A stretch of DNA of 64,000 bases. It comes from Pseudomonas urmiensis. GTDB taxonomy: Bacteria; Pseudomonadota; Gammaproteobacteria; Pseudomonadales; Pseudomonadaceae. How positions within the stretch are numbered: the first letter of the stretch is position 1; every line of letters begins with the position of its first letter. Positions 1-64,000 of the stretch are shown piece after piece. The stretch is from assembly GCF_014268815.2 (NCBI RefSeq), contig NZ_JABWRE020000001.1, forward strand, positions 2,981,001 to 3,045,000, in the 5' to 3' direction. The notes below the pieces were generated by a model. That model ran no database searches, was not told where the DNA came from, and worked only from the letters and a program-made list of their open reading frames with translations. The position numbers were made by a program, and so were the translations under genes.

Positions 1-4
1 CGGC

Positions 5-283
5 ATGATGACCCACGATCGTGAACATCCACAGATGGTCGAGCAGTTGCGGGTGATTCTGAATGTGGCGCTAAACGAGGAATGGAAAGAGCTGATGGAG
101 AATCGCCAGAGTGGCGCGATGTCTGGGGTGTATTACTTGTCGGGGCAGGTGGAGGACAGCCTTTTGAGCAAGGATGCACAATCGCTGGCGCCTGCACCGG
201 CCTCATCGCGGGGCAAGCCCGCTACAGGGTTAGCGCTGACCCGCGATGAAGCCGGGGCAGCTAACCTCAAGCCGTGGCCATAG
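5..283 (+). CDS. Unrecognised protein, probably the 3' part of a gene entering from the left
   Basis: The reading frame is open from the left edge, so the ATGs at 5 and 8 may be internal. The first 55 or so residues are acidic and helical with ordinary codon use. The last 35 codons run through a REP element (197-229), so the natural C-terminus has either been extended by the repeat or the coding part ends in it. It converges on the PACE gene and overlaps its stop by 17 bases. I do not recognise the family and assign no function. Confidence 0.4.
   Translation: MMTHDREHPQMVEQLRVILNVALNEEWKELMENRQSGAMSGVYYLSGQVEDSLLSKDAQSLAPAPASSRGKPATGLALTRDEAGAANLKPWP
197..229. repeat. REP element
   Basis: Palindromic P. 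putida-type REP with the core GCGGGGCAAGCCCGC, lying between the two convergent genes and inside the end of the left-hand frame. A diverged second half lies near 240-262. Confidence 0.8.
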
Positions 284-695
284 CTGACGTCGGCAAGCCA
301 AAGATCCGATCGAACGCCCAGTTGTAGGCAAAGGTGTAGCACGGCACCAGCACGATGAACGCCAGGTCCACCAGCAACGCCTCCATCAGGGTCATGTCCA
401 GCCACCAGGCAATCAGCGGGATCAAATACACCACCAGCGTTAGCTGAAAACCAATGGCATGGCCAATCCGCCGGGCCACGCTGCGCCCGCGCTTGACCTG
501 GCGACTCTCCCACCATTCGAACAGGCTGTTGTAGATCAGGTTCCAGAGCATGGCGACGGTGGTGATCATCACCGCCAAGGGCCCGGTGTGCGAGGCCTGG
601 GTATCTGACAGGTAGGCGAGCCCAAGGGTCGACATGCACAGGCCGATCAGTTCATAGAAGGTCACGTAGACCAGTTTGCGTTTAAGTCCTTGCAC
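267..695 (-). CDS. PACE-family efflux transporter (AceI-like)
   Basis: Small inner-membrane protein of 142 residues with four predicted membrane helices arranged as two repeated bacterial transmembrane pair domains. The first has the E-L-I-G-L motif near residues 15-19, and polar W-E-S-W/R residues sit between helices 2 and 3. The family (proteobacterial antimicrobial compound efflux) exports biocides and polyamines by proton exchange. Translation probably starts at GTG 695, because GAGGT lies six bases upstream. It is divergent from a LysR gene, the usual arrangement for aceI/aceR, so that regulator probably controls it. The substrate here is unknown. Confidence 0.82.
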   Translation of the reverse strand: MQGLKRKLVYVTFYELIGLCMSTLGLAYLSDTQASHTGPLAVMITTVAMLWNLIYNSLFEWWESRQVKRGRSVARRIGHAIGFQLTLVVYLIPLIAWWLDMTLMEALLVDLAFIVLVPCYTFAYNWAFDRIFGLPTSAMATA

Positions 696-799
696 CGGGT
701 TACCTCGGGTGATGCGGTTACGAAAGCGGTGCAGGATGCTTCAATAAACTTGACAGAGAAAGTCAGCAGCTTTCAGATTAATTGAAAGGAGCCGACCCT

Positions 800-1693
800 A
801 TGAATTTTTCCAGCGATACCATTCAGGTGTTTCTCGCAGTACTCGACCGCGGCTCATTCTCGGCAGCGGCGCGAGCGCTCAAGCGGGTGCCTTCGGCGGT
901 GAGCATGGCCATCGGCAACCTCGAAGCGGAGCTTGGCTATGCGCTGTTCGAGCGCGGTTCACGCGAGGCCCGGCCCACTGCCCAGGCCAAGGCACTGGAG
1001 CCCCATGCCCGGCTGATCGCCGAGCAGCTGGGGTTGCTGCAAGTGCATTCCTTGGAATTGTCCCAGGGATTGGAAAGCAGCCTGGCCATTGCCGTGGTGC
1101 CAGACATCGATCACCGCCCCCTGTTACGCGCCATTGCCAGCCTGGCCGAGCGCTACCCATTGCTCGACATCGAGCTGCTCAGCGCCCCGCAGGAGGAGGC
1201 CTTGCAACTGCTCGACAGCGGTCGGGTCAGCCTGTGCCTGGCCTTTGCCGGGCTGCAGGTCGATCCACGCCGCAGTTTTCAGCACATCGCCAGCGAGTCG
1301 TTGGTCGCAACACTTTCACCTCACCATCCGGCGCTACTTAGCGGGCGCATTCGCTACCTGGAGGACCTGGTCAACGTGCGGCAGATCCTGGTCTGTAGCA
1401 GTGAGCTCCCTCTGGCCGACCCGCGCTCGCTGATCGGCGCCAGTCATTGGCGCAGCAACAGCCTGGACCTGGCCTTGCAGATGGTCGAAGCCGGGCTTGG
1501 CTGGGGCGATTTTCCCTTGTCACGGGTAGCGCCATTGATAGCTGCCGGGCGGTTGGTGCGGCTGGATTTTCATAACACGCAAAACGCCCTGGAGTTGCCG
1601 GTGCATGCGTTCTGGGGCAAGCAGCAGCCGTTGCGCCAAGGTGCGCGGACTCTGGTTGAACGGTTGGCACAGCCGTCCGTCGAAATCGCATGA
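800..1693 (+). CDS. LysR-family transcriptional regulator
   Basis: LTTR of 297 residues. The N-terminal winged helix-turn-helix (about 5-63) carries the typical R-G-S-F-S-A-A-A and P-S-A-V-S motifs, followed by a periplasmic-binding-protein-like effector domain (about 88-290). ATG 800 is preferred over an upstream TTG at 782 because AAAGGAG lies at 785-791. The gene is divergent from the PACE transporter with 104 bases between, which suggests that it regulates that exporter as AceR does in Acinetobacter. The effector is unknown. Confidence 0.85.
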   Translation: MNFSSDTIQVFLAVLDRGSFSAAARALKRVPSAVSMAIGNLEAELGYALFERGSREARPTAQAKALEPHARLIAEQLGLLQVHSLELSQGLESSLAIAVVPDIDHRPLLRAIASLAERYPLLDIELLSAPQEEALQLLDSGRVSLCLAFAGLQVDPRRSFQHIASESLVATLSPHHPALLSGRIRYLEDLVNVRQILVCSSELPLADPRSLIGASHWRSNSLDLALQMVEAGLGWGDFPLSRVAPLIAAGRLVRLDFHNTQNALELPVHAFWGKQQPLRQGARTLVERLAQPSVEIA

Positions 1694-1712
1694 AGAACAG
1701 CCAGTAACTGTT

Positions 1713-1739
1713 TCAACATTTTTCGCCCTGAGCCGATAA
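1713..1739 (+). promoter_or_regulatory. Candidate sigma28 (FliA) promoter for the chemoreceptor
   Basis: GCCGATAA at 1732-1739 is an exact match to the FliA -10 consensus. Eleven bases upstream, TCAACATT at 1713-1720 matches the -35 consensus TAAAGTTT at five of eight positions. The start codon of the downstream chemoreceptor is at 1816. Motility-class control of a chemoreceptor is expected. Confidence 0.6.
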
Positions 1740-1815
1740 AACCCTTGAAAGGTCCCGCCATCGCGCCACGAGCGCACGGCGCCCTCCCCCAAGAAATGGC
1801 TCAAGGTCTCGAAAC

Positions 1816-3702
1816 ATGAACCTGAAGTTCCGCCACAAGATTCTCCTCAGCGCCTGCGGTGTCGTCGTCCTGGCATTCGCACTGTTCACCCTCTACAACG
1901 ACTACCTGCAACGCAGCACGATTCGCCAGAACATCGAATCGTCGGTCCAGCAGTCCGGCGCGCTTACAGCGAGCAGCGTGCAGAACTGGATGAGCGGACG
2001 CATCCTGGTCCTGGAAAACCTCGCCCAGGACATCGGCCAGCAAGGCGCTGGCGACAACTTGGCGGGGCTGGTCGATCAGCCTTCCTACACGCGCAACTTC
2101 CTGTTTACCTACCTTGGCCAGGCCAACGGCGTGTTCACCCAGCGCCCCGACACGCAGATGCCGGCCGGCTACGACCCACGCCAGCGGCCTTGGTACGGCG
2201 CCGCTGCCAGCGCTGGACAAACCGTGCTGACCGCCCCCTACCAAGGCGCAGTGGGCGGGTTGATGGTGACCATCGCCACCCCGGTCAAAGCCAAGGCCGA
2301 CGGCCAGCTGATCGGTGTGGTCGGCGGTGACCTGACCCTCGATACCCTGGTGGAGATCATCAACTCGGTGGACTTCGGCGGCATCGGCCATGCGTTCCTC
2401 GCCGACCGCGATGGCCAAGTGATCGTCAGCCCCGACAAAAGCCAGCTGATGAAGAACCTCAAGGACATCTACCCCGCCAGCAACCTGCGGGTCGAGTCGG
2501 GCATGCAGGATGTGACCCTCAACGGGGAAGAGCGACTGATCTCGTTCGCACCCGTGACCGGCCTGCCTTCGGCGCAGTGGTACATCGGCCTGTCGATCGA
2601 CAAAGACAAAGCCTTCGCGGCGCTGAGCCAGTTCCGCACCTCGGCGATCATCGCCATGCTCATCGCCGTGGCAGCCATCGCAGGCCTCTTGGGCTTGTTG
2701 ATTCCAGTACTGATGCGCCCGCTGACCACCATGGGCCGGGCCATGCGCGATATCGCCGAAGGCGAAGGCGACCTGACCCGCCGCCTGGACGTGCAGAACA
2801 AGGACGAGTTCGGCGAGCTGGCCAGCTCCTTCAACCGCTTCGTCGAGCGTATCCATGCCTCGATCAGCGAAGTGTCTTCGGCCACCCGCCTGGTGCATGA
2901 CCTGTCGGAAAAAGTGGTGAGCGCCTCCAACGCCTCGATCACCGGCTCCGAAGAGCAAAGCATGCGCACCAACAGCGTGGCGGCCGCGATCAACCAACTC
3001 GGCGCCGCCACCCAGGAAATCGCCCGCAACGCCGCCGATGCTTCGCAGCACGCCAGCGGCGCCAGCGAGCAGGCGCATGACGGCCGCCAGGTGGTCGACG
3101 ATGCCATCAACGCAATGACCGCGCTGTCGCTGAAGATCAGCGAGTCGTGCGAGCAGATCGAAACCCTCAATGCTAGCACCGACGACATCGGCAAGATCCT
3201 CGACGTGATCAAGGGCATCTCGCAGCAGACCAACCTGCTGGCCCTCAACGCTGCCATCGAGGCCGCGCGGGCCGGTGAAGCCGGGCGTGGCTTTGCCGTG
3301 GTGGCCGACGAAGTGCGTAACCTGGCGCACCGCACCCAGGAGTCGGCCGAAGAGATCCACCGCATGATCACCAGCCTGCAAGTGGGCTCGCGTGAAGCGG
3401 TGCACACCATGAACGCCAGCCAGGTGTCCAGCGAGCAGACCGTGCAAGTCGCCAACCAGGCCGGCGAGCGCCTGGCCAGCGTCACCCAGCGCATCGGTGA
3501 GATCGACGGCATGAACCAATCGGTGGCGACCGCGACCGAGGAGCAGACGGCGGTGGTCGAAAGCCTCAACCTGGACATCACCCAGATCAACGCGCTGAAC
3601 CAGCAAGGGGTGCAGAACCTCAACGAGACCCTGGTGCACTGCGATGCCCTCAGCCAGCAGGCCGGGCGTTTGAAGCAGTTGGTGGGTAGTTTCCGTATCT
3701 AA
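1816..3702 (+). CDS. mcpA: Methyl-accepting chemotaxis protein, dCache amino-acid receptor (McpA/PctA type)
   Basis: Transmembrane chemoreceptor of 628 residues: TM1 about 9-31, periplasmic dCache domain about 35-275, TM2 about 276-300, HAMP about 300-355, and a cytoplasmic signalling domain whose conserved hairpin tip is near 470-515. The dCache domain contains Y119, R124, W126, Y127, Y142 and D172 with the spacing of the amino-acid-binding motif of PctA/McpA receptors, so the ligand is probably one or several L-amino acids. An amine-binding relative (McpU type) is the main alternative. No CheR-tethering pentapeptide is evident at the C-terminus. It converges on the transporter/oxidase operon, which fits sensing of that operon's substrate. 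Confidence 0.78.
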
Positions 3703-3715
3703 CCGCGCAGCCAAG

Positions 3716-3775
3716 GACAAGCCCGTTCCTACCGGTCACTACTGATCGTGTAGGAGCGGGCTTGCCCCGCGATGC
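3716..3775. repeat. REP inverted pair between convergent genes
   Basis: Two REP cores in opposite orientation (about 3716-3733 and 3750-3775) fold into a long hairpin between the stops of the chemoreceptor and the YkvI transporter. It could act as a bidirectional transcription barrier. Confidence 0.75.
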
Positions 3776-3777
3776 GT

Positions 3778-4842
3778 CTAGACCGCCAGCGCCTTGCTCA
3801 CCCGCCCACGCCGCACCCACGCCAGCAACACCGCCGCCATCAGCACGAAGCCCAGGTAGCCGAAGAACGGATACACCTCGCCCACCAGGCTGATGAACCC
3901 CACCAGGCTGCAGCCGAACGCCGCCACGCCCGTCACCAGCGAGCCCCAGCGAAATTGCGCAGTCCCCGCCGGCAACAGCCGCGACAAGAACGAAAACATC
4001 GTCCCCACCGCCGTGTTGACGATCATGCCGAAGATGATCAGGCACATCACCACGCCCAGCACTGGCGACACCTCGTTGGCAATCGACAACATCGGCATCG
4101 GCAGCTCAGCCACGCTGTCCAAGCGTGACAACAGCCCGGCGCTCATCACCAGCATCAGCAAACCCAGCGCCGCCCCGCCAATCAGCCCACCCCAGATTGC
4201 CGTCTTCTCGCCCTTGGCCGAGCCACCGAGAATCGCCAGGATCGGCGCACCGGCAACGATGTTGTAGGACACATACAAGAACGCCCCCAGCAACCAGTGC
4301 CGAGTGCCTGCCTGCTGCTGGCTGGCCAGCACATCCAGCTCGGCAAAACTCTGCTCGCGGGTGAACACGGCGTACAAGGCAATCGCCGAGGCGACCAGAA
4401 TCAGCAGCGGCGTGATAGCGCCGATGGCCAGAATCACCTTCTGCACATCCAGGCACACGATCGCCACCACCACCAGCGTCACCAGTACGCTGCCGGCCAG
4501 GGCCGGTATGCCGAACTGCTGTTCGAGCAACGCCCCGCCACCGGCGAGCATCACCACGGTCACGGCGAACATGAAGAAGGTGATCAGCCAATCGACGAAC
4601 AGCCCCAGATGACGGCCACAGATGGCCTGGATCACGTCCTTGTGCGAGGTGGCCTGTTGACGGTTGCCCAACCCCGCCAGGGCCATGCCCAGGAAGGTGA
4701 ACAAGGCAGCACTGACCGCCGCGCCGACCAAGCCCCAGACTCCGAAGTCGACGAAGAACAACAACAGTTCCCGTCCGGACGCGAACCCCGCGCCCACGAT
4801 CACACCGATGAAGGCACCGGCGATCTTCAGCTGCTCTTGCAT
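3778..4842 (-). CDS. YkvI-family membrane transporter
   Basis: Polytopic inner-membrane protein of 354 residues with about ten hydrophobic helices. The first contains the broken-helix motif G-A-G-F-A-S-G (about 18-24) typical of LeuT-fold APC-superfamily carriers. YkvI proteins are predicted secondary transporters without an established substrate. It is the last gene of the FAD oxidoreductase-RidA-YkvI run (66 bases after the RidA stop), so it probably imports the compound that the oxidase acts on, plausibly an amino acid or derivative. That substrate is an inference from context. Confidence 0.75.
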   Translation of the reverse strand: MQEQLKIAGAFIGVIVGAGFASGRELLLFFVDFGVWGLVGAAVSAALFTFLGMALAGLGNRQQATSHKDVIQAICGRHLGLFVDWLITFFMFAVTVVMLAGGGALLEQQFGIPALAGSVLVTLVVVAIVCLDVQKVILAIGAITPLLILVASAIALYAVFTREQSFAELDVLASQQQAGTRHWLLGAFLYVSYNIVAGAPILAILGGSAKGEKTAIWGGLIGGAALGLLMLVMSAGLLSRLDSVAELPMPMLSIANEVSPVLGVVMCLIIFGMIVNTAVGTMFSFLSRLLPAGTAQFRWGSLVTGVAAFGCSLVGFISLVGEVYPFFGYLGFVLMAAVLLAWVRRGRVSKALAV

Positions 4843-4908
4843 GTGAACCTCTGGCTGTTAGTTATTGTTCTTGTTGGTTTTTGCACGGGTTGGCAGGCCC
4901 AGCCCCAC

Positions 4909-5286
4909 TCAGCTCTGCCCGACAAACGCCTGCACTTCAATCTCCACATCCACCCCCAGCGCCAACGCCGAAGCCACGGTAGAACGCACCGGCAAGGCCG
5001 CGCCGAAGAACGCCTTGTACACCTCGTTGAAGCCGGCGAAGTGGCTCATGTCCGACAGCCACACGGTCACCTTCACCACTTGGTCGAAGCGCGCACCCGT
5101 CGCGGCCAGGCTCTCGCCAATACGCTCGCACACCGCGCGGGTCTGGGCCTGGATATCGCCGCGCACTACCTCACCGCCGGGGGTCATCGGCACTTGGCCC
5201 GAGAGGAACACAAAGCCTCCAGCCTTGACTGCACGGGAGAAGGGAAACGGCAAACTGCTCGGAAAACGCTGGATTTCATTGCTCAT
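4909..5286 (-). CDS. RidA-family (YjgF/UK114) enamine/imine deaminase
   Basis: Cytosolic protein of 125 residues, the usual length for the family. The active-site arginine sits in P-V-R-S-T-V (residue about 101), with the C-terminal V-E-I-E-V-Q-A strand. RidA proteins hydrolyse reactive enamine/imine products of amino-acid-metabolising enzymes to keto acids and ammonia. AGGAG precedes ATG 5286. Its start lies 13 bases after the stop of an FAD amine oxidase-like gene, so it probably clears the imine made by that enzyme. It may belong to a RidA subgroup other than the archetype. Confidence 0.85.
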   Translation of the reverse strand: MSNEIQRFPSSLPFPFSRAVKAGGFVFLSGQVPMTPGGEVVRGDIQAQTRAVCERIGESLAATGARFDQVVKVTVWLSDMSHFAGFNEVYKAFFGAALPVRSTVASALALGVDVEIEVQAFVGQS

Positions 5287-5299
5287 GACAAGCTCCTGG

Positions 5300-6436
5300 T
5301 TACGGTTGCTGAAAACGTGCAGGGGACAGCAGCTCAGGCACTACCCCCTGGGTGGTCAAGCTGGTGCAGATCGGCTGGCCCAGCAGCAGGTCGGCCGCCA
5401 GGCGTGAGGCGCCCGCCGCCGACTGGATGCCGTAGCCACCTTGTGCCGCCAGCCAGAAAAACCTCGGCATGCCTGGATCAAAGCCAAGCACCAGATCGCC
5501 ATCGGCCACGAATGAACGCAGCCCCGCCCAGCTGTGGCTGGGGCGACGAATCTCAAGGGTGGTGATGGCTTCGATGTTGTAGATGCCCAGCGCCAGGTCC
5601 AGCTCTTCTGGCGCAGCGTCCTGCGGCTGGACCGGGTCGGCGTTGGCCGGAGAGCCGAGCAGCTGGCCGGCATCGGGCTTGAAGTAGAAGCTTTCGTCGA
5701 CGCCGATCACCGCGGGCCAACGGGCGAAGTCTTGCGCCGCAGGCCCGGGGAAGGTGAAGGCAGTACGCCGGCAAGGCTGCAAGCCGACCTTGGCCACGCC
5801 ACATTGCTCAGCAACCTGATCGGCCCAAGCACCAGCGGCGTTGACCAATTGCCGCGCCTTGATACAACTGCCATCGGCCAGCTCGACCTGCCATAGATCA
5901 TCCAGGAAGTGCGCCTGGACCAACTCAGCGTTGCAGCGCAGCTCACCGCCCGCTTGGCGCAAACCACGCAGAAAGCCCTGGTGCAAGGTATGTACATCGA
6001 GGTCCATCGCGCCGGGCTCAAGTACCGCGCCTGCGAGAATCTCGCTACGCAGGCTCGGCACCAGGGCCAGGGCGCCGTCGCGATCAAGCAAGCTGACCTG
6101 GGTGCCATTGGCCAGGTTCTGTGCGTAGGTCGCCTCGAGCAGGTCGCGCTGTTCCACGCTGGCGACATACAGGCAGCCGCGAGGTTCGAGCAGCGGATGC
6201 TCGCAGAAGCCCTCCGGCGGCGCCTCATAGAACGCCCGGCTGGCGCGGGTCAGGGCCTGGATTTGCGGGGTGCCGTAGGCCTCCATGAACATCGCCGCCG
6301 AGCGCCCGGTGGAGTGATAGCCAGGCTGCGCCTCTCGCTCGAGCAGCAGGACTTTGCGCTGGCCAGCCAAGCGGTAGCCAACAGAGGCGCCGGCAATACC
6401 GGCGCCGATGATCAGGGTGTCGTAGATCTGGGTCAT
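5300..6436 (-). CDS. FAD-dependent oxidoreductase of the D-amino-acid oxidase/DadA superfamily
   Basis: Protein of 378 residues with an N-terminal Rossmann FAD site (G-A-G-I-A-G-A at about 11-17, E at the end of strand 2) and the H-S-T-G-R-S-A-A loop typical of glycine oxidase/sarcosine oxidase-like DAO enzymes. The family oxidises amines or amino acids to imines. No signal peptide is present. ATG 6436 is preferred to an upstream ATG at 6463 because the longer form adds an unconserved hydrophobic stub. It is the first gene of the operon with RidA and YkvI and is divergent from an XRE-cupin regulator. The substrate is unknown. Confidence 0.8.
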   Translation of the reverse strand: MTQIYDTLIIGAGIAGASVGYRLAGQRKVLLLEREAQPGYHSTGRSAAMFMEAYGTPQIQALTRASRAFYEAPPEGFCEHPLLEPRGCLYVASVEQRDLLEATYAQNLANGTQVSLLDRDGALALVPSLRSEILAGAVLEPGAMDLDVHTLHQGFLRGLRQAGGELRCNAELVQAHFLDDLWQVELADGSCIKARQLVNAAGAWADQVAEQCGVAKVGLQPCRRTAFTFPGPAAQDFARWPAVIGVDESFYFKPDAGQLLGSPANADPVQPQDAAPEELDLALGIYNIEAITTLEIRRPSHSWAGLRSFVADGDLVLGFDPGMPRFFWLAAQGGYGIQSAAGASRLAADLLLGQPICTSLTTQGVVPELLSPARFQQP

Positions 6437-6451
6437 GCAGGCTCTCGTCAC

Positions 6452-6490
6452 GATAATTATCATTTATGAGAATTCTAATATATGAGAATT
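6452..6490. promoter_or_regulatory. Operator-like repeats between divergent oxidoreductase and XRE-cupin genes
   Basis: The 113-base divergent intergenic region holds a perfect palindrome GATAATTATC (6452-6461) and a direct repeat TATGAGAATT at 6465-6474 and 6481-6490, 16 bases apart. This is markedly AT-rich against its surroundings. The likely ligand is the divergent XRE-cupin regulator. A diverged Fur box is a weaker alternative for the palindrome. Confidence 0.55.
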
Positions 6491-6549
6491 TACGATCCTG
6501 CAAGTGTCCAAGGTAAGATGTTCGACCAACGCCGCCGATGAGAGCCCCA

Positions 6550-7173
6550 ATGCCCGCCGACCAAACGCCTGCCCCAGAGCGCTCCCGCGCCCTACCCCTG
6601 CTTGATCGCGGCGAAGTCGGCGCACGCTTGCGGCAAGTGCGCAAATCCCGCCAGCTAACCCTCAAGCAACTGGCTGAACTCAGCGGCGTACCGGTCTCGA
6701 CGCTATCGAAGATGGAACTGGCACAGGTCTCGGTCAGCTACGAGAAACTGGCTGCCGCGGCGCGCGCGTTGAATGTCGATATCGCCCAGCTGTTTCGCGC
6801 CAGCGGCCAGGTCAATGCGCCGTCGCCGGCGACCGTGGTGGTCGACTCGATCCCAGACGCCGCAGGCTACTCCACCGGCACCTACGACTATTACCCGATC
6901 GCCGGGGCATTTCCGGAACGACGCATGACCCCGGCCTATGCGCGCATCATCGCCCGCGAACGCGGCCAGTTCGACGATTTTATCCGCCACCCCGGGCAGG
7001 AATTCGCAGTGGTGCTGAGCGGCCGCGTGCGGATTGAATTCGAGACCGGCGAGGCGGTGAGTATCGGTCCGCAGCAGACCGCTTATTTCGACAGCCAGGT
7101 AGGCCATATCTACCTGTCCGAGAGCGAGGATGGCGGCGATGCGCATGTGATGGTGGTGATGACCGATCGCTGA
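6550..7173 (+). CDS. XRE-family regulator with C-terminal cupin domain
   Basis: Protein of 207 residues. A helix-turn-helix (about 24-80) with the S-G-V-P-V-S-T-L-S-K recognition region is followed by a cupin_2 sensor domain (about 130-205) with the H-P-G-Q-E core. Such XRE-cupin proteins (PuuR-like) sense small metabolites and commonly regulate amine or amino-acid catabolism genes. ATG 6550 has AGAG five bases upstream; ATG 6538 is possible but lacks a ribosome site. It is divergent from the oxidoreductase operon, which it probably controls through the repeats at 6452-6490. Confidence 0.85.
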   Translation: MPADQTPAPERSRALPLLDRGEVGARLRQVRKSRQLTLKQLAELSGVPVSTLSKMELAQVSVSYEKLAAAARALNVDIAQLFRASGQVNAPSPATVVVDSIPDAAGYSTGTYDYYPIAGAFPERRMTPAYARIIARERGQFDDFIRHPGQEFAVVLSGRVRIEFETGEAVSIGPQQTAYFDSQVGHIYLSESEDGGDAHVMVVMTDR

Positions 7174-7284
7174 TCGCCTGGGCCAACAGTTATAACCTAA
7201 TAACGAACAAGTCTATTTGGCTATAAAAAAATCTATATGCTGGCAGCCATCCGATCACGGGCAAGTTGGGCAGTCGAGTAGCGT

Positions 7285-8070
7285 ATGGATGTAGGTTCTT
7301 TCGGTTTCACCATTGCGGGACTGGTTGTGGGCTTCATCGTTGGCATGACCGGCGTCGGCGGAGGTTCGCTGATGACCCCGATCCTGCTCTGGTTTGGCGT
7401 CAACCCCGCTACCGCCGTGGGTACCGACCTGCTCTACGCCGCCATCACCAAGGCCAGTGGCGTCTGGGTGCATGGGCGCAACAAGAACATCGACTGGAAG
7501 ATCACCGGCTGGCTGAGCCTGGGCAGCGTACCTGCGGCGGCCCTGACCCTGTGGTTCCTCAGCACCCTGCATGCCGACACCTCGGCGCTCAACGCGGTGA
7601 TCAAGCAAGGCCTGGCGGTCGTGTTGATCCTCACTGCGCTGGCGATTCTGTTCAAGTCGCGCCTGCAAGCCTTTGCCAACCGCCACGCCGGTGACCACTA
7701 CCACCTCAGCGACCGCAACCTGAACATCCTCACCGTGCTCACCGGCGTGGTGCTGGGCGTGATGGTCACCCTCACCTCGATTGGTGCCGGTGCCCTGGGC
7801 ACCGTGGCGTTGTTCCTGCTGTATCCGTTCCTGGTCACCCGCCGCCTGGTCGGCACCGAGATCGCCCACGCCGTGCCGCTGACCCTGGTCGCAGGCCTTG
7901 GCCACGCCGGCATGGGCAACATGGACTGGTCGCTGCTGGGCTACCTGCTGCTCGGCTCGCTGCCTGGCATCTACCTGGGCAGCCACCTCACCGGACGTAT
8001 TTCCGACAGCGTATTGCGCCCGTGCCTGGCGGCCATGCTGCTGATGATCGGCTACAAGCTGGCGTTCTGA
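7285..8070 (+). CDS. TSUP (TauE/SafE) family membrane transporter
   Basis: Inner-membrane protein of 261 residues with about eight helices in two repeated halves. The first half begins with the G-M-T-G-V-G-G-G-S-L motif and the second carries the matching T-S-I-G-A-G-A-L-G motif. The family includes exporters of sulfite and other sulfur oxyanions or organosulfonates. The upstream 90 bases are AT-rich (7191-7240, with TATAACCTAATAAC), reminiscent of Pseudomonas sulfur-regulon leaders, so CysB control is possible but unproven. No sulfur genes are adjacent. Confidence 0.83.
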   Translation: MDVGSFGFTIAGLVVGFIVGMTGVGGGSLMTPILLWFGVNPATAVGTDLLYAAITKASGVWVHGRNKNIDWKITGWLSLGSVPAAALTLWFLSTLHADTSALNAVIKQGLAVVLILTALAILFKSRLQAFANRHAGDHYHLSDRNLNILTVLTGVVLGVMVTLTSIGAGALGTVALFLLYPFLVTRRLVGTEIAHAVPLTLVAGLGHAGMGNMDWSLLGYLLLGSLPGIYLGSHLTGRISDSVLRPCLAAMLLMIGYKLAF

Positions 8071-8082
8071 GCCAACTGCCGT

Positions 8083-8622
8083 TCAGTTCAGACGCAGCCG
8101 CCACTGCCCGGTGAAGCTCAACTCCAGGCGTGACAGCGGCATCACATCGATGCGCTGGAACGACGCCAACGGGCAACCGAGCAGCTGCACCAGCACCGCG
8201 CGAATGACCATTGGATGGGTCACCGCCAGCCACTGTCCTGGCCCATCGAAGCCGGCCAACCAGGCGCCGACCCGCTCCACCAGCTGCGCGATCGACTCGC
8301 CGCCATGCGGGGCGCTATACGGATCTTGCAGCCACTGTGCGAGGGCCTCGGGCTGCTCAAGCTGCAACTGCTTTAGCGCCAGGCCCTGCCAACTGCCCAG
8401 ATCGCAGTCAGCCAGCGCAGGTTCGATAGAGGCCTGGGCGGCCAGCCAAGCTGCCGTTTCACTTGCCCTGCGTTCAGGCGCGCGCAGCACCTGCACCTCT
8501 GCAGCGGCCATCTCCAGCGGTTCGGCTAACGCCAGCACGGCATCCTCAGGGTGGGCCAAGCGCCCGCTCTTCTGGGCCTCGGTCAGGCCATGGCATATCA
8601 GGGTCAGGCGGACGGCTTTCAC
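8083..8622 (-). CDS. Histidine phosphatase family protein with CHG in place of RHG
   Basis: Cytosolic protein of 179 residues in the phosphoglycerate-mutase-like fold. The N-terminal signature reads L-I-C-H-G: the phospho-accepting His is kept but the usual preceding Arg, which binds phosphate, is Cys. The second His lies in A-V-T-H-P near the C-terminus, and G-G-E-S-I-A-Q occurs mid-protein. GTG 8622 is chosen because GAGGA lies six bases upstream; the longer reading from 8679 has no support. The substrate is unknown; activity may be altered or lost. Confidence 0.72.
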   Translation of the reverse strand: MKAVRLTLICHGLTEAQKSGRLAHPEDAVLALAEPLEMAAAEVQVLRAPERRASETAAWLAAQASIEPALADCDLGSWQGLALKQLQLEQPEALAQWLQDPYSAPHGGESIAQLVERVGAWLAGFDGPGQWLAVTHPMVIRAVLVQLLGCPLASFQRIDVMPLSRLELSFTGQWRLRLN

Positions 8623-8751
8623 CGGTATCCTCTTCGAAAGAAAACGCGCAGATGCGTTAGCATGCCTGTTTTTCGCCAACCCTGTCGCGTAGCAGGAACG
8701 CCGCGCCAGGTTCGCCAGTCCAACTCTGGCACCTCACCGCAAGAGCCCAAG

Positions 8752-9342
8752 ATGTCCGCCACTGCCAGCCATTACTCCAGCCCTCTGCTGCTCGCCCTGC
8801 GCGAGGGTACGCACACCTGCCACAAGCGCTTGGAAGCCCGCCTGCCGTTTTTTTCCGCTGACTTCGACCGAGCAGCCTATCGGCGCCTGATGCAGGCTTA
8901 TTTCGGCTTTCATGCGCCACTGGAAGCACTGCTCGGCGCTTATCAAGAATGCGAGCGGGTCAAGACCCCAACACTGGTCACCGACCTGCTGGCACTGGCG
9001 ATGACCCGCGCCGAGATCGACACCCTGCCGCTGTGTCGAGCGCTACCGCAAATCAGCGATCAAGCCAATGCCATGGGGGTGATGTATGTGGTTGAAGGCT
9101 CGACCCTCGGCGGCCAGGTACTCAAGCGGGCGATGACCGAACGCCTGGCCCTTGGCGCAGACAGCGGCGCAGGCTTTCTCGATGTCTACGGCCCACTGAC
9201 GGGCGCGCGCTGGCGCAGCTTCCTCGAACGGCTCGAGCAGGCGCCAAGTGGCGCCGAGGATCAAACGCGCACAGTGCAGGCGGCAATCGCCACCTTCGAG
9301 TGCTTCGAACAGTGGCTGGCGCAGCAAGGGGTGCTGCGCTAG
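8752..9342 (+). CDS. Biliverdin-producing heme oxygenase (BphO type)
   Basis: All-helical protein of 196 residues. The proximal histidine region reads G-T-H-T-C-H-K-R-L-E (about 19-28) and the distal helix contains V-V-E-G-S-T-L-G-G-Q (about 112-121), as in bacteriophytochrome-linked oxygenases. It opens heme to biliverdin, CO and iron. ATG 8752 has AAGAG upstream. No bacteriophytochrome gene follows in the window, so it may serve iron recovery or supply biliverdin to a distant phytochrome. Nearby iron-uptake genes fit either role. Confidence 0.82.
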   Translation: MSATASHYSSPLLLALREGTHTCHKRLEARLPFFSADFDRAAYRRLMQAYFGFHAPLEALLGAYQECERVKTPTLVTDLLALAMTRAEIDTLPLCRALPQISDQANAMGVMYVVEGSTLGGQVLKRAMTERLALGADSGAGFLDVYGPLTGARWRSFLERLEQAPSGAEDQTRTVQAAIATFECFEQWLAQQGVLR

Positions 9343-9426
9343 CGCCTGCAAAGCCAAGTGCCACTATTAATCAGCGACCCCTGCTCTCGTCCCTCATTTA
9401 ACCAATGACAACAGGGAAGACGAAGC

Positions 9427-10518
9427 ATGACCGATATGACGCGTCGCTCGTTGGTGGGCCTGGGCATGGCCCTACCGCTGCTCGGCCAAATGAGTTGGGC
9501 CGCACCACGTTCGCCAGGCACCCCTGCCGCCACCCGCCCGGTGCGCATCAACTTCAACGAAAGCCCATGGGGCCCGAGCAGCGCCGCGCGCCAGGCGATG
9601 CGCGAGGGCATCGAGCAATGCGGCCGCTATCCCTACGACGCGCAGTACCGCCTGATCGACCAATTCGCCGCGCAGAACGCTCTGCAGGCGGATCAGGTGC
9701 AAGTGTTCTGTGGCTCGAAGCTGGCGTTGCAACATGCGGTAATGGCCTTCACTGGCGCCAGCAGCCTGGTGGTGCCCGAGCCCTCCTACGAAGCCCCGGT
9801 CGAAGCGGCCTTGAGCCGCGGCACCGAGGTGCATCGGGTTGCCCTGGATCGGCATCATGCGCATGACATCCAAGCCATGCTGGCCGCCGACCAGGCGCCC
9901 GGGCTGATCTACCTGTGCAACCCCAACAACCCCACCGGAACCCTCACCCCGCGTCGCGACATCGAGCGCTTGCTGGCAAACAAGGCCAAGGGCAGCGTGG
10001 TGCTGGTCGATGAGGCGTACATTCACTTCAGCGATGCCCAAAGCTGCATCGACCTGGTCAAGGAGCACCCCGAGTTATTGGTCCTGCGGACGTTCTCCAA
10101 GCTCTACGGCATGGCCGGTGCACGCCTGGGGCTGGCCATCGGCCAGGCGTCTTTGTTGCAGCGCCTGGAAGTCTATGATGGCGAGAACGTCGCTGCGGCG
10201 CCTACCCTGCTCGGCGCGCTGGCCAGTTTGCACGACCGCCAACTGGTGCCTGAGCGCAAGGCCGAAAATGCCCGCCTGCGCGATGCCACCATCGCCTGGC
10301 TCAACCAGCGCGGCTGGCGCTGCACCGCTTCGCAAACCAACTGCTTCATGATCGACCTGCGGGGGCCGGGCAAGCCGGTGATCGAGGGTCTGGCCAAGGA
10401 GGGGGTATTGATTGGCAGGGTCTGGCCGAGTTGGCCGAACTGGGTGCGGGTCAGTGTCGGGAATGAGCAGGATATGCTCAGGTTCCGCGAGGCGTTTGCC
10501 AAGGTGACCGTCAGTTAA
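9427..10518 (+). CDS. Tat-exported PLP-dependent aminotransferase (HisC fold; PtaA candidate)
   Basis: Fold-type I aminotransferase of 363 residues resembling histidinol-phosphate aminotransferase, with N-P-N-N-P-T-G (about 161-167), V-D-E-A-Y and the PLP lysine K225 in F-S-K-L-Y-G. Unlike HisC it begins with a twin-arginine signal (T-R-R-S-L-V-G-L-G, residues 5-13) and a hydrophobic stretch ending at about A26, so it should be exported folded with cofactor to the periplasm. P. fluorescens PtaA is a periplasmic Tat aminotransferase that modifies the pyoverdine side-chain glutamate; this could be its equivalent. Adjacent iron-uptake genes support a siderophore role, but the identification is inferred. 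Confidence 0.75.
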   Translation: MTDMTRRSLVGLGMALPLLGQMSWAAPRSPGTPAATRPVRINFNESPWGPSSAARQAMREGIEQCGRYPYDAQYRLIDQFAAQNALQADQVQVFCGSKLALQHAVMAFTGASSLVVPEPSYEAPVEAALSRGTEVHRVALDRHHAHDIQAMLAADQAPGLIYLCNPNNPTGTLTPRRDIERLLANKAKGSVVLVDEAYIHFSDAQSCIDLVKEHPELLVLRTFSKLYGMAGARLGLAIGQASLLQRLEVYDGENVAAAPTLLGALASLHDRQLVPERKAENARLRDATIAWLNQRGWRCTASQTNCFMIDLRGPGKPVIEGLAKEGVLIGRVWPSWPNWVRVSVGNEQDMLRFREAFAKVTVS

Positions 10519-10630
10519 GACTCTGGCACTGGCGCTGCCCGCTGCGGCCCGCTCCCACAAGAATCACCGCTGAGATCTTGGGGGAGTGGGTTTACCCGCG
10601 CAGAGGCCGCCTGAGCTGAAAAAGCTTGGC

Positions 10631-10960
10631 TCATATCAACATCTGCAAACCACCCCACACCGGCACCGCCGCCACCAGCCCCACCGCCAGCTTGGGCCAA
10701 TAGGGCAACAGTATCACCAGCACCATCGCCGCCAGCGAAATCACCCCAAACCACGCCACCGGCCCCATCGCCCAGCCCCAGGCCTGGGCACACAACAGCA
10801 AGCTGATGGCCAAACCCAACCAGCCCGCTGCGCGCAGGGCCAGGCGCAGGCTGCGCGGGCAGGGTCGGTTCCACACCTGCTTGAAATGTCGCTCCAACCC
10901 CTGGCACAGCCCGAGCATGCCGGCATAGGCGAACAGCACACTGCCGATAATCATCGTCAT
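10631..10960 (-). CDS. DUF3325 family membrane protein
   Basis: Small inner-membrane protein of 109 residues with three hydrophobic helices and a basic cytoplasmic loop (about 23-45). DUF3325 genes are found next to PepSY and DUF3649 genes in pseudomonad iron-siderophore loci. It overlaps the preceding PepSY gene by four bases, so the two are translationally coupled. The biochemical role is not known; a structural partner of the PepSY reductase is a reasonable guess. Confidence 0.75.
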   Translation of the reverse strand: MTMIIGSVLFAYAGMLGLCQGLERHFKQVWNRPCPRSLRLALRAAGWLGLAISLLLCAQAWGWAMGPVAWFGVISLAAMVLVILLPYWPKLAVGLVAAVPVWGGLQMLI

Positions 10961-12480
10961 GCCTGAGCCTCCACCTGGCGCCTGGCCCTGACCGGCGCAG
11001 GCTTGGGATGAGCGACTCGCCAGGCTGCCAGGGCCAGGCCGAGGCCGAGCACCAGCCCCGTCACTTCGACGCCGATGCGCAGGCTATCCGCTGCGCCTGC
11101 CAGCATACCCAGCACGCCCAGTCCGGCGCACAGCAGCGCGCTCAGCGCCAGTTGCTCGATCCAGGCGCGTTTGGCCGGACGCACGCCGGCATGCAACAAC
11201 GCCAGCAACCATAGGCCGAAGAAGCTGCGCACTTCCCACGCTTCACGGTGCGCCAGCTCCGCCGGCAACAGGCGGCTAGCCCACAACAGGCCCACGCACG
11301 CCAGCAACAGCCCGGCAATGAAGCCGACGTTGCACACTTCAGCCACGCGATACCAGCGGCGCGCCGAGGCATCGGCATTGGCATTGGCGTACTTGCGCCC
11401 GCGTTTGACGCAGAACAGCACCAATCCGCTGGCAATCATCGCGCAGCTAACCAGCCCGCAGATGAAGTACAACCAGCGCATCGGGTAGCCGCCGAACTGG
11501 GCGAAATGCAGGCCGGCCATCACCCGCTGGGTCAGCGCTGCCGGGCGTAGCTCAGGGACATCACTGAGCAGCTTGCCGCTGACACCATCGAATACCATTG
11601 CGTTGCCCTTGGTCAGGGCGATGCGATTACCCAGCACCGGACGGATCTCGATGCGCGCACCTGCAGTATTGGGATTGCGAATGTTCAGCCCACCAATCGG
11701 CCCCAGGCGCGCTTGGGCCTGGGCCAGCAACGGCGCGACATCGACCAGTTCGCCCGGCTGCTTGGCCAGCCGGCGTGGTTGTTCCATGCGCGCATTGCCC
11801 TGGGCTTGGAAGTACGCCCGGGTATCACCCTCGAACAGCGCGTCCACGCCAGCCGGGATGTAGATCAGCATGAAAATCACCAGGCCGGTGTAGGTGATCA
11901 TCAAATGAAACGGCAGCAACAACACGGCGCTGGCATTGTGAAAATCCAGCCACGAGCGCTGGCCCTTGTCCGGGCGGAAGGTAAAGAACTCCTTGAAGAT
12001 CTTCTTGTGGATGACGATGCCGGTGATCAACCCGGCGAGCATCACCAGGGCCAATGCACCGACGACGAAGATGCCCCAGTTGCGCGGCAAATCCAGGGTG
12101 AAGTGAAAGCGGAAGAAGAAGTTGCCGCCGACGCTGTCGCGTACCGCAATCGGCTCGCCCGTCTGCGGATCGAGCTGCACGCCCACGCCATGTCGACGAT
12201 CGCCAGTAGACACCCTCAGCCCCGGAGCACGCTCGGTAGGCAGGCTGATGCCCCAGTTGCCGGCGTTCGGTTCATGAGTCTGCAGGTAGGCGATGGCGCG
12301 CGTCGCGGCATCGGCCTGGGACACCTCGGTGGCCGGGATTTCCGGCTGCATCCAGTGGTTGAGCTCCTTGTCGAACACCGCCAGGGTGCCGGTGACGAAG
12401 ATGGCGAACAACAGCCAGCCGAAGATCAGCCCGGCCCAGGTGTGCAGCCAGGCCATCGATTGGGTGAAGGTGTTTTTCAT
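10957..12480 (-). CDS. PepSY-associated membrane protein, putative periplasmic siderophore-iron reductase
   Basis: Protein of 507 residues with TM1 at about 10-35, a periplasmic PepSY region, two central helices, a second periplasmic region containing N-I-R-N-P-N, and several C-terminal helices. Histidines occur in membrane segments (W-L-H-T-W, H-N/H-L pairs), as in heme-containing PepSY_TM reductases such as FpvG that release iron from siderophores. ATG 12480 overlaps the DUF3649 stop as ATGA, which fixes the start. It is the middle gene of DUF3649-PepSY-DUF3325 behind a FepA-type receptor. The reductase role is inferred from the family. Confidence 0.82.
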   Translation of the reverse strand: MKNTFTQSMAWLHTWAGLIFGWLLFAIFVTGTLAVFDKELNHWMQPEIPATEVSQADAATRAIAYLQTHEPNAGNWGISLPTERAPGLRVSTGDRRHGVGVQLDPQTGEPIAVRDSVGGNFFFRFHFTLDLPRNWGIFVVGALALVMLAGLITGIVIHKKIFKEFFTFRPDKGQRSWLDFHNASAVLLLPFHLMITYTGLVIFMLIYIPAGVDALFEGDTRAYFQAQGNARMEQPRRLAKQPGELVDVAPLLAQAQARLGPIGGLNIRNPNTAGARIEIRPVLGNRIALTKGNAMVFDGVSGKLLSDVPELRPAALTQRVMAGLHFAQFGGYPMRWLYFICGLVSCAMIASGLVLFCVKRGRKYANANADASARRWYRVAEVCNVGFIAGLLLACVGLLWASRLLPAELAHREAWEVRSFFGLWLLALLHAGVRPAKRAWIEQLALSALLCAGLGVLGMLAGAADSLRIGVEVTGLVLGLGLALAAWRVAHPKPAPVRARRQVEAQA

Positions 12481-12764
12481 GCCAGCCACCCTAGTGCCTG
12501 TGGCCAGAAGCCGATCAGCATCAACGGCGCGGCCAGCGCCAATGGCACCCAGGCACGCAGCGCGTCACGGCTGGCGAAGGCCCAGAGGATTGCCAGGGTG
12601 TAGAAAATGAAGGCCGGGAGTGTGGCGACCAATACCGCGTCGGCAGGCGACAGCGGCAGGATCCGCGCCAGGCAGGCAGTAGCGGCGTAGCTGAAGGCAT
12701 AGCCGCCAAGCAGGGCTGCGGCGCTGCGCGAGAGGATGCGCAACCAGGCGGGGGATTCACTCAT
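12477..12764 (-). CDS. DUF3649 family membrane protein
   Basis: Protein of 95 residues with three hydrophobic helices (about 12-33, 42-62, 70-90). It is the first gene of the iron-linked trio and its stop overlaps the PepSY start (ATGA). AGAGGAAC precedes ATG 12764. It follows the TonB receptor on the same strand, separated by a REP-rich spacer, so it may be a separate or attenuated transcript. DUF3649 proteins have no demonstrated activity; the consistent company suggests help with siderophore-iron handling at the inner membrane. Confidence 0.75.
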   Translation of the reverse strand: MSESPAWLRILSRSAAALLGGYAFSYAATACLARILPLSPADAVLVATLPAFIFYTLAILWAFASRDALRAWVPLALAAPLMLIGFWPQALGWLA

Positions 12765-12803
12765 CAGAGGTTCCTCTTAAGCATGAGAGGGGCTGCCGTG
12801 CAG

Positions 12804-12898
12804 CCCAATCGCGAGACAAGCCCGCTCCCACGCCAGCCCGATAATTGCGGTTGGCATAAGAGCGGGCTTGCCCCGCGATTGGGCCGCAAGGCGGCCCC
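12804..12898. repeat. REP inverted pair plus GC hairpin
   Basis: Two inverted REP cores (from CCCAATCGCG at 12804 to CGCGATTGGG at 12883) are followed by the small hairpin GGGCCGC...GCGGCCC. The element lies just after the stop of the TonB receptor and before DUF3649, and could cause partial termination between receptor and reductase genes. Confidence 0.8.
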
Positions 12899-12910
12899 CG
12901 TTAGCGATGA

Positions 12911-15151
12911 TCAGAACGAGATGTTCAGCGAGGCAAACAGCGCACGCCCCGGCTGGTTGTAAGTATTGGCCCCCGAACTGCTGGCATTGCCGCCGCGCAG
13001 GATCTGCTTGTCGAAGACGTTGTTCACCCCAACCCGCACGTCATAGTTCTGGTTGAACTTGTACCCGGTGCTGATATCCACCAGGCCGTAGGCTTCGACG
13101 TCCTGCTGGGCGTCCTGGTCGTAGCTCTGCTGGGTGCGGTAGTTGTAGGTCGGCGACTTCTGCTTGCCGAAATAGGTGCCGGCGACCTGGAACGACAGCT
13201 TGTCGGTTGCACGCCAGTCCAGGGTGGTGTTGACGGTGTACTCAGGAATCACCGACAGCGGCTCACCGGTTTCGCGGTTGTCGTTGTCGAGCATCCAGGT
13301 CAGGTTGGTGTTCCAGTCCAGACTTGGGGTCAACTCCATGAAGAAGTTGCCTTCGATGCCTTCGACCCGCGCTTCACCGGCGTTTTCGAACTGGGTCACG
13401 CGGCGGCCGTTGTTGATGGCGTAGAGCACATCGGTGCCGCCGATGATCTTGTTCTTGTAATCGTTGCGGAAGTAGGTCGCGCTGGTACGCCAGGTGCCAC
13501 GGTCGTAGAGCAGGCCGATTTCCTTGTTGACGCTGATCTCCGGCTCGAGGTCGGCGTTACCCTGCAGGTAGCAACCTCCGGAGTTGGTCTGCTGCACGCT
13601 GCACCCTTGACCACGGCTGTAGAGCAGGTAGTTGGGGTTGTACTGGTACAGGTTCGGCGTCTTGTAGGCCCGGGCGATGCCGCCTTTGACGGTCAGGTGA
13701 TCGGTCAACTTGTGCGACAGGTTCAGGCTTGGGCTCAGGTTGTCACCGAACTCCTCGTGGTGATCCAGACGCAGGCCCGGGGTGACGGTGGAGTCGCCGA
13801 CGATGATGTTGTCCTCGACAAACAGCGCATAGCTCTTGGCCGACATCTTCGAGTCGCTACGGTCAAAGCCATTGATGACGTTGTTGCCGTTACCGCTCGG
13901 ATCGAAGCTCTGCGGCCGGAACGAGCCCTGGTCATTGAGGGTTTCGTAGAGGTATTCGCCGCCCAGGGTCAGCACGTGCTCGGTGCTACCCATGGCAAAC
14001 GGCAGGTTCACTTCGCTGCTCAGGCGGGTGTTGCGCAGTCGCGACATGGCCGCGCCGCTGTCATTGATCGCACCTTCCGGGCCGCCGGCCAGGCCTTCGT
14101 TCAGGCGCCAGTTACGGACGTACTCGTAGGCCAGCACGGTCTTGCTGGTACCCCAACTGAAGTCGCCCAGGTGGGTCAGGTCGTAGGTATTGCGCTGCAT
14201 CACGTTGGTCTCATGACCATACAAGTCGGCGATCAGTTCAGGGTTGCCACCACCGTTGCTGTTCATGGTGTCGCCAGCGTAGATGTTGCCCTGGCGGCTG
14301 TAGCCGGCGCTCATTTCCACGCGGTGCTCATCGTTGAGCTTCCAGCTCAGCAGGCCATTGATGTCCTTGTTGCGCACGCCTTCGCGGCCGGCAACCGTCG
14401 AACTGCCAGCATGATCGGCGTTGATGTCCAGGTCATCGGCGTCGGTCTTGGCCAAGCCGCCGTAGACCCGGAAGCCGAGGTTATCGGTCAGTCCGCCACT
14501 GAGGTTGAAGTTGGTCCGGCGGCTGACGCCCTCGGCGCTGTCTTCAGGCATCTGGGTGTAGAAGTTGACGCTGCCCTTGAGCTCGTCGGTGGGACGCTTG
14601 GTGATGATGTTGACCACCCCGCCCATGGCCCCCGAACCATAACGCGCCGCTGCCGGCCCCCGCAGGATCTCGATGCGCTCGACCGCCTCGGCCGGTACCC
14701 AGTTGGTTTCACCGCGGGTGTCACGATCGCCGTTCCACCCGTAGCGCACTGCGTTGCGGGCGTTGGAGGGCTTGCCGTCGATCAGGATCAGGGTGTTTTC
14801 CGGGCCCATGCCGCGCAGGTCGATCTGGCGGTTGTTACCGCGCGCACCGCTGGCGCTGTTGCCGGTCAGGTTGACCCCTGGCTCGCGGCGAATGATGTCG
14901 GACAGGTCATTGGCGGGCGGGCGACGCTTGATGTCTTCTTCAGTGATGATCGACGACCCCAGGGCCTGGCGGGCCTCACGCTCGGCGGTTACCAGAGTGT
15001 CCTGGATCACCAGCGCATTGCTGTCTACTGGCACTTCCAGCACCTCGGCAGACTGCTGCTCCTGGGCGTTGGCCGCAGTCGCAAGCATGACCGGCGAGGC
15101 CAGCGCTACGAAGGCTAGGGCCAGGCCGTTGGGTGAGGTTCTGGATTGCAT
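12911..15151 (-). CDS. FepA/PfeA-type TonB-dependent catecholate siderophore receptor
   Basis: Outer-membrane receptor of 746 residues with a signal peptide (about 1-28, ending A-N-A-Q-E). A TonB-box region and plug domain (about 50-190) contain R-Y-G-W-N-G-D-R-D-T-R-G and L-R-G-P-A-A-A-R-Y-G-S-G, near-diagnostic for the FepA family. The 22-strand barrel ends with an aromatic C-terminal residue (F). Enterobactin-like ferric catecholates are the expected ligand. ATG 15151 has AGGAG eight bases upstream. A Fur-like box lies at 15260-15274. No siderophore biosynthesis genes are adjacent, so it may take up xenosiderophores. Confidence 0.9.
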   Translation of the reverse strand: MQSRTSPNGLALAFVALASPVMLATAANAQEQQSAEVLEVPVDSNALVIQDTLVTAEREARQALGSSIITEEDIKRRPPANDLSDIIRREPGVNLTGNSASGARGNNRQIDLRGMGPENTLILIDGKPSNARNAVRYGWNGDRDTRGETNWVPAEAVERIEILRGPAAARYGSGAMGGVVNIITKRPTDELKGSVNFYTQMPEDSAEGVSRRTNFNLSGGLTDNLGFRVYGGLAKTDADDLDINADHAGSSTVAGREGVRNKDINGLLSWKLNDEHRVEMSAGYSRQGNIYAGDTMNSNGGGNPELIADLYGHETNVMQRNTYDLTHLGDFSWGTSKTVLAYEYVRNWRLNEGLAGGPEGAINDSGAAMSRLRNTRLSSEVNLPFAMGSTEHVLTLGGEYLYETLNDQGSFRPQSFDPSGNGNNVINGFDRSDSKMSAKSYALFVEDNIIVGDSTVTPGLRLDHHEEFGDNLSPSLNLSHKLTDHLTVKGGIARAYKTPNLYQYNPNYLLYSRGQGCSVQQTNSGGCYLQGNADLEPEISVNKEIGLLYDRGTWRTSATYFRNDYKNKIIGGTDVLYAINNGRRVTQFENAGEARVEGIEGNFFMELTPSLDWNTNLTWMLDNDNRETGEPLSVIPEYTVNTTLDWRATDKLSFQVAGTYFGKQKSPTYNYRTQQSYDQDAQQDVEAYGLVDISTGYKFNQNYDVRVGVNNVFDKQILRGGNASSSGANTYNQPGRALFASLNISF

Positions 15152-15259
15152 CGACACATCTCCTGATTCATGGACGAAGGCCACGCCCAGCACCAGGAAA
15201 CCGGAAGACTCACGCCCACCGGCCTCACAAGCAAGCTTGGGGGCCAATGGGACGGTGAA

Positions 15260-15274
15260 TATAATGATTCTCAA
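15260..15274 (-). promoter_or_regulatory. Fur-box-like site upstream of the siderophore receptor
   Basis: TATAATGATTCTCAA matches most of the 7-1-7 Fur model (tgATAATnATTaTCa) and lies about 110 bases upstream of the receptor start. Iron repression of the receptor is expected. Confidence 0.6.
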
Positions 15275-15361
15275 ATAGGTTTAAATCTTATTTACGAAAT
15301 TTACAGATTGCGCGGGGAACTTTGCTTGCCTTCCTCGCGCGACGTAGCCAGCACAAGACCC

Positions 15362-15391
15362 TTGCTGATAGCAGCAAGGCCTGACTAATAT
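15362..15391 (+). promoter_or_regulatory. Sigma70-like promoter of arsR
   Basis: TTGCTG (15362-15367) and TAATAT (15386-15391) are separated by 18 bases, which would start transcription near 15398 and give a short leader of about 30 bases without a clear Shine-Dalgarno sequence. Confidence 0.5.
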
Positions 15392-15423
15392 ATGCAAATC
15401 CGTATATTCGAATTTACATATAT
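15388..15423. promoter_or_regulatory. ArsR operator, 12-base inverted repeat
   Basis: Arms ATATATGCAAAT (15388-15399) and ATTTACATATAT (15412-15423) match as inverted repeats at 11 of 12 positions with a 12-base spacer. The site overlaps the -10 and ends four bases before the arsR ATG, a fitting place for ArsR autorepression. Confidence 0.7.
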
Positions 15424-15427
15424 ACCT

Positions 15428-15778
15428 ATGACTAGCCTCACGCCTCCCGAGCTCTTCAAGTCCCTCGCCGACGAGACGCGCACTCGCGCCACCCTGCTGA
15501 TTGTCGAGCAAGGCGAGCTGTGCGTCTGCGAGCTGATGTGCGCGCTGAACGACAGCCAGCCCAAGATCAGCCGCCACCTGGCGCAGCTGCGCAGTGCCGG
15601 TATCCTGCTCGACCGTCGCCAAGGGCAATGGGTGTACTACCGCCTCAACCCTGCGCTGCCGGCCTGGGTCCATACCGTGCTGAGCACCACCTTGCACGCC
15701 AACAGCGCCTGGCTCGAAGCCGACAGCGCCCGCCTGCAGACCATGGCTGGCCGCCCCGCGCGCGCCACCTGCTGCTAA
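15428..15778 (+). CDS. arsR: ArsR-family arsenic-responsive repressor
   Basis: Winged-helix repressor of 116 residues. The As(III)-binding pair is in E-L-C-V-C-E-L (cysteines about 32 and 34), followed by the recognition helix region Q-P-K-I-S-R-H-L. A terminal Cys-Cys pair (115-116) could add a further thiol ligand. ATG 15428 lies directly behind the operator with no obvious ribosome site; an in-frame ATG at 15392 lies within the operator and is unlikely. It is the first gene of arsRBCH. Binding of arsenite releases it from DNA and derepresses the operon. Confidence 0.92.
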   Translation: MTSLTPPELFKSLADETRTRATLLIVEQGELCVCELMCALNDSQPKISRHLAQLRSAGILLDRRQGQWVYYRLNPALPAWVHTVLSTTLHANSAWLEADSARLQTMAGRPARATCC

Positions 15779-15799
15779 TGCCACGCCGAGCCTAATGCC

Positions 15800-17083
15800 A
15801 TGCTGATAGCCGCCGCCGTCTTCGTGTTCACCCTGATCCTGGTCATCTGGCAGCCCAAAGGCCTGGGCGTTGGCTGGAGCGCCAGCATCGGCGCCCTGCT
15901 CGCCTTGCTTATGGGGGCAGTGTCGCTGCACGACATCCCCGCCGTGTGGGCGATCATCTGGAACGCCACCGCTACCTTTATCGCCATCATCATCGTCAGC
16001 CTGCTGCTGGATGAGGCTGGCTTCTTCGAATGGGCGGCGCTGCATGTGGCCCGCTGGGCTCGCGGAGATGGCCGGCGCTTGTTCGCCTTCATCGTGCTGC
16101 TCGGCGCGGCGGTCTCGGCACTGTTCGCCAACGATGGCGCGGCGTTGATCCTCACGCCAATCGTGATGTCGATGCTGATCGCCCTGCGCTTCTCGCCTGC
16201 TGCGACCCTGGCCTTCGTCATGGCCGCAGGCTTTATCGCCGACACTGCCAGCTTGCCGCTGGTGGTGTCGAACCTGGTCAACATCGTCTCGGCGGATTAC
16301 TTCAACATCGGTTTCAACCAGTACGCGGCAGTGATGCTGCCGGTGAACCTGGCGGCGGTGGCGGCAACCTTGCTGGTACTGCTCTGGTACTTTCGCCGCG
16401 ACATTCCGGCGCACTACGCACTGGACGAATTGAAAGACCCTGCCCTGGCCATCCGCGACCGAGCGACCTTCCGGGTGGGCTGGGTGGTACTGGTCGGCCT
16501 GCTCGCGGGTCTGTTCATCCTTGAGCCGCTGGGCATCCCGGTCAGCGTCGTGGCCGGGGTCTGCGCGGCAGTGCTGTTCGCCGTCGCCGCCCGCGGCCAT
16601 GTGATCTCCACTCGCCGGGTACTGCGCGAAGCACCCTGGCAGATCGTGGTGTTCTCACTGGGCATGTACCTGGTGGTCTATGGCCTGAGGAATGCCGGGC
16701 TGACCGACGCCCTGGCCCGCGTCCTCGATGCTCTGGCCGGACATGGCCTGTGGGCCGCGACCCTGGGCACCGGGCTGATTTCGGCGGTGCTCTCGTCGGT
16801 GATGAACAACCTGCCCAGCGTGCTGATCGGCGCCCTGTCGATTCATGCCAGCGACGCCCACGGGGTGGTGCGCGAGGCGATGATCTACGCCAACGTCATC
16901 GGCTGCGACCTGGGACCGAAGATCACCCCCATCGGCAGCCTGGCCACCCTGCTCTGGCTACACGTGCTGGCCCGTAAAGGCGTGCGTATCACCTGGGGTT
17001 ACTACTTCAAGGTCGGCCTGTTGCTGACCCTGCCCGTCCTGCTTATCACCCTTTCGGCCCTGGCCTTGCGCCTGAGCGTCTGA
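15800..17083 (+). CDS. arsB: ArsB arsenite/antimonite efflux permease
   Basis: Inner-membrane transporter of 427 residues with about twelve hydrophobic helices in the ion-transporter superfamily fold. The conserved [10 protein letters not shown] segment (about 113-122) and the C-terminal M-N-N-L-P-S region are typical of ArsB. It exports As(III)/Sb(III) using the proton gradient, or ATP if an ArsA were present; none is encoded here. It starts 21 bases after arsR and ends 15 bases before arsC, within one operon. Confidence 0.93.
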
Positions 17084-17098
17084 TCACTGGAGTCCCGC

Positions 17099-17569
17099 AT
17101 GCGTATCTTGTTCATGTGCACGGCCAACAGCTGCCGCAGCATTCTTTCCGAAGCCCTGTTCAATCACCTGGCGCCACAGGGTTTTAGCGCCGTGAGCGCC
17201 GGCAGTTTTCCCAAGGGCGAGGTGCTGCCACGTAGCCTGTTCACCCTGGAGCAGGCCGGTATCGCCACTGCCGGCCTGGCCAGCAAAGGCAACGAGGCGT
17301 TTGCCGACAATCCACCGGATATCGTCATCACCGTCTGCGACAAGGCCGCCGATGAAACCTGCCCGGTGTACTTCGGCCCTGCCCTCAAAGCGCATTGGGG
17401 GCTGCAAGATCCTTCCGAGGTGCAAGGCGACGAGGCGACCATCGACGCCGCCTTCCGCGCCACCCTGGCGCGCATCGAGACGCGCTGCCGCGCCTTCCTC
17501 GCCCTGCCTTTCGCCCAGCTCGACCCTGCTGCGCTCAAGGCTGAACTGCAACGCATTGGCACACTTTGA
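17099..17569 (+). CDS. arsC: ArsC arsenate reductase, thioredoxin-coupled type
   Basis: Low-molecular-weight tyrosine-phosphatase-fold protein of 156 residues. The C-X5-R loop is C7-T-A-N-S-C12-R13, and the redox pair is C80 and C88, the arrangement of the S. aureus pI258-type enzyme that uses thioredoxin. It reduces arsenate to arsenite for ArsB export. Third gene of arsRBCH. ATG 17099 follows CTGGAGTCCC. Confidence 0.93.
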   Translation: MRILFMCTANSCRSILSEALFNHLAPQGFSAVSAGSFPKGEVLPRSLFTLEQAGIATAGLASKGNEAFADNPPDIVITVCDKAADETCPVYFGPALKAHWGLQDPSEVQGDEATIDAAFRATLARIETRCRAFLALPFAQLDPAALKAELQRIGTL

Positions 17570-17581
17570 TCTGGAGGCCCG

Positions 17582-18283
17582 ATGAACCCTGACTTGCCCA
17601 ATCTCGACCTGAGCCTATTCGATACCCCGCCGCAGTTGAGCCAATCGAGCAGCCACAAGCCGCGCATCCTGCTGCTGTACGGCTCGACCCGCGAACGCTC
17701 GTTCAGTCGCCTGCTGACCGAGGAAGCTGCGCGTCTGCTGGAGCACTTCGGTGCCGAAACGCGCATCTTCGACCCTAGCGGCCTGCCGTTGCCCGACGAC
17801 GCTCCGCTCGACCACCCCAAGGTGCAAGCGCTGCGCGATCTGGTGCTGTGGTCCGAAGGGCAGGTCTGGTGCTCGCCCGAGCGTCACGGCGCGCTGTCGG
17901 CGGTGTTCAAGGCGCAGATCGACTGGATCCCGCTCAGCCTTGGCGCCGTTCGCCCGACCCAGGGCAAGACCCTGGCGGTGATGCAGGTGTGCGGCGGCTC
18001 GCAGTCGTTCAACGTAGTCAACCAATTGCGCGTGCTCGGCCGCTGGATGCGCATGTTCACCATCCCCAACCAGTCCTCGGTGCCCAAGGCTTACCTGGAA
18101 TTCGACGAGCACGACCGGATGAAGCCCTCGCCGTACTACGACCGGGTGGTGGATGTGATGGAGGAGCTGGTCAAGTTCACCCGCTTGCTGCGCGATCATG
18201 CGCCGGAGTTGGTGGACCGCTACTCGGAGCGCAAGGAAAGTGCCGAGCAGTTGTCGGCGCGGGTGAATCAGCGGGCGATTTGA
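17582..18283 (+). CDS. arsH: ArsH NADPH-dependent FMN reductase
   Basis: Flavodoxin-like protein of 233 residues with the FMN phosphate loop G-S-T-R-E-R-S (about 35-41) and the S-P-E-R-H-G segment conserved in ArsH. Family members oxidise trivalent organoarsenicals or act as NADPH:FMN reductases/quinone reductases. Last gene of the ars operon, 12 bases after arsC, with GGAGG directly upstream of ATG 17582. A REP lies just downstream. Confidence 0.92.
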
Positions 18284-18300
18284 AGTCGGTAAGTTCGTGC

Positions 18301-18333
18301 CTGCCTCTTCGCGGGCAAGCCCGCTCCCACAGG
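18301..18333. repeat. REP element
   Basis: Single REP with the full CTTCGCGGGCAAGCCCGCTCCCACAGG-type sequence (under consensus spacing) between the convergent arsH and umuC genes. Confidence 0.85.
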
Positions 18334-18426
18334 CTTGGCGTGTTGCTAAAGATCGCCCCTGCACCTGTAATGGGCGAGAGGCCGGCACCAACCCAGCAAA
18401 GCTCTATGCGCTAACTCAGACGTCCA

Positions 18427-19704
18427 TCATCTCACCTGCCAAAGCCCAGAAACCTGCGTGGTGAAGCTGTTGCTCATCAACTCCCGGCGCATCCCCCAGT
18501 CGGGCAGCGCCGGCACTGCAGCGGGCCGCAAGGTCCCACTGCCCCAGCGCCCATTCACCCCATCGAGCACGCTCATCAGCCGCCCGCTCTTGAGCGGTTG
18601 CGAGGCGGCGAACAGGTCATCGGTGTACTCCCCGCGCTGGCACAACTCCAGCAGCAACACCTCGGCCTTGCTGTACTTGAAGCCCTCGCGAAACACCCTG
18701 TCCAGCGCCTCGATGGCCATGCCGGTGAGCAGGCGCACGTCATCGGTGGGGTAAGGCAACTGCACCACCACGCCATTGGCATACTTGGCTTCGTCGGGGT
18801 TGAACATGCCCGTGCGAATGCTCACCCGCAGCTTGCGCGCCAGGGACTGTTGCGCACGCAGTTTTTCGCTGGCACGCATGACATAACTGGCCACCGCCTG
18901 CCTGATTGGCGCACGTTCAGTCAGGCGTTTGCCGAACATGCGGCTGCAGCAGATTTCCTGGCGTGGCGGCTCCACCTCCTCCAGCGCCAGGCATGGCGTA
19001 CCGGCAAGCTCGCGGACGGTCTTTTCAATGACCACGCTAAATTGCTGGCCCAGGCTGCGCGGGTCGGCCTGGGCCAGATCCCAGGCGCTGCGGATATCCA
19101 GGCCGCGCAGATGAGCGGCCATGCGCGGGCCGATGCCCCAGACATCTGCGGCGTCACACCTTTTCAGTACCCAGTCACGGTGGCCCGGGTCACGCAAATC
19201 CACCACCCCGCCGCTTTGCTCCTGCCAGCGCTTGGCCGCATGGTTGGCCAACTTGGCCAAGGTCTTGGTACCAGCGATACCCACGCCGACCGGAATACCG
19301 GTGTATTGCAGCACCCGCTCGCGGATGTCGCGGCCCAGGCGCTTGAGGTCACCAGGCACGCCGCTGAGGTCGGCGAACGCTTCATCGATGGAGTACACCT
19401 CCAGCGCCGGGACCATGCCTTCGATCACGGTCATCACCCGCTGGCTCATGTCGCCGTACAGTGCGTAATTGGAGGAGAACGCCACCACCCCATGGCGGCG
19501 CAGCACGTCCTTGACCTGAAAATACGGCTGGCCCATCTTCACCCACTGCTTGGCCTCGGCGCTGCGGGCGATGACACAACCGTCGTTGTTGCTCAGCACC
19601 ACAATCGGGGTGCGCCGCAGGTCTGGGCGGAACACCCGCTCGCAACTGGCGTAGAAGCTGTTGCAGTCGATCAGGGCGAACACCGCTTCAGGCTTTTGGG
19701 TCAT
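18427..19704 (-). CDS. umuC: UmuC/RulB-type Y-family DNA polymerase V catalytic subunit
   Basis: Protein of 425 residues. Palm residues D in A-L-I-D-C-N (about 13) and the S-I-D-E-A-F motif (about 105) form the metal site. Helix-hairpin-helix, thumb and little-finger domains follow. It carries out error-prone translesion synthesis with UmuD'2 during the SOS response. ATG 19704 lies inside the end of umuD (17-base overlap), so translation is coupled. The single upstream LexA box serves both genes. Confidence 0.92.
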   Translation of the reverse strand: MTQKPEAVFALIDCNSFYASCERVFRPDLRRTPIVVLSNNDGCVIARSAEAKQWVKMGQPYFQVKDVLRRHGVVAFSSNYALYGDMSQRVMTVIEGMVPALEVYSIDEAFADLSGVPGDLKRLGRDIRERVLQYTGIPVGVGIAGTKTLAKLANHAAKRWQEQSGGVVDLRDPGHRDWVLKRCDAADVWGIGPRMAAHLRGLDIRSAWDLAQADPRSLGQQFSVVIEKTVRELAGTPCLALEEVEPPRQEICCSRMFGKRLTERAPIRQAVASYVMRASEKLRAQQSLARKLRVSIRTGMFNPDEAKYANGVVVQLPYPTDDVRLLTGMAIEALDRVFREGFKYSKAEVLLLELCQRGEYTDDLFAASQPLKSGRLMSVLDGVNGRWGSGTLRPAAVPALPDWGMRRELMSNSFTTQVSGLWQVR

Positions 19705-20119
19705 GGCTACGCACACTGAAGGTCACCACGCCCCAGATCGTCAACTCGTCGCCCTCAAGGATGTAACGCGGCGCGAAACGGGGATTCTCCGAATGCAGCG
19801 ACACCTGCCGAGCAACCTTGTGCAAGCGCTTGCACAGCGGCTCGCCATTGACGGCAGCGATGACTATGTGGCCGTGGTGGGCCTCGATCGAGCGATCGAC
19901 CAGCACCAGGTCGCCGTCGAAGATCCCAGCGCCTTGCATGCTGTCGCCGTCTATCCTGACCAGATACATGTGCGGTGCGCGCAGGTTGAACAGCTCATCC
20001 AATGAGATCGGTTGCTCCATGTGGTCCGCAGCGGGCGAGGGAAACCCCGCCGGCACGCGAAACAGATAGCGCGGCAGCGCGCTGCCGCCTGAAGCGATCG
20101 GGCCAAGAATGGAAGTCAT
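19688..20119 (-). CDS. umuD: UmuD/RulA-type Pol V accessory protein (self-cleaving peptidase)
   Basis: Protein of 143 residues in the S24 family. The scissile A24-G25 bond lies in V-P-A-G-F, and the Ser-Lys dyad is S60 (G-D-S-M-Q) and K97, the same numbers as E. coli UmuD. RecA-stimulated self-cleavage gives UmuD', which activates UmuC. ATG 20119 has AAGG eight bases upstream; 20134 is less likely. A LexA box lies 20 bases upstream. Confidence 0.93.
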   Translation of the reverse strand: MTSILGPIASGGSALPRYLFRVPAGFPSPAADHMEQPISLDELFNLRAPHMYLVRIDGDSMQGAGIFDGDLVLVDRSIEAHHGHIVIAAVNGEPLCKRLHKVARQVSLHSENPRFAPRYILEGDELTIWGVVTFSVRSHDPKA

Positions 20120-20139
20120 GAGCCAGCCTTGCAAATAAA

Positions 20140-20155
20140 CTGTATGGATATACAG
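20140..20155. promoter_or_regulatory. LexA (SOS) box between umuDC and the SRAP gene
   Basis: CTGTATGGATATACAG matches the E. coli-type LexA consensus CTGTATATATATACAG at 14 of 16 positions. It sits 20 bases upstream of umuD and 65 bases upstream of the divergent SRAP start, so one operator may control both. Confidence 0.88.
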
Positions 20156-20220
20156 TTAATCGATCGCCGGGCCTTCGGTCAATTTCGGCGTAGGAAATTT
20201 CGACAAGTGGGAGACCTGCA

Positions 20221-20928
20221 ATGTGCGGACGCTTCGTCCAGTACCAAGGCTTGGCCGACTATCTGCGCGAGCTGGACGCCGAGCAAGACGTGGTCAGTGG
20301 CTATGACAATAGCCCAGTGGGCCGTTACAACGTCGCCCCCGGTAGCCGCGTACTGATCCTGCACACGGCCGAAGATGGCCTGCGCATCGACCCCTGCCAC
20401 TGGGGCTGGGCGCCGTTCTGGGCCACTGGCAAACGGCCGGCGCCGATCAATGCGCGGGTCGAAACAGTCACCACCGGCACGTTTTTCCAGGCCCTGTGGC
20501 CGCAGGGTCGGGCGCTGGTAATGGCCGATGGCTGGTACGAGTGGGTAACCGACCCGCACGACCCCAAGCGCAAGCAACCCTATTTCATTCGCCTGAAAAG
20601 CCAGGCACCGATGTTCATGGCGGCGCTGGCCCAGGTGCGGCTGGGGCTGGAGCCGAGTGAAGGCGATGGCTTTGTGATCATCACAGCCGCCAGCGATCAG
20701 GGCATGCTGGATATCCATGATCGCCGGCCACTGGTACTGGCGCCGGAACACGCCCGGGCTTGGTTGGACCCTGAACTCCCCGCAGAACGTGCGCAGCAGT
20801 TAGCCCGTGAGCAATGCCTGCCGGTAGAGGCGTTCGAGTGGTTTGCGGTGAGCAAGGCCGTGGGTAATGTGCGCAACGAGGGGGCGCAATTGATCGTGCT
20901 GGAGACGCCGCAGGCGACGCTGTTCTAG
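20221..20928 (+). CDS. SRAP-domain protein (YedK/HMCES family)
   Basis: Protein of 235 residues that covers one SRAP domain. The catalytic C2 follows the initiator Met (M-C-G-R-F), with R-Y-N-V-A-P, A-D-G-W-Y-E-W and H-D-R-R-P completing the active site. SRAP proteins form a thiazolidine crosslink with abasic sites in single-stranded DNA and so shield forks from error-prone breakage. GGGAG lies eight bases before ATG 20221. Divergent placement across a LexA box from umuDC suggests SOS induction. Confidence 0.9.
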   Translation: MCGRFVQYQGLADYLRELDAEQDVVSGYDNSPVGRYNVAPGSRVLILHTAEDGLRIDPCHWGWAPFWATGKRPAPINARVETVTTGTFFQALWPQGRALVMADGWYEWVTDPHDPKRKQPYFIRLKSQAPMFMAALAQVRLGLEPSEGDGFVIITAASDQGMLDIHDRRPLVLAPEHARAWLDPELPAERAQQLAREQCLPVEAFEWFAVSKAVGNVRNEGAQLIVLETPQATLF

Positions 20929-20940
20929 TTCGGATCGAGC

Positions 20941-20974
20941 GCGGCCCTTGGCAGGTAAGCCTGCGAAGGGCCGC
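20941..20974. terminator. Hairpin between the SRAP gene and fdsD
   Basis: GCGGCCCTT/AAGGGCCGC outer arms and GCAGG/CCTGC inner arms form a near-perfect stem at the convergent gene ends. There is no long T-run, so it may be a weak terminator or REP-like element. Confidence 0.55.
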
Positions 20975-20994
20975 CAATGACACCCTGCAAACAC

Positions 20995-21216
20995 CTAGGC
21001 CGCCACCGTCTCTGAAGCCAGCGCCTCGCGCACCAACGGATCGATCCCCTCCCCCGGATTGGCCTGCATCCACTCGACCAGTTGCCGGCGCATCGCCGGG
21101 GCCCAGAAGCTGTGCAGATGCTGCCTCACCCCTTGCACCGCCAGGGCGCGGTCTGGCTCGCTGTCGAAGTAATGGGCGATCTGGTTGGCCATCTTGATCA
21201 GATTGTCGACGCTCAT
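20995..21216 (-). CDS. fdsD: Formate dehydrogenase delta subunit
   Basis: Small cytosolic protein of 73 residues with the S-V-D-N-L-I-K-M-A-N-Q-I start and the F-W-A-P-A-M-R segment typical of FdsD. It is needed for assembly or stability of the NAD-dependent formate dehydrogenase. Its start overlaps the fdsA stop by four bases (coupled translation). In the Cupriavidus order fdsGBACD an fdsC (sulfurtransferase) gene precedes it; here fdsC is absent. Confidence 0.85.
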   Translation of the reverse strand: MSVDNLIKMANQIAHYFDSEPDRALAVQGVRQHLHSFWAPAMRRQLVEWMQANPGEGIDPLVREALASETVAA

Positions 21217-24098
21217 CGGCGCACCTCGGCAGTCTCCGGCTGGTCGCTGTGGCGGCGCTCCTTGAGCAAGCGCCGTTGTTCGTCACTGAACGCCTGATAG
21301 CGCTGCTGCCAGGCCGAAGGCTGCGACACGCGCACCACTTCCACCGCCGTGACTTTGTACTCGGGGCAGTTGGTGGCCCAGTCGGAGTTGTCGGTGGTGA
21401 TCACGTTGGCGCCCGACTCGGGGAAGTGGAAGGTGGTGTACACCACCCCCGGCGCGACCCGGCTAGTGACCTGCGCACGCAGCACGGTTTGCCCGGCGCG
21501 GCTACCGATGCCGACCCAATCACCCTCGACGATGCCGCGGCTTTCAGCATCGTTTGGGTGGATCTCAAGGCGGTCCTGGGCGTGCCAGGCGACGTTACCG
21601 GTGCGCCGGGTCTGGGCGCCGACGTTGTACTGGCTGAGGATGCGCCCAGTGGTCAGCAACAGCGGATAGCGGCTGTTGACCTTCTCGTCGGTGGGCACGT
21701 AACCGGTGAGCATGAAGCGTCCCTTGCCACGCACGAACTGGCCGATGTGCATGGTCGGGGTGCCGTCGGGCGCGGCCTCGTTGCACGGCCATTGCAGGCT
21801 GCCGTGGCGATCGATCTCGGCGTAACTGACGCGGTGGAAGGTCGGCGTCAGGCGGGCGATTTCATCCATGATCTCTGACGGGTGGCGGTAGTCCATCGGG
21901 TAGCCCAAGGCGTTGGCCAGGGCCACGGTTGCTTCCCAGTCCGCCTTGCCAGCCAGCGGCTCCATAACTTTGCGCACCCGTGAGATACGCCGTTCGGCGT
22001 TGGTGAAGGTGCCGTCTTTTTCCAGGAACGAGCTGCCCGGCAGGAACACATGGGCGAACTTGGCCGTCTCGTTGAGGAAGATGTCCTGCACCACCACGCA
22101 TTCCATGGCGCGCAAGGCGGCAGTGACGTGCTGGGTGTTGGGGTCGCTCTGGGCAATGTCCTCGCCCTGGCAGTACAGGGCCTTGAAGCTGCCATCCAAG
22201 GCCGCTTCGAACATGTTGGGAATACGCAGGCCCGGATCGGGCTGCAAGGTCACGCCCCAGGCCTGCTCGAACTCAGCCCTCACGCCCTCGTTGGAAATGT
22301 GCCGGTAGCCCGGCAGCTCATGCGGGAACGAGCCCATGTCGCAGGAGCCCTGGACGTTGTTCTGGCCACGCAGCGGGTTGACCCCTACCCCTTCGCGACC
22401 AATGTTGCCGGTGGCCATGGCCAGGTTGGCGATGCCCATCACCGCGGTGCTGCCCTGGCTGTGCTCGGTAACGCCCAGCCCGTAGTAGATGGCCGCATTG
22501 GCGCCGTTGGCATACAGCCGGGCAGCAGCGCGGATCTGCTCGGCGGGTACGCCGCAGATCGGCCCGAGCGCTTCAGGGGCGTTATCCGCCAGGCTGACGA
22601 AGTCGCGCCAGCGGGCAAATTCCGCCGCTTCGCAGCGACTATCGACGAAGCCCTGATCGAGCAGCCCTTCCGTGACGATCACATGGGCCAAGGCGTTGAG
22701 CATGGCCACGTTGGTACCTGGGCGCAATTGCAGGTGCAGTTCGGCGCGTGCATGCGGCGAGTCGACCAGATCGATACGCCGTGGGTCGATGACGATCAGT
22801 TTGGCGCCTTGGCGCAGGCGCCGCTTGAGTTGCGAGCCGAACACCGGATGGGCATCGGTGGGGTTGGCGCCGATCACCAGGATCACGTCGGCCAGCATCA
22901 CCGAGTCGAAGCTTTGCGTGCCAGCCGACTCGCCCAAGGTCTGCTTGAGGCCGTAGCCGGTGGGCGAATGACAGACCCGCGCACAGGTATCGACGTTGTT
23001 GTTGCCAAAGGCGGTACGCACCAACTTTTGCACCAGGTAGGCCTCTTCGTTGGTGCAGCGGCTGGAAGTGATCCCGCCAATCGAATCGCGCCCGTACTTG
23101 AGCTGGATGCGGCGCAGCTCGCTGGCCGCATAGCTGACCGCCTCGTCCCAGCTGACCTCTTGCCAAGGGTCGTCGATGTGCTTGCGGATCATTGGCGTGG
23201 TGATGCGATCGGGGTGGGTCGCATAGCCCCAGGCGAAGCGGCCCTTGACGCAGGCATGGCCATGGTTGGCGCCGCCGTTCTTGTCCGGCACCATGCGCAC
23301 CAGCTGATCGCCCTTCATCTCGGCACGGAACGAGCAGCCCACGCCGCAATAGGCGCACGTGGTGATCACTGCCCGCTCCGGCTGGCCGATCTGCACCAGG
23401 CTCTTCTCGGTCAGGGTCGCGGTCGGACAGGCCTGCACACACGCCCCACAAGACACGCACTCGGAATTGAGGAAGTTGTCGCCACCCGCCGCTGCCACTC
23501 GCGAGTCGAAGCCGCGTCCGCTGATAGTCAGGGCGAACGTGCCCTGGATGTCTTCGCAAGCGCGCACGCAGCGGCTGCAGACGATGCACTTGCTTGGCTC
23601 GTAGTCGAAGTAGGGGTTGGAAACATCCTTGGCTTCGGCCAGGTGATTGTCACCGGCATAGCCATAACGCACCTCGCGCAAGCCGACCTGGCCGGCCACG
23701 CTCTGCAGCTCGCAGTTGCCGTTGGCCGAGCAGGTCAGGCAGTCCAGCGGGTGGTCTGAGATGTACAGTTCCATGACGTTGCGCCGCAGGTCAGCCAGGC
23801 GCGCGGTTTGCGTGCGCACCACCATGCCTTCGCTGACCGGCGTGGTGCACGAGGCGGGATAGCCGCGCATGCCGTCGATTTCCACCATGCACATGCGGCA
23901 CGAGCCAAACGCTTCCAGGCTGTCGGTGGCGCACAGTTTGGGGATGCTGGTACCCAGTAGCGCCGCAGCGCGCATCACCGAGGTGCCGGCAGGCACGCTG
24001 ATCGCGCGGCCATCGATATTCAGGCTGACCTGTACCTCGCTATCACGCGCAGGGGTGCCCAGGTCGATGTCACTGGCGGGGTCGAAGAAATTGATCAT
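21213..24098 (-). CDS. fdsA: NAD-dependent formate dehydrogenase, molybdenum alpha subunit
   Basis: Protein of 961 residues. An N-terminal [2Fe-2S] ferredoxin domain (about 20-100, C-R-M-C) is followed by a NuoG-type His-Cys cluster (C-L-T-C-S-A-N-G-N-C-E), two [4Fe-4S] clusters (about 180-250), the molybdopterin-domain cluster C-A-Y-C-G-V-G-C, and the bis-MGD catalytic and C-terminal domains. The catalytic ligand is Cys (V-C-H-S-P), not selenocysteine. It oxidises formate to CO2 and passes electrons to FdsB for NAD reduction. The start overlaps fdsB as ATGA; the ORF upstream of 24098 is inside fdsB. Confidence 0.93.
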   Translation of the reverse strand: MINFFDPASDIDLGTPARDSEVQVSLNIDGRAISVPAGTSVMRAAALLGTSIPKLCATDSLEAFGSCRMCMVEIDGMRGYPASCTTPVSEGMVVRTQTARLADLRRNVMELYISDHPLDCLTCSANGNCELQSVAGQVGLREVRYGYAGDNHLAEAKDVSNPYFDYEPSKCIVCSRCVRACEDIQGTFALTISGRGFDSRVAAAGGDNFLNSECVSCGACVQACPTATLTEKSLVQIGQPERAVITTCAYCGVGCSFRAEMKGDQLVRMVPDKNGGANHGHACVKGRFAWGYATHPDRITTPMIRKHIDDPWQEVSWDEAVSYAASELRRIQLKYGRDSIGGITSSRCTNEEAYLVQKLVRTAFGNNNVDTCARVCHSPTGYGLKQTLGESAGTQSFDSVMLADVILVIGANPTDAHPVFGSQLKRRLRQGAKLIVIDPRRIDLVDSPHARAELHLQLRPGTNVAMLNALAHVIVTEGLLDQGFVDSRCEAAEFARWRDFVSLADNAPEALGPICGVPAEQIRAAARLYANGANAAIYYGLGVTEHSQGSTAVMGIANLAMATGNIGREGVGVNPLRGQNNVQGSCDMGSFPHELPGYRHISNEGVRAEFEQAWGVTLQPDPGLRIPNMFEAALDGSFKALYCQGEDIAQSDPNTQHVTAALRAMECVVVQDIFLNETAKFAHVFLPGSSFLEKDGTFTNAERRISRVRKVMEPLAGKADWEATVALANALGYPMDYRHPSEIMDEIARLTPTFHRVSYAEIDRHGSLQWPCNEAAPDGTPTMHIGQFVRGKGRFMLTGYVPTDEKVNSRYPLLLTTGRILSQYNVGAQTRRTGNVAWHAQDRLEIHPNDAESRGIVEGDWVGIGSRAGQTVLRAQVTSRVAPGVVYTTFHFPESGANVITTDNSDWATNCPEYKVTAVEVVRVSQPSAWQQRYQAFSDEQRRLLKERRHSDQPETAEVRR

Positions 24099-25648
24099 TG
24101 CGCGGCCTCCGGGCTGGCCAGACCGAAGTCGGCAGGGAAATGCTTGAGAGCGCTGGCCACAGGATACGAAGTCATCCCGCCCATGGCGCACAGCGAGCCG
24201 TACTGCAGGGTGTCGCACAGGTCACGCAGCAGGTCGGCCTGCTCTTGGCGATAGGCCGGGTCGCTGCTGGCGATCAAGCGCTCGACCACCTCCACGCCCC
24301 GGGTCGAGCCGATCCGACACGGGGTGCATTTGCCGCACGATTCCTCGGCGCAGAACTGCATGGCAAAACGCGCCATGCCGGCCATGTTCAGGGTGTCATC
24401 GGCGACCACGACTCCGCCATGGCCAATCATCGCGCCGAGGGCGGCGAAGGCCTCGTAGTCCAGCGGTGTGTCGAACTGGCTTGGCGGCACCCAGGCGCCC
24501 AATGGGCCACCGACCTGCGCAGCCTTCAGTGGCCGGCCACTGGCCGTGCCGCCGCCATAGCCCTCGACCAGTTCGCGCAGGGTCAGGCCAAACGCGCGCT
24601 CGACCAGCCCACCCTGGCGGACGTTCCCCGCCAGCTGAAACGGCAAGGTACCCAGCGAACGGCCCATGCCAAAGTCGCGGTAGAACGGCGCGCCCTTGGC
24701 CAGAATGATCGGCACCGAGGCCAGGGTGAGCACGTTATGTACCAGGGTCGGCTGGCCGAACAGGCCTTCGAGCGCCGGCAGTGGCGGCTTGGCGCGGACG
24801 ATCCCGCGCTTGCCTTCGAGCGATTCGAGCAGCGCGGTTTCCTCACCGCAAATGTAGGCGCCAGCCCCCACCCGCACCTCCAGGTCGAAGGCCACGCCGC
24901 TGCCAGTGGCGTCCAGATAACCCGCTTCACGGGCGAGCAGCACTGCCTCGTTCAGCGCCCGAACCGAGTCCGGGTATTCCGAGCGCACATAGATGTAGCC
25001 CTTGCTCGCCCCCACCGCCAGGCCAGCGATGATCATGCCTTCGATCAACAGGAACGGGTCGCCCTCCATCAGCATGCGGTCGGCGAAAGTGCCGGAGTCG
25101 CCCTCGTCGGCGTTGCACACCACGTACTTCTGCCCTGCCGGGGCATCGCGTACGGTGCGCCACTTGATCCCCGCCGGAAACGCCGCGCCGCCACGCCCGC
25201 GCAGGCCGGAGTCGAGCACCGCAGCGACGACATCCGCGCCATCCATCAGCGCCGCCTTGGCCAGCCCGTCAAAACCGCCATGGCTGCGGTAGTCATCCAG
25301 CGACAATGGCCGAGTAATGCCGGCACGGGCGAACAGCAGGCGCTGTTGCGTCTTTAAATATGGAATCTGCTCGACCAAACCCAGTGCCAGCGGATGGCTG
25401 GCGGGATCGGTAGCCAGGGCATCGAGCAGCGAGGCCGTATCCTCGACCGCCACCGGGCCGAAGCCCAAGCGGCCAGCGGCGCTTTCCAGCTCGACCAGCG
25501 GCTCCAGCCAGTACAGGCCACGCGAGCTGGTGCGCAGGATCTGCAGCGCAATTTGCCGACGCTCAGCCTCAGCGGCCAGGGCTGCGGCCAAATGATCGGC
25601 GCCGACCGCACGGGCGACCGAGTCGCAGGGGATAAACAGCTTCAGCAT
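24095..25648 (-). CDS. fdsB: NAD-dependent formate dehydrogenase beta (diaphorase) subunit
   Basis: NuoF-like protein of 517 residues with an N-terminal thioredoxin-like extension (about 1-95). The FMN/NADH site is R-G-R-G-G-A-A-F-P-A-G and the C-terminal [4Fe-4S] motif is E-S-C-G-K-C-T-P-C-R. It transfers electrons from the iron-sulfur chain to NAD. It overlaps fdsG by seven bases and fdsA by four, so the operon is tightly coupled. Confidence 0.93.
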   Translation of the reverse strand: MLKLFIPCDSVARAVGADHLAAALAAEAERRQIALQILRTSSRGLYWLEPLVELESAAGRLGFGPVAVEDTASLLDALATDPASHPLALGLVEQIPYLKTQQRLLFARAGITRPLSLDDYRSHGGFDGLAKAALMDGADVVAAVLDSGLRGRGGAAFPAGIKWRTVRDAPAGQKYVVCNADEGDSGTFADRMLMEGDPFLLIEGMIIAGLAVGASKGYIYVRSEYPDSVRALNEAVLLAREAGYLDATGSGVAFDLEVRVGAGAYICGEETALLESLEGKRGIVRAKPPLPALEGLFGQPTLVHNVLTLASVPIILAKGAPFYRDFGMGRSLGTLPFQLAGNVRQGGLVERAFGLTLRELVEGYGGGTASGRPLKAAQVGGPLGAWVPPSQFDTPLDYEAFAALGAMIGHGGVVVADDTLNMAGMARFAMQFCAEESCGKCTPCRIGSTRGVEVVERLIASSDPAYRQEQADLLRDLCDTLQYGSLCAMGGMTSYPVASALKHFPADFGLASPEAAQ

Positions 25649-26127
25649 GGCTTGGCCTCCTGCAGGCAGCCGTCAACCAGCGTACGCAGGCGCTCAGGGG
25701 TAAGCCGGGCATGCACCTGGCCATCGAGTTCCAGCGCTGGCGAGCAAGCGCAAGCGCCCAGGCAATAGACCGGGCGCAGGCTGACGGCGCCATCGGCGCT
25801 GGTGCCGTGATCATCAAGCCCCAGCTGTTCACGCAGTTGCGCGGCCAGCGCCTCGGCGCCACGGCTCTGGCAGGATTCGGCCCGGCACAGGCGCAAGGTG
25901 TGGCGCGCTGGCGGCGAAGTGCGGAAGTCGTGGTAGAAGCTGATCACCCCGCGCACTTCGGCCTGGCTCAGGTTGAGGGCATGGGCGATCTCAGGTACGG
26001 CGGCATCGGGGATGTAGCCGCTGCCAGCCTGGATAGCATGGAGTATCGGCAACAGCGCACCGGGGGTGTCGCGGTGGTGATCCAGCACACGCTGGATCAC
26101 GGGCAGTTCAAGGGTCGGATCAGGCAT
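25642..26127 (-). CDS. fdsG: NAD-dependent formate dehydrogenase gamma subunit
   Basis: NuoE-like protein of 161 residues carrying one [2Fe-2S] cluster in a thioredoxin-like domain, with ligands in C-R-A-E-S-C and C-L-G-A-C-A-C. ATG 26127 follows GAGG; in-frame codons upstream to 26256 are probably leader. First gene of fdsGBAD. No LysR-type FdsR gene lies upstream, where it is often found; instead there is a 268-base spacer and a toxin-antitoxin operon. Confidence 0.9.
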   Translation of the reverse strand: MPDPTLELPVIQRVLDHHRDTPGALLPILHAIQAGSGYIPDAAVPEIAHALNLSQAEVRGVISFYHDFRTSPPARHTLRLCRAESCQSRGAEALAAQLREQLGLDDHGTSADGAVSLRPVYCLGACACSPALELDGQVHARLTPERLRTLVDGCLQEAKPC

Positions 26128-26395
26128 ACAGCGGACCTCGGCATCACGGACCAGGCTGCACGTGGGCAGGCCTGGCTCCGGCGTGTTCTGCTGCGGTGCA
26201 CCGGCCACGTCACGGGCGCGTAGTCTGCGGGCACCTCCTTGCCCGCGGCCGTGCATCTACGTGCACTGGTCCAAGGGCATCCTCACAGCATGGCACTCCT
26301 GTCGCCTGGGGGTTGCGTGCGAACGACCAGGCGTATCCTGAAACCGACCTGGCCACTCGCCAAGGCCGATTTGCAAAGCCAGCTGCTGGGTAACT
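26128..26395 (-). promoter_or_regulatory. Leader/promoter region of the fds operon with a hairpin enclosing a ribosome-binding-like sequence
   Basis: In the fds direction, CGGGC...GCCCG (26228-26245) forms a stem whose loop holds AAGGAGGT, about 100 bases before fdsG. A second palindrome GTGCATCTACGTGCAC lies at 26251-26266. A molybdenum-cofactor riboswitch or an LTTR site are possibilities I could not test by eye. Confidence 0.3.
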
Positions 26396-27028
26396 TCAAA
26401 TGGCCAAGTGCACCAGACGCTGCAAGTCGCCGATCACCGCAGGGTCACGCGCTTCGAGTACATCGGCCTGAATACGCGCGATCACGGCCTTGAGCAGCTC
26501 TGTCTGGCTCATCTGGGTGGCCTGCAGCAACGCCAGGTAATCCTGGGCCACATGGGCATTGACCTTCATCGACAGCCGCCGCGTGGCTGCAGGTGTTGCG
26601 AGCGCACGCATGTGCAGTTGCTGCTCCAGCGCCCCACTGAACGTCGCATGCGCCGCCGGCAGCCCCGCCGCGCCTTGGGCGTGAGCCAAAGCATGAAAAT
26701 AGTAGCCGAGGAACAGCTTGCGCAGGCTGGCCCCCGCATCGTTGCTCACGGCGTGCATAGCCGCGTCCAGTACATCCAGATAGACCGCCGGCAGGCGCGC
26801 CTCGATCGACTTGAGCTGCTGCTTGCGCGCCTCGCGAATCGCCGGCGTGGATTGCGGCGGGATCGCGACCACGCTATCGCAGCCCAGGCATACCCCCACC
26901 AGCACGTCCCTGGCCTGGCCTTGGCTATCGCTGAACGGCACGTCGCGACGCACATAGCGCATCTGCACCAGTGCCTGGCACTGCTCACAGAGCGCCTTGC
27001 CGGTGTCGCCTTCGAAGAAGATCTTCAT
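26396..27028 (-). CDS. MqsA-like antitoxin candidate with N-terminal zinc domain
   Basis: Protein of 210 residues. Its N-terminal 55 residues hold C14-X2-C17 and C47-X2-C50, spaced almost exactly like the zinc ligands of MqsA (CxxC-X30-CxxC). The remainder is helical and does not show the HTH_3 domain of MqsA; it may be a different DNA-binding or dimerisation module. It starts ten bases after an MqsR-like toxin, the toxin-first order of mqsRA. The function is inferred from architecture and neighbour, and no named family is recognised for the C-terminal region. Confidence 0.6.
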   Translation of the reverse strand: MKIFFEGDTGKALCEQCQALVQMRYVRRDVPFSDSQGQARDVLVGVCLGCDSVVAIPPQSTPAIREARKQQLKSIEARLPAVYLDVLDAAMHAVSNDAGASLRKLFLGYYFHALAHAQGAAGLPAAHATFSGALEQQLHMRALATPAATRRLSMKVNAHVAQDYLALLQATQMSQTELLKAVIARIQADVLEARDPAVIGDLQRLVHLAI

Positions 27029-27038
27029 GATCTGTTAC

Positions 27039-27329
27039 TCACTGATGAACACTGACGAACCAGGTATCTGGCTCGATGAAATAAAACTTGATGTACCACC
27101 CCAGGCGCTTGAGCACGTGCACATCGATGGCCGGCACGGCGTGGTGAGGGCTGCAGTGGTGATGGACGCCGCTGCAGGAGCGAATAACGCGAATGAGCAC
27201 CTCAGCCGTAACCTCGCCCATCGCTAGCAGGTTTTTCACCTCGATATCGCCACGCGCAACATGCAGGTAGTTACCGGACTGCAGCGCAGCGATCACATCG
27301 TGCCGGGCCTTCCTGAACCCATTTTTCAT
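27039..27329 (-). CDS. MqsR-like toxin candidate
   Basis: Protein of 96 residues, close to the 98 of MqsR. The order of elements follows MqsR: a basic N-terminal helix, a G-E-V-T-A-E-V-L helix, then strands ending Y-I-K-F-Y-F-I and F-V-S-V-H-Q, comparable to the Y-L-K-I-T-V-I and L-I-V-S-F-K ending of MqsR. A His/Cys-rich segment (S-G-V-H-H-H-C-S-P-H-H, about 53-63) is distinctive. If it is a toxin, mRNA interferase activity is expected. ATG 27329 has AGGG six bases upstream. It is co-directional with the zinc-domain antitoxin, ten bases apart. Confidence 0.6.
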   Translation of the reverse strand: MKNGFRKARHDVIAALQSGNYLHVARGDIEVKNLLAMGEVTAEVLIRVIRSCSGVHHHCSPHHAVPAIDVHVLKRLGWYIKFYFIEPDTWFVSVHQ

Positions 27330-27344
27330 AGCCATCCCTGCCAA

Positions 27345-27360
27345 TACGAAAATCATCGTA
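27345..27360. promoter_or_regulatory. Palindromic operator candidate of the toxin-antitoxin operon
   Basis: TACGA (27345-27349) and TCGTA (27356-27360) form a perfect inverted repeat with a six-base spacer, 16 bases upstream of the toxin start. Antitoxin autorepression through such a site is usual. Confidence 0.55.
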
Positions 27361-27671
27361 CAAAATAGAAAGCGAATCCACCTTCCAGCGGATTCGAGCG
27401 ACCAACGGCTGCCTGCCTGTGTGCACATGCAACCAGCGCCACCCTTGAATAACTATGGCAGCGCTTAAATCGGCGCAGCACCGGACAATGTGTCGGGCGT
27501 TGTCCTGGTTTTTCACGATGTGGCTGCGAGGTGGTTAAACCGGCTGGTCTACTCCACAAGCAATCCCCTCACTGCGCCGGTATGCACCTAGACTAGGTAC
27601 TAAATGCCATCAGTCCCGCGCGCCCCTGCCGTCGGGCCTGCACCACCCAACTCTCGACCTGGGGTCTCCCG
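27361..27671. other. Intergenic region between the toxin-antitoxin operon and the histidine kinase
   Basis: About 310 bases without a convincing gene. It contains the promoter side of the toxin operon and a palindrome ACCTAGACTAGGT (27586-27598) 74 bases before the histidine kinase start, which could be a response-regulator site. No repeat or RNA gene seen. Confidence 0.5.
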
Positions 27672-29138
27672 ATGCCATCCTTGTCAGCCTGGCTCGCGCC
27701 CATCCGCCGACGGTTCTCCCAGCCGGGACCGGTCGAGCCATTCAACCTCATGCGGCGCTTCTCGCTGATCAGCTTCGTCATCATCAGCGCCGTGGCGATC
27801 GGCCTGGCTTCGCTGTCGACGCGGTTTCTGGTCAATGAAAGCCTGGAGCGCGATGCCTTGCTGTCGGCGCAGTTCATCCAGTCGATGGCCTTCGGCGAGA
27901 TCCGCCACCACGACCTGGATGGCATGAAGATGGGCGACGTGCTGGCCTCGACCCAGTACGGCATGCTCACCGGCGAAACCGGCAAGAACCGCGAACGCGC
28001 CCGCTCGGAGTTCCTCGACCACCTGGCGCACCTGCCCGACGTGCTGCTGGCCAGCATCTTCTCCCCCGAGCGCAAGGTGATCTGGTCGACCAACCCGGCG
28101 CTGATCGGCCGCCAGGTGCATGAAGATTCAGCCCTGGAACAAGCCTTCGCCTCGCATGGCCAGGTCAGCGCGCGCTACAACGAGGTCGAGCCCGGCCGCA
28201 CCGAGCAGCAATTCGTACGTGCGCCGAAGATGTTCTTCGTCGAGAACTACATCCCCCTGGTCGACGACCAAGGCAAGGTGCTGGCCATGGTCGAGATCTA
28301 CAAAGAGCCGGTCGACCTGATCGAGCGGATCGACCGCGGCCACAAACTGATCTGGGCCGCCACTGCGCTCGGCGGGCTGACTATCTATTTCGGCCTGTTC
28401 TGGATCGTCTGGCGCGCCTCGCGCTTGCTCGCCTCGCAGCAGGATCAACTGGTGGCGAACAAGACCTACGGCGGCCTGGTAGAGATGTCCACCGCCGTCG
28501 CCCACAGCCTGCGCAACCCCCTGGCAAGCATTCGCAGCAGCGCCGAGCTGGCCCAGGTGGTGCCCGGCCAACCCGCGACCGGCAACATCACCGACATCAT
28601 CAGCCAGGTCGACCGCATGTCGGGGTGGTTGCATGATCTGCTGCTGTGTTTACGCCCCCTGCGCGGCGAACCCGAGCTGGTGGACCTGGTTGGCGCCGTG
28701 CGCACGGCCCTGGGCACGTTCGAAACGCAGCTGCGCCAAGCGCGAATCGAAGCCGTCTTCAATCCAGACAGCGCGCCGCCAGTGTTGAGCAACGCGCTGT
28801 TGCTTGGGCAATTGCTCAACAGCGTGCTGGCCAATGCCATCGAAGCCATGCCAGAGGGCGGCAAGCTGGTGGTGACGCTCGATCAGCTGGATGAAGGCCA
28901 GTTGCTGCTGTGCATCGACGACTCCGGGCAAGGCCTGAGCCGTCAGCAGGAAATGATGGCGTTCAAGCCGTTCTACAGCACCAAGCAAGGCCGTCTGGGG
29001 ATTGGCTTGGTGATGGTCCGGCAGATCATGGAGCGGTTTGGTGGCGAGGCCAGCTTGCACAACCTCACGACCCAGGGCACGCGGATTTGCTTGCGGTTCA
29101 GGAGCGGTCTGGACGGGGTCCAGGCCAAGGCTGGCTAG
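27672..29138 (+). CDS. Sensor histidine kinase (orphan)
   Basis: Membrane kinase of 488 residues: TM1 about 27-50, a periplasmic sensor region about 50-230, TM2 about 233-255, then HisKA with the phospho-acceptor in A-V-A-H-S-L-R-N-P-L (about 275-284), and HATPase_c with N box N-A-I-E-A-M, D-D-S-G-Q-G and G-I-G-L-V-M. The sensor resembles the single-Cache-like double-PAS type seen in DctB relatives. No response regulator is adjacent, so its partner is elsewhere. The signal is unknown. Confidence 0.85.
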   Translation: MPSLSAWLAPIRRRFSQPGPVEPFNLMRRFSLISFVIISAVAIGLASLSTRFLVNESLERDALLSAQFIQSMAFGEIRHHDLDGMKMGDVLASTQYGMLTGETGKNRERARSEFLDHLAHLPDVLLASIFSPERKVIWSTNPALIGRQVHEDSALEQAFASHGQVSARYNEVEPGRTEQQFVRAPKMFFVENYIPLVDDQGKVLAMVEIYKEPVDLIERIDRGHKLIWAATALGGLTIYFGLFWIVWRASRLLASQQDQLVANKTYGGLVEMSTAVAHSLRNPLASIRSSAELAQVVPGQPATGNITDIISQVDRMSGWLHDLLLCLRPLRGEPELVDLVGAVRTALGTFETQLRQARIEAVFNPDSAPPVLSNALLLGQLLNSVLANAIEAMPEGGKLVVTLDQLDEGQLLLCIDDSGQGLSRQQEMMAFKPFYSTKQGRLGIGLVMVRQIMERFGGEASLHNLTTQGTRICLRFRSGLDGVQAKAG

Positions 29139-29328
29139 TGCCCATGCGCCCAGGCTGTGATTGGCGATTCCCACAATCCTGTAGGCAATCAACCTGCACC
29201 TGGGGCGTGGACATCGTGTTCTGCGGGTCAACGCCGTCACTCTGGTACAATCTGAGGCCTCAATTTCCAAGGCTGATTTGGGCCGCGCCCTCAAGCGCTC
29301 CGAAGCAGCACATTACGCGTACCTAAAA

Positions 29329-30339
29329 ATGCCTCTCGAAGCCTCCACAACGCCGCTGACCATGCGCCCTGAGCCCTCCCGCCGCTTCAGCGTTGCACCG
29401 ATGATGGACTGGACCGACCGCCACTGTCGGTTCTTCCTGCGCCTGCTCTCCAAGCACACCCTGCTCTACACCGAAATGGTCACCACCGGCGCCCTGCTGC
29501 ACAACGACGCCGACCGTTTCCTGCGCCACGACGTCTCCGAGCACCCGCTGGCCCTGCAACTGGGTGGTAGCGTGCCGGCTGACTTGGCAGCCTGCGCGCG
29601 GCTGGCCGAGCAGGCGGGCTACGATGAGGTCAACCTCAATGTCGGCTGCCCCAGCGACCGGGTGCAGAACAACATGATCGGTGCCTGCCTGATGGCCCAC
29701 CCGGCGCTGGTGGCCGATTGCGTCAAGGCCATGCGTGATGCGGTGGCGACGCCGATTACGGTCAAGCATCGCATCGGTATCAACGGGCGTGACAGCTATG
29801 CCGAGCTGTGCGATTTCGTCGGCCAGGTGCGCGAGGCGGGCTGCCGTAGCTTCACCGTGCATGCGCGGATTGCGATTCTTGAGGGCTTGTCGCCCAAGGA
29901 GAACCGGGAGATTCCGCCGCTGCGCTATGACGTCGCGGCGCAGTTGAAGGCGGACTTCCCGGATCTGGAAATCGTGCTCAACGGTGGGATCAAGACGCTC
30001 GATGAATGCCGCACGCACCTGACGACCTTCGATGGGGTGATGCTGGGGCGCGAGGCGTACCACAATCCGTATGTGCTGGCCGAAGTGGATCAGCAGCTGT
30101 TTGGCAGTGACGCGCCGGTGGTTAGCCGCAGTGAGGCGATGGAGCGGCTGCGGCCTTACATCGTTGCACATATCGACAGCGGTGGCGCCATGCACCATGT
30201 GACGCGGCATATTCTCGGGCTTGGCCAGGGCTTCCCGGGGGCGCGGCGGTTCCGCCAGTTGCTGTCGGCGGATATTCACAAGACTGACGCGCCGTTGGCG
30301 GTGCTGGATCAGGCTGCTGAATTGCTGCAGGGTCGCTGA
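29329..30339 (+). CDS. dusA: tRNA-dihydrouridine synthase A
   Basis: FMN enzyme of about 336 residues with the TIM-barrel signature V-A-P-M-M-D-W-T-D at the start and the catalytic cysteine in N-V-G-C-P-S-D. DusA reduces U20 and U20a in tRNA D-loops with NADPH. The start is uncertain: ATG 29329 and ATG 29362 are both possible and neither has a clear ribosome site; homologue ends favour either. A TACAAT hexamer lies at 29246-29251. The 5' end of dusA is a known integration hotspot for phages and islands, but nothing is inserted here. Confidence 0.93.
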   Translation: MPLEASTTPLTMRPEPSRRFSVAPMMDWTDRHCRFFLRLLSKHTLLYTEMVTTGALLHNDADRFLRHDVSEHPLALQLGGSVPADLAACARLAEQAGYDEVNLNVGCPSDRVQNNMIGACLMAHPALVADCVKAMRDAVATPITVKHRIGINGRDSYAELCDFVGQVREAGCRSFTVHARIAILEGLSPKENREIPPLRYDVAAQLKADFPDLEIVLNGGIKTLDECRTHLTTFDGVMLGREAYHNPYVLAEVDQQLFGSDAPVVSRSEAMERLRPYIVAHIDSGGAMHHVTRHILGLGQGFPGARRFRQLLSADIHKTDAPLAVLDQAAELLQGR

Positions 30340-30644
30340 GCTAGGGTATTGCCAAAGATGAGTGGGGGCTGGGCTGGCCTCTTCGCGGGTCGCGCAACGA
30401 GTGCATCAAGCAAGCGGGCGGAACCCTGGGCTGGGTTTTGACTCGAAGCTTCACCTTTCGTATAGCCTGGGGATCTCGGTACGGCCGTCGATCCCGAGGC
30501 TGGTACTCAGCCCATCGCGGGGCACGCCCGCTGCTACAGGGTTTTGCGTGAATTCGCGATGGTTGTGCCTGACACTCTGACGGCCCTTGAGCGGCCGTCG
30601 GGGGTCGGGTAATGTCGAGTCATTGCACAGGACAGAGCACGCCC
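30340..30644. other. Intergenic region between dusA and tal with degenerate REPs
   Basis: Contains a truncated REP half (about 30375-30391) and a REP with one base change in the core (30509-30540, GGGGCACGCCCGC). The last 70 bases carry the tal promoter and its palindrome. No gene seen. Confidence 0.6.
30579..30615 (+). promoter_or_regulatory. tal promoter with a palindrome over the -35
   Basis: TTGAGC (30587-30592) and TAATGT (30610-30615) are 17 bases apart, a good sigma70 arrangement. The -35 sits in the centre of a perfect inverted repeat, GACGGCC (30579-30585) and GGCCGTC (30593-30599). Confidence 0.55.
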
Positions 30645-31571
30645 ATGACCTCCAAGCTGGAACAACTCAAGCAGTTCACCACCGTGGTCGCCGACACCGG
30701 GGACCTGGACGCCATCACTCGGCTCAAGCCGGTCGATGCCACCACCAACCCGTCGCTGCTGCTCAAGGCCGCAGCCATCCCTGGCTATGCCGATCTGCTC
30801 AAGCAAGTGAAGGCCGATAGCAAGGGCAATGTCGACCTGGCCTGCGACAAGTTCGCCGTAGCCGTGGGCGCGGGGATTCTCAAGGTCATTCCGGGGCGGA
30901 TCTCGACTGAAGTCGACGCGCGGCTGTCGTTCGATGAGGGTGCGCTGCTGGCCAAGGCCGAGCACTTGATCGAGCTGTACGATGGCGCTGGCATCGGCCG
31001 CGATCGCGTGCTGATCAAGCTGGCCTCGACCTGGGAAGGCATTCGCGCCGCCGAGAAGCTGGAGGAGAAAGGCATCCAGACCAACCTGACCTTGCTGTTC
31101 TCCTTCGCCCAGGCCCAGGCCTGCGCCGATGCCGGGGTGTTCCTGATCTCGCCGTTCGTAGGGCGGATCTACGACTGGTACAAGAAAAGTACCGGCAAGG
31201 AGTACGTCGGTGCCGAGGATCCAGGCGTGCAGTCGGTCACGCGCATCTACGACTACTACAAGACCAATGGTTACAAGACTGTGGTGATGGGCGCGAGCTT
31301 CCGCAACATCGGCCAGATCGAGCAACTGGCTGGCTGCGATCGCCTGACCATCAGCCCTGAACTGCTGCAACAGCTGAGCGATGATCAGGGCGAGCTGCCG
31401 CGCATCCTCAAGCCAGGCAATCAAGGCGAGGCCAAACAGCAACTGAGCGAGAGCCAGTTCCGTTGGGCGATGAACGAAGATGCAATGGGTACCGAGAAGC
31501 TGGCCGAGGGGATTCGCCAGTTCGCCCGGGACCAGGAAAAGCTGGAAGCACTGCTGGCAGAAAAAGCCTGA
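30645..31571 (+). CDS. tal: Transaldolase
   Basis: TIM-barrel enzyme of 308 residues (TalB type). The N-terminal D-A-T-T-N-P-S-L and the Schiff-base lysine in [10 protein letters not shown] (about 130-133) are clear. It transfers a dihydroxyacetone unit between sugar phosphates in the non-oxidative pentose phosphate pathway. ATG 30645 is chosen over 30612 because family members begin with S-K-L-E-Q-L-K. Monocistronic, with its own promoter. Confidence 0.95.
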
Positions 31572-31657
31572 TACAAATCGGGTTTGCCTGACGGGCGCAA
31601 AGTGCCGAGCATCTTGCGCCCATTGCTTACAAGTCCGGATGTTGTGTTGAATTTGCT

Positions 31658-31689
31658 GACCTCTTCGCGGGCAAGCCCGCTCCTACAGG
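31658..31689. repeat. REP element
   Basis: Full REP with CTCTTCGCGGGCAAGCCCGC and TCCTACAGGG parts, between tal and the phosphatase gene. Confidence 0.88.
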
Positions 31690-31746
31690 GACTGCGCGTA
31701 TCCTGCGGGGGCGGGCTTGGCTTGCTGCTACCCATTTGAGCTGTCG

Positions 31747-33636
31747 ATGACACCCTCTGCCGATCTCCTCCCCCCCGTCTTGGCCGGGCCTGTGCTGCGC
31801 CGCCTGGAACCCCAGCGCCTGGCCATCTGGCTGGTCGGTTCGCAACCGCTTGATCCGCGCTTTATTCTCGACTGCCCAGGCATCCAGGCGAGCGTTGACT
31901 GCCAAGTGATTGCAATGGGTACGCACGCATTCGTACACCTGCTGGATGTCCACTTCGACACCCCGTTGCCGTGCAACGTGGCGATTGAATACGACCTGCA
32001 GTTGAGCACCGGTGAAGGCATTGCCGCCTGGGCACCGCACCTGCTGTATCCCGGCGCCAGCCGGCCAAGCGTGGTCTTGCGCGAGCGGATCGAACAGCTG
32101 CTCCACGGCTCGTGCCGTAAGCCTCATCATCCGGCTGCCGATGGCCTGCTCTGCGCCGACCGGCTACTGCAAGACTGCGCCAGCCCCGAGCAGCGCCCTG
32201 CCCTGCTACTGATGAGCGGCGACCAGATCTATGCCGACGATGTCGCCGGCCCAATGCTGCGCGCCATCCATCGTTTGATCGAGCGCCTAGGCCTGTTCGA
32301 GGAAGCGCTGGACGGCGCCTTGGTCGACGACAGCACAGCGCTGTATCGCCATCCAGCTTGCTATTACCACCGCGCCGACCTGCTGCCGGCTCAGGAGAGC
32401 AACGAGAGCCTGCGCGAACGCTTCTTCGGCGGCAAGCGCAAGCCGATTTTCTCTTCGAGCAACGCCGACAACCACCTGGTGACCTTCGCTGAGGTGATGG
32501 CGATGTATCTGTTGGTCTGGTCGCCGACGCCGTGGGCGCTGGTAGACATGAATATGCCCGAGGGCCTCACCAAACAGCGGCAGGCGCGCTACCACGCAGA
32601 GCTGCCGCTGATCGAAGCCTTCGCTGCTGGCCTTGGCCAAGTAGCACGGGTAATGGCGCACCTGCCCTGCCTGATGATCTTCGACGACCACGATATTACC
32701 GACGACTGGAACCTTTCGGCGCAATGGGAAGAAACGGCCTACGGCCATCCCTTCTCGCGACGGATCATCGGTAATGCCTTGCTTGGCTACTTGCTCTGCC
32801 AGGGTTGGGGCAACGATCCAGATAGCTGCAAAGAACTGGTCCAACACTGCGCGACGCTGGGCGATAACAGTGTTGAGCGGCATCTGAACAAACAGGCTCA
32901 GGACGCCCTGATTGGCGAGCTGCTGCGCTTTCAGGGCTGGCAGTACGATCTGCCGAGCAATCCGCCGCTGTTGGTGCTCGACACCCGCACCCGGCGCTGG
33001 CGCAGTGAAAGCAGCCTGAAAAAGCCTTCCGGCTTGCTCGACTGGGAGGCGCTGAGTGAACTGCAGCAGTCGCTGCTCGATCACCCGTCGGCGATTATCG
33101 TCTCACCGGCGCCGATCTTTGGGGTAAAGCTGATCGAAACCGTGCAGCGGGTATTCAGCTGGTGCGGTTATCCGCTACTGGTGGATGCGGAAAACTGGAT
33201 GGCCCACCGCGGTGCTGCGCAGGTGATCCTGAATATCTTCCGCCATTCGCGCACACCGGGGCATTACGTGGTGCTGTCGGGGGATGTGCACTATTCGTTC
33301 GTCTATGAGGTGATGATCCGCCATCGCCAGCGCAATCCGCACCTGTGGCAGATCACCAGCAGCGGGATCAAGAACGAGTTTCCCAAGCGTTTGCTGGATG
33401 TGCTCGACAGGCTTAATCGCTGGCTGTATTCGCCACGCTCGCCGCTCAACTGGTTTACCAAGCGGCGCTTGATGGAAGTGGCGCCGCGCTTGCCGAGCCG
33501 CAGTGAGGCTGGCGAGCGCTTGTGGAATAGCGCCGGCCTGGGGCAGGTGTTTTTCAATGCACAGGGGCAACCGGAGCGGGTGTTTCAGTTGAATGCCGAT
33601 GGCTCGACGGCGAATGAGTTTGTCCGGGATCAGTGA
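31747..33636 (+). CDS. PhoD-like metallophosphatase-family protein
   Basis: Protein of 629 residues without a signal peptide. Metal-binding motifs of the calcineurin-like PhoD fold are visible: S-G-D-Q-I-Y-A-D-D (about 157-165), F-D-D-H-D-I-T-D-D-W (about 315-324) and L-S-G-D-V-H-Y-S-F (about 510-518). Secreted PhoD enzymes are phosphodiesterases/alkaline phosphatases; this cytosolic, longer type has no assigned substrate. ATG 31747 is used because upstream in-frame codons overlap a REP spacer. Isolated between two REP elements. Confidence 0.82.
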   Translation: MTPSADLLPPVLAGPVLRRLEPQRLAIWLVGSQPLDPRFILDCPGIQASVDCQVIAMGTHAFVHLLDVHFDTPLPCNVAIEYDLQLSTGEGIAAWAPHLLYPGASRPSVVLRERIEQLLHGSCRKPHHPAADGLLCADRLLQDCASPEQRPALLLMSGDQIYADDVAGPMLRAIHRLIERLGLFEEALDGALVDDSTALYRHPACYYHRADLLPAQESNESLRERFFGGKRKPIFSSSNADNHLVTFAEVMAMYLLVWSPTPWALVDMNMPEGLTKQRQARYHAELPLIEAFAAGLGQVARVMAHLPCLMIFDDHDITDDWNLSAQWEETAYGHPFSRRIIGNALLGYLLCQGWGNDPDSCKELVQHCATLGDNSVERHLNKQAQDALIGELLRFQGWQYDLPSNPPLLVLDTRTRRWRSESSLKKPSGLLDWEALSELQQSLLDHPSAIIVSPAPIFGVKLIETVQRVFSWCGYPLLVDAENWMAHRGAAQVILNIFRHSRTPGHYVVLSGDVHYSFVYEVMIRHRQRNPHLWQITSSGIKNEFPKRLLDVLDRLNRWLYSPRSPLNWFTKRRLMEVAPRLPSRSEAGERLWNSAGLGQVFFNAQGQPERVFQLNADGSTANEFVRDQ

Positions 33637-33663
33637 GCCTGGCGGACTGGGCGCTGATTGAGC

Positions 33664-33698
33664 TGATGCCTTCGCGGGGCAAGCCCGCGCCTACAGGG
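33664..33698. repeat. REP element
   Basis: REP with core TTCGCGGGGCAAGCCCGC, between the phosphatase gene and the convergent hsbA. Confidence 0.85.
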
Positions 33699-33750
33699 GC
33701 GCGGTGATCACAGGATGTGGATTGCCGCGATCATGTGTGAGCGGCTTTAA

Positions 33751-34233
33751 TCATGAACGCTCCAGCGCGCTCACCAGGTCATGGAACGCTTCACGGTTGG
33801 AATCGTTCAGGCCCATGAGAATCTTGTGCGCCTCGAGCACCTTGGACCGCACTACGTCTTCGTTCTGGTCCTGCGATGGCAGGTCGGTCAGGCACTCTGG
33901 GCAGGGTACTGGACGATCGACGATGTTGAACACCTGATCGAACCCCATCGACTGCAACAAGCGCGAGATATCCGGGTTGGTGGTGACCACGGTCGGCAAC
34001 AGGCCGACCTTCTGCCGGGACAGAATGGACAGCTTGGCCAACAGGCCCAGCGTGGTGCTGTCGATACTTTCGGTCTCGGTCAAGTCGATGACGATGGCCG
34101 AGAAGTTCAGCGCAGTGAAGATCTTCTCGATCGTCGCATCCAAGGCCGAACACAGGGTCAGGCGCACTTCACCGACGAATTTCAGTACGAAGGTACCGCT
34201 CTGCTCGGCGAACTGGATTCTACCGGTACTCAT
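33751..34233 (-). CDS. hsbA: STAS-domain anti-anti-sigma factor, HsbA-like
   Basis: Protein of 160 residues with an N-terminal STAS domain (about 1-105). The phosphorylation loop reads T-E-S56-I-D-S59-T-T-L-G; one of these serines is the switch residue (S56 is the one I recall for P. aeruginosa HsbA). A C-terminal helical tail follows. In P. aeruginosa HsbA binds FlgM or the diguanylate cyclase HsbD depending on phosphorylation, switching between motility and biofilm. It overlaps hsbR by four bases. Confidence 0.82.
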   Translation of the reverse strand: MSTGRIQFAEQSGTFVLKFVGEVRLTLCSALDATIEKIFTALNFSAIVIDLTETESIDSTTLGLLAKLSILSRQKVGLLPTVVTTNPDISRLLQSMGFDQVFNIVDRPVPCPECLTDLPSQDQNEDVVRSKVLEAHKILMGLNDSNREAFHDLVSALERS

Positions 34234-35414
34234 TGAAGGTTCCTGCTCAACACCAATAGGGCGATATCATCCGGCATCTCCCCAAGCGTAGCCAATCCGA
34301 AACGTTGGCGCAGCCCATCCAGGCTGCCACCCGCTGCTTTGACGATATCCGGCAAGGCAGCTTCTTTATCTTTGAGCGTGTCCCCCGGCAAAAGGTCCAG
34401 TATGCCGTCCGACATCAAGCTGAGGCTGAACTGCTCGGGCAGCTCGATGACCACATCCTGATAGGTCGCCTCTTCGAACAAGCCAACCGGTAGACCGCGG
34501 CCCTCAAGGTAGCGGGCCTGACCTGGGGTGTACAGCACCGGCAGCGGCAGGTGGCCACCGACGGCGTAGGTCAGTAGACCCGTATCCTGGTCGATCACGC
34601 CACCGACCATGGTCACATGCTTGCCCAGCTTGCAGTTGATCAGCCCACGGTTGATGTGGCTGAGCACTTCCGAGGGTTTGAAATCACGCATCTTGCCGCC
34701 GCGCTTGAATTCGAACAGCAGGCGGGTGGTCATGAATTTCAGCAGGACCGTGACAAACGCCGACGAAGCGCCATGGCCGGAGACATCTGCCAGGTAAAAC
34801 GCAATGCGCCGATCATCCACGCGGAAGTAATCGGAAAAATCACCCGACAGGTACAGCGAAGGGATGATCTGGTGCTCGAAGGCGAAGTCATCCACCACCC
34901 ACGGGCTCTCGGGCAGCATGTTCATCTGCACCTGGCGCCCGGCGGTCTGGTCTTCCTGCAACAGGTGCAGGCTGGCCTCAAGCTCGCGGTTGGCCGCTTC
35001 CAGCTTGTCGCGGTAGCGCTGGTTTTCCAACACCAGGCGTGAGCGATCGAGGGCGCGGCGCACCGAGTGTTCGAGGACGGCGAGGTCTTCGAGCGGCTTG
35101 ATCAGGTAATCGGCAGCGCCCAGGCGCAAGGCCTCGACGGCGTCGCTCATGACACCGGCACCGGACACCACGATCACCGGCAACTGCGGGGCCAGTTCGC
35201 TGATCCGACGGATCAGTTCGAGGCCGCCCATCTGCGGCATGCGCAGATCGCAGATCACGAGATCGGGCTGGTGTTCTTCGAAGACCTGAAGCCCCTGCTG
35301 GCCATTGCCGGCCTGAAGGACGCTGAAGCCACTGTCTTCCAGATAGGCGGCGAGGCTCGCACGGACCACGTCGTCGTCATCGATGATCAGCAGCGTTGCA
35401 CTGGTTTTCTGCAT
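34230..35414 (-). CDS. hsbR: Response regulator with PP2C phosphatase output, HsbR-like
   Basis: Protein of 394 residues: receiver domain (about 5-120) with acidic D-D-D-D cluster and phospho-acceptor D in V-I-C-D-L-R-M-P, a coiled-coil linker (about 125-165), and a SpoIIE/RsbU-type PP2C domain (about 180-390) with S-G-D-F-S-D-Y and D-V-S-G-H-G metal motifs. It controls phosphorylation of HsbA in the Gac/HptB network. ATG 35414 fits the receiver start; 35456 is possible. The upstream phosphotransferase hptB is not in the window. Confidence 0.83.
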   Translation of the reverse strand: MQKTSATLLIIDDDDVVRASLAAYLEDSGFSVLQAGNGQQGLQVFEEHQPDLVICDLRMPQMGGLELIRRISELAPQLPVIVVSGAGVMSDAVEALRLGAADYLIKPLEDLAVLEHSVRRALDRSRLVLENQRYRDKLEAANRELEASLHLLQEDQTAGRQVQMNMLPESPWVVDDFAFEHQIIPSLYLSGDFSDYFRVDDRRIAFYLADVSGHGASSAFVTVLLKFMTTRLLFEFKRGGKMRDFKPSEVLSHINRGLINCKLGKHVTMVGGVIDQDTGLLTYAVGGHLPLPVLYTPGQARYLEGRGLPVGLFEEATYQDVVIELPEQFSLSLMSDGILDLLPGDTLKDKEAALPDIVKAAGGSLDGLRQRFGLATLGEMPDDIALLVLSRNLQ

Positions 35415-35683
35415 GTGGGCGAACGGCGCCGGATTGGGTTGGCGTAGGATCGTCATAAAAAGCGACGAGCACTACTGGAATACTCTTTGGCTGCTCTACT
35501 CTTTGAGTTGTAGGACAAGAACCCTTGTCCGGCAACCAGCAGAGGTGCCCTGTAAGGCGCAGACGGTACTCCCATCCGCCAGGCGTTTCAAGCATGCGAG
35601 GGTCGGGTCCAGTGCACTTTACCGGGCAAATTACCGAGAGTTATAAGAAACCCGTAGAACGCAACCCGATGAAAGGATCATGT

Positions 35684-35983
35684 ATGCACCAGACACCCAG
35701 TAATCACAGCGAAAAGCGCGATTTCATCCGCATGCGAATCGATGCCCAGGTCAGCCTGCTGCATGCTGGCCAGGTGATTGCTGCGGTATGCGTGGACCTG
35801 TCCAGCAGCGGCATGCAGATCAAGGCCCCGCAACGCTACCAGGTGGGCGACCAGATCGAGGTGAGCATCGACTCCGACCACCCGGCGCTAAAGGGCTTGC
35901 ACGCCAGCACCGAGGTAGTGTGGATCGCCGATCAGCCCGGCGGCCAGCAGAAGTTCGGCCTGCGGATTCTGGCCATGCATTGA
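35684..35983 (+). CDS. PilZ-domain protein (c-di-GMP receptor candidate)
   Basis: Single-domain protein of 99 residues. The c-di-GMP motif is present: E-K-R-D-F-I-R-M-R in the N-terminal loop and D-L-S-S-S-G about 40 residues later. ATG 35684 has AAAGGA six bases upstream; frames upstream to 35525 are not supported. It lies divergently next to hsbRA, another motility/biofilm switch. The partner is unknown. Confidence 0.87.
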   Translation: MHQTPSNHSEKRDFIRMRIDAQVSLLHAGQVIAAVCVDLSSSGMQIKAPQRYQVGDQIEVSIDSDHPALKGLHASTEVVWIADQPGGQQKFGLRILAMH

Positions 35984-35995
35984 GCTGTTAGGAAA

Positions 35996-36106
35996 AAACT
36001 GGGGCCGCTTCGCCGCCCTTCGCGGGCAAGCCCGCTCCCACAGTGTTCGGCGCTGTACTGGTGGGAGCGGGCTTGCCCGCGAAGGGCGGCGAAGCGGCCC
36101 CAGTTT
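35996..36106. terminator. Perfect 46-base inverted REP pair with T-run, mlaA terminator
   Basis: Arms 35996-36041 and 36061-36106 are exact reverse complements of 46 bases with a 19-base loop, and contain REP cores plus GGGGCCGCTTCGCC. In the mlaA direction the stem is followed by a T-run (complement of 35992-35997), so it should end mlaA transcription and could also stop PilZ readthrough. Confidence 0.8.
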
Positions 36107-36121
36107 CACAAAATACTGAGA

Positions 36122-36829
36122 TCAGAAGTCGTCTTCGACTTCGCCATCCTTGACCTTGAACTCGCGATTCTGCAAGTACGCGTTGCGGATGAACACGTAC
36201 TTGTCGCCACTGATCAGCTTCTCGGCCGACAGCAGGCTGGCGCGGGTGTCGATGATGTCCACGGGAATGATCGAGTTGCGCGTCGGCACGTGGTCGATGT
36301 AACGGTAGGGTTCGGTGTAGGTGTCCGGATACTTGGCCAGGCCATCGCGCACGGTGCTTGGGCCAAGCAGTGGGATCACCACATACGGGCCGCTGGCTAC
36401 GCCCCAGTAACCCAGGGTCTGGCCGAAGTCTTCGTCGTTGCGCTGCAGGCCCATCTTGGTGCCGACGTCGAAGAAACCGCCCAGGCCAAAGGTGGTGTTG
36501 ACGATCAACCGCGCGGTATCCACGCCAGCCGCATGCGGCTTGAGCTGCAGGACATTGTTGGCCAGGTTGGTGACATCGCCCAGGTTACGGAAGATGTTGT
36601 GAATGCCGTCTTCGAGAAACTGCGGGGTGATCGCCTGGTAACCCTGGGCCAGCGGCTTGAGGGCATAGGTATCAAGGGTGTCGTTGAACCTGAAGATCGG
36701 GCGGTTGACCGCCTCCCACGGATCTTCTTCGGTCGCCGCCTGGGTGGCCGCCACGGGCGCCAATAGCAGGCTGGCGCAGACACAGGCGTGGGTGATTCGC
36801 TCGATCACTCCGGCACCGATCCTATGCAT
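36122..36829 (-). CDS. mlaA: MlaA/VacJ outer-membrane lipid-asymmetry protein
   Basis: Protein of 235 residues with a signal peptide (about 1-31, cleavage after T-Q-A). The mature part starts E-E-D-P-W-E-A-V-N-R-P-I-F-R-F-N, typical of MlaA. It removes phospholipids from the outer leaflet and hands them to MlaC. There is no lipobox cysteine at the cleavage site, so it appears not to be lipidated, unlike E. coli MlaA. ATG 36829 follows GGAG. Not linked to mlaFEDCB. Confidence 0.9.
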   Translation of the reverse strand: MHRIGAGVIERITHACVCASLLLAPVAATQAATEEDPWEAVNRPIFRFNDTLDTYALKPLAQGYQAITPQFLEDGIHNIFRNLGDVTNLANNVLQLKPHAAGVDTARLIVNTTFGLGGFFDVGTKMGLQRNDEDFGQTLGYWGVASGPYVVIPLLGPSTVRDGLAKYPDTYTEPYRYIDHVPTRNSIIPVDIIDTRASLLSAEKLISGDKYVFIRNAYLQNREFKVKDGEVEDDF

Positions 36830-37020
36830 AGATGTTTCTCCATCGGATTTCACGGTCGCAGGCGCCTTGGCGCGCTGCTTAAGAAGGCGACAGTATAAAG
36901 GGTCGCTGGCTGATAAACACCTTTACACATTATTGCTCAACATTTTGTGAACATCTGTTGCGAAGTCATCCCACGGTAACAATCGACGCATAGCCTGCGC
37001 AGTATTTCAGGGACGTTACC

Positions 37021-37584
37021 ATGCACGACGCACCCGCCTTCACCGCTGTGCTCTTCGGCTTGCGCAGCTGCCTGGTCCAGCCATCCGAGGGCAACCCCCT
37101 CCCGGCCCCCGGAGCCCTGCAAACCCTAGCCGGCTTGCGTCAGCAACACATTCCCTGCATCTGGCTCGATGAACTCAACACCTCGCAAAGCGAGCAATTG
37201 GCCAGCGTGCTGCCGCAGTGGCTACCGGGGCAGCTGACCGCCTCCCCCCCTTGGCCTGCGCCCAATGCCTGCTGGCAAGCGCTGATGCAACTGCAAAGCC
37301 AGCAGTTGGACGGTTGCGTGGTGGTCAGCGGCGACCCGCGCTTGCTGCAGTGCGGGCTCAACGCTGGGCTGTGGACGGTAGGCCTGGCGGCATGTAGCCC
37401 CTCGTGCGATCTTTCCTCGACCCAGTGGCAAGCCATGAACCCGCAAGATCGCGAGCTAGCGCGAGGCAAGGCGACCCTTGAGCTGTTCAGCCTGGGCGTG
37501 CACTCGGTGATCGATCATCTGGAAGCACTCGATACCTGCCTGGCGGACATCGCCCAACGTCGGCGCAAGGGCGAAAAACCCTGA
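37021..37584 (+). CDS. HAD-superfamily pseudoenzyme related to phosphonoacetaldehyde hydrolase
   Basis: Protein of 187 residues. It keeps PhnX-like features (A-V-L-F at the N-terminus, S-G-D...N-A-G-L-W-T-V-G-L about 101-120, and G-V-H-S-V-I-D-H near the C-terminus). However, the catalytic aspartates of motif I (D-x-D) are G13 and R15, and the second acidic residue of the G-D-x-x-x-D motif is lost. The cap domain is shortened. It cannot act by the normal HAD mechanism, so a binding or regulatory role is possible. ATG 37021 follows GGGACG. Confidence 0.65.
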   Translation: MHDAPAFTAVLFGLRSCLVQPSEGNPLPAPGALQTLAGLRQQHIPCIWLDELNTSQSEQLASVLPQWLPGQLTASPPWPAPNACWQALMQLQSQQLDGCVVVSGDPRLLQCGLNAGLWTVGLAACSPSCDLSSTQWQAMNPQDRELARGKATLELFSLGVHSVIDHLEALDTCLADIAQRRRKGEKP

Positions 37585-37707
37585 CACAGGGTGATTGACG
37601 CGGATCATGCAAAGCAGCGGCGAGTGGATTACGCTTGAAGACAGGTGAGAACCTTTGCCTAGTTGCCGAGGTCCATGCTTTGCCAAGCCATAGAGGGAGA
37701 ACACCCA

Positions 37708-37971
37708 ATGCCTGCCCGCGAACTGCAAGAGCGGCTGAACAGCCTGCGCGAGCAACTGGATCGAAATGTGCCGCTCACAGAAGAAGAGTTGGCCGCGCTG
37801 TATGAAGAAGCCAGACAGATCGAAGCTCAGTTGAAGCTTGAGGAAGCTACGCCGGACAACAACCTGGCTGATGGTTTCCACCTGGCGGTCGAGCGCTTTG
37901 AAGTCGAACACCCGGACCTGACTGCCACCCTGCGCAGTATCGCCAATAGCCTGCACAGCATGGGCATCTAA
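37708..37971 (+). CDS. DUF4404 family protein
   Basis: Small, acidic, wholly helical cytosolic protein of 87 residues with an N-terminal coiled-coil (about 3-52, leucine heptads) and a conserved H-P-D-L-T-A-T-L-R segment near the C-terminus. GAGGGAGA lies eight bases before ATG 37708. It is common in Pseudomonas and of unknown function. Confidence 0.82.
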   Translation: MPARELQERLNSLREQLDRNVPLTEEELAALYEEARQIEAQLKLEEATPDNNLADGFHLAVERFEVEHPDLTATLRSIANSLHSMGI

Positions 37972-37990
37972 GCCCGGGTCAACAATGTAC

Positions 37991-38009
37991 GGGGCCGCCA
38001 AGCGGCCCC
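37991..38009. terminator. Short perfect GC hairpin between convergent genes
   Basis: GGGGCCGC and GCGGCCCC pair perfectly around a three-base loop, between DUF4404 and queF. The same stem appears at 41623 and inside two REP pairs. Confidence 0.5.
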
Positions 38010-38016
38010 CGCACTG

Positions 38017-38847
38017 TCACTGACGAACCAGTCGCAGATTGTTCGGACTGATCGCCCCAGTACTGCGATACGGGTTGATATCCAAGCCCCCCCGGCGCAC
38101 ATAGCGCGCATACACGGTCAGATACTCAGGCTTGAGCAAGCGCTTAAGGTCCAGATAGATCCGCTCCACACACTGCTCATGGAAGTCTGCATGTTGGCGG
38201 AAGCTGACCAGGTAGGTCAGCAGACTGGCATGATCCAGCGCAAGGCCCTTGTACTCCACCACCACGCTACCCCAGTCAGGCTGGCCAGTGACCGGGCAGT
38301 TGGATTTGAGCAGATGGCTGTGAACCGCCTCCTCCACCACCCGCTGCGGATCGCACTGCAACAACTTTGGTTGTGGCTGCTCGTAGTTGCTGATCGCCAC
38401 ATCCAGCCCATCGATGCACTGCCCCGGCAGCGCCACCACGCCCTCACCTTCAACCTCAGCCAGGGTGCGCACGCGCACCGCTACCGGCTTGCCAGCCGCC
38501 GCTGACAGGTCCTTCTCAAGGCACGCCTGCAGCTCATCGGTAGAGGCGAAAACCGTCTGGTTCAGCGAGTTGAGGTACAACTTGAACGACTTGGACTCGA
38601 TGATATTCGGTGAATCTGCCGGTATGGCGAACTCGCCGATGGCCACCACTGGCTTGCCCGAAGGCAACAGCCAGGACAGCTCGAAGCAGTTCCAGTAATC
38701 GACGCCCTGCCATGGCAGGGCATCGCCACTGACCCCAAGCTCGGCCCACTTGGCCAGGCGTGGGATGGGGAACAGCAGCGATGGGGTGTAGGTAGAGATG
38801 TATTCGCTGGACTTGCCCAGCGGAGAGTGTTCGGCTGCGGGGTGCAT
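38017..38847 (-). CDS. queF: NADPH-dependent 7-cyano-7-deazaguanine reductase
   Basis: Long (bimodular) QueF of 276 residues. The nucleophilic Cys and proton-donor Asp are in [12 protein letters not shown] (about 185-196), with the E-S-K-S-F-K-L-Y motif in the N-terminal half. It reduces preQ0 to preQ1 in queuosine synthesis. The length and start match the E. coli-type enzyme. Monocistronic; convergent with DUF4404. Confidence 0.95.
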
Positions 38848-38915
38848 GGAATCTGACCTGAAAGTTCGAAACTGCCCCTAGTCTACCGGTTTTGCACCCC
38901 GCCTTGGGCAGCAAG

Positions 38916-39419
38916 TCACTCGATGGTCAACGGCCCGACCATGCCAGCCTGGTAGTGACCGGGCACGTTGCAGGCGAATTCGATCGCTGCCGAGGTGCGG
39001 AAGGTCCAGGTCAACTCGCCGCGCTGACCCGGCTGCAGCAGTACCGTATTGCCGCCCGCATGGCCGTGCTCGCCATGGGCCATTTGGTTGTGGTCCATGC
39101 CCTCGTGATTCATCCCGGCGGTGAACAGCTTGCCCTGCATGGCGATCATCTGTTTCTGGTGCTCGACGTGCATGGCCTTGTCGCCCAGGTTGAACTCGTG
39201 GGGCAATTGGCCTTGGTTGATGAGGACGAAGCGCACCGTTTCACCGGCTTTTACCTGCAGGCTTTTCGGTTCGAAGGAAATGTCCTTGAGCACGACCTCG
39301 ACGGTGCGCGTGGCCTTGGCTGCCGTGGCTGGCTCGCCAAAGGCGAAGCCGTGGCTGCTATCAGCCAGCACAGGCAGGCTGAACAGCGCGAGAGCGACGG
39401 CAATGAACGGGTGTTTCAT
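38916..39419 (-). CDS. Periplasmic cupredoxin, copper tolerance (CopI-like)
   Basis: Protein of 167 residues with a signal peptide (about 1-19). It has a plastocyanin-like fold with type-1 copper ligands His in L-P-H-E-F and Cys, His, Met in A-C-N-V-P-G-H-Y-Q-A-G-M. A His/Met-rich insert (about 100-130) could bind extra copper. CopI-type proteins protect against periplasmic copper. It is divergent from copRS with a CopR-like box between, so it is probably copper-induced. No copA/copB genes are adjacent. Confidence 0.85.
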   Translation of the reverse strand: MKHPFIAVALALFSLPVLADSSHGFAFGEPATAAKATRTVEVVLKDISFEPKSLQVKAGETVRFVLINQGQLPHEFNLGDKAMHVEHQKQMIAMQGKLFTAGMNHEGMDHNQMAHGEHGHAGGNTVLLQPGQRGELTWTFRTSAAIEFACNVPGHYQAGMVGPLTIE

Positions 39420-39491
39420 ATCTACTCCGGGGGTTACAGCGATGATGAGGCGACTTTATGGGGCAATGACTGGCAGCTAGCTGACGGGAAG

Positions 39492-39507
39492 ATTACAACT
39501 TTGTCAG
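39492..39507. promoter_or_regulatory. CopR/CusR box
   Basis: ATTACAACTTTGTCAG contains the TTACAA-N2-TTGTCA inverted repeat typical of CusR/CopR operators, 73 bases upstream of the cupredoxin start and 90 bases upstream of copR. Confidence 0.7.
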
Positions 39508-39596
39508 CTTGGGCGAAGGGCAAAACCATCACGTATCATTTCCGCACGCCAGCGCATCCAACCGGGCGATGGGCTTCAACTTGAGAAGGACCGTGC

Positions 39597-40277
39597 ATGA
39601 AACTGCTGATCGTCGAGGACCAGGCCAAGACCGGCCATTACCTGCGCCAGGGCCTGAGCGAAGCAGGCTTCGCCACCGAGCTTGCCGCCGATGGCGAAAC
39701 CGGCCTGCACCTGGCGCTGACCGGCGATCACGCGCTGTTGATCCTCGATGTGATGCTACCTGGCCGTGACGGCTGGCAGATCCTTCAGGCCGTACGTCAG
39801 GCGGGCCTAGAGACGCCAGTGCTGTTTCTGACCGCGCGCGATGCCGTGGAAGATCGGGTGCACGGCCTGGAACTCGGCGCGGACGATTACCTGGTCAAGC
39901 CGTTTGCCTTCTCCGAGCTGTTAGCGCGCGTGCGCAGCCTGTTACGACGCGGTGCCAGCCCCAGTTTGGACACCACGCTGACCCTCGCCGACCTGCGTCT
40001 GGACCTGATTCGTCGCCGCGCCGAGCGCGCCGGCCAGCGCATCGACCTTACCGCCAAGGAGTTCGCCCTGCTCGAACTGCTGTTGCGTCGCCAAGGCGAG
40101 GTACTGCCCAAGTCATTGATCGCTTCCCAAGTCTGGGACATGAATTTCGACAGCGACACCAATGTCATCGAAGTCGCCATCCGCCGCTTGCGCCTGAAGA
40201 TCGATGATGCCCATCGCAACAAGCTGATCCACACCGTGCGCGGCATGGGCTACGTACTTGAGGAGCGCCAGGACTGA
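39597..40277 (+). CDS. copR: Copper-responsive response regulator, OmpR family
   Basis: Protein of 226 residues with a receiver domain (phospho-acceptor D51 in [10 protein letters not shown] in V-K-P-F-A-F) and a C-terminal winged helix (about 128-222). It belongs to the heavy-metal CusR/CopR group. AAGGA precedes ATG 39597. The stop overlaps the copS start (TGATG). It probably activates the cupredoxin and itself through the box at 39492-39507. Confidence 0.9.
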
Positions 40278-41620
40278 TGCGCCGATTGTCGCTGGGCAGC
40301 CGTCTGGCCCTGCTGTTCGCCGCCTGTACCGCGGCAGTGTCATTGACTGCCGGGCTGTTGTTCAGCCATGCCAGCAAACACCACTTCGTCGAACTCGACC
40401 AACAACTGCTCGGCGCCCGTCTGTCGCAGCTGCGCAGCCAACTGGCTGGGGTCGACTCGGCGGACAAACTGGCCGCCAGACTGCCAGCGCTGCGCGGTGA
40501 GCTCAGCCACCAGGCCGATCTCGCGCTGCGTATTCGTGGCGCCGAAGGCGAGCTGTGGTTCCAGAGTCGCCCTGGGCTGCCAGAGGATGCTGTACAACCT
40601 GGCCTAGCCACCTTGCGTGCCGACAGCGTCGATTACCGCAGCCTGTCCGTGCCGCTCGATGAGCACGCTGAGCACGCCGCGCAACTAACCCTGTTCCTCG
40701 ACATCACCCACCACCAACATTTCTTGCAGGGCATGCAGCGACTGATCTGGCTCACCGTCGGCCTGTCGGCACTGGCCACCGCCCTGCTCGGCGCCTGGGC
40801 TGCGCGGCGCGGGCTACGACCGTTAAGGCAGATCGGCGAAGTGGCGGCGAGCGTCAGTGCCCACTCCCTGACCACGCGCCTGCCGGTGGCGCAGATGCCC
40901 GAAGAGTTGGCGCAGCTGGCCAGCACGGTGAACGCCATGCTGCAGCGGCTGGATGACGCCTTCCAGCGGCTCTCGGCATTTTCTGCCGATATTGCCCATG
41001 AGCTGCGCACGCCGCTGTCCAACCTGCTGACCCACACCCAAGTCACCCTGACCCGTCCACGCAGCCTGGAAGAGTATCGCGAAGCGCTGCATGGCAACCT
41101 CGAAGAGCTGCAGTGGATGGCCCAACTGGTCAACGACATGCTCTACCTGGCCAAGGCTGACCATGGCTTGTTGATGCCCAACCGCCAGCCGCTGGAGTTG
41201 GCTGCGGAGGTCGATGCCCTGCTCGACTACTACGCTGCGCTGGCCGAGGAAAGCGACGTGAAACTGCTACGCGAGGGCGCGGCGACGATCGAGGGCGATC
41301 GGCACATGCTGCGGCGGGCGCTTTCCAACCTGCTGGACAATGCGCTGCGCTTCACCCCTCAAGGTGGCACGATCAAGGTGAGCTTGACGGCGGGGTTGAG
41401 TATCACGGTGGCCAACACCGGGCCTGCGATTGAGGCGGGAGCGTTGCAGCGCTTGTTTGATCGTTTCTACCGGGCTGATCCTGCGCGACGAGAAGGCAGC
41501 AGCGAGCATGCGGGCTTGGGACTGGCAATTACCCGGTCGATTGTCCAGGCGCATGGCGGGGGGATTCGGGCAGAATGTGAAGGTGGCTGGACGCGGTTTG
41601 TGATCAACCTACCGGGATGA
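40277..41620 (+). CDS. copS: Copper sensor histidine kinase, heavy-metal type
   Basis: Membrane kinase of 447 residues: TM1 about 10-32, periplasmic sensor about 33-155, TM2 about 156-180, HAMP about 180-232, HisKA with H in F-S-A-D-I-A-H-E-L-R-T-P-L (about 239), and HATPase_c with N-L-L-D-N-A and G-L-G-L-A-I. It pairs with copR by overlap. The periplasmic domain is compact with few histidines, so copper rather than another metal is assigned mainly from the neighbouring cupredoxin and box. Confidence 0.88.
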   Translation: MRRLSLGSRLALLFAACTAAVSLTAGLLFSHASKHHFVELDQQLLGARLSQLRSQLAGVDSADKLAARLPALRGELSHQADLALRIRGAEGELWFQSRPGLPEDAVQPGLATLRADSVDYRSLSVPLDEHAEHAAQLTLFLDITHHQHFLQGMQRLIWLTVGLSALATALLGAWAARRGLRPLRQIGEVAASVSAHSLTTRLPVAQMPEELAQLASTVNAMLQRLDDAFQRLSAFSADIAHELRTPLSNLLTHTQVTLTRPRSLEEYREALHGNLEELQWMAQLVNDMLYLAKADHGLLMPNRQPLELAAEVDALLDYYAALAEESDVKLLREGAATIEGDRHMLRRALSNLLDNALRFTPQGGTIKVSLTAGLSITVANTGPAIEAGALQRLFDRFYRADPARREGSSEHAGLGLAITRSIVQAHGGGIRAECEGGWTRFVINLPG

Positions 41621-41622
41621 CC

Positions 41623-41644
41623 GGGGCCGCGGTAAAGCGGCCCC
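41623..41644. terminator. GC hairpin between convergent copS and lolE
   Basis: GGGGCCGC(GGTAAA)GCGGCCCC forms a perfect eight-base stem between the two stops. No T-run; a modest terminator at best. Confidence 0.5.
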
Positions 41645-41651
41645 CAACCCA

Positions 41652-42896
41652 TCACTCGTAACGCAGCGCCATGGCCGGCTCGATCTGCGAAGCGCGGTAC
41701 GCCGGATAGATAGTCGCCAGGAAGCTCATCACCAACCCTGCCGTGCAGATAATCGCCACATCCGCCCATTGCAGCTGCGAAGGCAGGCTGCTGATGAAGT
41801 ACACATCGGATGTGAAGATATGCTGGCCACTGACCCGCTCCAGCCAGCCAACGATCTGGCTGACGTTTAGGGCGGCAATCACCCCAAGCACGCCACCGAT
41901 CAAGGTGCCGACAATACCGATCAAGCTGCCCTGGACCATGAACGTCCCCATGATTTGCGCAGGCGTGGCGCCGATGGTGCGCAAGATGGCGATGTCCGAA
42001 CCCTTGTCGTTCACCACCATCACCAAGGTGGCGATGATGTTGAACGCCGCCACCGCGATGATCATCATCAGCAGCAAGCCGATCATGGTCTTTTCCATCT
42101 TCATGGCGCTGAACAGGCTGCCTTGGGTGTGCGACCAGTCATCAGCGTGATAGGCCGCCCCCAGCTGCGCAGCAATTGCCTTGGACACCTGCGGCGCGGC
42201 ATACAAGTCATGCAACTTGAGCCGCACGCCCTGCACGCTGCCCGGTGCCCAACGCTGCATCTCGCCGGCATCGGCGACGTTGATGTAGGCCTGCGAGCCA
42301 TCCAGTTCGGCGCCAACCTTGAAGATGCCAACCACGGTCAGGCGCTGCATGCGCGGGGTGATACCGCCCGGCGCCTTGCTGATCTCAGGAACGATCAGGG
42401 TGAGTTTGTCTCCGGTATTGAGGCGGAAACGTCGCGCCGTCAGCTCGCCGATGACCACGCCGTATTCACCCGGCACCAGGTCTTGCAGGCTGCCTTGGAC
42501 GATGTGCTGACCCACGATGGAAACCTTGCCCTCTTCGGCCGGGTCGATACCGCCCACCTGAATCGGCTGCATCGCGCCCTTGTAGGACAGCATGCCTTCC
42601 ATTTCGGTAATCGGCGCCGCGGCGATCACTGCCGGGTTCTTCAGCGCGGCATCGGCGACTTTTTGCCAATCATCCAGCGGTTGCACGCCAAGGATGCTGG
42701 CATGCGGCACCAAGCCGAGAATGCGCGAGCTCATCTCACGCTGGAAGCCGTTCATCACCGACAGCACCACGATCATCGCCAGCACGCCCAGGGACAGGCC
42801 GATCATCGAGGTCATGGAGATGAACGAGATGAAGTGATTGCGGCGCTTGGCACGGGTGTAGCGAGCACCGATGAACAAGGGCAAGGGTCTGAACAT
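41652..42896 (-). CDS. lolE: Lipoprotein-releasing ABC transporter permease LolE-like
   Basis: Protein of 414 residues with MacB/LolCE topology: one N-terminal helix (about 22-48), a large periplasmic domain (about 50-260), three C-terminal helices, and the [15 protein letters not shown] signature. ATG 42896 is chosen because the paralogue lolC starts with the same M-F-R-P-L; a GTG at 42908 is possible. With LolC and LolD it extracts outer-membrane lipoproteins to LolA. Last gene of lolCDE. Confidence 0.92.
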   Translation of the reverse strand: MFRPLPLFIGARYTRAKRRNHFISFISMTSMIGLSLGVLAMIVVLSVMNGFQREMSSRILGLVPHASILGVQPLDDWQKVADAALKNPAVIAAAPITEMEGMLSYKGAMQPIQVGGIDPAEEGKVSIVGQHIVQGSLQDLVPGEYGVVIGELTARRFRLNTGDKLTLIVPEISKAPGGITPRMQRLTVVGIFKVGAELDGSQAYINVADAGEMQRWAPGSVQGVRLKLHDLYAAPQVSKAIAAQLGAAYHADDWSHTQGSLFSAMKMEKTMIGLLLMMIIAVAAFNIIATLVMVVNDKGSDIAILRTIGATPAQIMGTFMVQGSLIGIVGTLIGGVLGVIAALNVSQIVGWLERVSGQHIFTSDVYFISSLPSQLQWADVAIICTAGLVMSFLATIYPAYRASQIEPAMALRYE

Positions 42897-42955
42897 GTAC
42901 GAGAACACCCAAGAAAAAAGTTGCGGGGCGGTTTATCCCGCCCCGGGCAAGCGAC

Positions 42956-43639
42956 TCAGATCGCCACCAGGTGGCCGTCTTCGAGCTTCAATACGCGGTC
43001 CATCTGACGCGCCAGGTTGAGGTCGTGGGTGACCACCAGGAAAGCGGTTTGCGAAGCGCTGGAAAGCTCTTGCATCAGCTCCTGAATACCCTGGGCGGTG
43101 TGGTGGTCGAGGTTGCCGGTCGGCTCATCGAGCATCACCAGGCCTGGGCGATTGACCAGCGCCCGGGCAATCGCCACGCGCTGACGCTCACCACCGGACA
43201 GTTCAGCCGGCTTGTGGCTCAGGCGATGGCTCAAGCCCACGCGCTTGAGCAGCGCTTCAGCCCGCTCGCGCGCCTCCGGGATCGGCGTGCGACCGATCAG
43301 CAGCGGCATGCAGACGTTTTCCAGAGCGGTGAACTCGGCCAGCAGGTGGTGGAACTGGTAGACGAAGCCCAGCGCGCGGTTGCGCAGCAGGCCGCGGGCG
43401 CGCTCACCGAGCGCCGACAACTCCTCGCCGGCCAACCAAACGCTGCCCTGGCTTGGGGTATCAAGACCGCCGAGCAGGTTGAGCAAGGTACTCTTGCCCG
43501 AACCTGAGCTACCGACGATGGCCACACGCTCGCCGGGGTGCAGCTCCAGCTGCAGATTGGCCAGCACCTGCACCGACTCCGGGCCCTCGTCGTAGGACTT
43601 GCCCAGGTTGCGGCAACTCAGAACGGCTTTATCACTCAT
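42956..43639 (-). CDS. lolD: Lipoprotein-releasing ABC transporter ATPase LolD
   Basis: ATPase of 227 residues with Walker [10 protein letters not shown], signature [11 protein letters not shown], Walker [12 protein letters not shown] and H-loop T-H-D. ATG 43639 (start S-D-K-A-V-L) is preferred on length; ATG 43654 overlaps the lolC stop and is the alternative. Middle gene of the essential lolCDE operon. Confidence 0.94.
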
Positions 43640-43646
43640 GCGCGAC

Positions 43647-44897
43647 TCACTCATAACGTAGCGCCTCTGCAGGCTGGGTGCGGGCCGCACGCCAGGCCGG
43701 GTACAGGGTGGCGAAGAAACTCAGGACCAATGCCGCGCCACAGACCTGCCAGACGTCCTGGGCCATGATCTGCGACGGCAGGTAATCGATGAAGTACACA
43801 TCGGCGTTGAGGAACTTGTGCCCGATCAACGTCTCCAGGCCGGCGATCGCGGCGCTGACATTGAGTGCGGCGATGATGCCGACGACGGCGCCGATCAAGG
43901 TCCCGACCACGCCGATGACCGTACCCTGGACCATGAAGATGGCCATGATCTGCCCGGGCGTGGCGCCGAGCGTACGCAAGATGGCGATGTCGCCTTTCTT
44001 GTCGTTGACCACCATCACCAGGGTAGAAATGATGTTGAACGCCGCCACCGCGACGATCAGCAACAGCAGCAGGCCGATCATGGCCTTCTCCATGCGAATC
44101 GCCTGGTACAGGTTGCCGTGGCTGCGGGTCCAGTCGCGGGCGTAGAACTCCTGGTCGCCCAGGCGCTGAGCGATATCCCAGGCAACCCGTGGAGCCTGGA
44201 ACAGGTCGTCGAACTTCAGCCGCACACCCTGGACCTGATCGGGCTTCCAGCGGTGCAGGCGGGACAGATCGGCAATATTGGTCAGCCCCATATAACCGTC
44301 GATCTCGCCAGCGCCGACGTGGAAGGTGCCCACCACGGTAAAGCGCTTCATGCGCGGGAACATGCCGGCCGGCGTCACGCTGACCTCGGGGGCGACGAAG
44401 GTCAGCTTGTCGCCGATGGCAACGCCCAGTTTGGCGGCGGCCTTGTCGCCGATCATGATGCCCCACTCGCCCGGCGCCAGCTTGTCCAGGCTCCCTTCGC
44501 GAATGAAGTTGTCGATGATCGACACCTCCCGCTCACGGGCCGGATCGATGCCATTGAGCAGCACCTTGGAGACTTTGCCGTCGTGGGTCAGCAGGCCCTG
44601 CATCTGGGTGAAGGGCGCCACCGCCAGCACTTGCGGATTCTGCTTTACTTGTTGAGCAAGGGCCGGCCAATCATTGATCGGTTGGCCGCTCTCAAGTGTG
44701 GCGTGAGGGATCATGCCAAGCACGCGGGTACGCATCTCGTGATCGAAACCGTTCATGACCGAGAGCACTACGATCATCACCACCACGCCCAGGGCGAGGC
44801 CGATCATCGAGGTCAGGGAAATGAACGAGACGAAGTGATTGCGACGCTTGGCACGGGTATAACGCGTACCGATGAATGCGAATAGAGGTCTGAACAT
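43647..44897 (-). CDS. lolC: Lipoprotein-releasing ABC transporter permease LolC-like
   Basis: Protein of 416 residues, clearly paralogous to LolE of this operon (same [13 protein letters not shown] signature, same four-helix MacB topology, same R-Y-E C-terminus). Being first in the operon it is assigned LolC, the subunit that contacts LolA through a periplasmic hook. The two permeases share long near-identical stretches, so assignment of C versus E rests on gene order. Confidence 0.91.
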
Positions 44898-44990
44898 GTC
44901 GGGGCTTGTTCGGATGAAAGGGAACGTCCTTGTGGCGGGGCGCCTACGGCGGCTTTACACTCGGACCACCGCCGTAACCTTGGGTTCGCC

Positions 44991-45575
44991 ATGACGACAT
45001 TAGACGATGAAGATCGCCGCGAATACTACCGCATCGAAGACAGGATCGCACTGGAAATCAGCCCCTTGAGCGCGGCTGAGGCCCTTGAGCCAGAACTGTT
45101 GCAGGATGATTCGCCGCTATTCAACCTGCTCAGCGAACTGCACCTGTCGGACTTCGAATCCCAGCACCTGCTACGCCAGTTGAGTGACAAAGACCGCACC
45201 CTCGCCGCGTTTCTGCGCGCCCAGAACAAACGCCTCGATCTGCTCAGCGCCGTGGTCGCCCAAACCCTGCTGGGCGAAATCGGCCAACCGCACCGGGTGA
45301 TTCTGTCCGAAGGCGGCATCGAGTTCGCCCAGGCCCAGCAGATCGACCCAGGCACTCGGGTCAAAGTGAAAATGGTGCTGATGCCCCGCGCCCATGGCCT
45401 GCTGCTGCGCGGCAGGGTCACCCACTGCGACCTGCGCCCGGATGGCGATTACGAGGTCGGCACCGAATTCATCGACATGACCGATGCCCAGCGCCAACTG
45501 CTCGCCCGCTACATCTTGCAGCGCCAGCAACAGCAACGACGCCAGGCGCTGGAACAGAACGATCCCGCCCCCTGA
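44991..45575 (+). CDS. PilZ-domain protein
   Basis: Protein of 194 residues. The N-terminal R-R-E-Y-Y-R-I-E-D region provides the RxxxR part of a PilZ motif, followed by a helical insert (about 30-95) and a C-terminal beta domain ending V-G-T-E-F-I-D-M. The D/NxSxxG motif is degenerate (L-S-E-G-G), so c-di-GMP binding is uncertain. It resembles the flagellar/stress-associated PilZ proteins found next to lolCDE in Pseudomonas. Divergent from lolCDE. Confidence 0.75.
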   Translation: MTTLDDEDRREYYRIEDRIALEISPLSAAEALEPELLQDDSPLFNLLSELHLSDFESQHLLRQLSDKDRTLAAFLRAQNKRLDLLSAVVAQTLLGEIGQPHRVILSEGGIEFAQAQQIDPGTRVKVKMVLMPRAHGLLLRGRVTHCDLRPDGDYEVGTEFIDMTDAQRQLLARYILQRQQQQRRQALEQNDPAP

Positions 45576-45606
45576 GCCCTGCTCTTTTTGATTTGAAGGA
45601 ACGAAC

Positions 45607-46329
45607 GTGACCCTGATCTACGGCCATCGCGGCGCCAAGGGCGAAGCGCCCGAAAATACCCTGACCAGCTTTCGCAAGTGCTTGTCGCACGGCGTCAACC
45701 GCTGCGAGCTGGACCTGCATCTGTCGGCCGACAACCAGCTGATGGTGATCCACGACCCGACCCTCAAGCGCACCACCGGCCGGCGCGGCAAGGTGGTCGA
45801 GCACATCGCCGCCGACCTTGCCACCTACGACGCTCGCAAGGGCGGCCCAGGCCATGTCCAACCGTGCCCGATTCCTCGTCTTGAGGAGCTGTTCGAGAAG
45901 TGTGATTTCGAGCATTGGCAGCTGGAGGTCAAGAGCGCCTCGCGCACCCGCGCCGCCAGCACTGTGCTGGCGATCCGCGAACTGGCCCAGCAATACGGCC
46001 TGCTGGACAAGATCACCATCACCTCGAGCTCGCGCGAAGTGCTCGGCGCCGCCCTGGAGCTGGTCCCGGACGTGTCGCGTGGGTTGGTCGCCGAATATGC
46101 CTGGCTCGACCCGCTGAAGGTCGCGCAGAACTACAACTGCCAGATGCTGGCTCTGAACTGGACGCTATGCACCCCAGAGCGCCTGATCAAGGCCCAGCGC
46201 CAGGGGTTGCACGTGTCGGTGTGGACGGTCAACGAGCCGGCACTGATGCGCCGACTCGCCGACTTTGGCGCTGATAGCCTGATTACAGACTTTCCCGGTT
46301 TGGCCAAGACCACCCTTGGGAAGGACTGA
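45607..46329 (+). CDS. Glycerophosphodiester phosphodiesterase, cytosolic UgpQ type
   Basis: TIM-barrel enzyme of 240 residues without a signal peptide. Catalytic motifs H-R-G-A-K-G-E-A-P-E-N-T (about 6-17) and H-D-P-T-L-K-R-T-T (about 48-56) are intact. It splits glycerophosphodiesters from lipid turnover to glycerol-3-phosphate and an alcohol. It starts at GTG 45607 with AAGGA upstream, 31 bases after the PilZ gene, perhaps co-transcribed. Confidence 0.9.
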   Translation: MTLIYGHRGAKGEAPENTLTSFRKCLSHGVNRCELDLHLSADNQLMVIHDPTLKRTTGRRGKVVEHIAADLATYDARKGGPGHVQPCPIPRLEELFEKCDFEHWQLEVKSASRTRAASTVLAIRELAQQYGLLDKITITSSSREVLGAALELVPDVSRGLVAEYAWLDPLKVAQNYNCQMLALNWTLCTPERLIKAQRQGLHVSVWTVNEPALMRRLADFGADSLITDFPGLAKTTLGKD

Positions 46330-46371
46330 ACCCGCACTCCCCGACCGGCTCAGGCCACCGGCCGGAGCCGC

Positions 46372-47766
46372 TCAAAAAAGCCGGTTCAGGCCGTCGTAGG
46401 CCGCTACCCGATAGGCTTCGGCCATGGTCGGGTAGTTGAAGGTGGTGTTGACGAAGTACTTCAGGGTGTTGCGCTCACCCGGCTGATCCATGATCGCCTG
46501 GCCGATGTGGACGATCTCCGAAGCCTGGTAGCCGAAGCAGTGCACGCCGAGGATCTGCAACGTCTCGCGGTGGAACAGGATCTTCAACATGCCTTGCGGC
46601 TCGCCGGCGATCTGCGCGCGGGCCATGCTCTTGAAGAACGCCTTGCCGACTTCATAAGGCACTTTGGCCTGGGTCAGCTCCTGCTCGTTCTTGCCGATCG
46701 AGCTGATCTCCGGAATGGTGTAGATGCCAGTCGGCACATCGTTGACGAAGCGCCAGCTGCCGTTGTCGACAATGCTGCCGGCCGCCGAACGACCCTGGTC
46801 GTGGGCAGCGCTGGCCAGGCTCGGCCAGCCGATCACGTCACCCGCGCCATAGATGTTCGGCACGGTGGTGCGGTAAGCCTCGTCGACCTCGATCTGGCCA
46901 CGGCTGTTGACCTTGATGCCGATGTTTTCCAGGCCCAGCTTGTCGGTGTTGCCGGTGCGGCCGTTGCACCAGAGCAAGGCGTCAGCCTTGATCTTCTTGC
47001 CCGACTTCAGGTGCAGGATCACCCCATTGTCCAGGCCTTCAACCCGCTCGTACTCCTCGTTATGGCGCACGGTGATGTTGTTGTTACTGAAGTGGTAGCT
47101 CAGCGCCTGGGAGATTTCCGAATCGAGGAAGCTCAGCAGCTGGCCGCGGTTGTCGACCAACTCGACCAGTACGCCCAGGCCGCTGAAGATCGAGGCGTAT
47201 TCGCAACCGATCACGCCAGCGCCATAGACGATCAGCTTGCGCGGGGTGTGGCTCAGGCTGAGGATGGTGTCGCTGTCGTAGACCCGTGGGTGATGGAAGT
47301 CGATATCGGCCGGGCGATAGGGGCGCGAACCGGTGGCGATGATGATGTGCTTGGCGACCAGTTTCTCGACCACGCCATTGGGGCAGACCACTTCGACGGT
47401 CTGCTCGTCGGCGAAGCTGCCGGTGCCGAAGAACACATCGACACGGTTGCGCGCGTAGTAGCCGGTGCGCGAGGCGACTTGCTTGGAGATGACCTTCTCG
47501 GCGCTCTTGAGCACGTCCGGGAAGGAGAACCAGCGCGGCTCACCGATGGCACGGAACATCGGGTTGGTGTTGAACTGCATGATCTGCCGCACCGAGTGAC
47601 GCAGTGCCTTGGACGGGATGGTGCCCAGGTGGGTGCAGTTGCCGCCGACTTGGCGACGGCTATCGACCATCGCCACCTTGCGCCCTGCTTTGGCGGCGTT
47701 CATTGCCGCACCTTCTCCGGCCGGGCCGGAACCCAGCACCACTACGTCGTAGTTGTAGACAGCCAT
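46372..47766 (-). CDS. sthA: Soluble pyridine nucleotide transhydrogenase
   Basis: Flavoprotein of 464 residues in the disulfide-reductase family, with FAD motif [11 protein letters not shown](P) motif [10 protein letters not shown] and the dimer interface. The redox-disulfide position reads G-G-N-C-T-H-L-G, so the second cysteine is Thr/His-replaced, as typical of SthA, which transfers hydride between NADPH and NAD without a disulfide. AAGGAG precedes ATG 47766; the frame upstream to 47820 is unlikely. Confidence 0.95.
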
Positions 47767-47976
47767 GCGTACTCCTTCAGAACTCGCCCGCCGGCCACGG
47801 TAGCCGCGGGACTCGATCATGTCGCCGGGGCGCCATGAGAAAATTCGGGTGCAGTCTAATCAAGCGTGAACGCCGCGCACATTAACCCTTGGTCGCGTCG
47901 TAGGCCATTTTTGCCTGCACTACATTGTCGTTATCGTTCACCGATTCCCTGGCGCCGATCATCCCTGCCTACGCTT

Positions 47977-48975
47977 TCACTCGCCTTTCACTGCCCGCTC
48001 GAAGCTGGGCGTAGCCTGAGAGACGAAGCCACCCTCGACCCGGGTCACCAGAATCGCGGCGATGTCATGGGCGACGGCGTAATCCCAGCCACGCTCCGGC
48101 CCCATGATCAACAACAAGGTCGAATAGCCGTCGGCTTGCAGCGCCGAGGCATCGAGCACGGTCACCGAAGCCAGTTCATGTTCGACCGGCCGCCCCAGGC
48201 GCGCGTCGAAGGTGTGTGAATAGCGCCGGCCATTCTCCTCGAAATAGTTGCGATAGTCACCCGAGGTCGACACGGCCAGGCCATTGACGCTGATCACCTG
48301 GCGGGCGATCTGGCGGTCTGCGCGCGGCAGCTCCAGGGCGATGCGCCAGGGCCTGCCATCGGGCTTGCGCCCTACTGCCTTGAGCTCCCCAGTAGCTTCA
48401 GCGAGGAAGTTGGCGATGCCCATAGCAGCCAAGCGCTGGGCGATCAGGTCGACGGCATGGCCGGCGGCGATGCTGTTGAAGTCGAGTTCTACTGCGCCCT
48501 CCTTGCACAGCATGCCCGGTTCGCGGCGCAGGTGCTGGTAGCCGACGCGCTGGCGGGCCTGGGCCAAAGCGTGCGGATCAGGAACCCGCTCATGACGGGC
48601 TTGGGGGCCAAAGCCCCACAGGTCGAGCAAGGGTTCGACCGTGAGATCGAAGGCGCCAGCGCTCTGCTCGGCCAGGTGTTGGCCGAAGTCGACCAATTCA
48701 AGCAGGTCGGCGGGCATGGCCAGGCACTGATTGGCGGAGAGCTGATTGAACTGACTGACGGTGGAATCGCTGCGGTAGGTGGAGTAGTGCTGGTCGATGT
48801 CGTGCAGGATCGCTTCGACGGCTTGGCGGACCTGCTCGGGGGGCGGGCCATCGGCTTCACGCACGTACTGGATGCTGTAGCTGCTGCCCATGGTCGGTCC
48901 GCTGAGGCGCTCCAGGGTTGAGCGCTGGTCGCAGGCGCCAAGCAGTAGCAGGGTGAGCAGGAGCGTTGCGCGCAT
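47977..48975 (-). CDS. apbE: FAD:protein FMN transferase, ApbE-like lipoprotein
   Basis: Protein of 332 residues with a lipoprotein signal (L-L-L-L-G-A-C15). Conserved blocks include G-T-M-G-S-S-Y-S (normally G-T-x-Y), the L-D-F-N-S-I-A-A-G-H-A-V-D region and S-T-S-G-D-Y-R-N-Y-F. The middle block differs from the usual D-L-G-G-I-A-K-G. ApbE attaches FMN to threonines of Nqr/Rnf-type proteins in the periplasm. Same strand as sthA, 211 bases upstream of it; separate transcription is likely. Confidence 0.87.
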   Translation of the reverse strand: MRATLLLTLLLLGACDQRSTLERLSGPTMGSSYSIQYVREADGPPPEQVRQAVEAILHDIDQHYSTYRSDSTVSQFNQLSANQCLAMPADLLELVDFGQHLAEQSAGAFDLTVEPLLDLWGFGPQARHERVPDPHALAQARQRVGYQHLRREPGMLCKEGAVELDFNSIAAGHAVDLIAQRLAAMGIANFLAEATGELKAVGRKPDGRPWRIALELPRADRQIARQVISVNGLAVSTSGDYRNYFEENGRRYSHTFDARLGRPVEHELASVTVLDASALQADGYSTLLLIMGPERGWDYAVAHDIAAILVTRVEGGFVSQATPSFERAVKGE

Positions 48976-49000
48976 TCATTGAGTCTCGGTTGTCTGGGCC

Positions 49001-49145
49001 GGCGCTATCGCGGGGCAAGCCCGCTCCCACGTATAACAACGCAAGCTGCGTGGGCGCTTAGGCTACGTGGGAGACTAGGCTACGTGGGAAACTAGGCTGC
49101 GCGGGAGCGTGCTGCGTGGGAGCGGGCTTGCCCCGCGATAGCGCC
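49001..49145. repeat. Composite REP: 31-base perfect inverted arms around five tandem 15-17-base units
   Basis: Arms 49001-49031 and 49115-49145 are exact reverse complements and each holds a REP core. Between them are degenerate tandem units of the form CTACGTGGGAGACTAGG, at 49046, 49063, 49080, 49097 and 49112. Each unit contains a piece (CGTGGGAG) of the right arm, so the array probably grew by slippage of the arm edge. Confidence 0.8.
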
Positions 49146-49171
49146 AGCACAGACACCACAATAGGCTGGAC

Positions 49172-49206
49172 AAAAAAACGGGAACCCGAAGGTTCCCGTT
49201 TTTTCA
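49172..49206. terminator. Bidirectional intrinsic terminator of gap
   Basis: AACGGGAACC(CGAA)GGTTCCCGTT forms a ten-base stem with an A-run on the left and a T-run on the right. It lies 17 bases after the gap stop and should work in both directions. Confidence 0.9.
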
Positions 49207-49222
49207 TTGCCTTACAAGCGAA

Positions 49223-50671
49223 TCAGCGTGGAAACGCTGGCGGGTTCACACCGGCCATGTCTTCCATCACACGAACCACCTGGCAGCTGTAACCGAATTC
49301 GTTGTCGTACCAGACGTACAGAACAACGCGGTTGTCATTGCAGATGGTCGCTTCAGCGTCCACTACACCGGCGTGGCGCGAGCCTACGAAGTCAGTGGAA
49401 ACCACTTCCTGCGAGCTGACGTAGTCGATCTGCTTGTGCAGCTCGGAGTGCATCGCGGTCTGGCGCAGGTACTCGTTGATCTCTTCGCGGCTGGTGCCCT
49501 TCTCGAGATTCAGGTTGAGGATGGCCATCGACACGTTAGGCGTCGGAACGCGGATCGCGTTACCGGTCAGCTTGCCCTTGAGCACTGGCAGCGCCTTGGC
49601 AGCAGCAGTGGCAGCACCGGTCTCGGTGATAACCATGTTCAGCGGCGCGGCGCGGCCACGACGGCTGCCCTTGTGGAAGTTGTCGATCAGGTTCTGGTCG
49701 TTGGTGAACGAGTGAACGGTTTCGACGTGACCATTGACGATGCCGTACTGGTCGTTGATCGCCTTGAGCACCGGCACGATGGCGTTGGTGGTGCAGGAGG
49801 CGGCGGAGATGATCTTGTCATCTGCGCTGATGTCGCCATGGTTGATGCCATGCACGATGTTCTTCAGCGCGCCTTTGCCAGGAGCGGTGAGGATCACGCG
49901 GGCAGCGCCCGGGCAAGCCAGGTGCTGGCCGAGGCCGTCAGCGTCACGCCATACGCCGGTGTTGTCGACGATCAGGGCGTTTTCGATGCCGTACTGGGTG
50001 TAGTCGACTTCGCTTGGGTTCTTCGCGTAGATAACCTGGATCAGGTTGCCGTTGGCGGTGATGGTGTTGTTGGCTTCGTCGATGGTGATGGTGCCATCGA
50101 ACGGGCCGTGCACCGAGTCACGACGCAGCAGGCTGGCACGCTTGACCAGGTCGTTCTCGGCGCCTTTGCGCACGACGATGGCGCGCAGACGCAGGCCGTC
50201 GCCACCACCGGTTTTTTCGATCAGGATGCGCGCCAGCAGGCGGCCGATGCGACCGAAGCCGTACAGGACAACGTCGGTGCCTTTGCGCGCCGAGGCGTTC
50301 TGTTGGCCAACCACGTCAGCCAGCTCTTCGCGCACGAACTGCTCGGCGCTGCGGCCATTGCCTTCGAGCTTGAACTTGTTGGCCAGCTTGCCCAGGTCGA
50401 CCGAAGCGGCGCCCAGTTTCAGCTCGCTCATCGCTTTGAGCAGCGGGAATGTCTCGTGGACGGACAGCTCGGTCTCGTCGCTCTGACGGTGACGCGCAAA
50501 GCGGTGGGCTTTGAGGATCGAGATAACCGAACGGTTGATCAGGCTGCGGCCATAGATCGAGCTCACCACGTTGTTATTGCGGTAGAGCTGACCGATAAGC
50601 GGGATCATCGCTTCAGCAAGCGCTTCACGATCGATCCACTCACCAAGACACTGGTCGGGCTTCTGAGTCAC
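49223..50671 (-). CDS. gap: Glyceraldehyde-3-phosphate dehydrogenase, long N-terminal form
   Basis: Protein of 482 residues. Residues from about 125 on form a standard GAPDH: NAD site V-L-Y-G-F-G-R-I-G-R, catalytic Cys in S-A-A-S-C-T-T-N (about 288), and W-Y-D-N-E-F-G-Y near the end. The first 125 residues are a helical extension typical of the Pseudomonas long-form Gap. A GTG start at 50671 is used because GGAAGG lies five to six bases upstream. The R/K pattern at the cofactor region does not settle NAD versus NADP. Divergent from mfd. Confidence 0.92.
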   Translation of the reverse strand: MTQKPDQCLGEWIDREALAEAMIPLIGQLYRNNNVVSSIYGRSLINRSVISILKAHRFARHRQSDETELSVHETFPLLKAMSELKLGAASVDLGKLANKFKLEGNGRSAEQFVREELADVVGQQNASARKGTDVVLYGFGRIGRLLARILIEKTGGGDGLRLRAIVVRKGAENDLVKRASLLRRDSVHGPFDGTITIDEANNTITANGNLIQVIYAKNPSEVDYTQYGIENALIVDNTGVWRDADGLGQHLACPGAARVILTAPGKGALKNIVHGINHGDISADDKIISAASCTTNAIVPVLKAINDQYGIVNGHVETVHSFTNDQNLIDNFHKGSRRGRAAPLNMVITETGAATAAAKALPVLKGKLTGNAIRVPTPNVSMAILNLNLEKGTSREEINEYLRQTAMHSELHKQIDYVSSQEVVSTDFVGSRHAGVVDAEATICNDNRVVLYVWYDNEFGYSCQVVRVMEDMAGVNPPAFPR

Positions 50672-50854
50672 GGGAACCTTCCACATGTAGGGGGAGAAAA
50701 AAGGGGCTACATTATGACGCCCCACAGCGTATCGGGCAATGAGCGCCTGTCGCCGTCGCCACACCGCGCTGTTCTGGCCCTCGCGAGCCTGACAGCCGGC
50801 ACTGGCGTCGGTACAATCGACCTCTTTGCCGCAACGCTTGGAGTGCAATCTCCC

Positions 50855-54304
<3,450 letters not shown>

Positions 54305-54314
54305 AGGAAGATCC

Positions 54315-54887
54315 ATGCGTGCCATCCGTTGCCTGACCTTGCTGCTGACGCTGTTTGCGCCGGCCGCCTTCGCCGAAGGCCTGTATCAGGTAGAAATGAT
54401 TCTGGTGCGCCAGAACGACGTGCCGGCAGTGACCAGCCAGTTCGCCCCGGAAGATTGGAGCGCCGGCGCCCCACGCCTGGCCAAGGACGCTGAACGCCCG
54501 CCCGTGCTGGGCGATGAGGCCACTCGCCTGGAAGCGACGCCCAGCTACACCGTGCTGCTGCACAAGGCCTGGCAACAACAGCTTGGCAGCGAGCCAAGCC
54601 GGATTGCCGTGGGCGCGGGTGAGGAGCAATTCGGCCATTTCCCCATCGAAGGCAACCTGAGCCTCACCGAAGGCCGCTTCATCGCCGTTGAGGCGAACTT
54701 CTGGGTCAACCAACTCGACGGCAATGGCAGCGTGCTGCGCAGCGAGCAGTTCAAGCAAATCAACAGCAACATGAAGAGCGGCCAGCTGACCTTCCTCGAT
54801 GGCGGGCATCTGGCCCTGCTGCTGAAAGTCGCGCCGGTTGGTGCGCGCAAGCTGCCGGTGATGGATCCGGAGATGATGGAGCAGTGA
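54315..54887 (+). CDS. csiV: CsiV-family periplasmic protein
   Basis: Protein of 190 residues with a signal peptide (about 1-20, cleavage A-F-A-E). The mature part begins L-Y-Q-V-E-M-I-L-V-R, the start of the CsiV domain (peptidoglycan-binding, Vibrio T6SS/Mpl-related partner). In Pseudomonas the gene follows mfd; its role is not settled. It starts ten bases after mfd and ends one base before the SNF2 gene, so it is in the same operon. Confidence 0.83.
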   Translation: MRAIRCLTLLLTLFAPAAFAEGLYQVEMILVRQNDVPAVTSQFAPEDWSAGAPRLAKDAERPPVLGDEATRLEATPSYTVLLHKAWQQQLGSEPSRIAVGAGEEQFGHFPIEGNLSLTEGRFIAVEANFWVNQLDGNGSVLRSEQFKQINSNMKSGQLTFLDGGHLALLLKVAPVGARKLPVMDPEMMEQ

Positions 54888-54888
54888 A

Positions 54889-57800
54889 GTGAGCGAGAGC
54901 GAGACGCAGCAACTGCTCAGGGAACACGAAAGCTGGACCGCAGATTTCGATCCCGGCGCACTTGGGCGTGGTCGCGACTATGCCGCACAGGACCGCGTGA
55001 CCCTCCACTCGATCCACGACAACACCATCGAGTCGACCTGCACCGGCTCTGCTCGGCATCTCTACAGCCAGAAGATCAACCTGGTGATGAATGCTGGCAG
55101 GCTGCGGGTCCTGGCACGCTGCTCCTGCCCGGTCGGGATCAATTGCAAGCACTGCGCCGCCGCCCTTTTTCATCTGCAGGGCGATCGGCCAGCGCTGAAC
55201 GACCACACGCTGGCCTTGCCGCACGAGCTGAGCAAATGGGTGGAAGGCCTTGAAGCGCCAACCACAGCCGCCAAAGCCCGCGAAGCCTCGCGCAAAGGCC
55301 CGGCCATCTATTACCAGATCAGCCTTGACCAACAGCGCTGGCTGCTGACAGCGATGAAGGGCACCCTGCAAGCCGACGGCCACCTGAAGCTGAGCCGCAT
55401 CACCTCGATGCCGGAGATGATCTACTACACCCCGCGCTACGTCACCGACGAAGACGCACGCGTGCTACGCCTGATCGATACCCAGAGCAGAGGCGCAGCA
55501 CTGCCCATGCTTTGCCTGGAAGGCAAGAAGGGTGCGGAGTTGTTGGAGTACGCCTTGGCAACCGGGCGAGTGCTGCTCGCCGAGCCCCAGGCAACCCTCG
55601 CCGCCGGGCCGGTACGGCATGCCGCGTTTCGTTGGGTGCGGCTGAACAACGGCAGTTATCGCGGCGCCTGGTACCACGATGAACACATGCCCCTGCTCGC
55701 CCTGCCACTCGACCCGCTGTATTACATCGATACCGAACATCACCTGGCGGGTAAACTCAGCCACGACCTGGACCCCTTCATCGCCAGCCAACTAGCACGC
55801 GCACCCAACGTACCCGAACACCTGGTCATCCCCTTGAGCCATCGCCTGAACGCCCTGAACCGTCACGTGCCAACGCCAACGCCCGTGCGCAGTGAAACCA
55901 TTGATAGCCTCACCCCCACGCCGCGGCTGACCCTGGGTAGCCTCGAATTCAGCGCCTACATGCCCAAGACCGGACGCATGCAGCGCCAGATGCAACACCG
56001 CGCCGCCCTCGCCTTCGACTACGACGGCCTGCGCGCCACCGGCACTGATGACAAACCGCTGACCCGCCTGGTCGGCGAGACCAGCCAGCGCATCCAGCGC
56101 CAACCCCAGGCCGAACAGGCCATCCGCAAGACCCTGCGTGAGTTCGGCTTCAAGCCGGCCACCCGGCAGAGCAAGGCCCTGCCCGACAGCGCTGGTGATA
56201 TGCACCAACTGCCCGACGATGAAGCCTGGCTGCAGTTCGCCCGCGAAGGCCTGCCGCGCCTGCGCGAGGCCGGCTGGGAGGTCGAAGTCCACCGCGACTT
56301 CGCCTTCAACCTGCACGAGGTGGACGACTGGTACGCCACGGTCGAGGAAGCCCCTGGGCATGAATGGTTCGATCTGGAACTAGGCATCGTCGTCGATGGT
56401 GAACGCCACAGCCTGCTGCCGATCGTCCTGCAGCTGCTGCGCAGCAACCCCGAGCTATTGCGCCCCAGCGAGCTGGCGCGGCGCAATGACGATGAACACC
56501 TGCTGATCGACCTCAACCGGGGCCGACCAGAGAGCCCGGCCCTGCGGGTAGCCCTGCCCTACGGCCGCATCAAGGCGGTGATGGGCACCCTCGGCGAGCT
56601 CTACCTGCACGAGGACGCCGCAGGCCCCGCCCTGCGCCTGGACCGAGCCGACGCCGCCCGCCTTAACGATATCGAGCACCTGCCGCTGCACTGGGAAGGC
56701 GGCGAGCACGTACGCGGTCTCGGTCGGCGCCTGCGTGACGCCCGCGAGCTGGAGGTCGAGCCGCCCAAACAGCTCAAAGCCACCTTGCGCCCTTACCAGC
56801 AACAGGGCCTGAACTGGCTACAGGCGCTGCGCGAGATGGGCACCGGCGGCATCCTTGGCGACGACATGGGCCTGGGCAAGACCCTGCAAACCCTCGCCCA
56901 CCTGCTGCTGGAAAAACAGCACGGACGCCTGCAGCACCCAGCACTGGCGGTCATGCCCACCAGCCTGGTACCCAACTGGCTGGACGAGGCCCAGCGCTTC
57001 GCCCCCGACTTGCGCGTACTCGCCCTGCACGGCCCAGGCCGCAGCAAGCATTTTTCCGCGCTGAGTGAATACGACCTGATTCTGACCACCTACGCCCTGG
57101 TGCCGCGCGACCTTGAACACCTGCGCGCACAGCCTTGGCATACGCTGGTGCTCGACGAGGCGCAGAACATCAAGAGCAGCACCAGCAAGGCCGCCCTGGC
57201 CGTTTGCGAGCTACAAGCCACTCAGCGCCTATGCCTGACGGGCACGCCGATGGAAAACAACCTGGGCGAGCTATGGTCGCTGTTCCACTTCCTGATGCCC
57301 GGCTGGCTGGGCGATCTCAAACGCTTCAACCACGACTACCGCACCCCGATCGAACGTCACGGCGACCACGAACGCATGGCCCACCTGGCCAGTCGCATCC
57401 GCCCGTTCCTGCTGCGACGCACCAAAGAGCAAGTGGCGCAGGATCTACCCGCCAAGACCGAGATGGTCCACTGGGTCGAGCTCAGCGACGCCCAGCGCGA
57501 TACCTATGAAGCGGTGCGGGTGGCGATGGACAAGAAGGTCCGCGACGAACTGGCGCGCAATGGCGCAGCGCGCAGCCAGATCGTCATCCTCGACGCCCTG
57601 CTCAAGCTGCGCCAGGTGTGCTGCGACCTGCGTTTGGTCAAGAGCGTGGAGAGCAAAGGCAACCAGGCCGACAAAGGCAAGCTAGGCAGCCTGATGCAGA
57701 TGCTCGAAGAGCTGCTCAGCGAAGGCCGCCGGGTACTGCTGTTTTCGCAGTTCACCTCGATGCTGGCGCTGATCGAGCAAGAGCTTGAGAAACGCGAGAT

Positions 57801-58200
57801 CCGCTACAGCCTGCTGACCGGCGATACCCGTGACCGGCGCGCGCCGGTGCAGCAGTTCCAGAAGGGTGATAGCGAGGTGTTCCTGATCAGCCTCAAGGCC
57901 GGCGGCACCGGTTTGAACCTGACGGCGGCTGATACCGTGATTCACTACGACCCCTGGTGGAACCCCGCCAGCGAGAACCAGGCTACCGACCGCGCCTACC
58001 GCATCGGCCAGGACAAACCGGTGTTCGTGTTCAAGCTGATTACCCGGGGGACAGTCGAAGAAAAGATCCAGCTGCTCCAGCAGGAAAAAGCGGCGCTGGC
58101 AGCCGGGCTGCTCGATGGCGGCCAGGCGGGTCAGTGGCGGCTTGGAGATGAGGAGATTGAAGCGCTGTTTGCGCCGTTGCCAGGCAAGCGCGGCAAATAG
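54889..58200 (+). CDS. SNF2-family DEAD/DEAH helicase with SWIM zinc finger
   Basis: Protein of 1103 residues. An N-terminal SWIM finger (C-S-C-P-V-G-I-N-C-K-H-C, about 78-90) is followed by a long bacterial-SNF2 accessory region (about 100-610), then a helicase core with G-D-D-M-G-L-G-K-T (about 653-662), D-E-A-Q (about 755) and the C-terminal motif V with A-Y-R-I-G-Q. Such RapA/HepA-like ATPases translocate on dsDNA; the substrate is unknown. GTG 54889 lies one base after the csiV stop. Confidence 0.88.
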   Translation: MSESETQQLLREHESWTADFDPGALGRGRDYAAQDRVTLHSIHDNTIESTCTGSARHLYSQKINLVMNAGRLRVLARCSCPVGINCKHCAAALFHLQGDRPALNDHTLALPHELSKWVEGLEAPTTAAKAREASRKGPAIYYQISLDQQRWLLTAMKGTLQADGHLKLSRITSMPEMIYYTPRYVTDEDARVLRLIDTQSRGAALPMLCLEGKKGAELLEYALATGRVLLAEPQATLAAGPVRHAAFRWVRLNNGSYRGAWYHDEHMPLLALPLDPLYYIDTEHHLAGKLSHDLDPFIASQLARAPNVPEHLVIPLSHRLNALNRHVPTPTPVRSETIDSLTPTPRLTLGSLEFSAYMPKTGRMQRQMQHRAALAFDYDGLRATGTDDKPLTRLVGETSQRIQRQPQAEQAIRKTLREFGFKPATRQSKALPDSAGDMHQLPDDEAWLQFAREGLPRLREAGWEVEVHRDFAFNLHEVDDWYATVEEAPGHEWFDLELGIVVDGERHSLLPIVLQLLRSNPELLRPSELARRNDDEHLLIDLNRGRPESPALRVALPYGRIKAVMGTLGELYLHEDAAGPALRLDRADAARLNDIEHLPLHWEGGEHVRGLGRRLRDARELEVEPPKQLKATLRPYQQQGLNWLQALREMGTGGILGDDMGLGKTLQTLAHLLLEKQHGRLQHPALAVMPTSLVPNWLDEAQRFAPDLRVLALHGPGRSKHFSALSEYDLILTTYALVPRDLEHLRAQPWHTLVLDEAQNIKSSTSKAALAVCELQATQRLCLTGTPMENNLGELWSLFHFLMPGWLGDLKRFNHDYRTPIERHGDHERMAHLASRIRPFLLRRTKEQVAQDLPAKTEMVHWVELSDAQRDTYEAVRVAMDKKVRDELARNGAARSQIVILDALLKLRQVCCDLRLVKSVESKGNQADKGKLGSLMQMLEELLSEGRRVLLFSQFTSMLALIEQELEKREIRYSLLTGDTRDRRAPVQQFQKGDSEVFLISLKAGGTGLNLTAADTVIHYDPWWNPASENQATDRAYRIGQDKPVFVFKLITRGTVEEKIQLLQQEKAALAAGLLDGGQAGQWRLGDEEIEALFAPLPGKRGK

Positions 58201-58211
58201 CCATCGCCACA

Positions 58212-58258
58212 GCCTCATCGTGGGGCTGTGGGAGCGGGCTTGCCCTGCGATGAGGGCC
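58212..58258. repeat. REP hairpin
   Basis: Single REP with flanking CCTCATCG/CGATGAGG complementing arms between the convergent SNF2 gene and nagZ. Confidence 0.75.
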
Positions 58259-58264
58259 AAGCTG

Positions 58265-59275
58265 TCAATCGACCAGCTGCGCCTCCCTCAAGGCCCCCAA
58301 CGCCTCCAGCCAACGCGGCTGCTGCCGATAATCAGTGCGTGCAAAACCACGCCCGCGCATCCCGGCAATCCGCGGCGACGGCTTGACCTTCAAGCGCTGC
58401 GCCGCACTCAGGGCGAGCTCCGCCGCTGCCCGGTCGTTGCATACCAGGCCCATATCGCAACCAGCAGTCAACGCCGCCTCGATCCGGTTGGCAGCGTCGC
58501 CCACCACATGCGCCCCAGCCATCGACAGGTCATCACTGAAGATCACCCCGTCGAAGCCCAACTCGCCGCGCAGGATGTCCTGCAACCAGCGTCGGGAAAA
58601 ACCAGCAGGCTGAGTGTCGATTTGCGGGTAAATGACATGCGCCGGCATTACCGCCGCCAATTGGCCGCTAAGACGGGTGAAGGGCACCAGGTCGGCCTGG
58701 CGCAGTTGCTCAAGGCTGCGCTCGTCAGTGGGAATCGCCACATGCGAATCGGCCTCGGCCCAACCATGCCCCGGGAAGTGCTTGCCGCAAGCGGCCATAC
58801 CCGCAGCATTCATGCCGCGGATGAACGCACCGGCCAGCTGCGTGGCACGCTCAGGATTACCCTCGAACGCACGACTACCCACCACTGCGCTGCGCTGATG
58901 ATCGAGATCCAGCACCGGCGCGAAGCTCAAGTCCAGGCCCACCGCCAACACCTCGGTGGCCATCAGCCACCCGCACTGCTCGGCCAGGTACTCGGCGTTG
59001 TCGTTATCAGCGATTGCACGCATCGCTGGCAGGCGCACAAAGCCTTGGCGCAAGCGCTGGACCCGGCCACCTTCCTGATCGACGGCAAGAATCAGGTCAG
59101 GGCGAATGGCGCGAATCGAAGCGCACAGCTCACGCACCTGGCGCGGGCTGTCGATGTTACGCGCAAAGATGATCAGGCCGGCCACTTCGGGCTGGCGCAG
59201 CAGATGCCGGTCCTCGGCGGTCAGCCAGTAACCGGCGATGTCGACCATCAGGGAGCCTTGCAGGCTGGCAGTCAT
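58265..59275 (-). CDS. nagZ: Beta-N-acetylhexosaminidase NagZ
   Basis: GH3 enzyme of 336 residues. The catalytic His lies in K-H-F-P-G-H-G and the nucleophile Asp in F-S-D-D-L-S-M; V-D-Q-E-G-G-R-V is also present. No signal peptide, so it is cytosolic, removing GlcNAc from 1,6-anhydro muropeptides in peptidoglycan recycling. AAGGA lies six bases before ATG 59275. It follows the L,D-transpeptidase gene by ten bases. Confidence 0.94.
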   Translation of the reverse strand: MTASLQGSLMVDIAGYWLTAEDRHLLRQPEVAGLIIFARNIDSPRQVRELCASIRAIRPDLILAVDQEGGRVQRLRQGFVRLPAMRAIADNDNAEYLAEQCGWLMATEVLAVGLDLSFAPVLDLDHQRSAVVGSRAFEGNPERATQLAGAFIRGMNAAGMAACGKHFPGHGWAEADSHVAIPTDERSLEQLRQADLVPFTRLSGQLAAVMPAHVIYPQIDTQPAGFSRRWLQDILRGELGFDGVIFSDDLSMAGAHVVGDAANRIEAALTAGCDMGLVCNDRAAAELALSAAQRLKVKPSPRIAGMRGRGFARTDYRQQPRWLEALGALREAQLVD

Positions 59276-59285
59276 GGAAAGTCCT

Positions 59286-59810
59286 TCATTCGATATTCAG
59301 GGAAAGCCATTGCGGGCATGCGGCCTCGTCGATCCGCACCGGGCAGTGGGCGGGTACGCGATCGAACAGGTCCAGTAAATCAACATTGCGCAGGCGTACG
59401 CAGCCATGGGACAGGGGTATACCCAGCGGTTGCGTATCCGGCGTGCCGTGCAGATAGATGTAGCGGCGAAACGTGTCGCGCCGACCCAGACGATTGACCC
59501 CGGGTTCGCAGCCACTGAGCCAGAGGATGCGACTGAGGATCCAGTCACGCCCGGGAAATGCTGCGTGCAGCGCCGGCGACCAGACCTCACCCGTCCAGCG
59601 GCGACTGCTCAACACAGCGCCTAGGGGCAAGCCGGCGCCGATCTTGGCCCGCACCTGATGCAAGCCGCGTGGGGTGCATCCAGAACCATTGAGCTCACCG
59701 GCACCGTTGCGCGCGGTGGAAACCGCCAGGCGTAGACGCAACTGCCCATGAGCAAAACCGTAGAGGTGCTGGTCGGCGAGGGAAATGTGCAGGAAATCGA
59801 GGTCGGGCAT
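59286..59810 (-). CDS. L,D-transpeptidase (YkuD) family protein without signal peptide
   Basis: Protein of 174 residues that is essentially one YkuD domain. The catalytic motif S-H-G-C-V-R-L (about 138-144) and an upstream H-G-T are intact. No signal peptide or lipobox is visible at any start, so it appears cytosolic, unlike typical Ldt enzymes. With nagZ next door it may trim recycled muropeptides (L,D-carboxypeptidase role) rather than crosslink the wall. ATG 59810 is preferred, since the 43 codons upstream are low-complexity. Confidence 0.8.
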   Translation of the reverse strand: MPDLDFLHISLADQHLYGFAHGQLRLRLAVSTARNGAGELNGSGCTPRGLHQVRAKIGAGLPLGAVLSSRRWTGEVWSPALHAAFPGRDWILSRILWLSGCEPGVNRLGRRDTFRRYIYLHGTPDTQPLGIPLSHGCVRLRNVDLLDLFDRVPAHCPVRIDEAACPQWLSLNIE

Positions 59811-59856
59811 GGGCGCTAGCTTAGCCCAACTGCCCTTGCTCGCCCAGCCTCGGCGC

Positions 59857-60570
59857 TCAGGCCTTGACGGGGGTGCTGGAGGCGCTGGACTTGGCCCGCG
59901 GGCGCAGTTGCGCTGCGGCCATGGCCTCATCGGTGACACCGCTGTCGGCGCGCATACCGGCCGCCAGGAACGGCACCATCAGGCGCATAACCTGCTCGAT
60001 CGAGGTATTGATGCCGAAATCGGTCTCGGCTATCGCCCGCAGGGCCTTGATACCCGACATGCTGAACGCCGCCGCGCCGAGCATGAAGTGCACCCGCCAG
60101 AACAATTCAAGCGGCGGAATACGCGGGGCCGCTTCATTGACCAGCAACATGTAACGACGGAATACCTTGCCGTACATGTCTTCCAGATAGCGCCGCAGGT
60201 GACCCTGGCTCTGACTGAACGCAAGGCCCAGCAAACGCATGAAGATCGACAGGTCATTGTTGCTGCGCGGCTGCACCACCAGCGCCTGCTCGACCAGCAT
60301 CTCGAGCAGTTCTTCAAGGCTGGGCTTGCTCTCCGGACGCGCCTGGCGACGCTCCAGCTCACGCTCCAAACTGGCGCAGAAGGGGCCGAGGAAGCGCGAG
60401 AAGACTGCCTGGATCAGGGCCTTCTTGGAGCCGAAGTGATAGTTCACCGCCGCCAAGTTGACCCCGGCCTTGCTGGTGATAAGCCGCAACGAGGTTTCCG
60501 CGAACCCCCTTTCCGCGAATAGCTGCTCGGCAGCATCGAGAATGCGTTCAACGGTTTCCGATTGGGCCAT
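59857..60570 (-). CDS. psrA: TetR-family regulator PsrA
   Basis: Protein of 237 residues with a TetR HTH (about 5-52, G-F-A-E-T-S-L-R and A-V-N-Y-H-F-G-S-K) and a large ligand domain (about 90-215). PsrA senses long-chain fatty acids and controls rpoS, beta-oxidation genes and itself. Two PsrA-type operators lie 31-57 bases upstream of its start. Its place between nagZ and lexA matches other Pseudomonas. Confidence 0.93.
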   Translation of the reverse strand: MAQSETVERILDAAEQLFAERGFAETSLRLITSKAGVNLAAVNYHFGSKKALIQAVFSRFLGPFCASLERELERRQARPESKPSLEELLEMLVEQALVVQPRSNNDLSIFMRLLGLAFSQSQGHLRRYLEDMYGKVFRRYMLLVNEAAPRIPPLELFWRVHFMLGAAAFSMSGIKALRAIAETDFGINTSIEQVMRLMVPFLAAGMRADSGVTDEAMAAAQLRPRAKSSASSTPVKA

Positions 60571-60600
60571 GACTACTCACTACTCCGGGACGGGGCCTGA

Positions 60601-60627
60601 CAAACAGTTGTTTGAAACATACGTTTC
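60601..60627. promoter_or_regulatory. Two abutting PsrA boxes
   Basis: CAAAC(AGTT)GTTTG at 60601-60614 and GAAAC(ATAC)GTTTC at 60614-60627 are both perfect palindromes of the PsrA type and share one base. They support psrA autoregulation. Confidence 0.85.
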
Positions 60628-60759
60628 AGGCCATCATCTGTCAAGGCTCGGTGACCCATGGGTCGCCATTAAAACACAGCGCTGCGCATCAAGCTGCAGC
60701 CCCCGCAATACGCCCCCTCACGCATCTTCTTCAGTTAACTGCTTGCAGCGGGCCATCTA

Positions 60760-60775
60760 CTGTATATAATCCCAG
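60760..60775. promoter_or_regulatory. LexA box 1 of lexA
   Basis: CTGTATATAATCCCAG keeps the CTG-N10-CAG frame of the SOS box, 29 bases before the lexA start region; the right half is degenerate. Confidence 0.75.
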
Positions 60776-60778
60776 TCA

Positions 60779-60794
60779 CTGTATAAAAAGACAG
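60779..60794. promoter_or_regulatory. LexA box 2 of lexA
   Basis: CTGTATAAAAAGACAG is a second SOS box three bases after the first and ten bases before the lexA start codon. Paired boxes are usual for lexA genes. Confidence 0.82.
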
Positions 60795-60804
60795 AGCGCT
60801 CGCC

Positions 60805-61413
60805 ATGCTGAAACTGACGCCCCGCCAAGCCGAGATCCTGGCTTTCATCAAACGCTGCCTCGACGACAACGGCTTCCCGCCAACGCGGGCCGAGATTGCC
60901 CAGGAACTGGGCTTCAAGTCGCCCAACGCTGCCGAGGAGCATCTCAAGGCCCTGGCCCGCAAGGGTGCAATCGAGATGACCCCAGGCGCATCCCGCGGCA
61001 TCCGCATCCCTGGCCACGAAGCCAAAGCTGAAGAAAGCGGCTTGCCGATCATTGGCCGGGTCGCGGCCGGTGCGCCGATTCTCGCCGAGCAGCACATCGA
61101 GCAATCCTGCAACATCAACCCGACCTTCTTCCACCCGCCTGCCGACTACCTGTTGCGTGTCCACGGCATGAGCATGAAGGACGTCGGTATCTTCGACGGC
61201 GACCTGCTGGCGGTACACACCTGCCGCGAGGCCCGCAATGGCCAGATCGTCGTCGCCCGTATCGGTGATGACGTGACCGTCAAGCGCTTCAAGCGCGAAG
61301 GCAGCAAGGTCTGGCTGATCGCCGAGAACCCCGAATTCGCCCCCATCGAAGTCGACCTGAAACAACAGGAGCTGGTTATCGAGGGCTTGAGTGTCGGCGT
61401 CATACGCCGCTGA
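60805..61413 (+). CDS. lexA: SOS repressor LexA
   Basis: Protein of 202 residues: winged HTH (about 1-70, F-P-P-T-R-A-E-I), linker with scissile A88-G89, and S24 peptidase with the S123/K160 dyad. RecA-stimulated self-cleavage derepresses SOS genes. This is the LexA that pairs with sulA and reads E. coli-type boxes (LexA1 of P. putida). It controls umuDC at 19.7-20.1 kb as well. Operon with sulA, 13 bases apart. Confidence 0.96.
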
Positions 61414-61426
61414 TCCAGGAGGCGCC

Positions 61427-61903
61427 ATGCAGCAGTTCATCCACGCACCCCAGTCCGCCCAGCTACCGCTGTTCGAAGCCTTTCTGGCCGAACCGGTACT
61501 GCCGGGCCTGAAGGCTAGCGCACACGCGCGCAAGAGCAGCCAGCCCGAGCGGTTCAGCGAACTGGCCCTGCGCGGTGCGCCGGGTCACTGCCAAAGCCTG
61601 TTGGCGCCTGTGCTACGCGACCTGAGCGAAGAGCAAGATGCACGCTGGCTAACCCTGATCGCCCCACCCTCCAGCCTAACCCAGGCCTGGCTGCGCGATG
61701 CAGGCCTTAACCGCGAACGCATCCTGCTGCTGCAACCGGGCGGCAACCAGAGCGCCCTGCAGCTGGCCTGTGAAGCCCTGCGCCTTGGCCACAGCCACAC
61801 CGTGGTCAGCTGGCTGGGCAACCTCAACGCCAACACCCGTCAGCAGCTGACCCGCGCTGCAAACAGCGGAAATGCACAAAGCCTGAACATCCGCCTCGGC
61901 TGA
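61427..61903 (+). CDS. sulA: Cell division inhibitor SulA
   Basis: Protein of 158 residues with a weak RecA-like fold (P-P-x-x-L-T-Q-A-W-L-R near 85-95, ending with a long C-terminal helix). It blocks FtsZ polymerisation during SOS. AGGAGG precedes ATG 61427. Co-transcribed with lexA, as usual in Pseudomonas, so it shares the lexA boxes. Confidence 0.88.
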   Translation: MQQFIHAPQSAQLPLFEAFLAEPVLPGLKASAHARKSSQPERFSELALRGAPGHCQSLLAPVLRDLSEEQDARWLTLIAPPSSLTQAWLRDAGLNRERILLLQPGGNQSALQLACEALRLGHSHTVVSWLGNLNANTRQQLTRAANSGNAQSLNIRLG

Positions 61904-61947
61904 TGTTCAGGCTTTGCCTGTATTGATCGCTATCGTGTAGCTGAAAC

Positions 61948-62181
61948 TCAGTGCAGAACGCGCGGGCCTTCTTCGCGTTCGAAGTCACCTTCGACCAGCT
62001 TGCCTGCCATCTGCACACCAACACTGAGCATGGCCTTGGCCACTTCAACGTGCTGCCCCTGTAGGAATGCCTTGGCGTCCTCGGAGAAATCCAGGGTTAC
62101 CAGAGAGCCTTCATCTTCGGCGCGACGCAGCTCGATCCGGCCATCAGGCAACTCTACAATTTCAAGAAAGGACGTTGACAT
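61948..62181 (-). CDS. Conserved hypothetical small protein
   Basis: Protein of 77 residues: a beta-rich first half (I-V-E-L-P-D-G-R-I-E-L-R-R) and a helical second half (A-V-A-K-A-M-L-S-V-G). It is acidic and cytosolic. Small genes of this type sit between sulA and DUF6586 in pseudomonads. ATG 62181 has GGAGAA upstream. I do not recognise a named family. Confidence 0.68.
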   Translation of the reverse strand: MSTSFLEIVELPDGRIELRRAEDEGSLVTLDFSEDAKAFLQGQHVEVAKAMLSVGVQMAGKLVEGDFEREEGPRVLH

Positions 62182-62231
62182 AAAGGGCTGTTCTCCACGA
62201 AAGGCGGGCATTGTACCAGCCAAGTGGCCTA

Positions 62232-62753
62232 TCAGCACTCACTCAACGCGTCACGAAACCGTCGCACTAGATCTTTCAGATTTTTCCGCCAGCTTTCCAG
62301 TTCTTCCCGAGATAGCGCGGGCTGCTCGGCTTGGTCAAGATTAATGGCTTGAATCAGCGGCTGGGTAACGTCGGTTTTGGCGACTTTCTTGGCGACAGGT
62401 GGTCGGAACAAATCGGCATAAGCTGCTAGCAATTGCGCTAGCCAGGTTTCCGGTTGGCGAGCCAGTTCGAGCATCTCGGCCATTTCCGGAATCGCCACGC
62501 TTTGCAGGACTTCATCGTTGAGCAACAACTCAGCACGCGAGGCGTTAGCCTGGGGCAGACGATAGAAACCACCGATTTCGTGGCACAACCCCAGCAGCGC
62601 GCCATACAGGTGAAACAGCGCCGATTCGCGCTCAGCCTGGATCAACCCCTGGGCGTTCATTGCCCGGCTTTGCTCAGCCTTGGCCATGGATTCCAGTGCA
62701 AGACCGGCAAAGAACAGTTTCTGGTTGGTGCGGGTGTAGAGTTCCTGGGCCAT
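62232..62753 (-). CDS. DUF6586 family protein
   Basis: Wholly helical protein of 173 residues with no membrane segment. The conserved L-Y-T-R-T-N-Q-K-L-F-F start and the H-L-Y-G-A-L-L-G-L-C-H-E-I segment (about 48-60) match a Pseudomonas family found between sulA and topA. Function unknown. ATG 62753 follows GGAGG (spacing ten); the frame upstream to 62867 is unlikely. Confidence 0.8.
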   Translation of the reverse strand: MAQELYTRTNQKLFFAGLALESMAKAEQSRAMNAQGLIQAERESALFHLYGALLGLCHEIGGFYRLPQANASRAELLLNDEVLQSVAIPEMAEMLELARQPETWLAQLLAAYADLFRPPVAKKVAKTDVTQPLIQAINLDQAEQPALSREELESWRKNLKDLVRRFRDALSEC

Positions 62754-62828
62754 TTCAAATGCCCTCCGAAAGGCTGCAAGGCGATAGCTCAGTTTCAGCC
62801 ATCGCCCTGCCCTATCGCAAGCCCAAAA

Positions 62829-62906
62829 ACATCGCAGGGCAAGCCCGCTCCCACGCCCTGGACTCAAACTCGAGCCCTAGGGTGGCAGCTTGCTTGCCCC
62901 GCGAAT
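62829..62906. repeat. Diverged REP inverted pair
   Basis: A REP core at 62829-62855 and a reversed core near 62887-62906 flank an imperfect hairpin between DUF6586 and topA. Confidence 0.65.
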
Positions 62907-62922
62907 GTTCAGCCAGGATCGA

Positions 62923-64000
62923 TCAGCGCTTGTCTTCTACCTTCCACGCGTTGCCGTCGTAGAACGCCTTCCAACCCGTCGGCTTGCCATCGACCTCGGA
63001 CTGCACGTACTGCTCCTTGGTCTTACGGCTGTAGCGGATCACCGCCGGGCGACCTTCCGGATCCTTCTGCGGCGCTTCGCAGAGGAAGTGATACTTCGGA
63101 TCGATCTCGTGCTTGTGCGGGATGATTTCCATTACCAAGGGCGCACGCGTCTCGCGGTTTTTCGGGAACTGGCTGGCAGCCAGGAACAGCCCCGAAGCGC
63201 CGTCACGCAGCACGTAGGTGTCGTTGACCTTCTCGCACTTGAGCTCCGGCATATCCACCTTATCCATCTTCGGTGGCGCCGCTTCGCCGCTCTTGAGCAG
63301 CTTGCGGGTGTTCTTGCACGTAGGGTTGGTGCAGCCGAAGAACTTGCCGAAACGGCCAGTCTTGAGCTGCATCTCGCTGCCACACTTGTCGCACTCCAGG
63401 CTCGGCCCTTCGTAGCCCTTGATGCGGTAGCTGCCTTGCTCGATCTCGTAGCCGACGCAATCTGGGTTGTTACCGCAGATGTGCAGCTTGTGCTTCTCAT
63501 CGAGCAGGTAGGCATCCATCGCCGTGGCGCAAATCGGGCAGCGATGCTTGCCCAGCAGCACCCGCGACTCCGACTCACCTTCGTCGTCGGCGGCAATTTC
63601 GTCGCCTGGCACCAGGTTGACGGTAGCCTTGCAGCGCTCTTTAGGCGGCAGGCTGTAGCCTGAGCAGCCAAGGAACACGCCGGTGGAGGCGGTACGAATC
63701 ATCATCGGCCGGCCGCATTCCTTGCACGGAATGTTGGTCATGGTCGGCTGGTTGGCGCGCATGCCGTTTTCCGACGACTCGGCAGTCTGCAGCTTCTTGC
63801 TGAAGTCGCCATAGAACTCGTCGAGAACGTTCTTCCAGTCGCGCTCGCCCTGGGCGACGTCGTCGAGGTTTTCTTCCATGTCGGCGGTGAAGCCGTAGTC
63901 CATCAGGTTGGAGAAGCTCTCCGACAGACGCTCGGTGACGATGTCGCCCATCTTCTCGGAGTAGAAGCGGCGGTTATGCAGGGTCACATAGCCACGGTCC
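62923..64000 (-). CDS. topA: DNA topoisomerase I (3' part, continues beyond the window)
   Basis: The frame is open to the right edge, so only the C-terminal 359 or so residues are seen. They contain the end of the type IA core ([13 protein letters not shown]) and several four-cysteine zinc ribbons, e.g. C-K-E-C-G-R-P-M and C-P-I-C, C-D-K-C, C-T-N-P-T-C. TopA relaxes negative supercoils. The extra Zn ribbons and long C-terminal tail are usual in pseudomonads. Confidence 0.93.

Follow-up and report, generated by a model that had tools for sequence, protein, structure and literature searches.

A gene for a 96-residue protein (positions 27039-27329, minus strand) and a gene for a 210-residue protein directly behind it (26396-27028, minus strand), in a 64,000-nucleotide stretch of the Pseudomonas urmiensis genome (the window; host genome 5.79 Mb in 9 contigs), raise the question of whether the two constitute a toxin-antitoxin module and how such a module would relate to MqsR/MqsA, to which a first-pass annotation of the sequence had likened it. 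The coordinates bear out the layout given there: the genes are separated by exactly 10 bases and the toxin-like gene precedes the antitoxin-like gene, which is the order of mqsRA. The toxin reading frame is open for up to 129 residues and the 96 residues are counted from its ATG, a start that we favour since a likely ribosome-binding site (AGGG, 27336-27339, minus strand, read from the sequence) sits 6 bases 5' of it and since most of the toxin relatives among the matches listed are 96 residues long. The genes beside the pair, at 21213-26256 on the minus strand, are presumably formate dehydrogenase-like, and the neighbour at 25642-26256 we take to be fdsG. An antisense reading frame of 215 codons runs across the antitoxin gene (26408-27055, plus strand); we regard it as a shadow of that gene, which is conserved. 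Our preferred answer, to which we assign a probability of about 80%, is a type II toxin-antitoxin module with an MqsR-fold toxin, an antitoxin that combines an MqsA-N-like zinc domain with a ribbon-helix-helix (RHH) part, and an operator, belonging to a family that is new to the libraries and literature searched.

Protein database searches yielded 53 relatives of the small and 178 relatives of the large protein (E <= 1e-3), and a diverse profile of 31 small proteins gave 702 toxin relatives at the same threshold, of which 120 were listed; a pair this widespread is nameless in the family libraries searched. Among the matches listed, the closest named relatives of both proteins are from Pseudomonas, and nearly all labels, where given, read "hypothetical protein", with stray occurrences of HNH endonuclease, DUF4258 and ArsR regulator. 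The UniRef name DUF4258 for one relative (P0243) was not reproduced by the family scan; PF14076 (DUF4258) had no match among the toxin members scanned. The median pairwise dN/dS in loci L001-L031, which are mostly from Pseudomonas with three from Paraburkholderia, was 0.22 for the toxin (23 sequences; 128 of 253 pairs excluded as saturated) and 0.24 for the antitoxin (30 sequences; 189 of 435 pairs excluded), indicating that both genes are maintained as proteins. The relatives and the low dN/dS values confirm that the gene pair is real and more than a chance arrangement.

The predicted structure of the 96-residue protein matches the MqsR (RelE-like) fold, in agreement with the resemblance proposed in the first-pass annotation, and its second fold match is BrnT. 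Eleven residues are identical across all 69 distinct intact toxins (L16, R26, H63, H71, W78, Y79, K81, F91, S93, V94 and H95), but the segment H-H-H-C-S-P-H-H, previously singled out as distinctive, contributes only its last histidine (H63) to this set. MqsR requires Lys56 and Tyr81 and is described as lacking the His/Glu pair conserved in other RNases (PMC9636575). Y79 aligns with Tyr81 in a weak, non-significant profile alignment, and no invariant lysine was seen at the expected Lys56 position in the 69 toxins. The three invariant histidines suggest a chemistry differing from that of MqsR, and the active site probably consists of H63, H71, Y79, K81 and H95; this candidate site can be compared with that of non-canonical MqsR.

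Residues 1-72 of the 210-residue protein (26813-27028, minus strand) are modelled as a four-cysteine zinc domain whose fold matches MqsA-N, as expected from the MqsA-like zinc site that had been noticed in the downstream gene. Its cysteines, C14, C17, C47 and C50, form the motif CxxC-x29-CxxC, one residue short of the x30 spacing of Cys3/6/37/40 in E. coli MqsA (PMC2791442), so that the near-match in spacing reported earlier holds. The TIGR03830/NCBIfam MqsA-family model did not match the window antitoxin and matched 3 of 74 members weakly (best E 0.0054). No HTH family, including HTH_3, matched the window antitoxin in a family-library scan, which agrees with the earlier failure to see an HTH_3 domain, and a C-terminal HTH-XRE as in MqsA was not found; an RHH was modelled instead. 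The C-terminal half contains two strand-helix-helix units, at residues 73-116 (26681-26812, minus strand) and at residues 149-192 (26453-26584, minus strand; with the strand RRLSMKV), which in the predicted model form the first and second halves of one RHH within a single chain and are superposable on TraY. Pfam RHH_3 matched just 3 of 74 antitoxin members (best E 0.065). According to the models, the C-terminal half is a single-chain tandem RHH of the kind seen in F-plasmid TraY and Ti-plasmid VirC2, both of which it matched. The first-pass annotation had taken this part for a new module; the fold itself is known, and what stands is that it is undescribed in such an antitoxin in the papers searched. 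TraY and VirC2 are conjugation proteins, and to our knowledge the matched chains have neither a zinc domain nor a toxin partner.

MqsR/MqsA of E. coli (YgiU/YgiT; PF15723/TIGR03830) is similar in having the toxin first, in the predicted toxin fold and in an antitoxin that is larger than the toxin, with an N-terminal four-cysteine zinc domain and a C-terminal DNA-binding part. It differs in that this part is an HTH-XRE there and a predicted RHH here, and the toxin studied here has invariant histidines and no match to PF15723. The latter match was absent for the window toxin, 43 members of A1, 31 members of A3 and 7 further relatives, leaving membership of the Pfam family, against which the MqsR link was to be checked, unsupported. 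Comparison of the 69 toxins with 23 complete MqsR sequences using hhalign gave a probability of 1.8%, with 7 of 200 column shuffles scoring equally high, and when the zinc domain was compared with 18 MqsA N-termini, 53 of 200 cysteine-keeping shuffles equalled its profile-profile score. That the pair works like MqsRA is well supported, whereas its identity with MqsRA is unsupported, since the profile comparisons of toxins and zinc domains gave no significant sequence-level homology.

The pair may be a toxin-antitoxin module whose toxin belongs to a separate BECR-fold family with no special kinship to MqsR, and with a target and chemistry that may differ; we regard this as possible but lean against it. 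The profile searches and alignments, which found no sequence-level link to MqsR, speak for such a family, as do the three invariant histidines versus Lys56 and Tyr81 of MqsR (PMC9636575) and the RHH antitoxins that accompany the BECR toxin BrnT (PMC11980606), the second fold match; the BrnT family profile itself matched neither the window toxin nor the toxin members scanned. In BrnT/BrnA, as in the pair studied here, the BECR-type toxin comes first and the antitoxin carries a C-terminal RHH (PMC11980606), but the zinc domain and the single-chain RHH dimer fold belong to the antitoxin of our pair. The same paper describes fusions of DUF4258 toxins to MqsA, a further case in which MqsA-type antitoxins go together with a BECR family. 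In MqsR:PanA, too, a toxin of the MqsR type is paired with a zinc-domain antitoxin of novel domain architecture; there the zinc domain neutralises the toxin and is combined with an HTH and Panacea rather than a tandem RHH (PMC10440598). The open PMC literature, outside which lie subscription papers and preprints, turned up no description of an MqsR-like toxin whose antitoxin combines a zinc domain with an RHH, and together with the libraries searched this upholds, within that scope, the earlier suggestion of an undescribed system. The joining of an MqsA-type zinc domain to this DNA-binding fold is likewise unreported in the papers searched.

Upstream of the pair, at 27345-27360, lies the palindrome TACGA-N6-TCGTA, 16-31 bases ahead of the ATG of the toxin; the first-pass annotation had placed the right boundary of the feature at its last base, 27360, and the palindrome and the one-way toxin decay described below are additions to it. 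For its analysis we used 81 loci, comprising the window's own and 80 kept from 103 antitoxin matches. The palindrome was present in 73 of these, in carriers spanning Pseudomonas to Rhizobiales, at most 520 nt upstream of the antitoxin, with 75 sites in all as two loci had two, and it occurred in all 59 loci with an intact toxin as well as in 14 of the 22 without. The toxin was damaged or missing in all eight loci without the palindrome (L006, L017, L033, L045, L062, L064, L066 and L075), and in L075 the contig begins at the palindrome-less region. No exact copy was found elsewhere in the 938,715 bases of the 81 loci, and of the half-site spacers 2 to 11, length 6 accounted for 75 occurrences and length 11 for one, the other lengths being absent. 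All 71 distinct regions in front of near-complete toxins contain the exact palindrome. Of the 26 loci identified in Pseudomonas genomes through their toxin (L093-L118), 25 have it, the exception being a locus with a truncated toxin (L118). Among far relatives it was exact in L185 and had one mismatch in L186. The host genome contains one exact site, compared with three for the backward control pattern.

In many loci the palindrome shares bases with a -10-like hexamer: at 54 of 75 sites there is agreement with TATAAT in at least 4 of 6 positions, two of which come from the palindrome itself. At least four -35 matches were found at 30 of 75 sites and both elements at 25 of 75; the window's own promoter matches are 3/6 (-10) and 2/6 (-35). 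We propose that the palindrome is an autoregulatory operator at the operon promoter and, as the half-site centres are 11 bp apart, that two antitoxin chains would bind on one face of the DNA. A proposed operator that is near-invariant makes the pair a test system. In two Janthinobacterium loci (L054 and L056) the antitoxin start is preceded, at about 350 and about 320 bases, by two palindromes 31 bp apart. One-mismatch palindromes occur within long reading frames of the window at 14113-14128 and 31920-31935; the three palindrome-like sites, including the exact one, compare with a mean of 0.29 in 100 shuffles, none of which reached three.

The type II toxin-antitoxin module that we prefer has its computed support in the gene pairing, conservation, predicted folds, operator conservation and one-way decay; the RNase chemistry, zinc-domain neutralisation, repression and stoichiometry are our interpretation. 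In it, the first gene would encode an endoribonuclease of the MqsR fold (RelE/BECR class), and the MqsA-N-like zinc domain of the antitoxin would bind and block it. The C-terminal RHH dimer fold, contained in one chain as in TraY, would bind TACGA-N6-TCGTA upstream of the toxin gene, probably as two antitoxin chains spaced by roughly one helical turn, and the bound antitoxin would repress the operon; loss of the antitoxin would free the toxin, resulting in RNA cleavage and a growth stop. We tentatively suggest, at slightly less than even odds, that the toxins represent an old lineage of MqsR-fold RNases whose active site centres on histidines, as opposed to the Lys/Tyr chemistry of MqsR, and that they are controlled by an antitoxin forming an RHH dimer within one chain, a DNA-binding fold that needs no antitoxin dimer, and by an operator in which ten bases have not changed between Pseudomonas, Rhizobiales and Acetobacter.

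A role in anti-phage defence or in the stabilisation of mobile elements, rather than in a stress response, appears unlikely. Antitoxin matches were found in 12 of 72,556 plasmid records (8 covering at least 80% of the antitoxin), and both plasmids read, an 18-kb plasmid of Acetobacter and one of Rhizobium, carry the pair with the palindrome, as do five IMG/VR contigs; the Acetobacter pair adjoins an Abi-family gene. Against such a role, there were no antitoxin matches in 50,697 phage records, no PADLOC model matched the pair, and of 89 loci compared, 16, each of them from Pseudomonas, have a homologue of the window neighbour at 25642-26256 close to the pair, for which reason the pair is probably resident in the Pseudomonas chromosome. 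The Acetobacter plasmid is Apa386Bp2 of A. pasteurianus (L182), in which a DUF2442 gene is also nearby. A remnant on the megaplasmid of Cupriavidus metallidurans CH34 (L181) matches the zinc domain only and is without the palindrome.

The two genes form an operon and are conserved together. In the 81 loci, a set chosen by antitoxin patterns and hence favouring loci with the antitoxin, the toxin was intact and the antitoxin full in 59. In another 19 the antitoxin was full beside a damaged toxin (one of them, L075, cut by a contig end), in three both genes were damaged (L017, L064 and L069), and no locus combined an intact toxin with an antitoxin that was not full. In a less biased sample of 398 Pseudomonas genomes, the toxin profile matched 27 and the antitoxin profile 33; a full antitoxin was present in all 27, and the six antitoxin-only genomes had one full (G286) and five partial copies. 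Four of the 27 toxins were scored with an in-frame stop, one of which (L103) was open over the model on re-reading, and one was truncated. In a phylum-level set of 398 genomes, three carried the toxin and four the antitoxin, the same three and one partial copy; a stop interrupts one of the three toxins, next to a full antitoxin.

This one-way decay is predicted for a needed antidote, and a dispensable accessory gene would yield part of it. An autorepressor with a small accessory protein, such as a sensing partner, that frequently disappears is improbable, since, although the antitoxin and the palindrome often outlast the toxin, the small protein matches a toxin in its fold, the single exact palindrome in the genome leaves no visible regulon, the distribution is patchy with copies on plasmids, and no intact toxin lacks a full antitoxin. 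For the toxin-antitoxin module that we favour, natural lineages that have kept the antitoxin but carry a broken toxin provide study material. Frame-shifted alleles of a nearly identical toxin are present in the protein database (P0017 and P0045), from which the toxin seems to break even between close strains. In one Pseudomonas genome (G008; L091 and L092), a canonical MqsR gene is in two pieces and is another damaged toxin.
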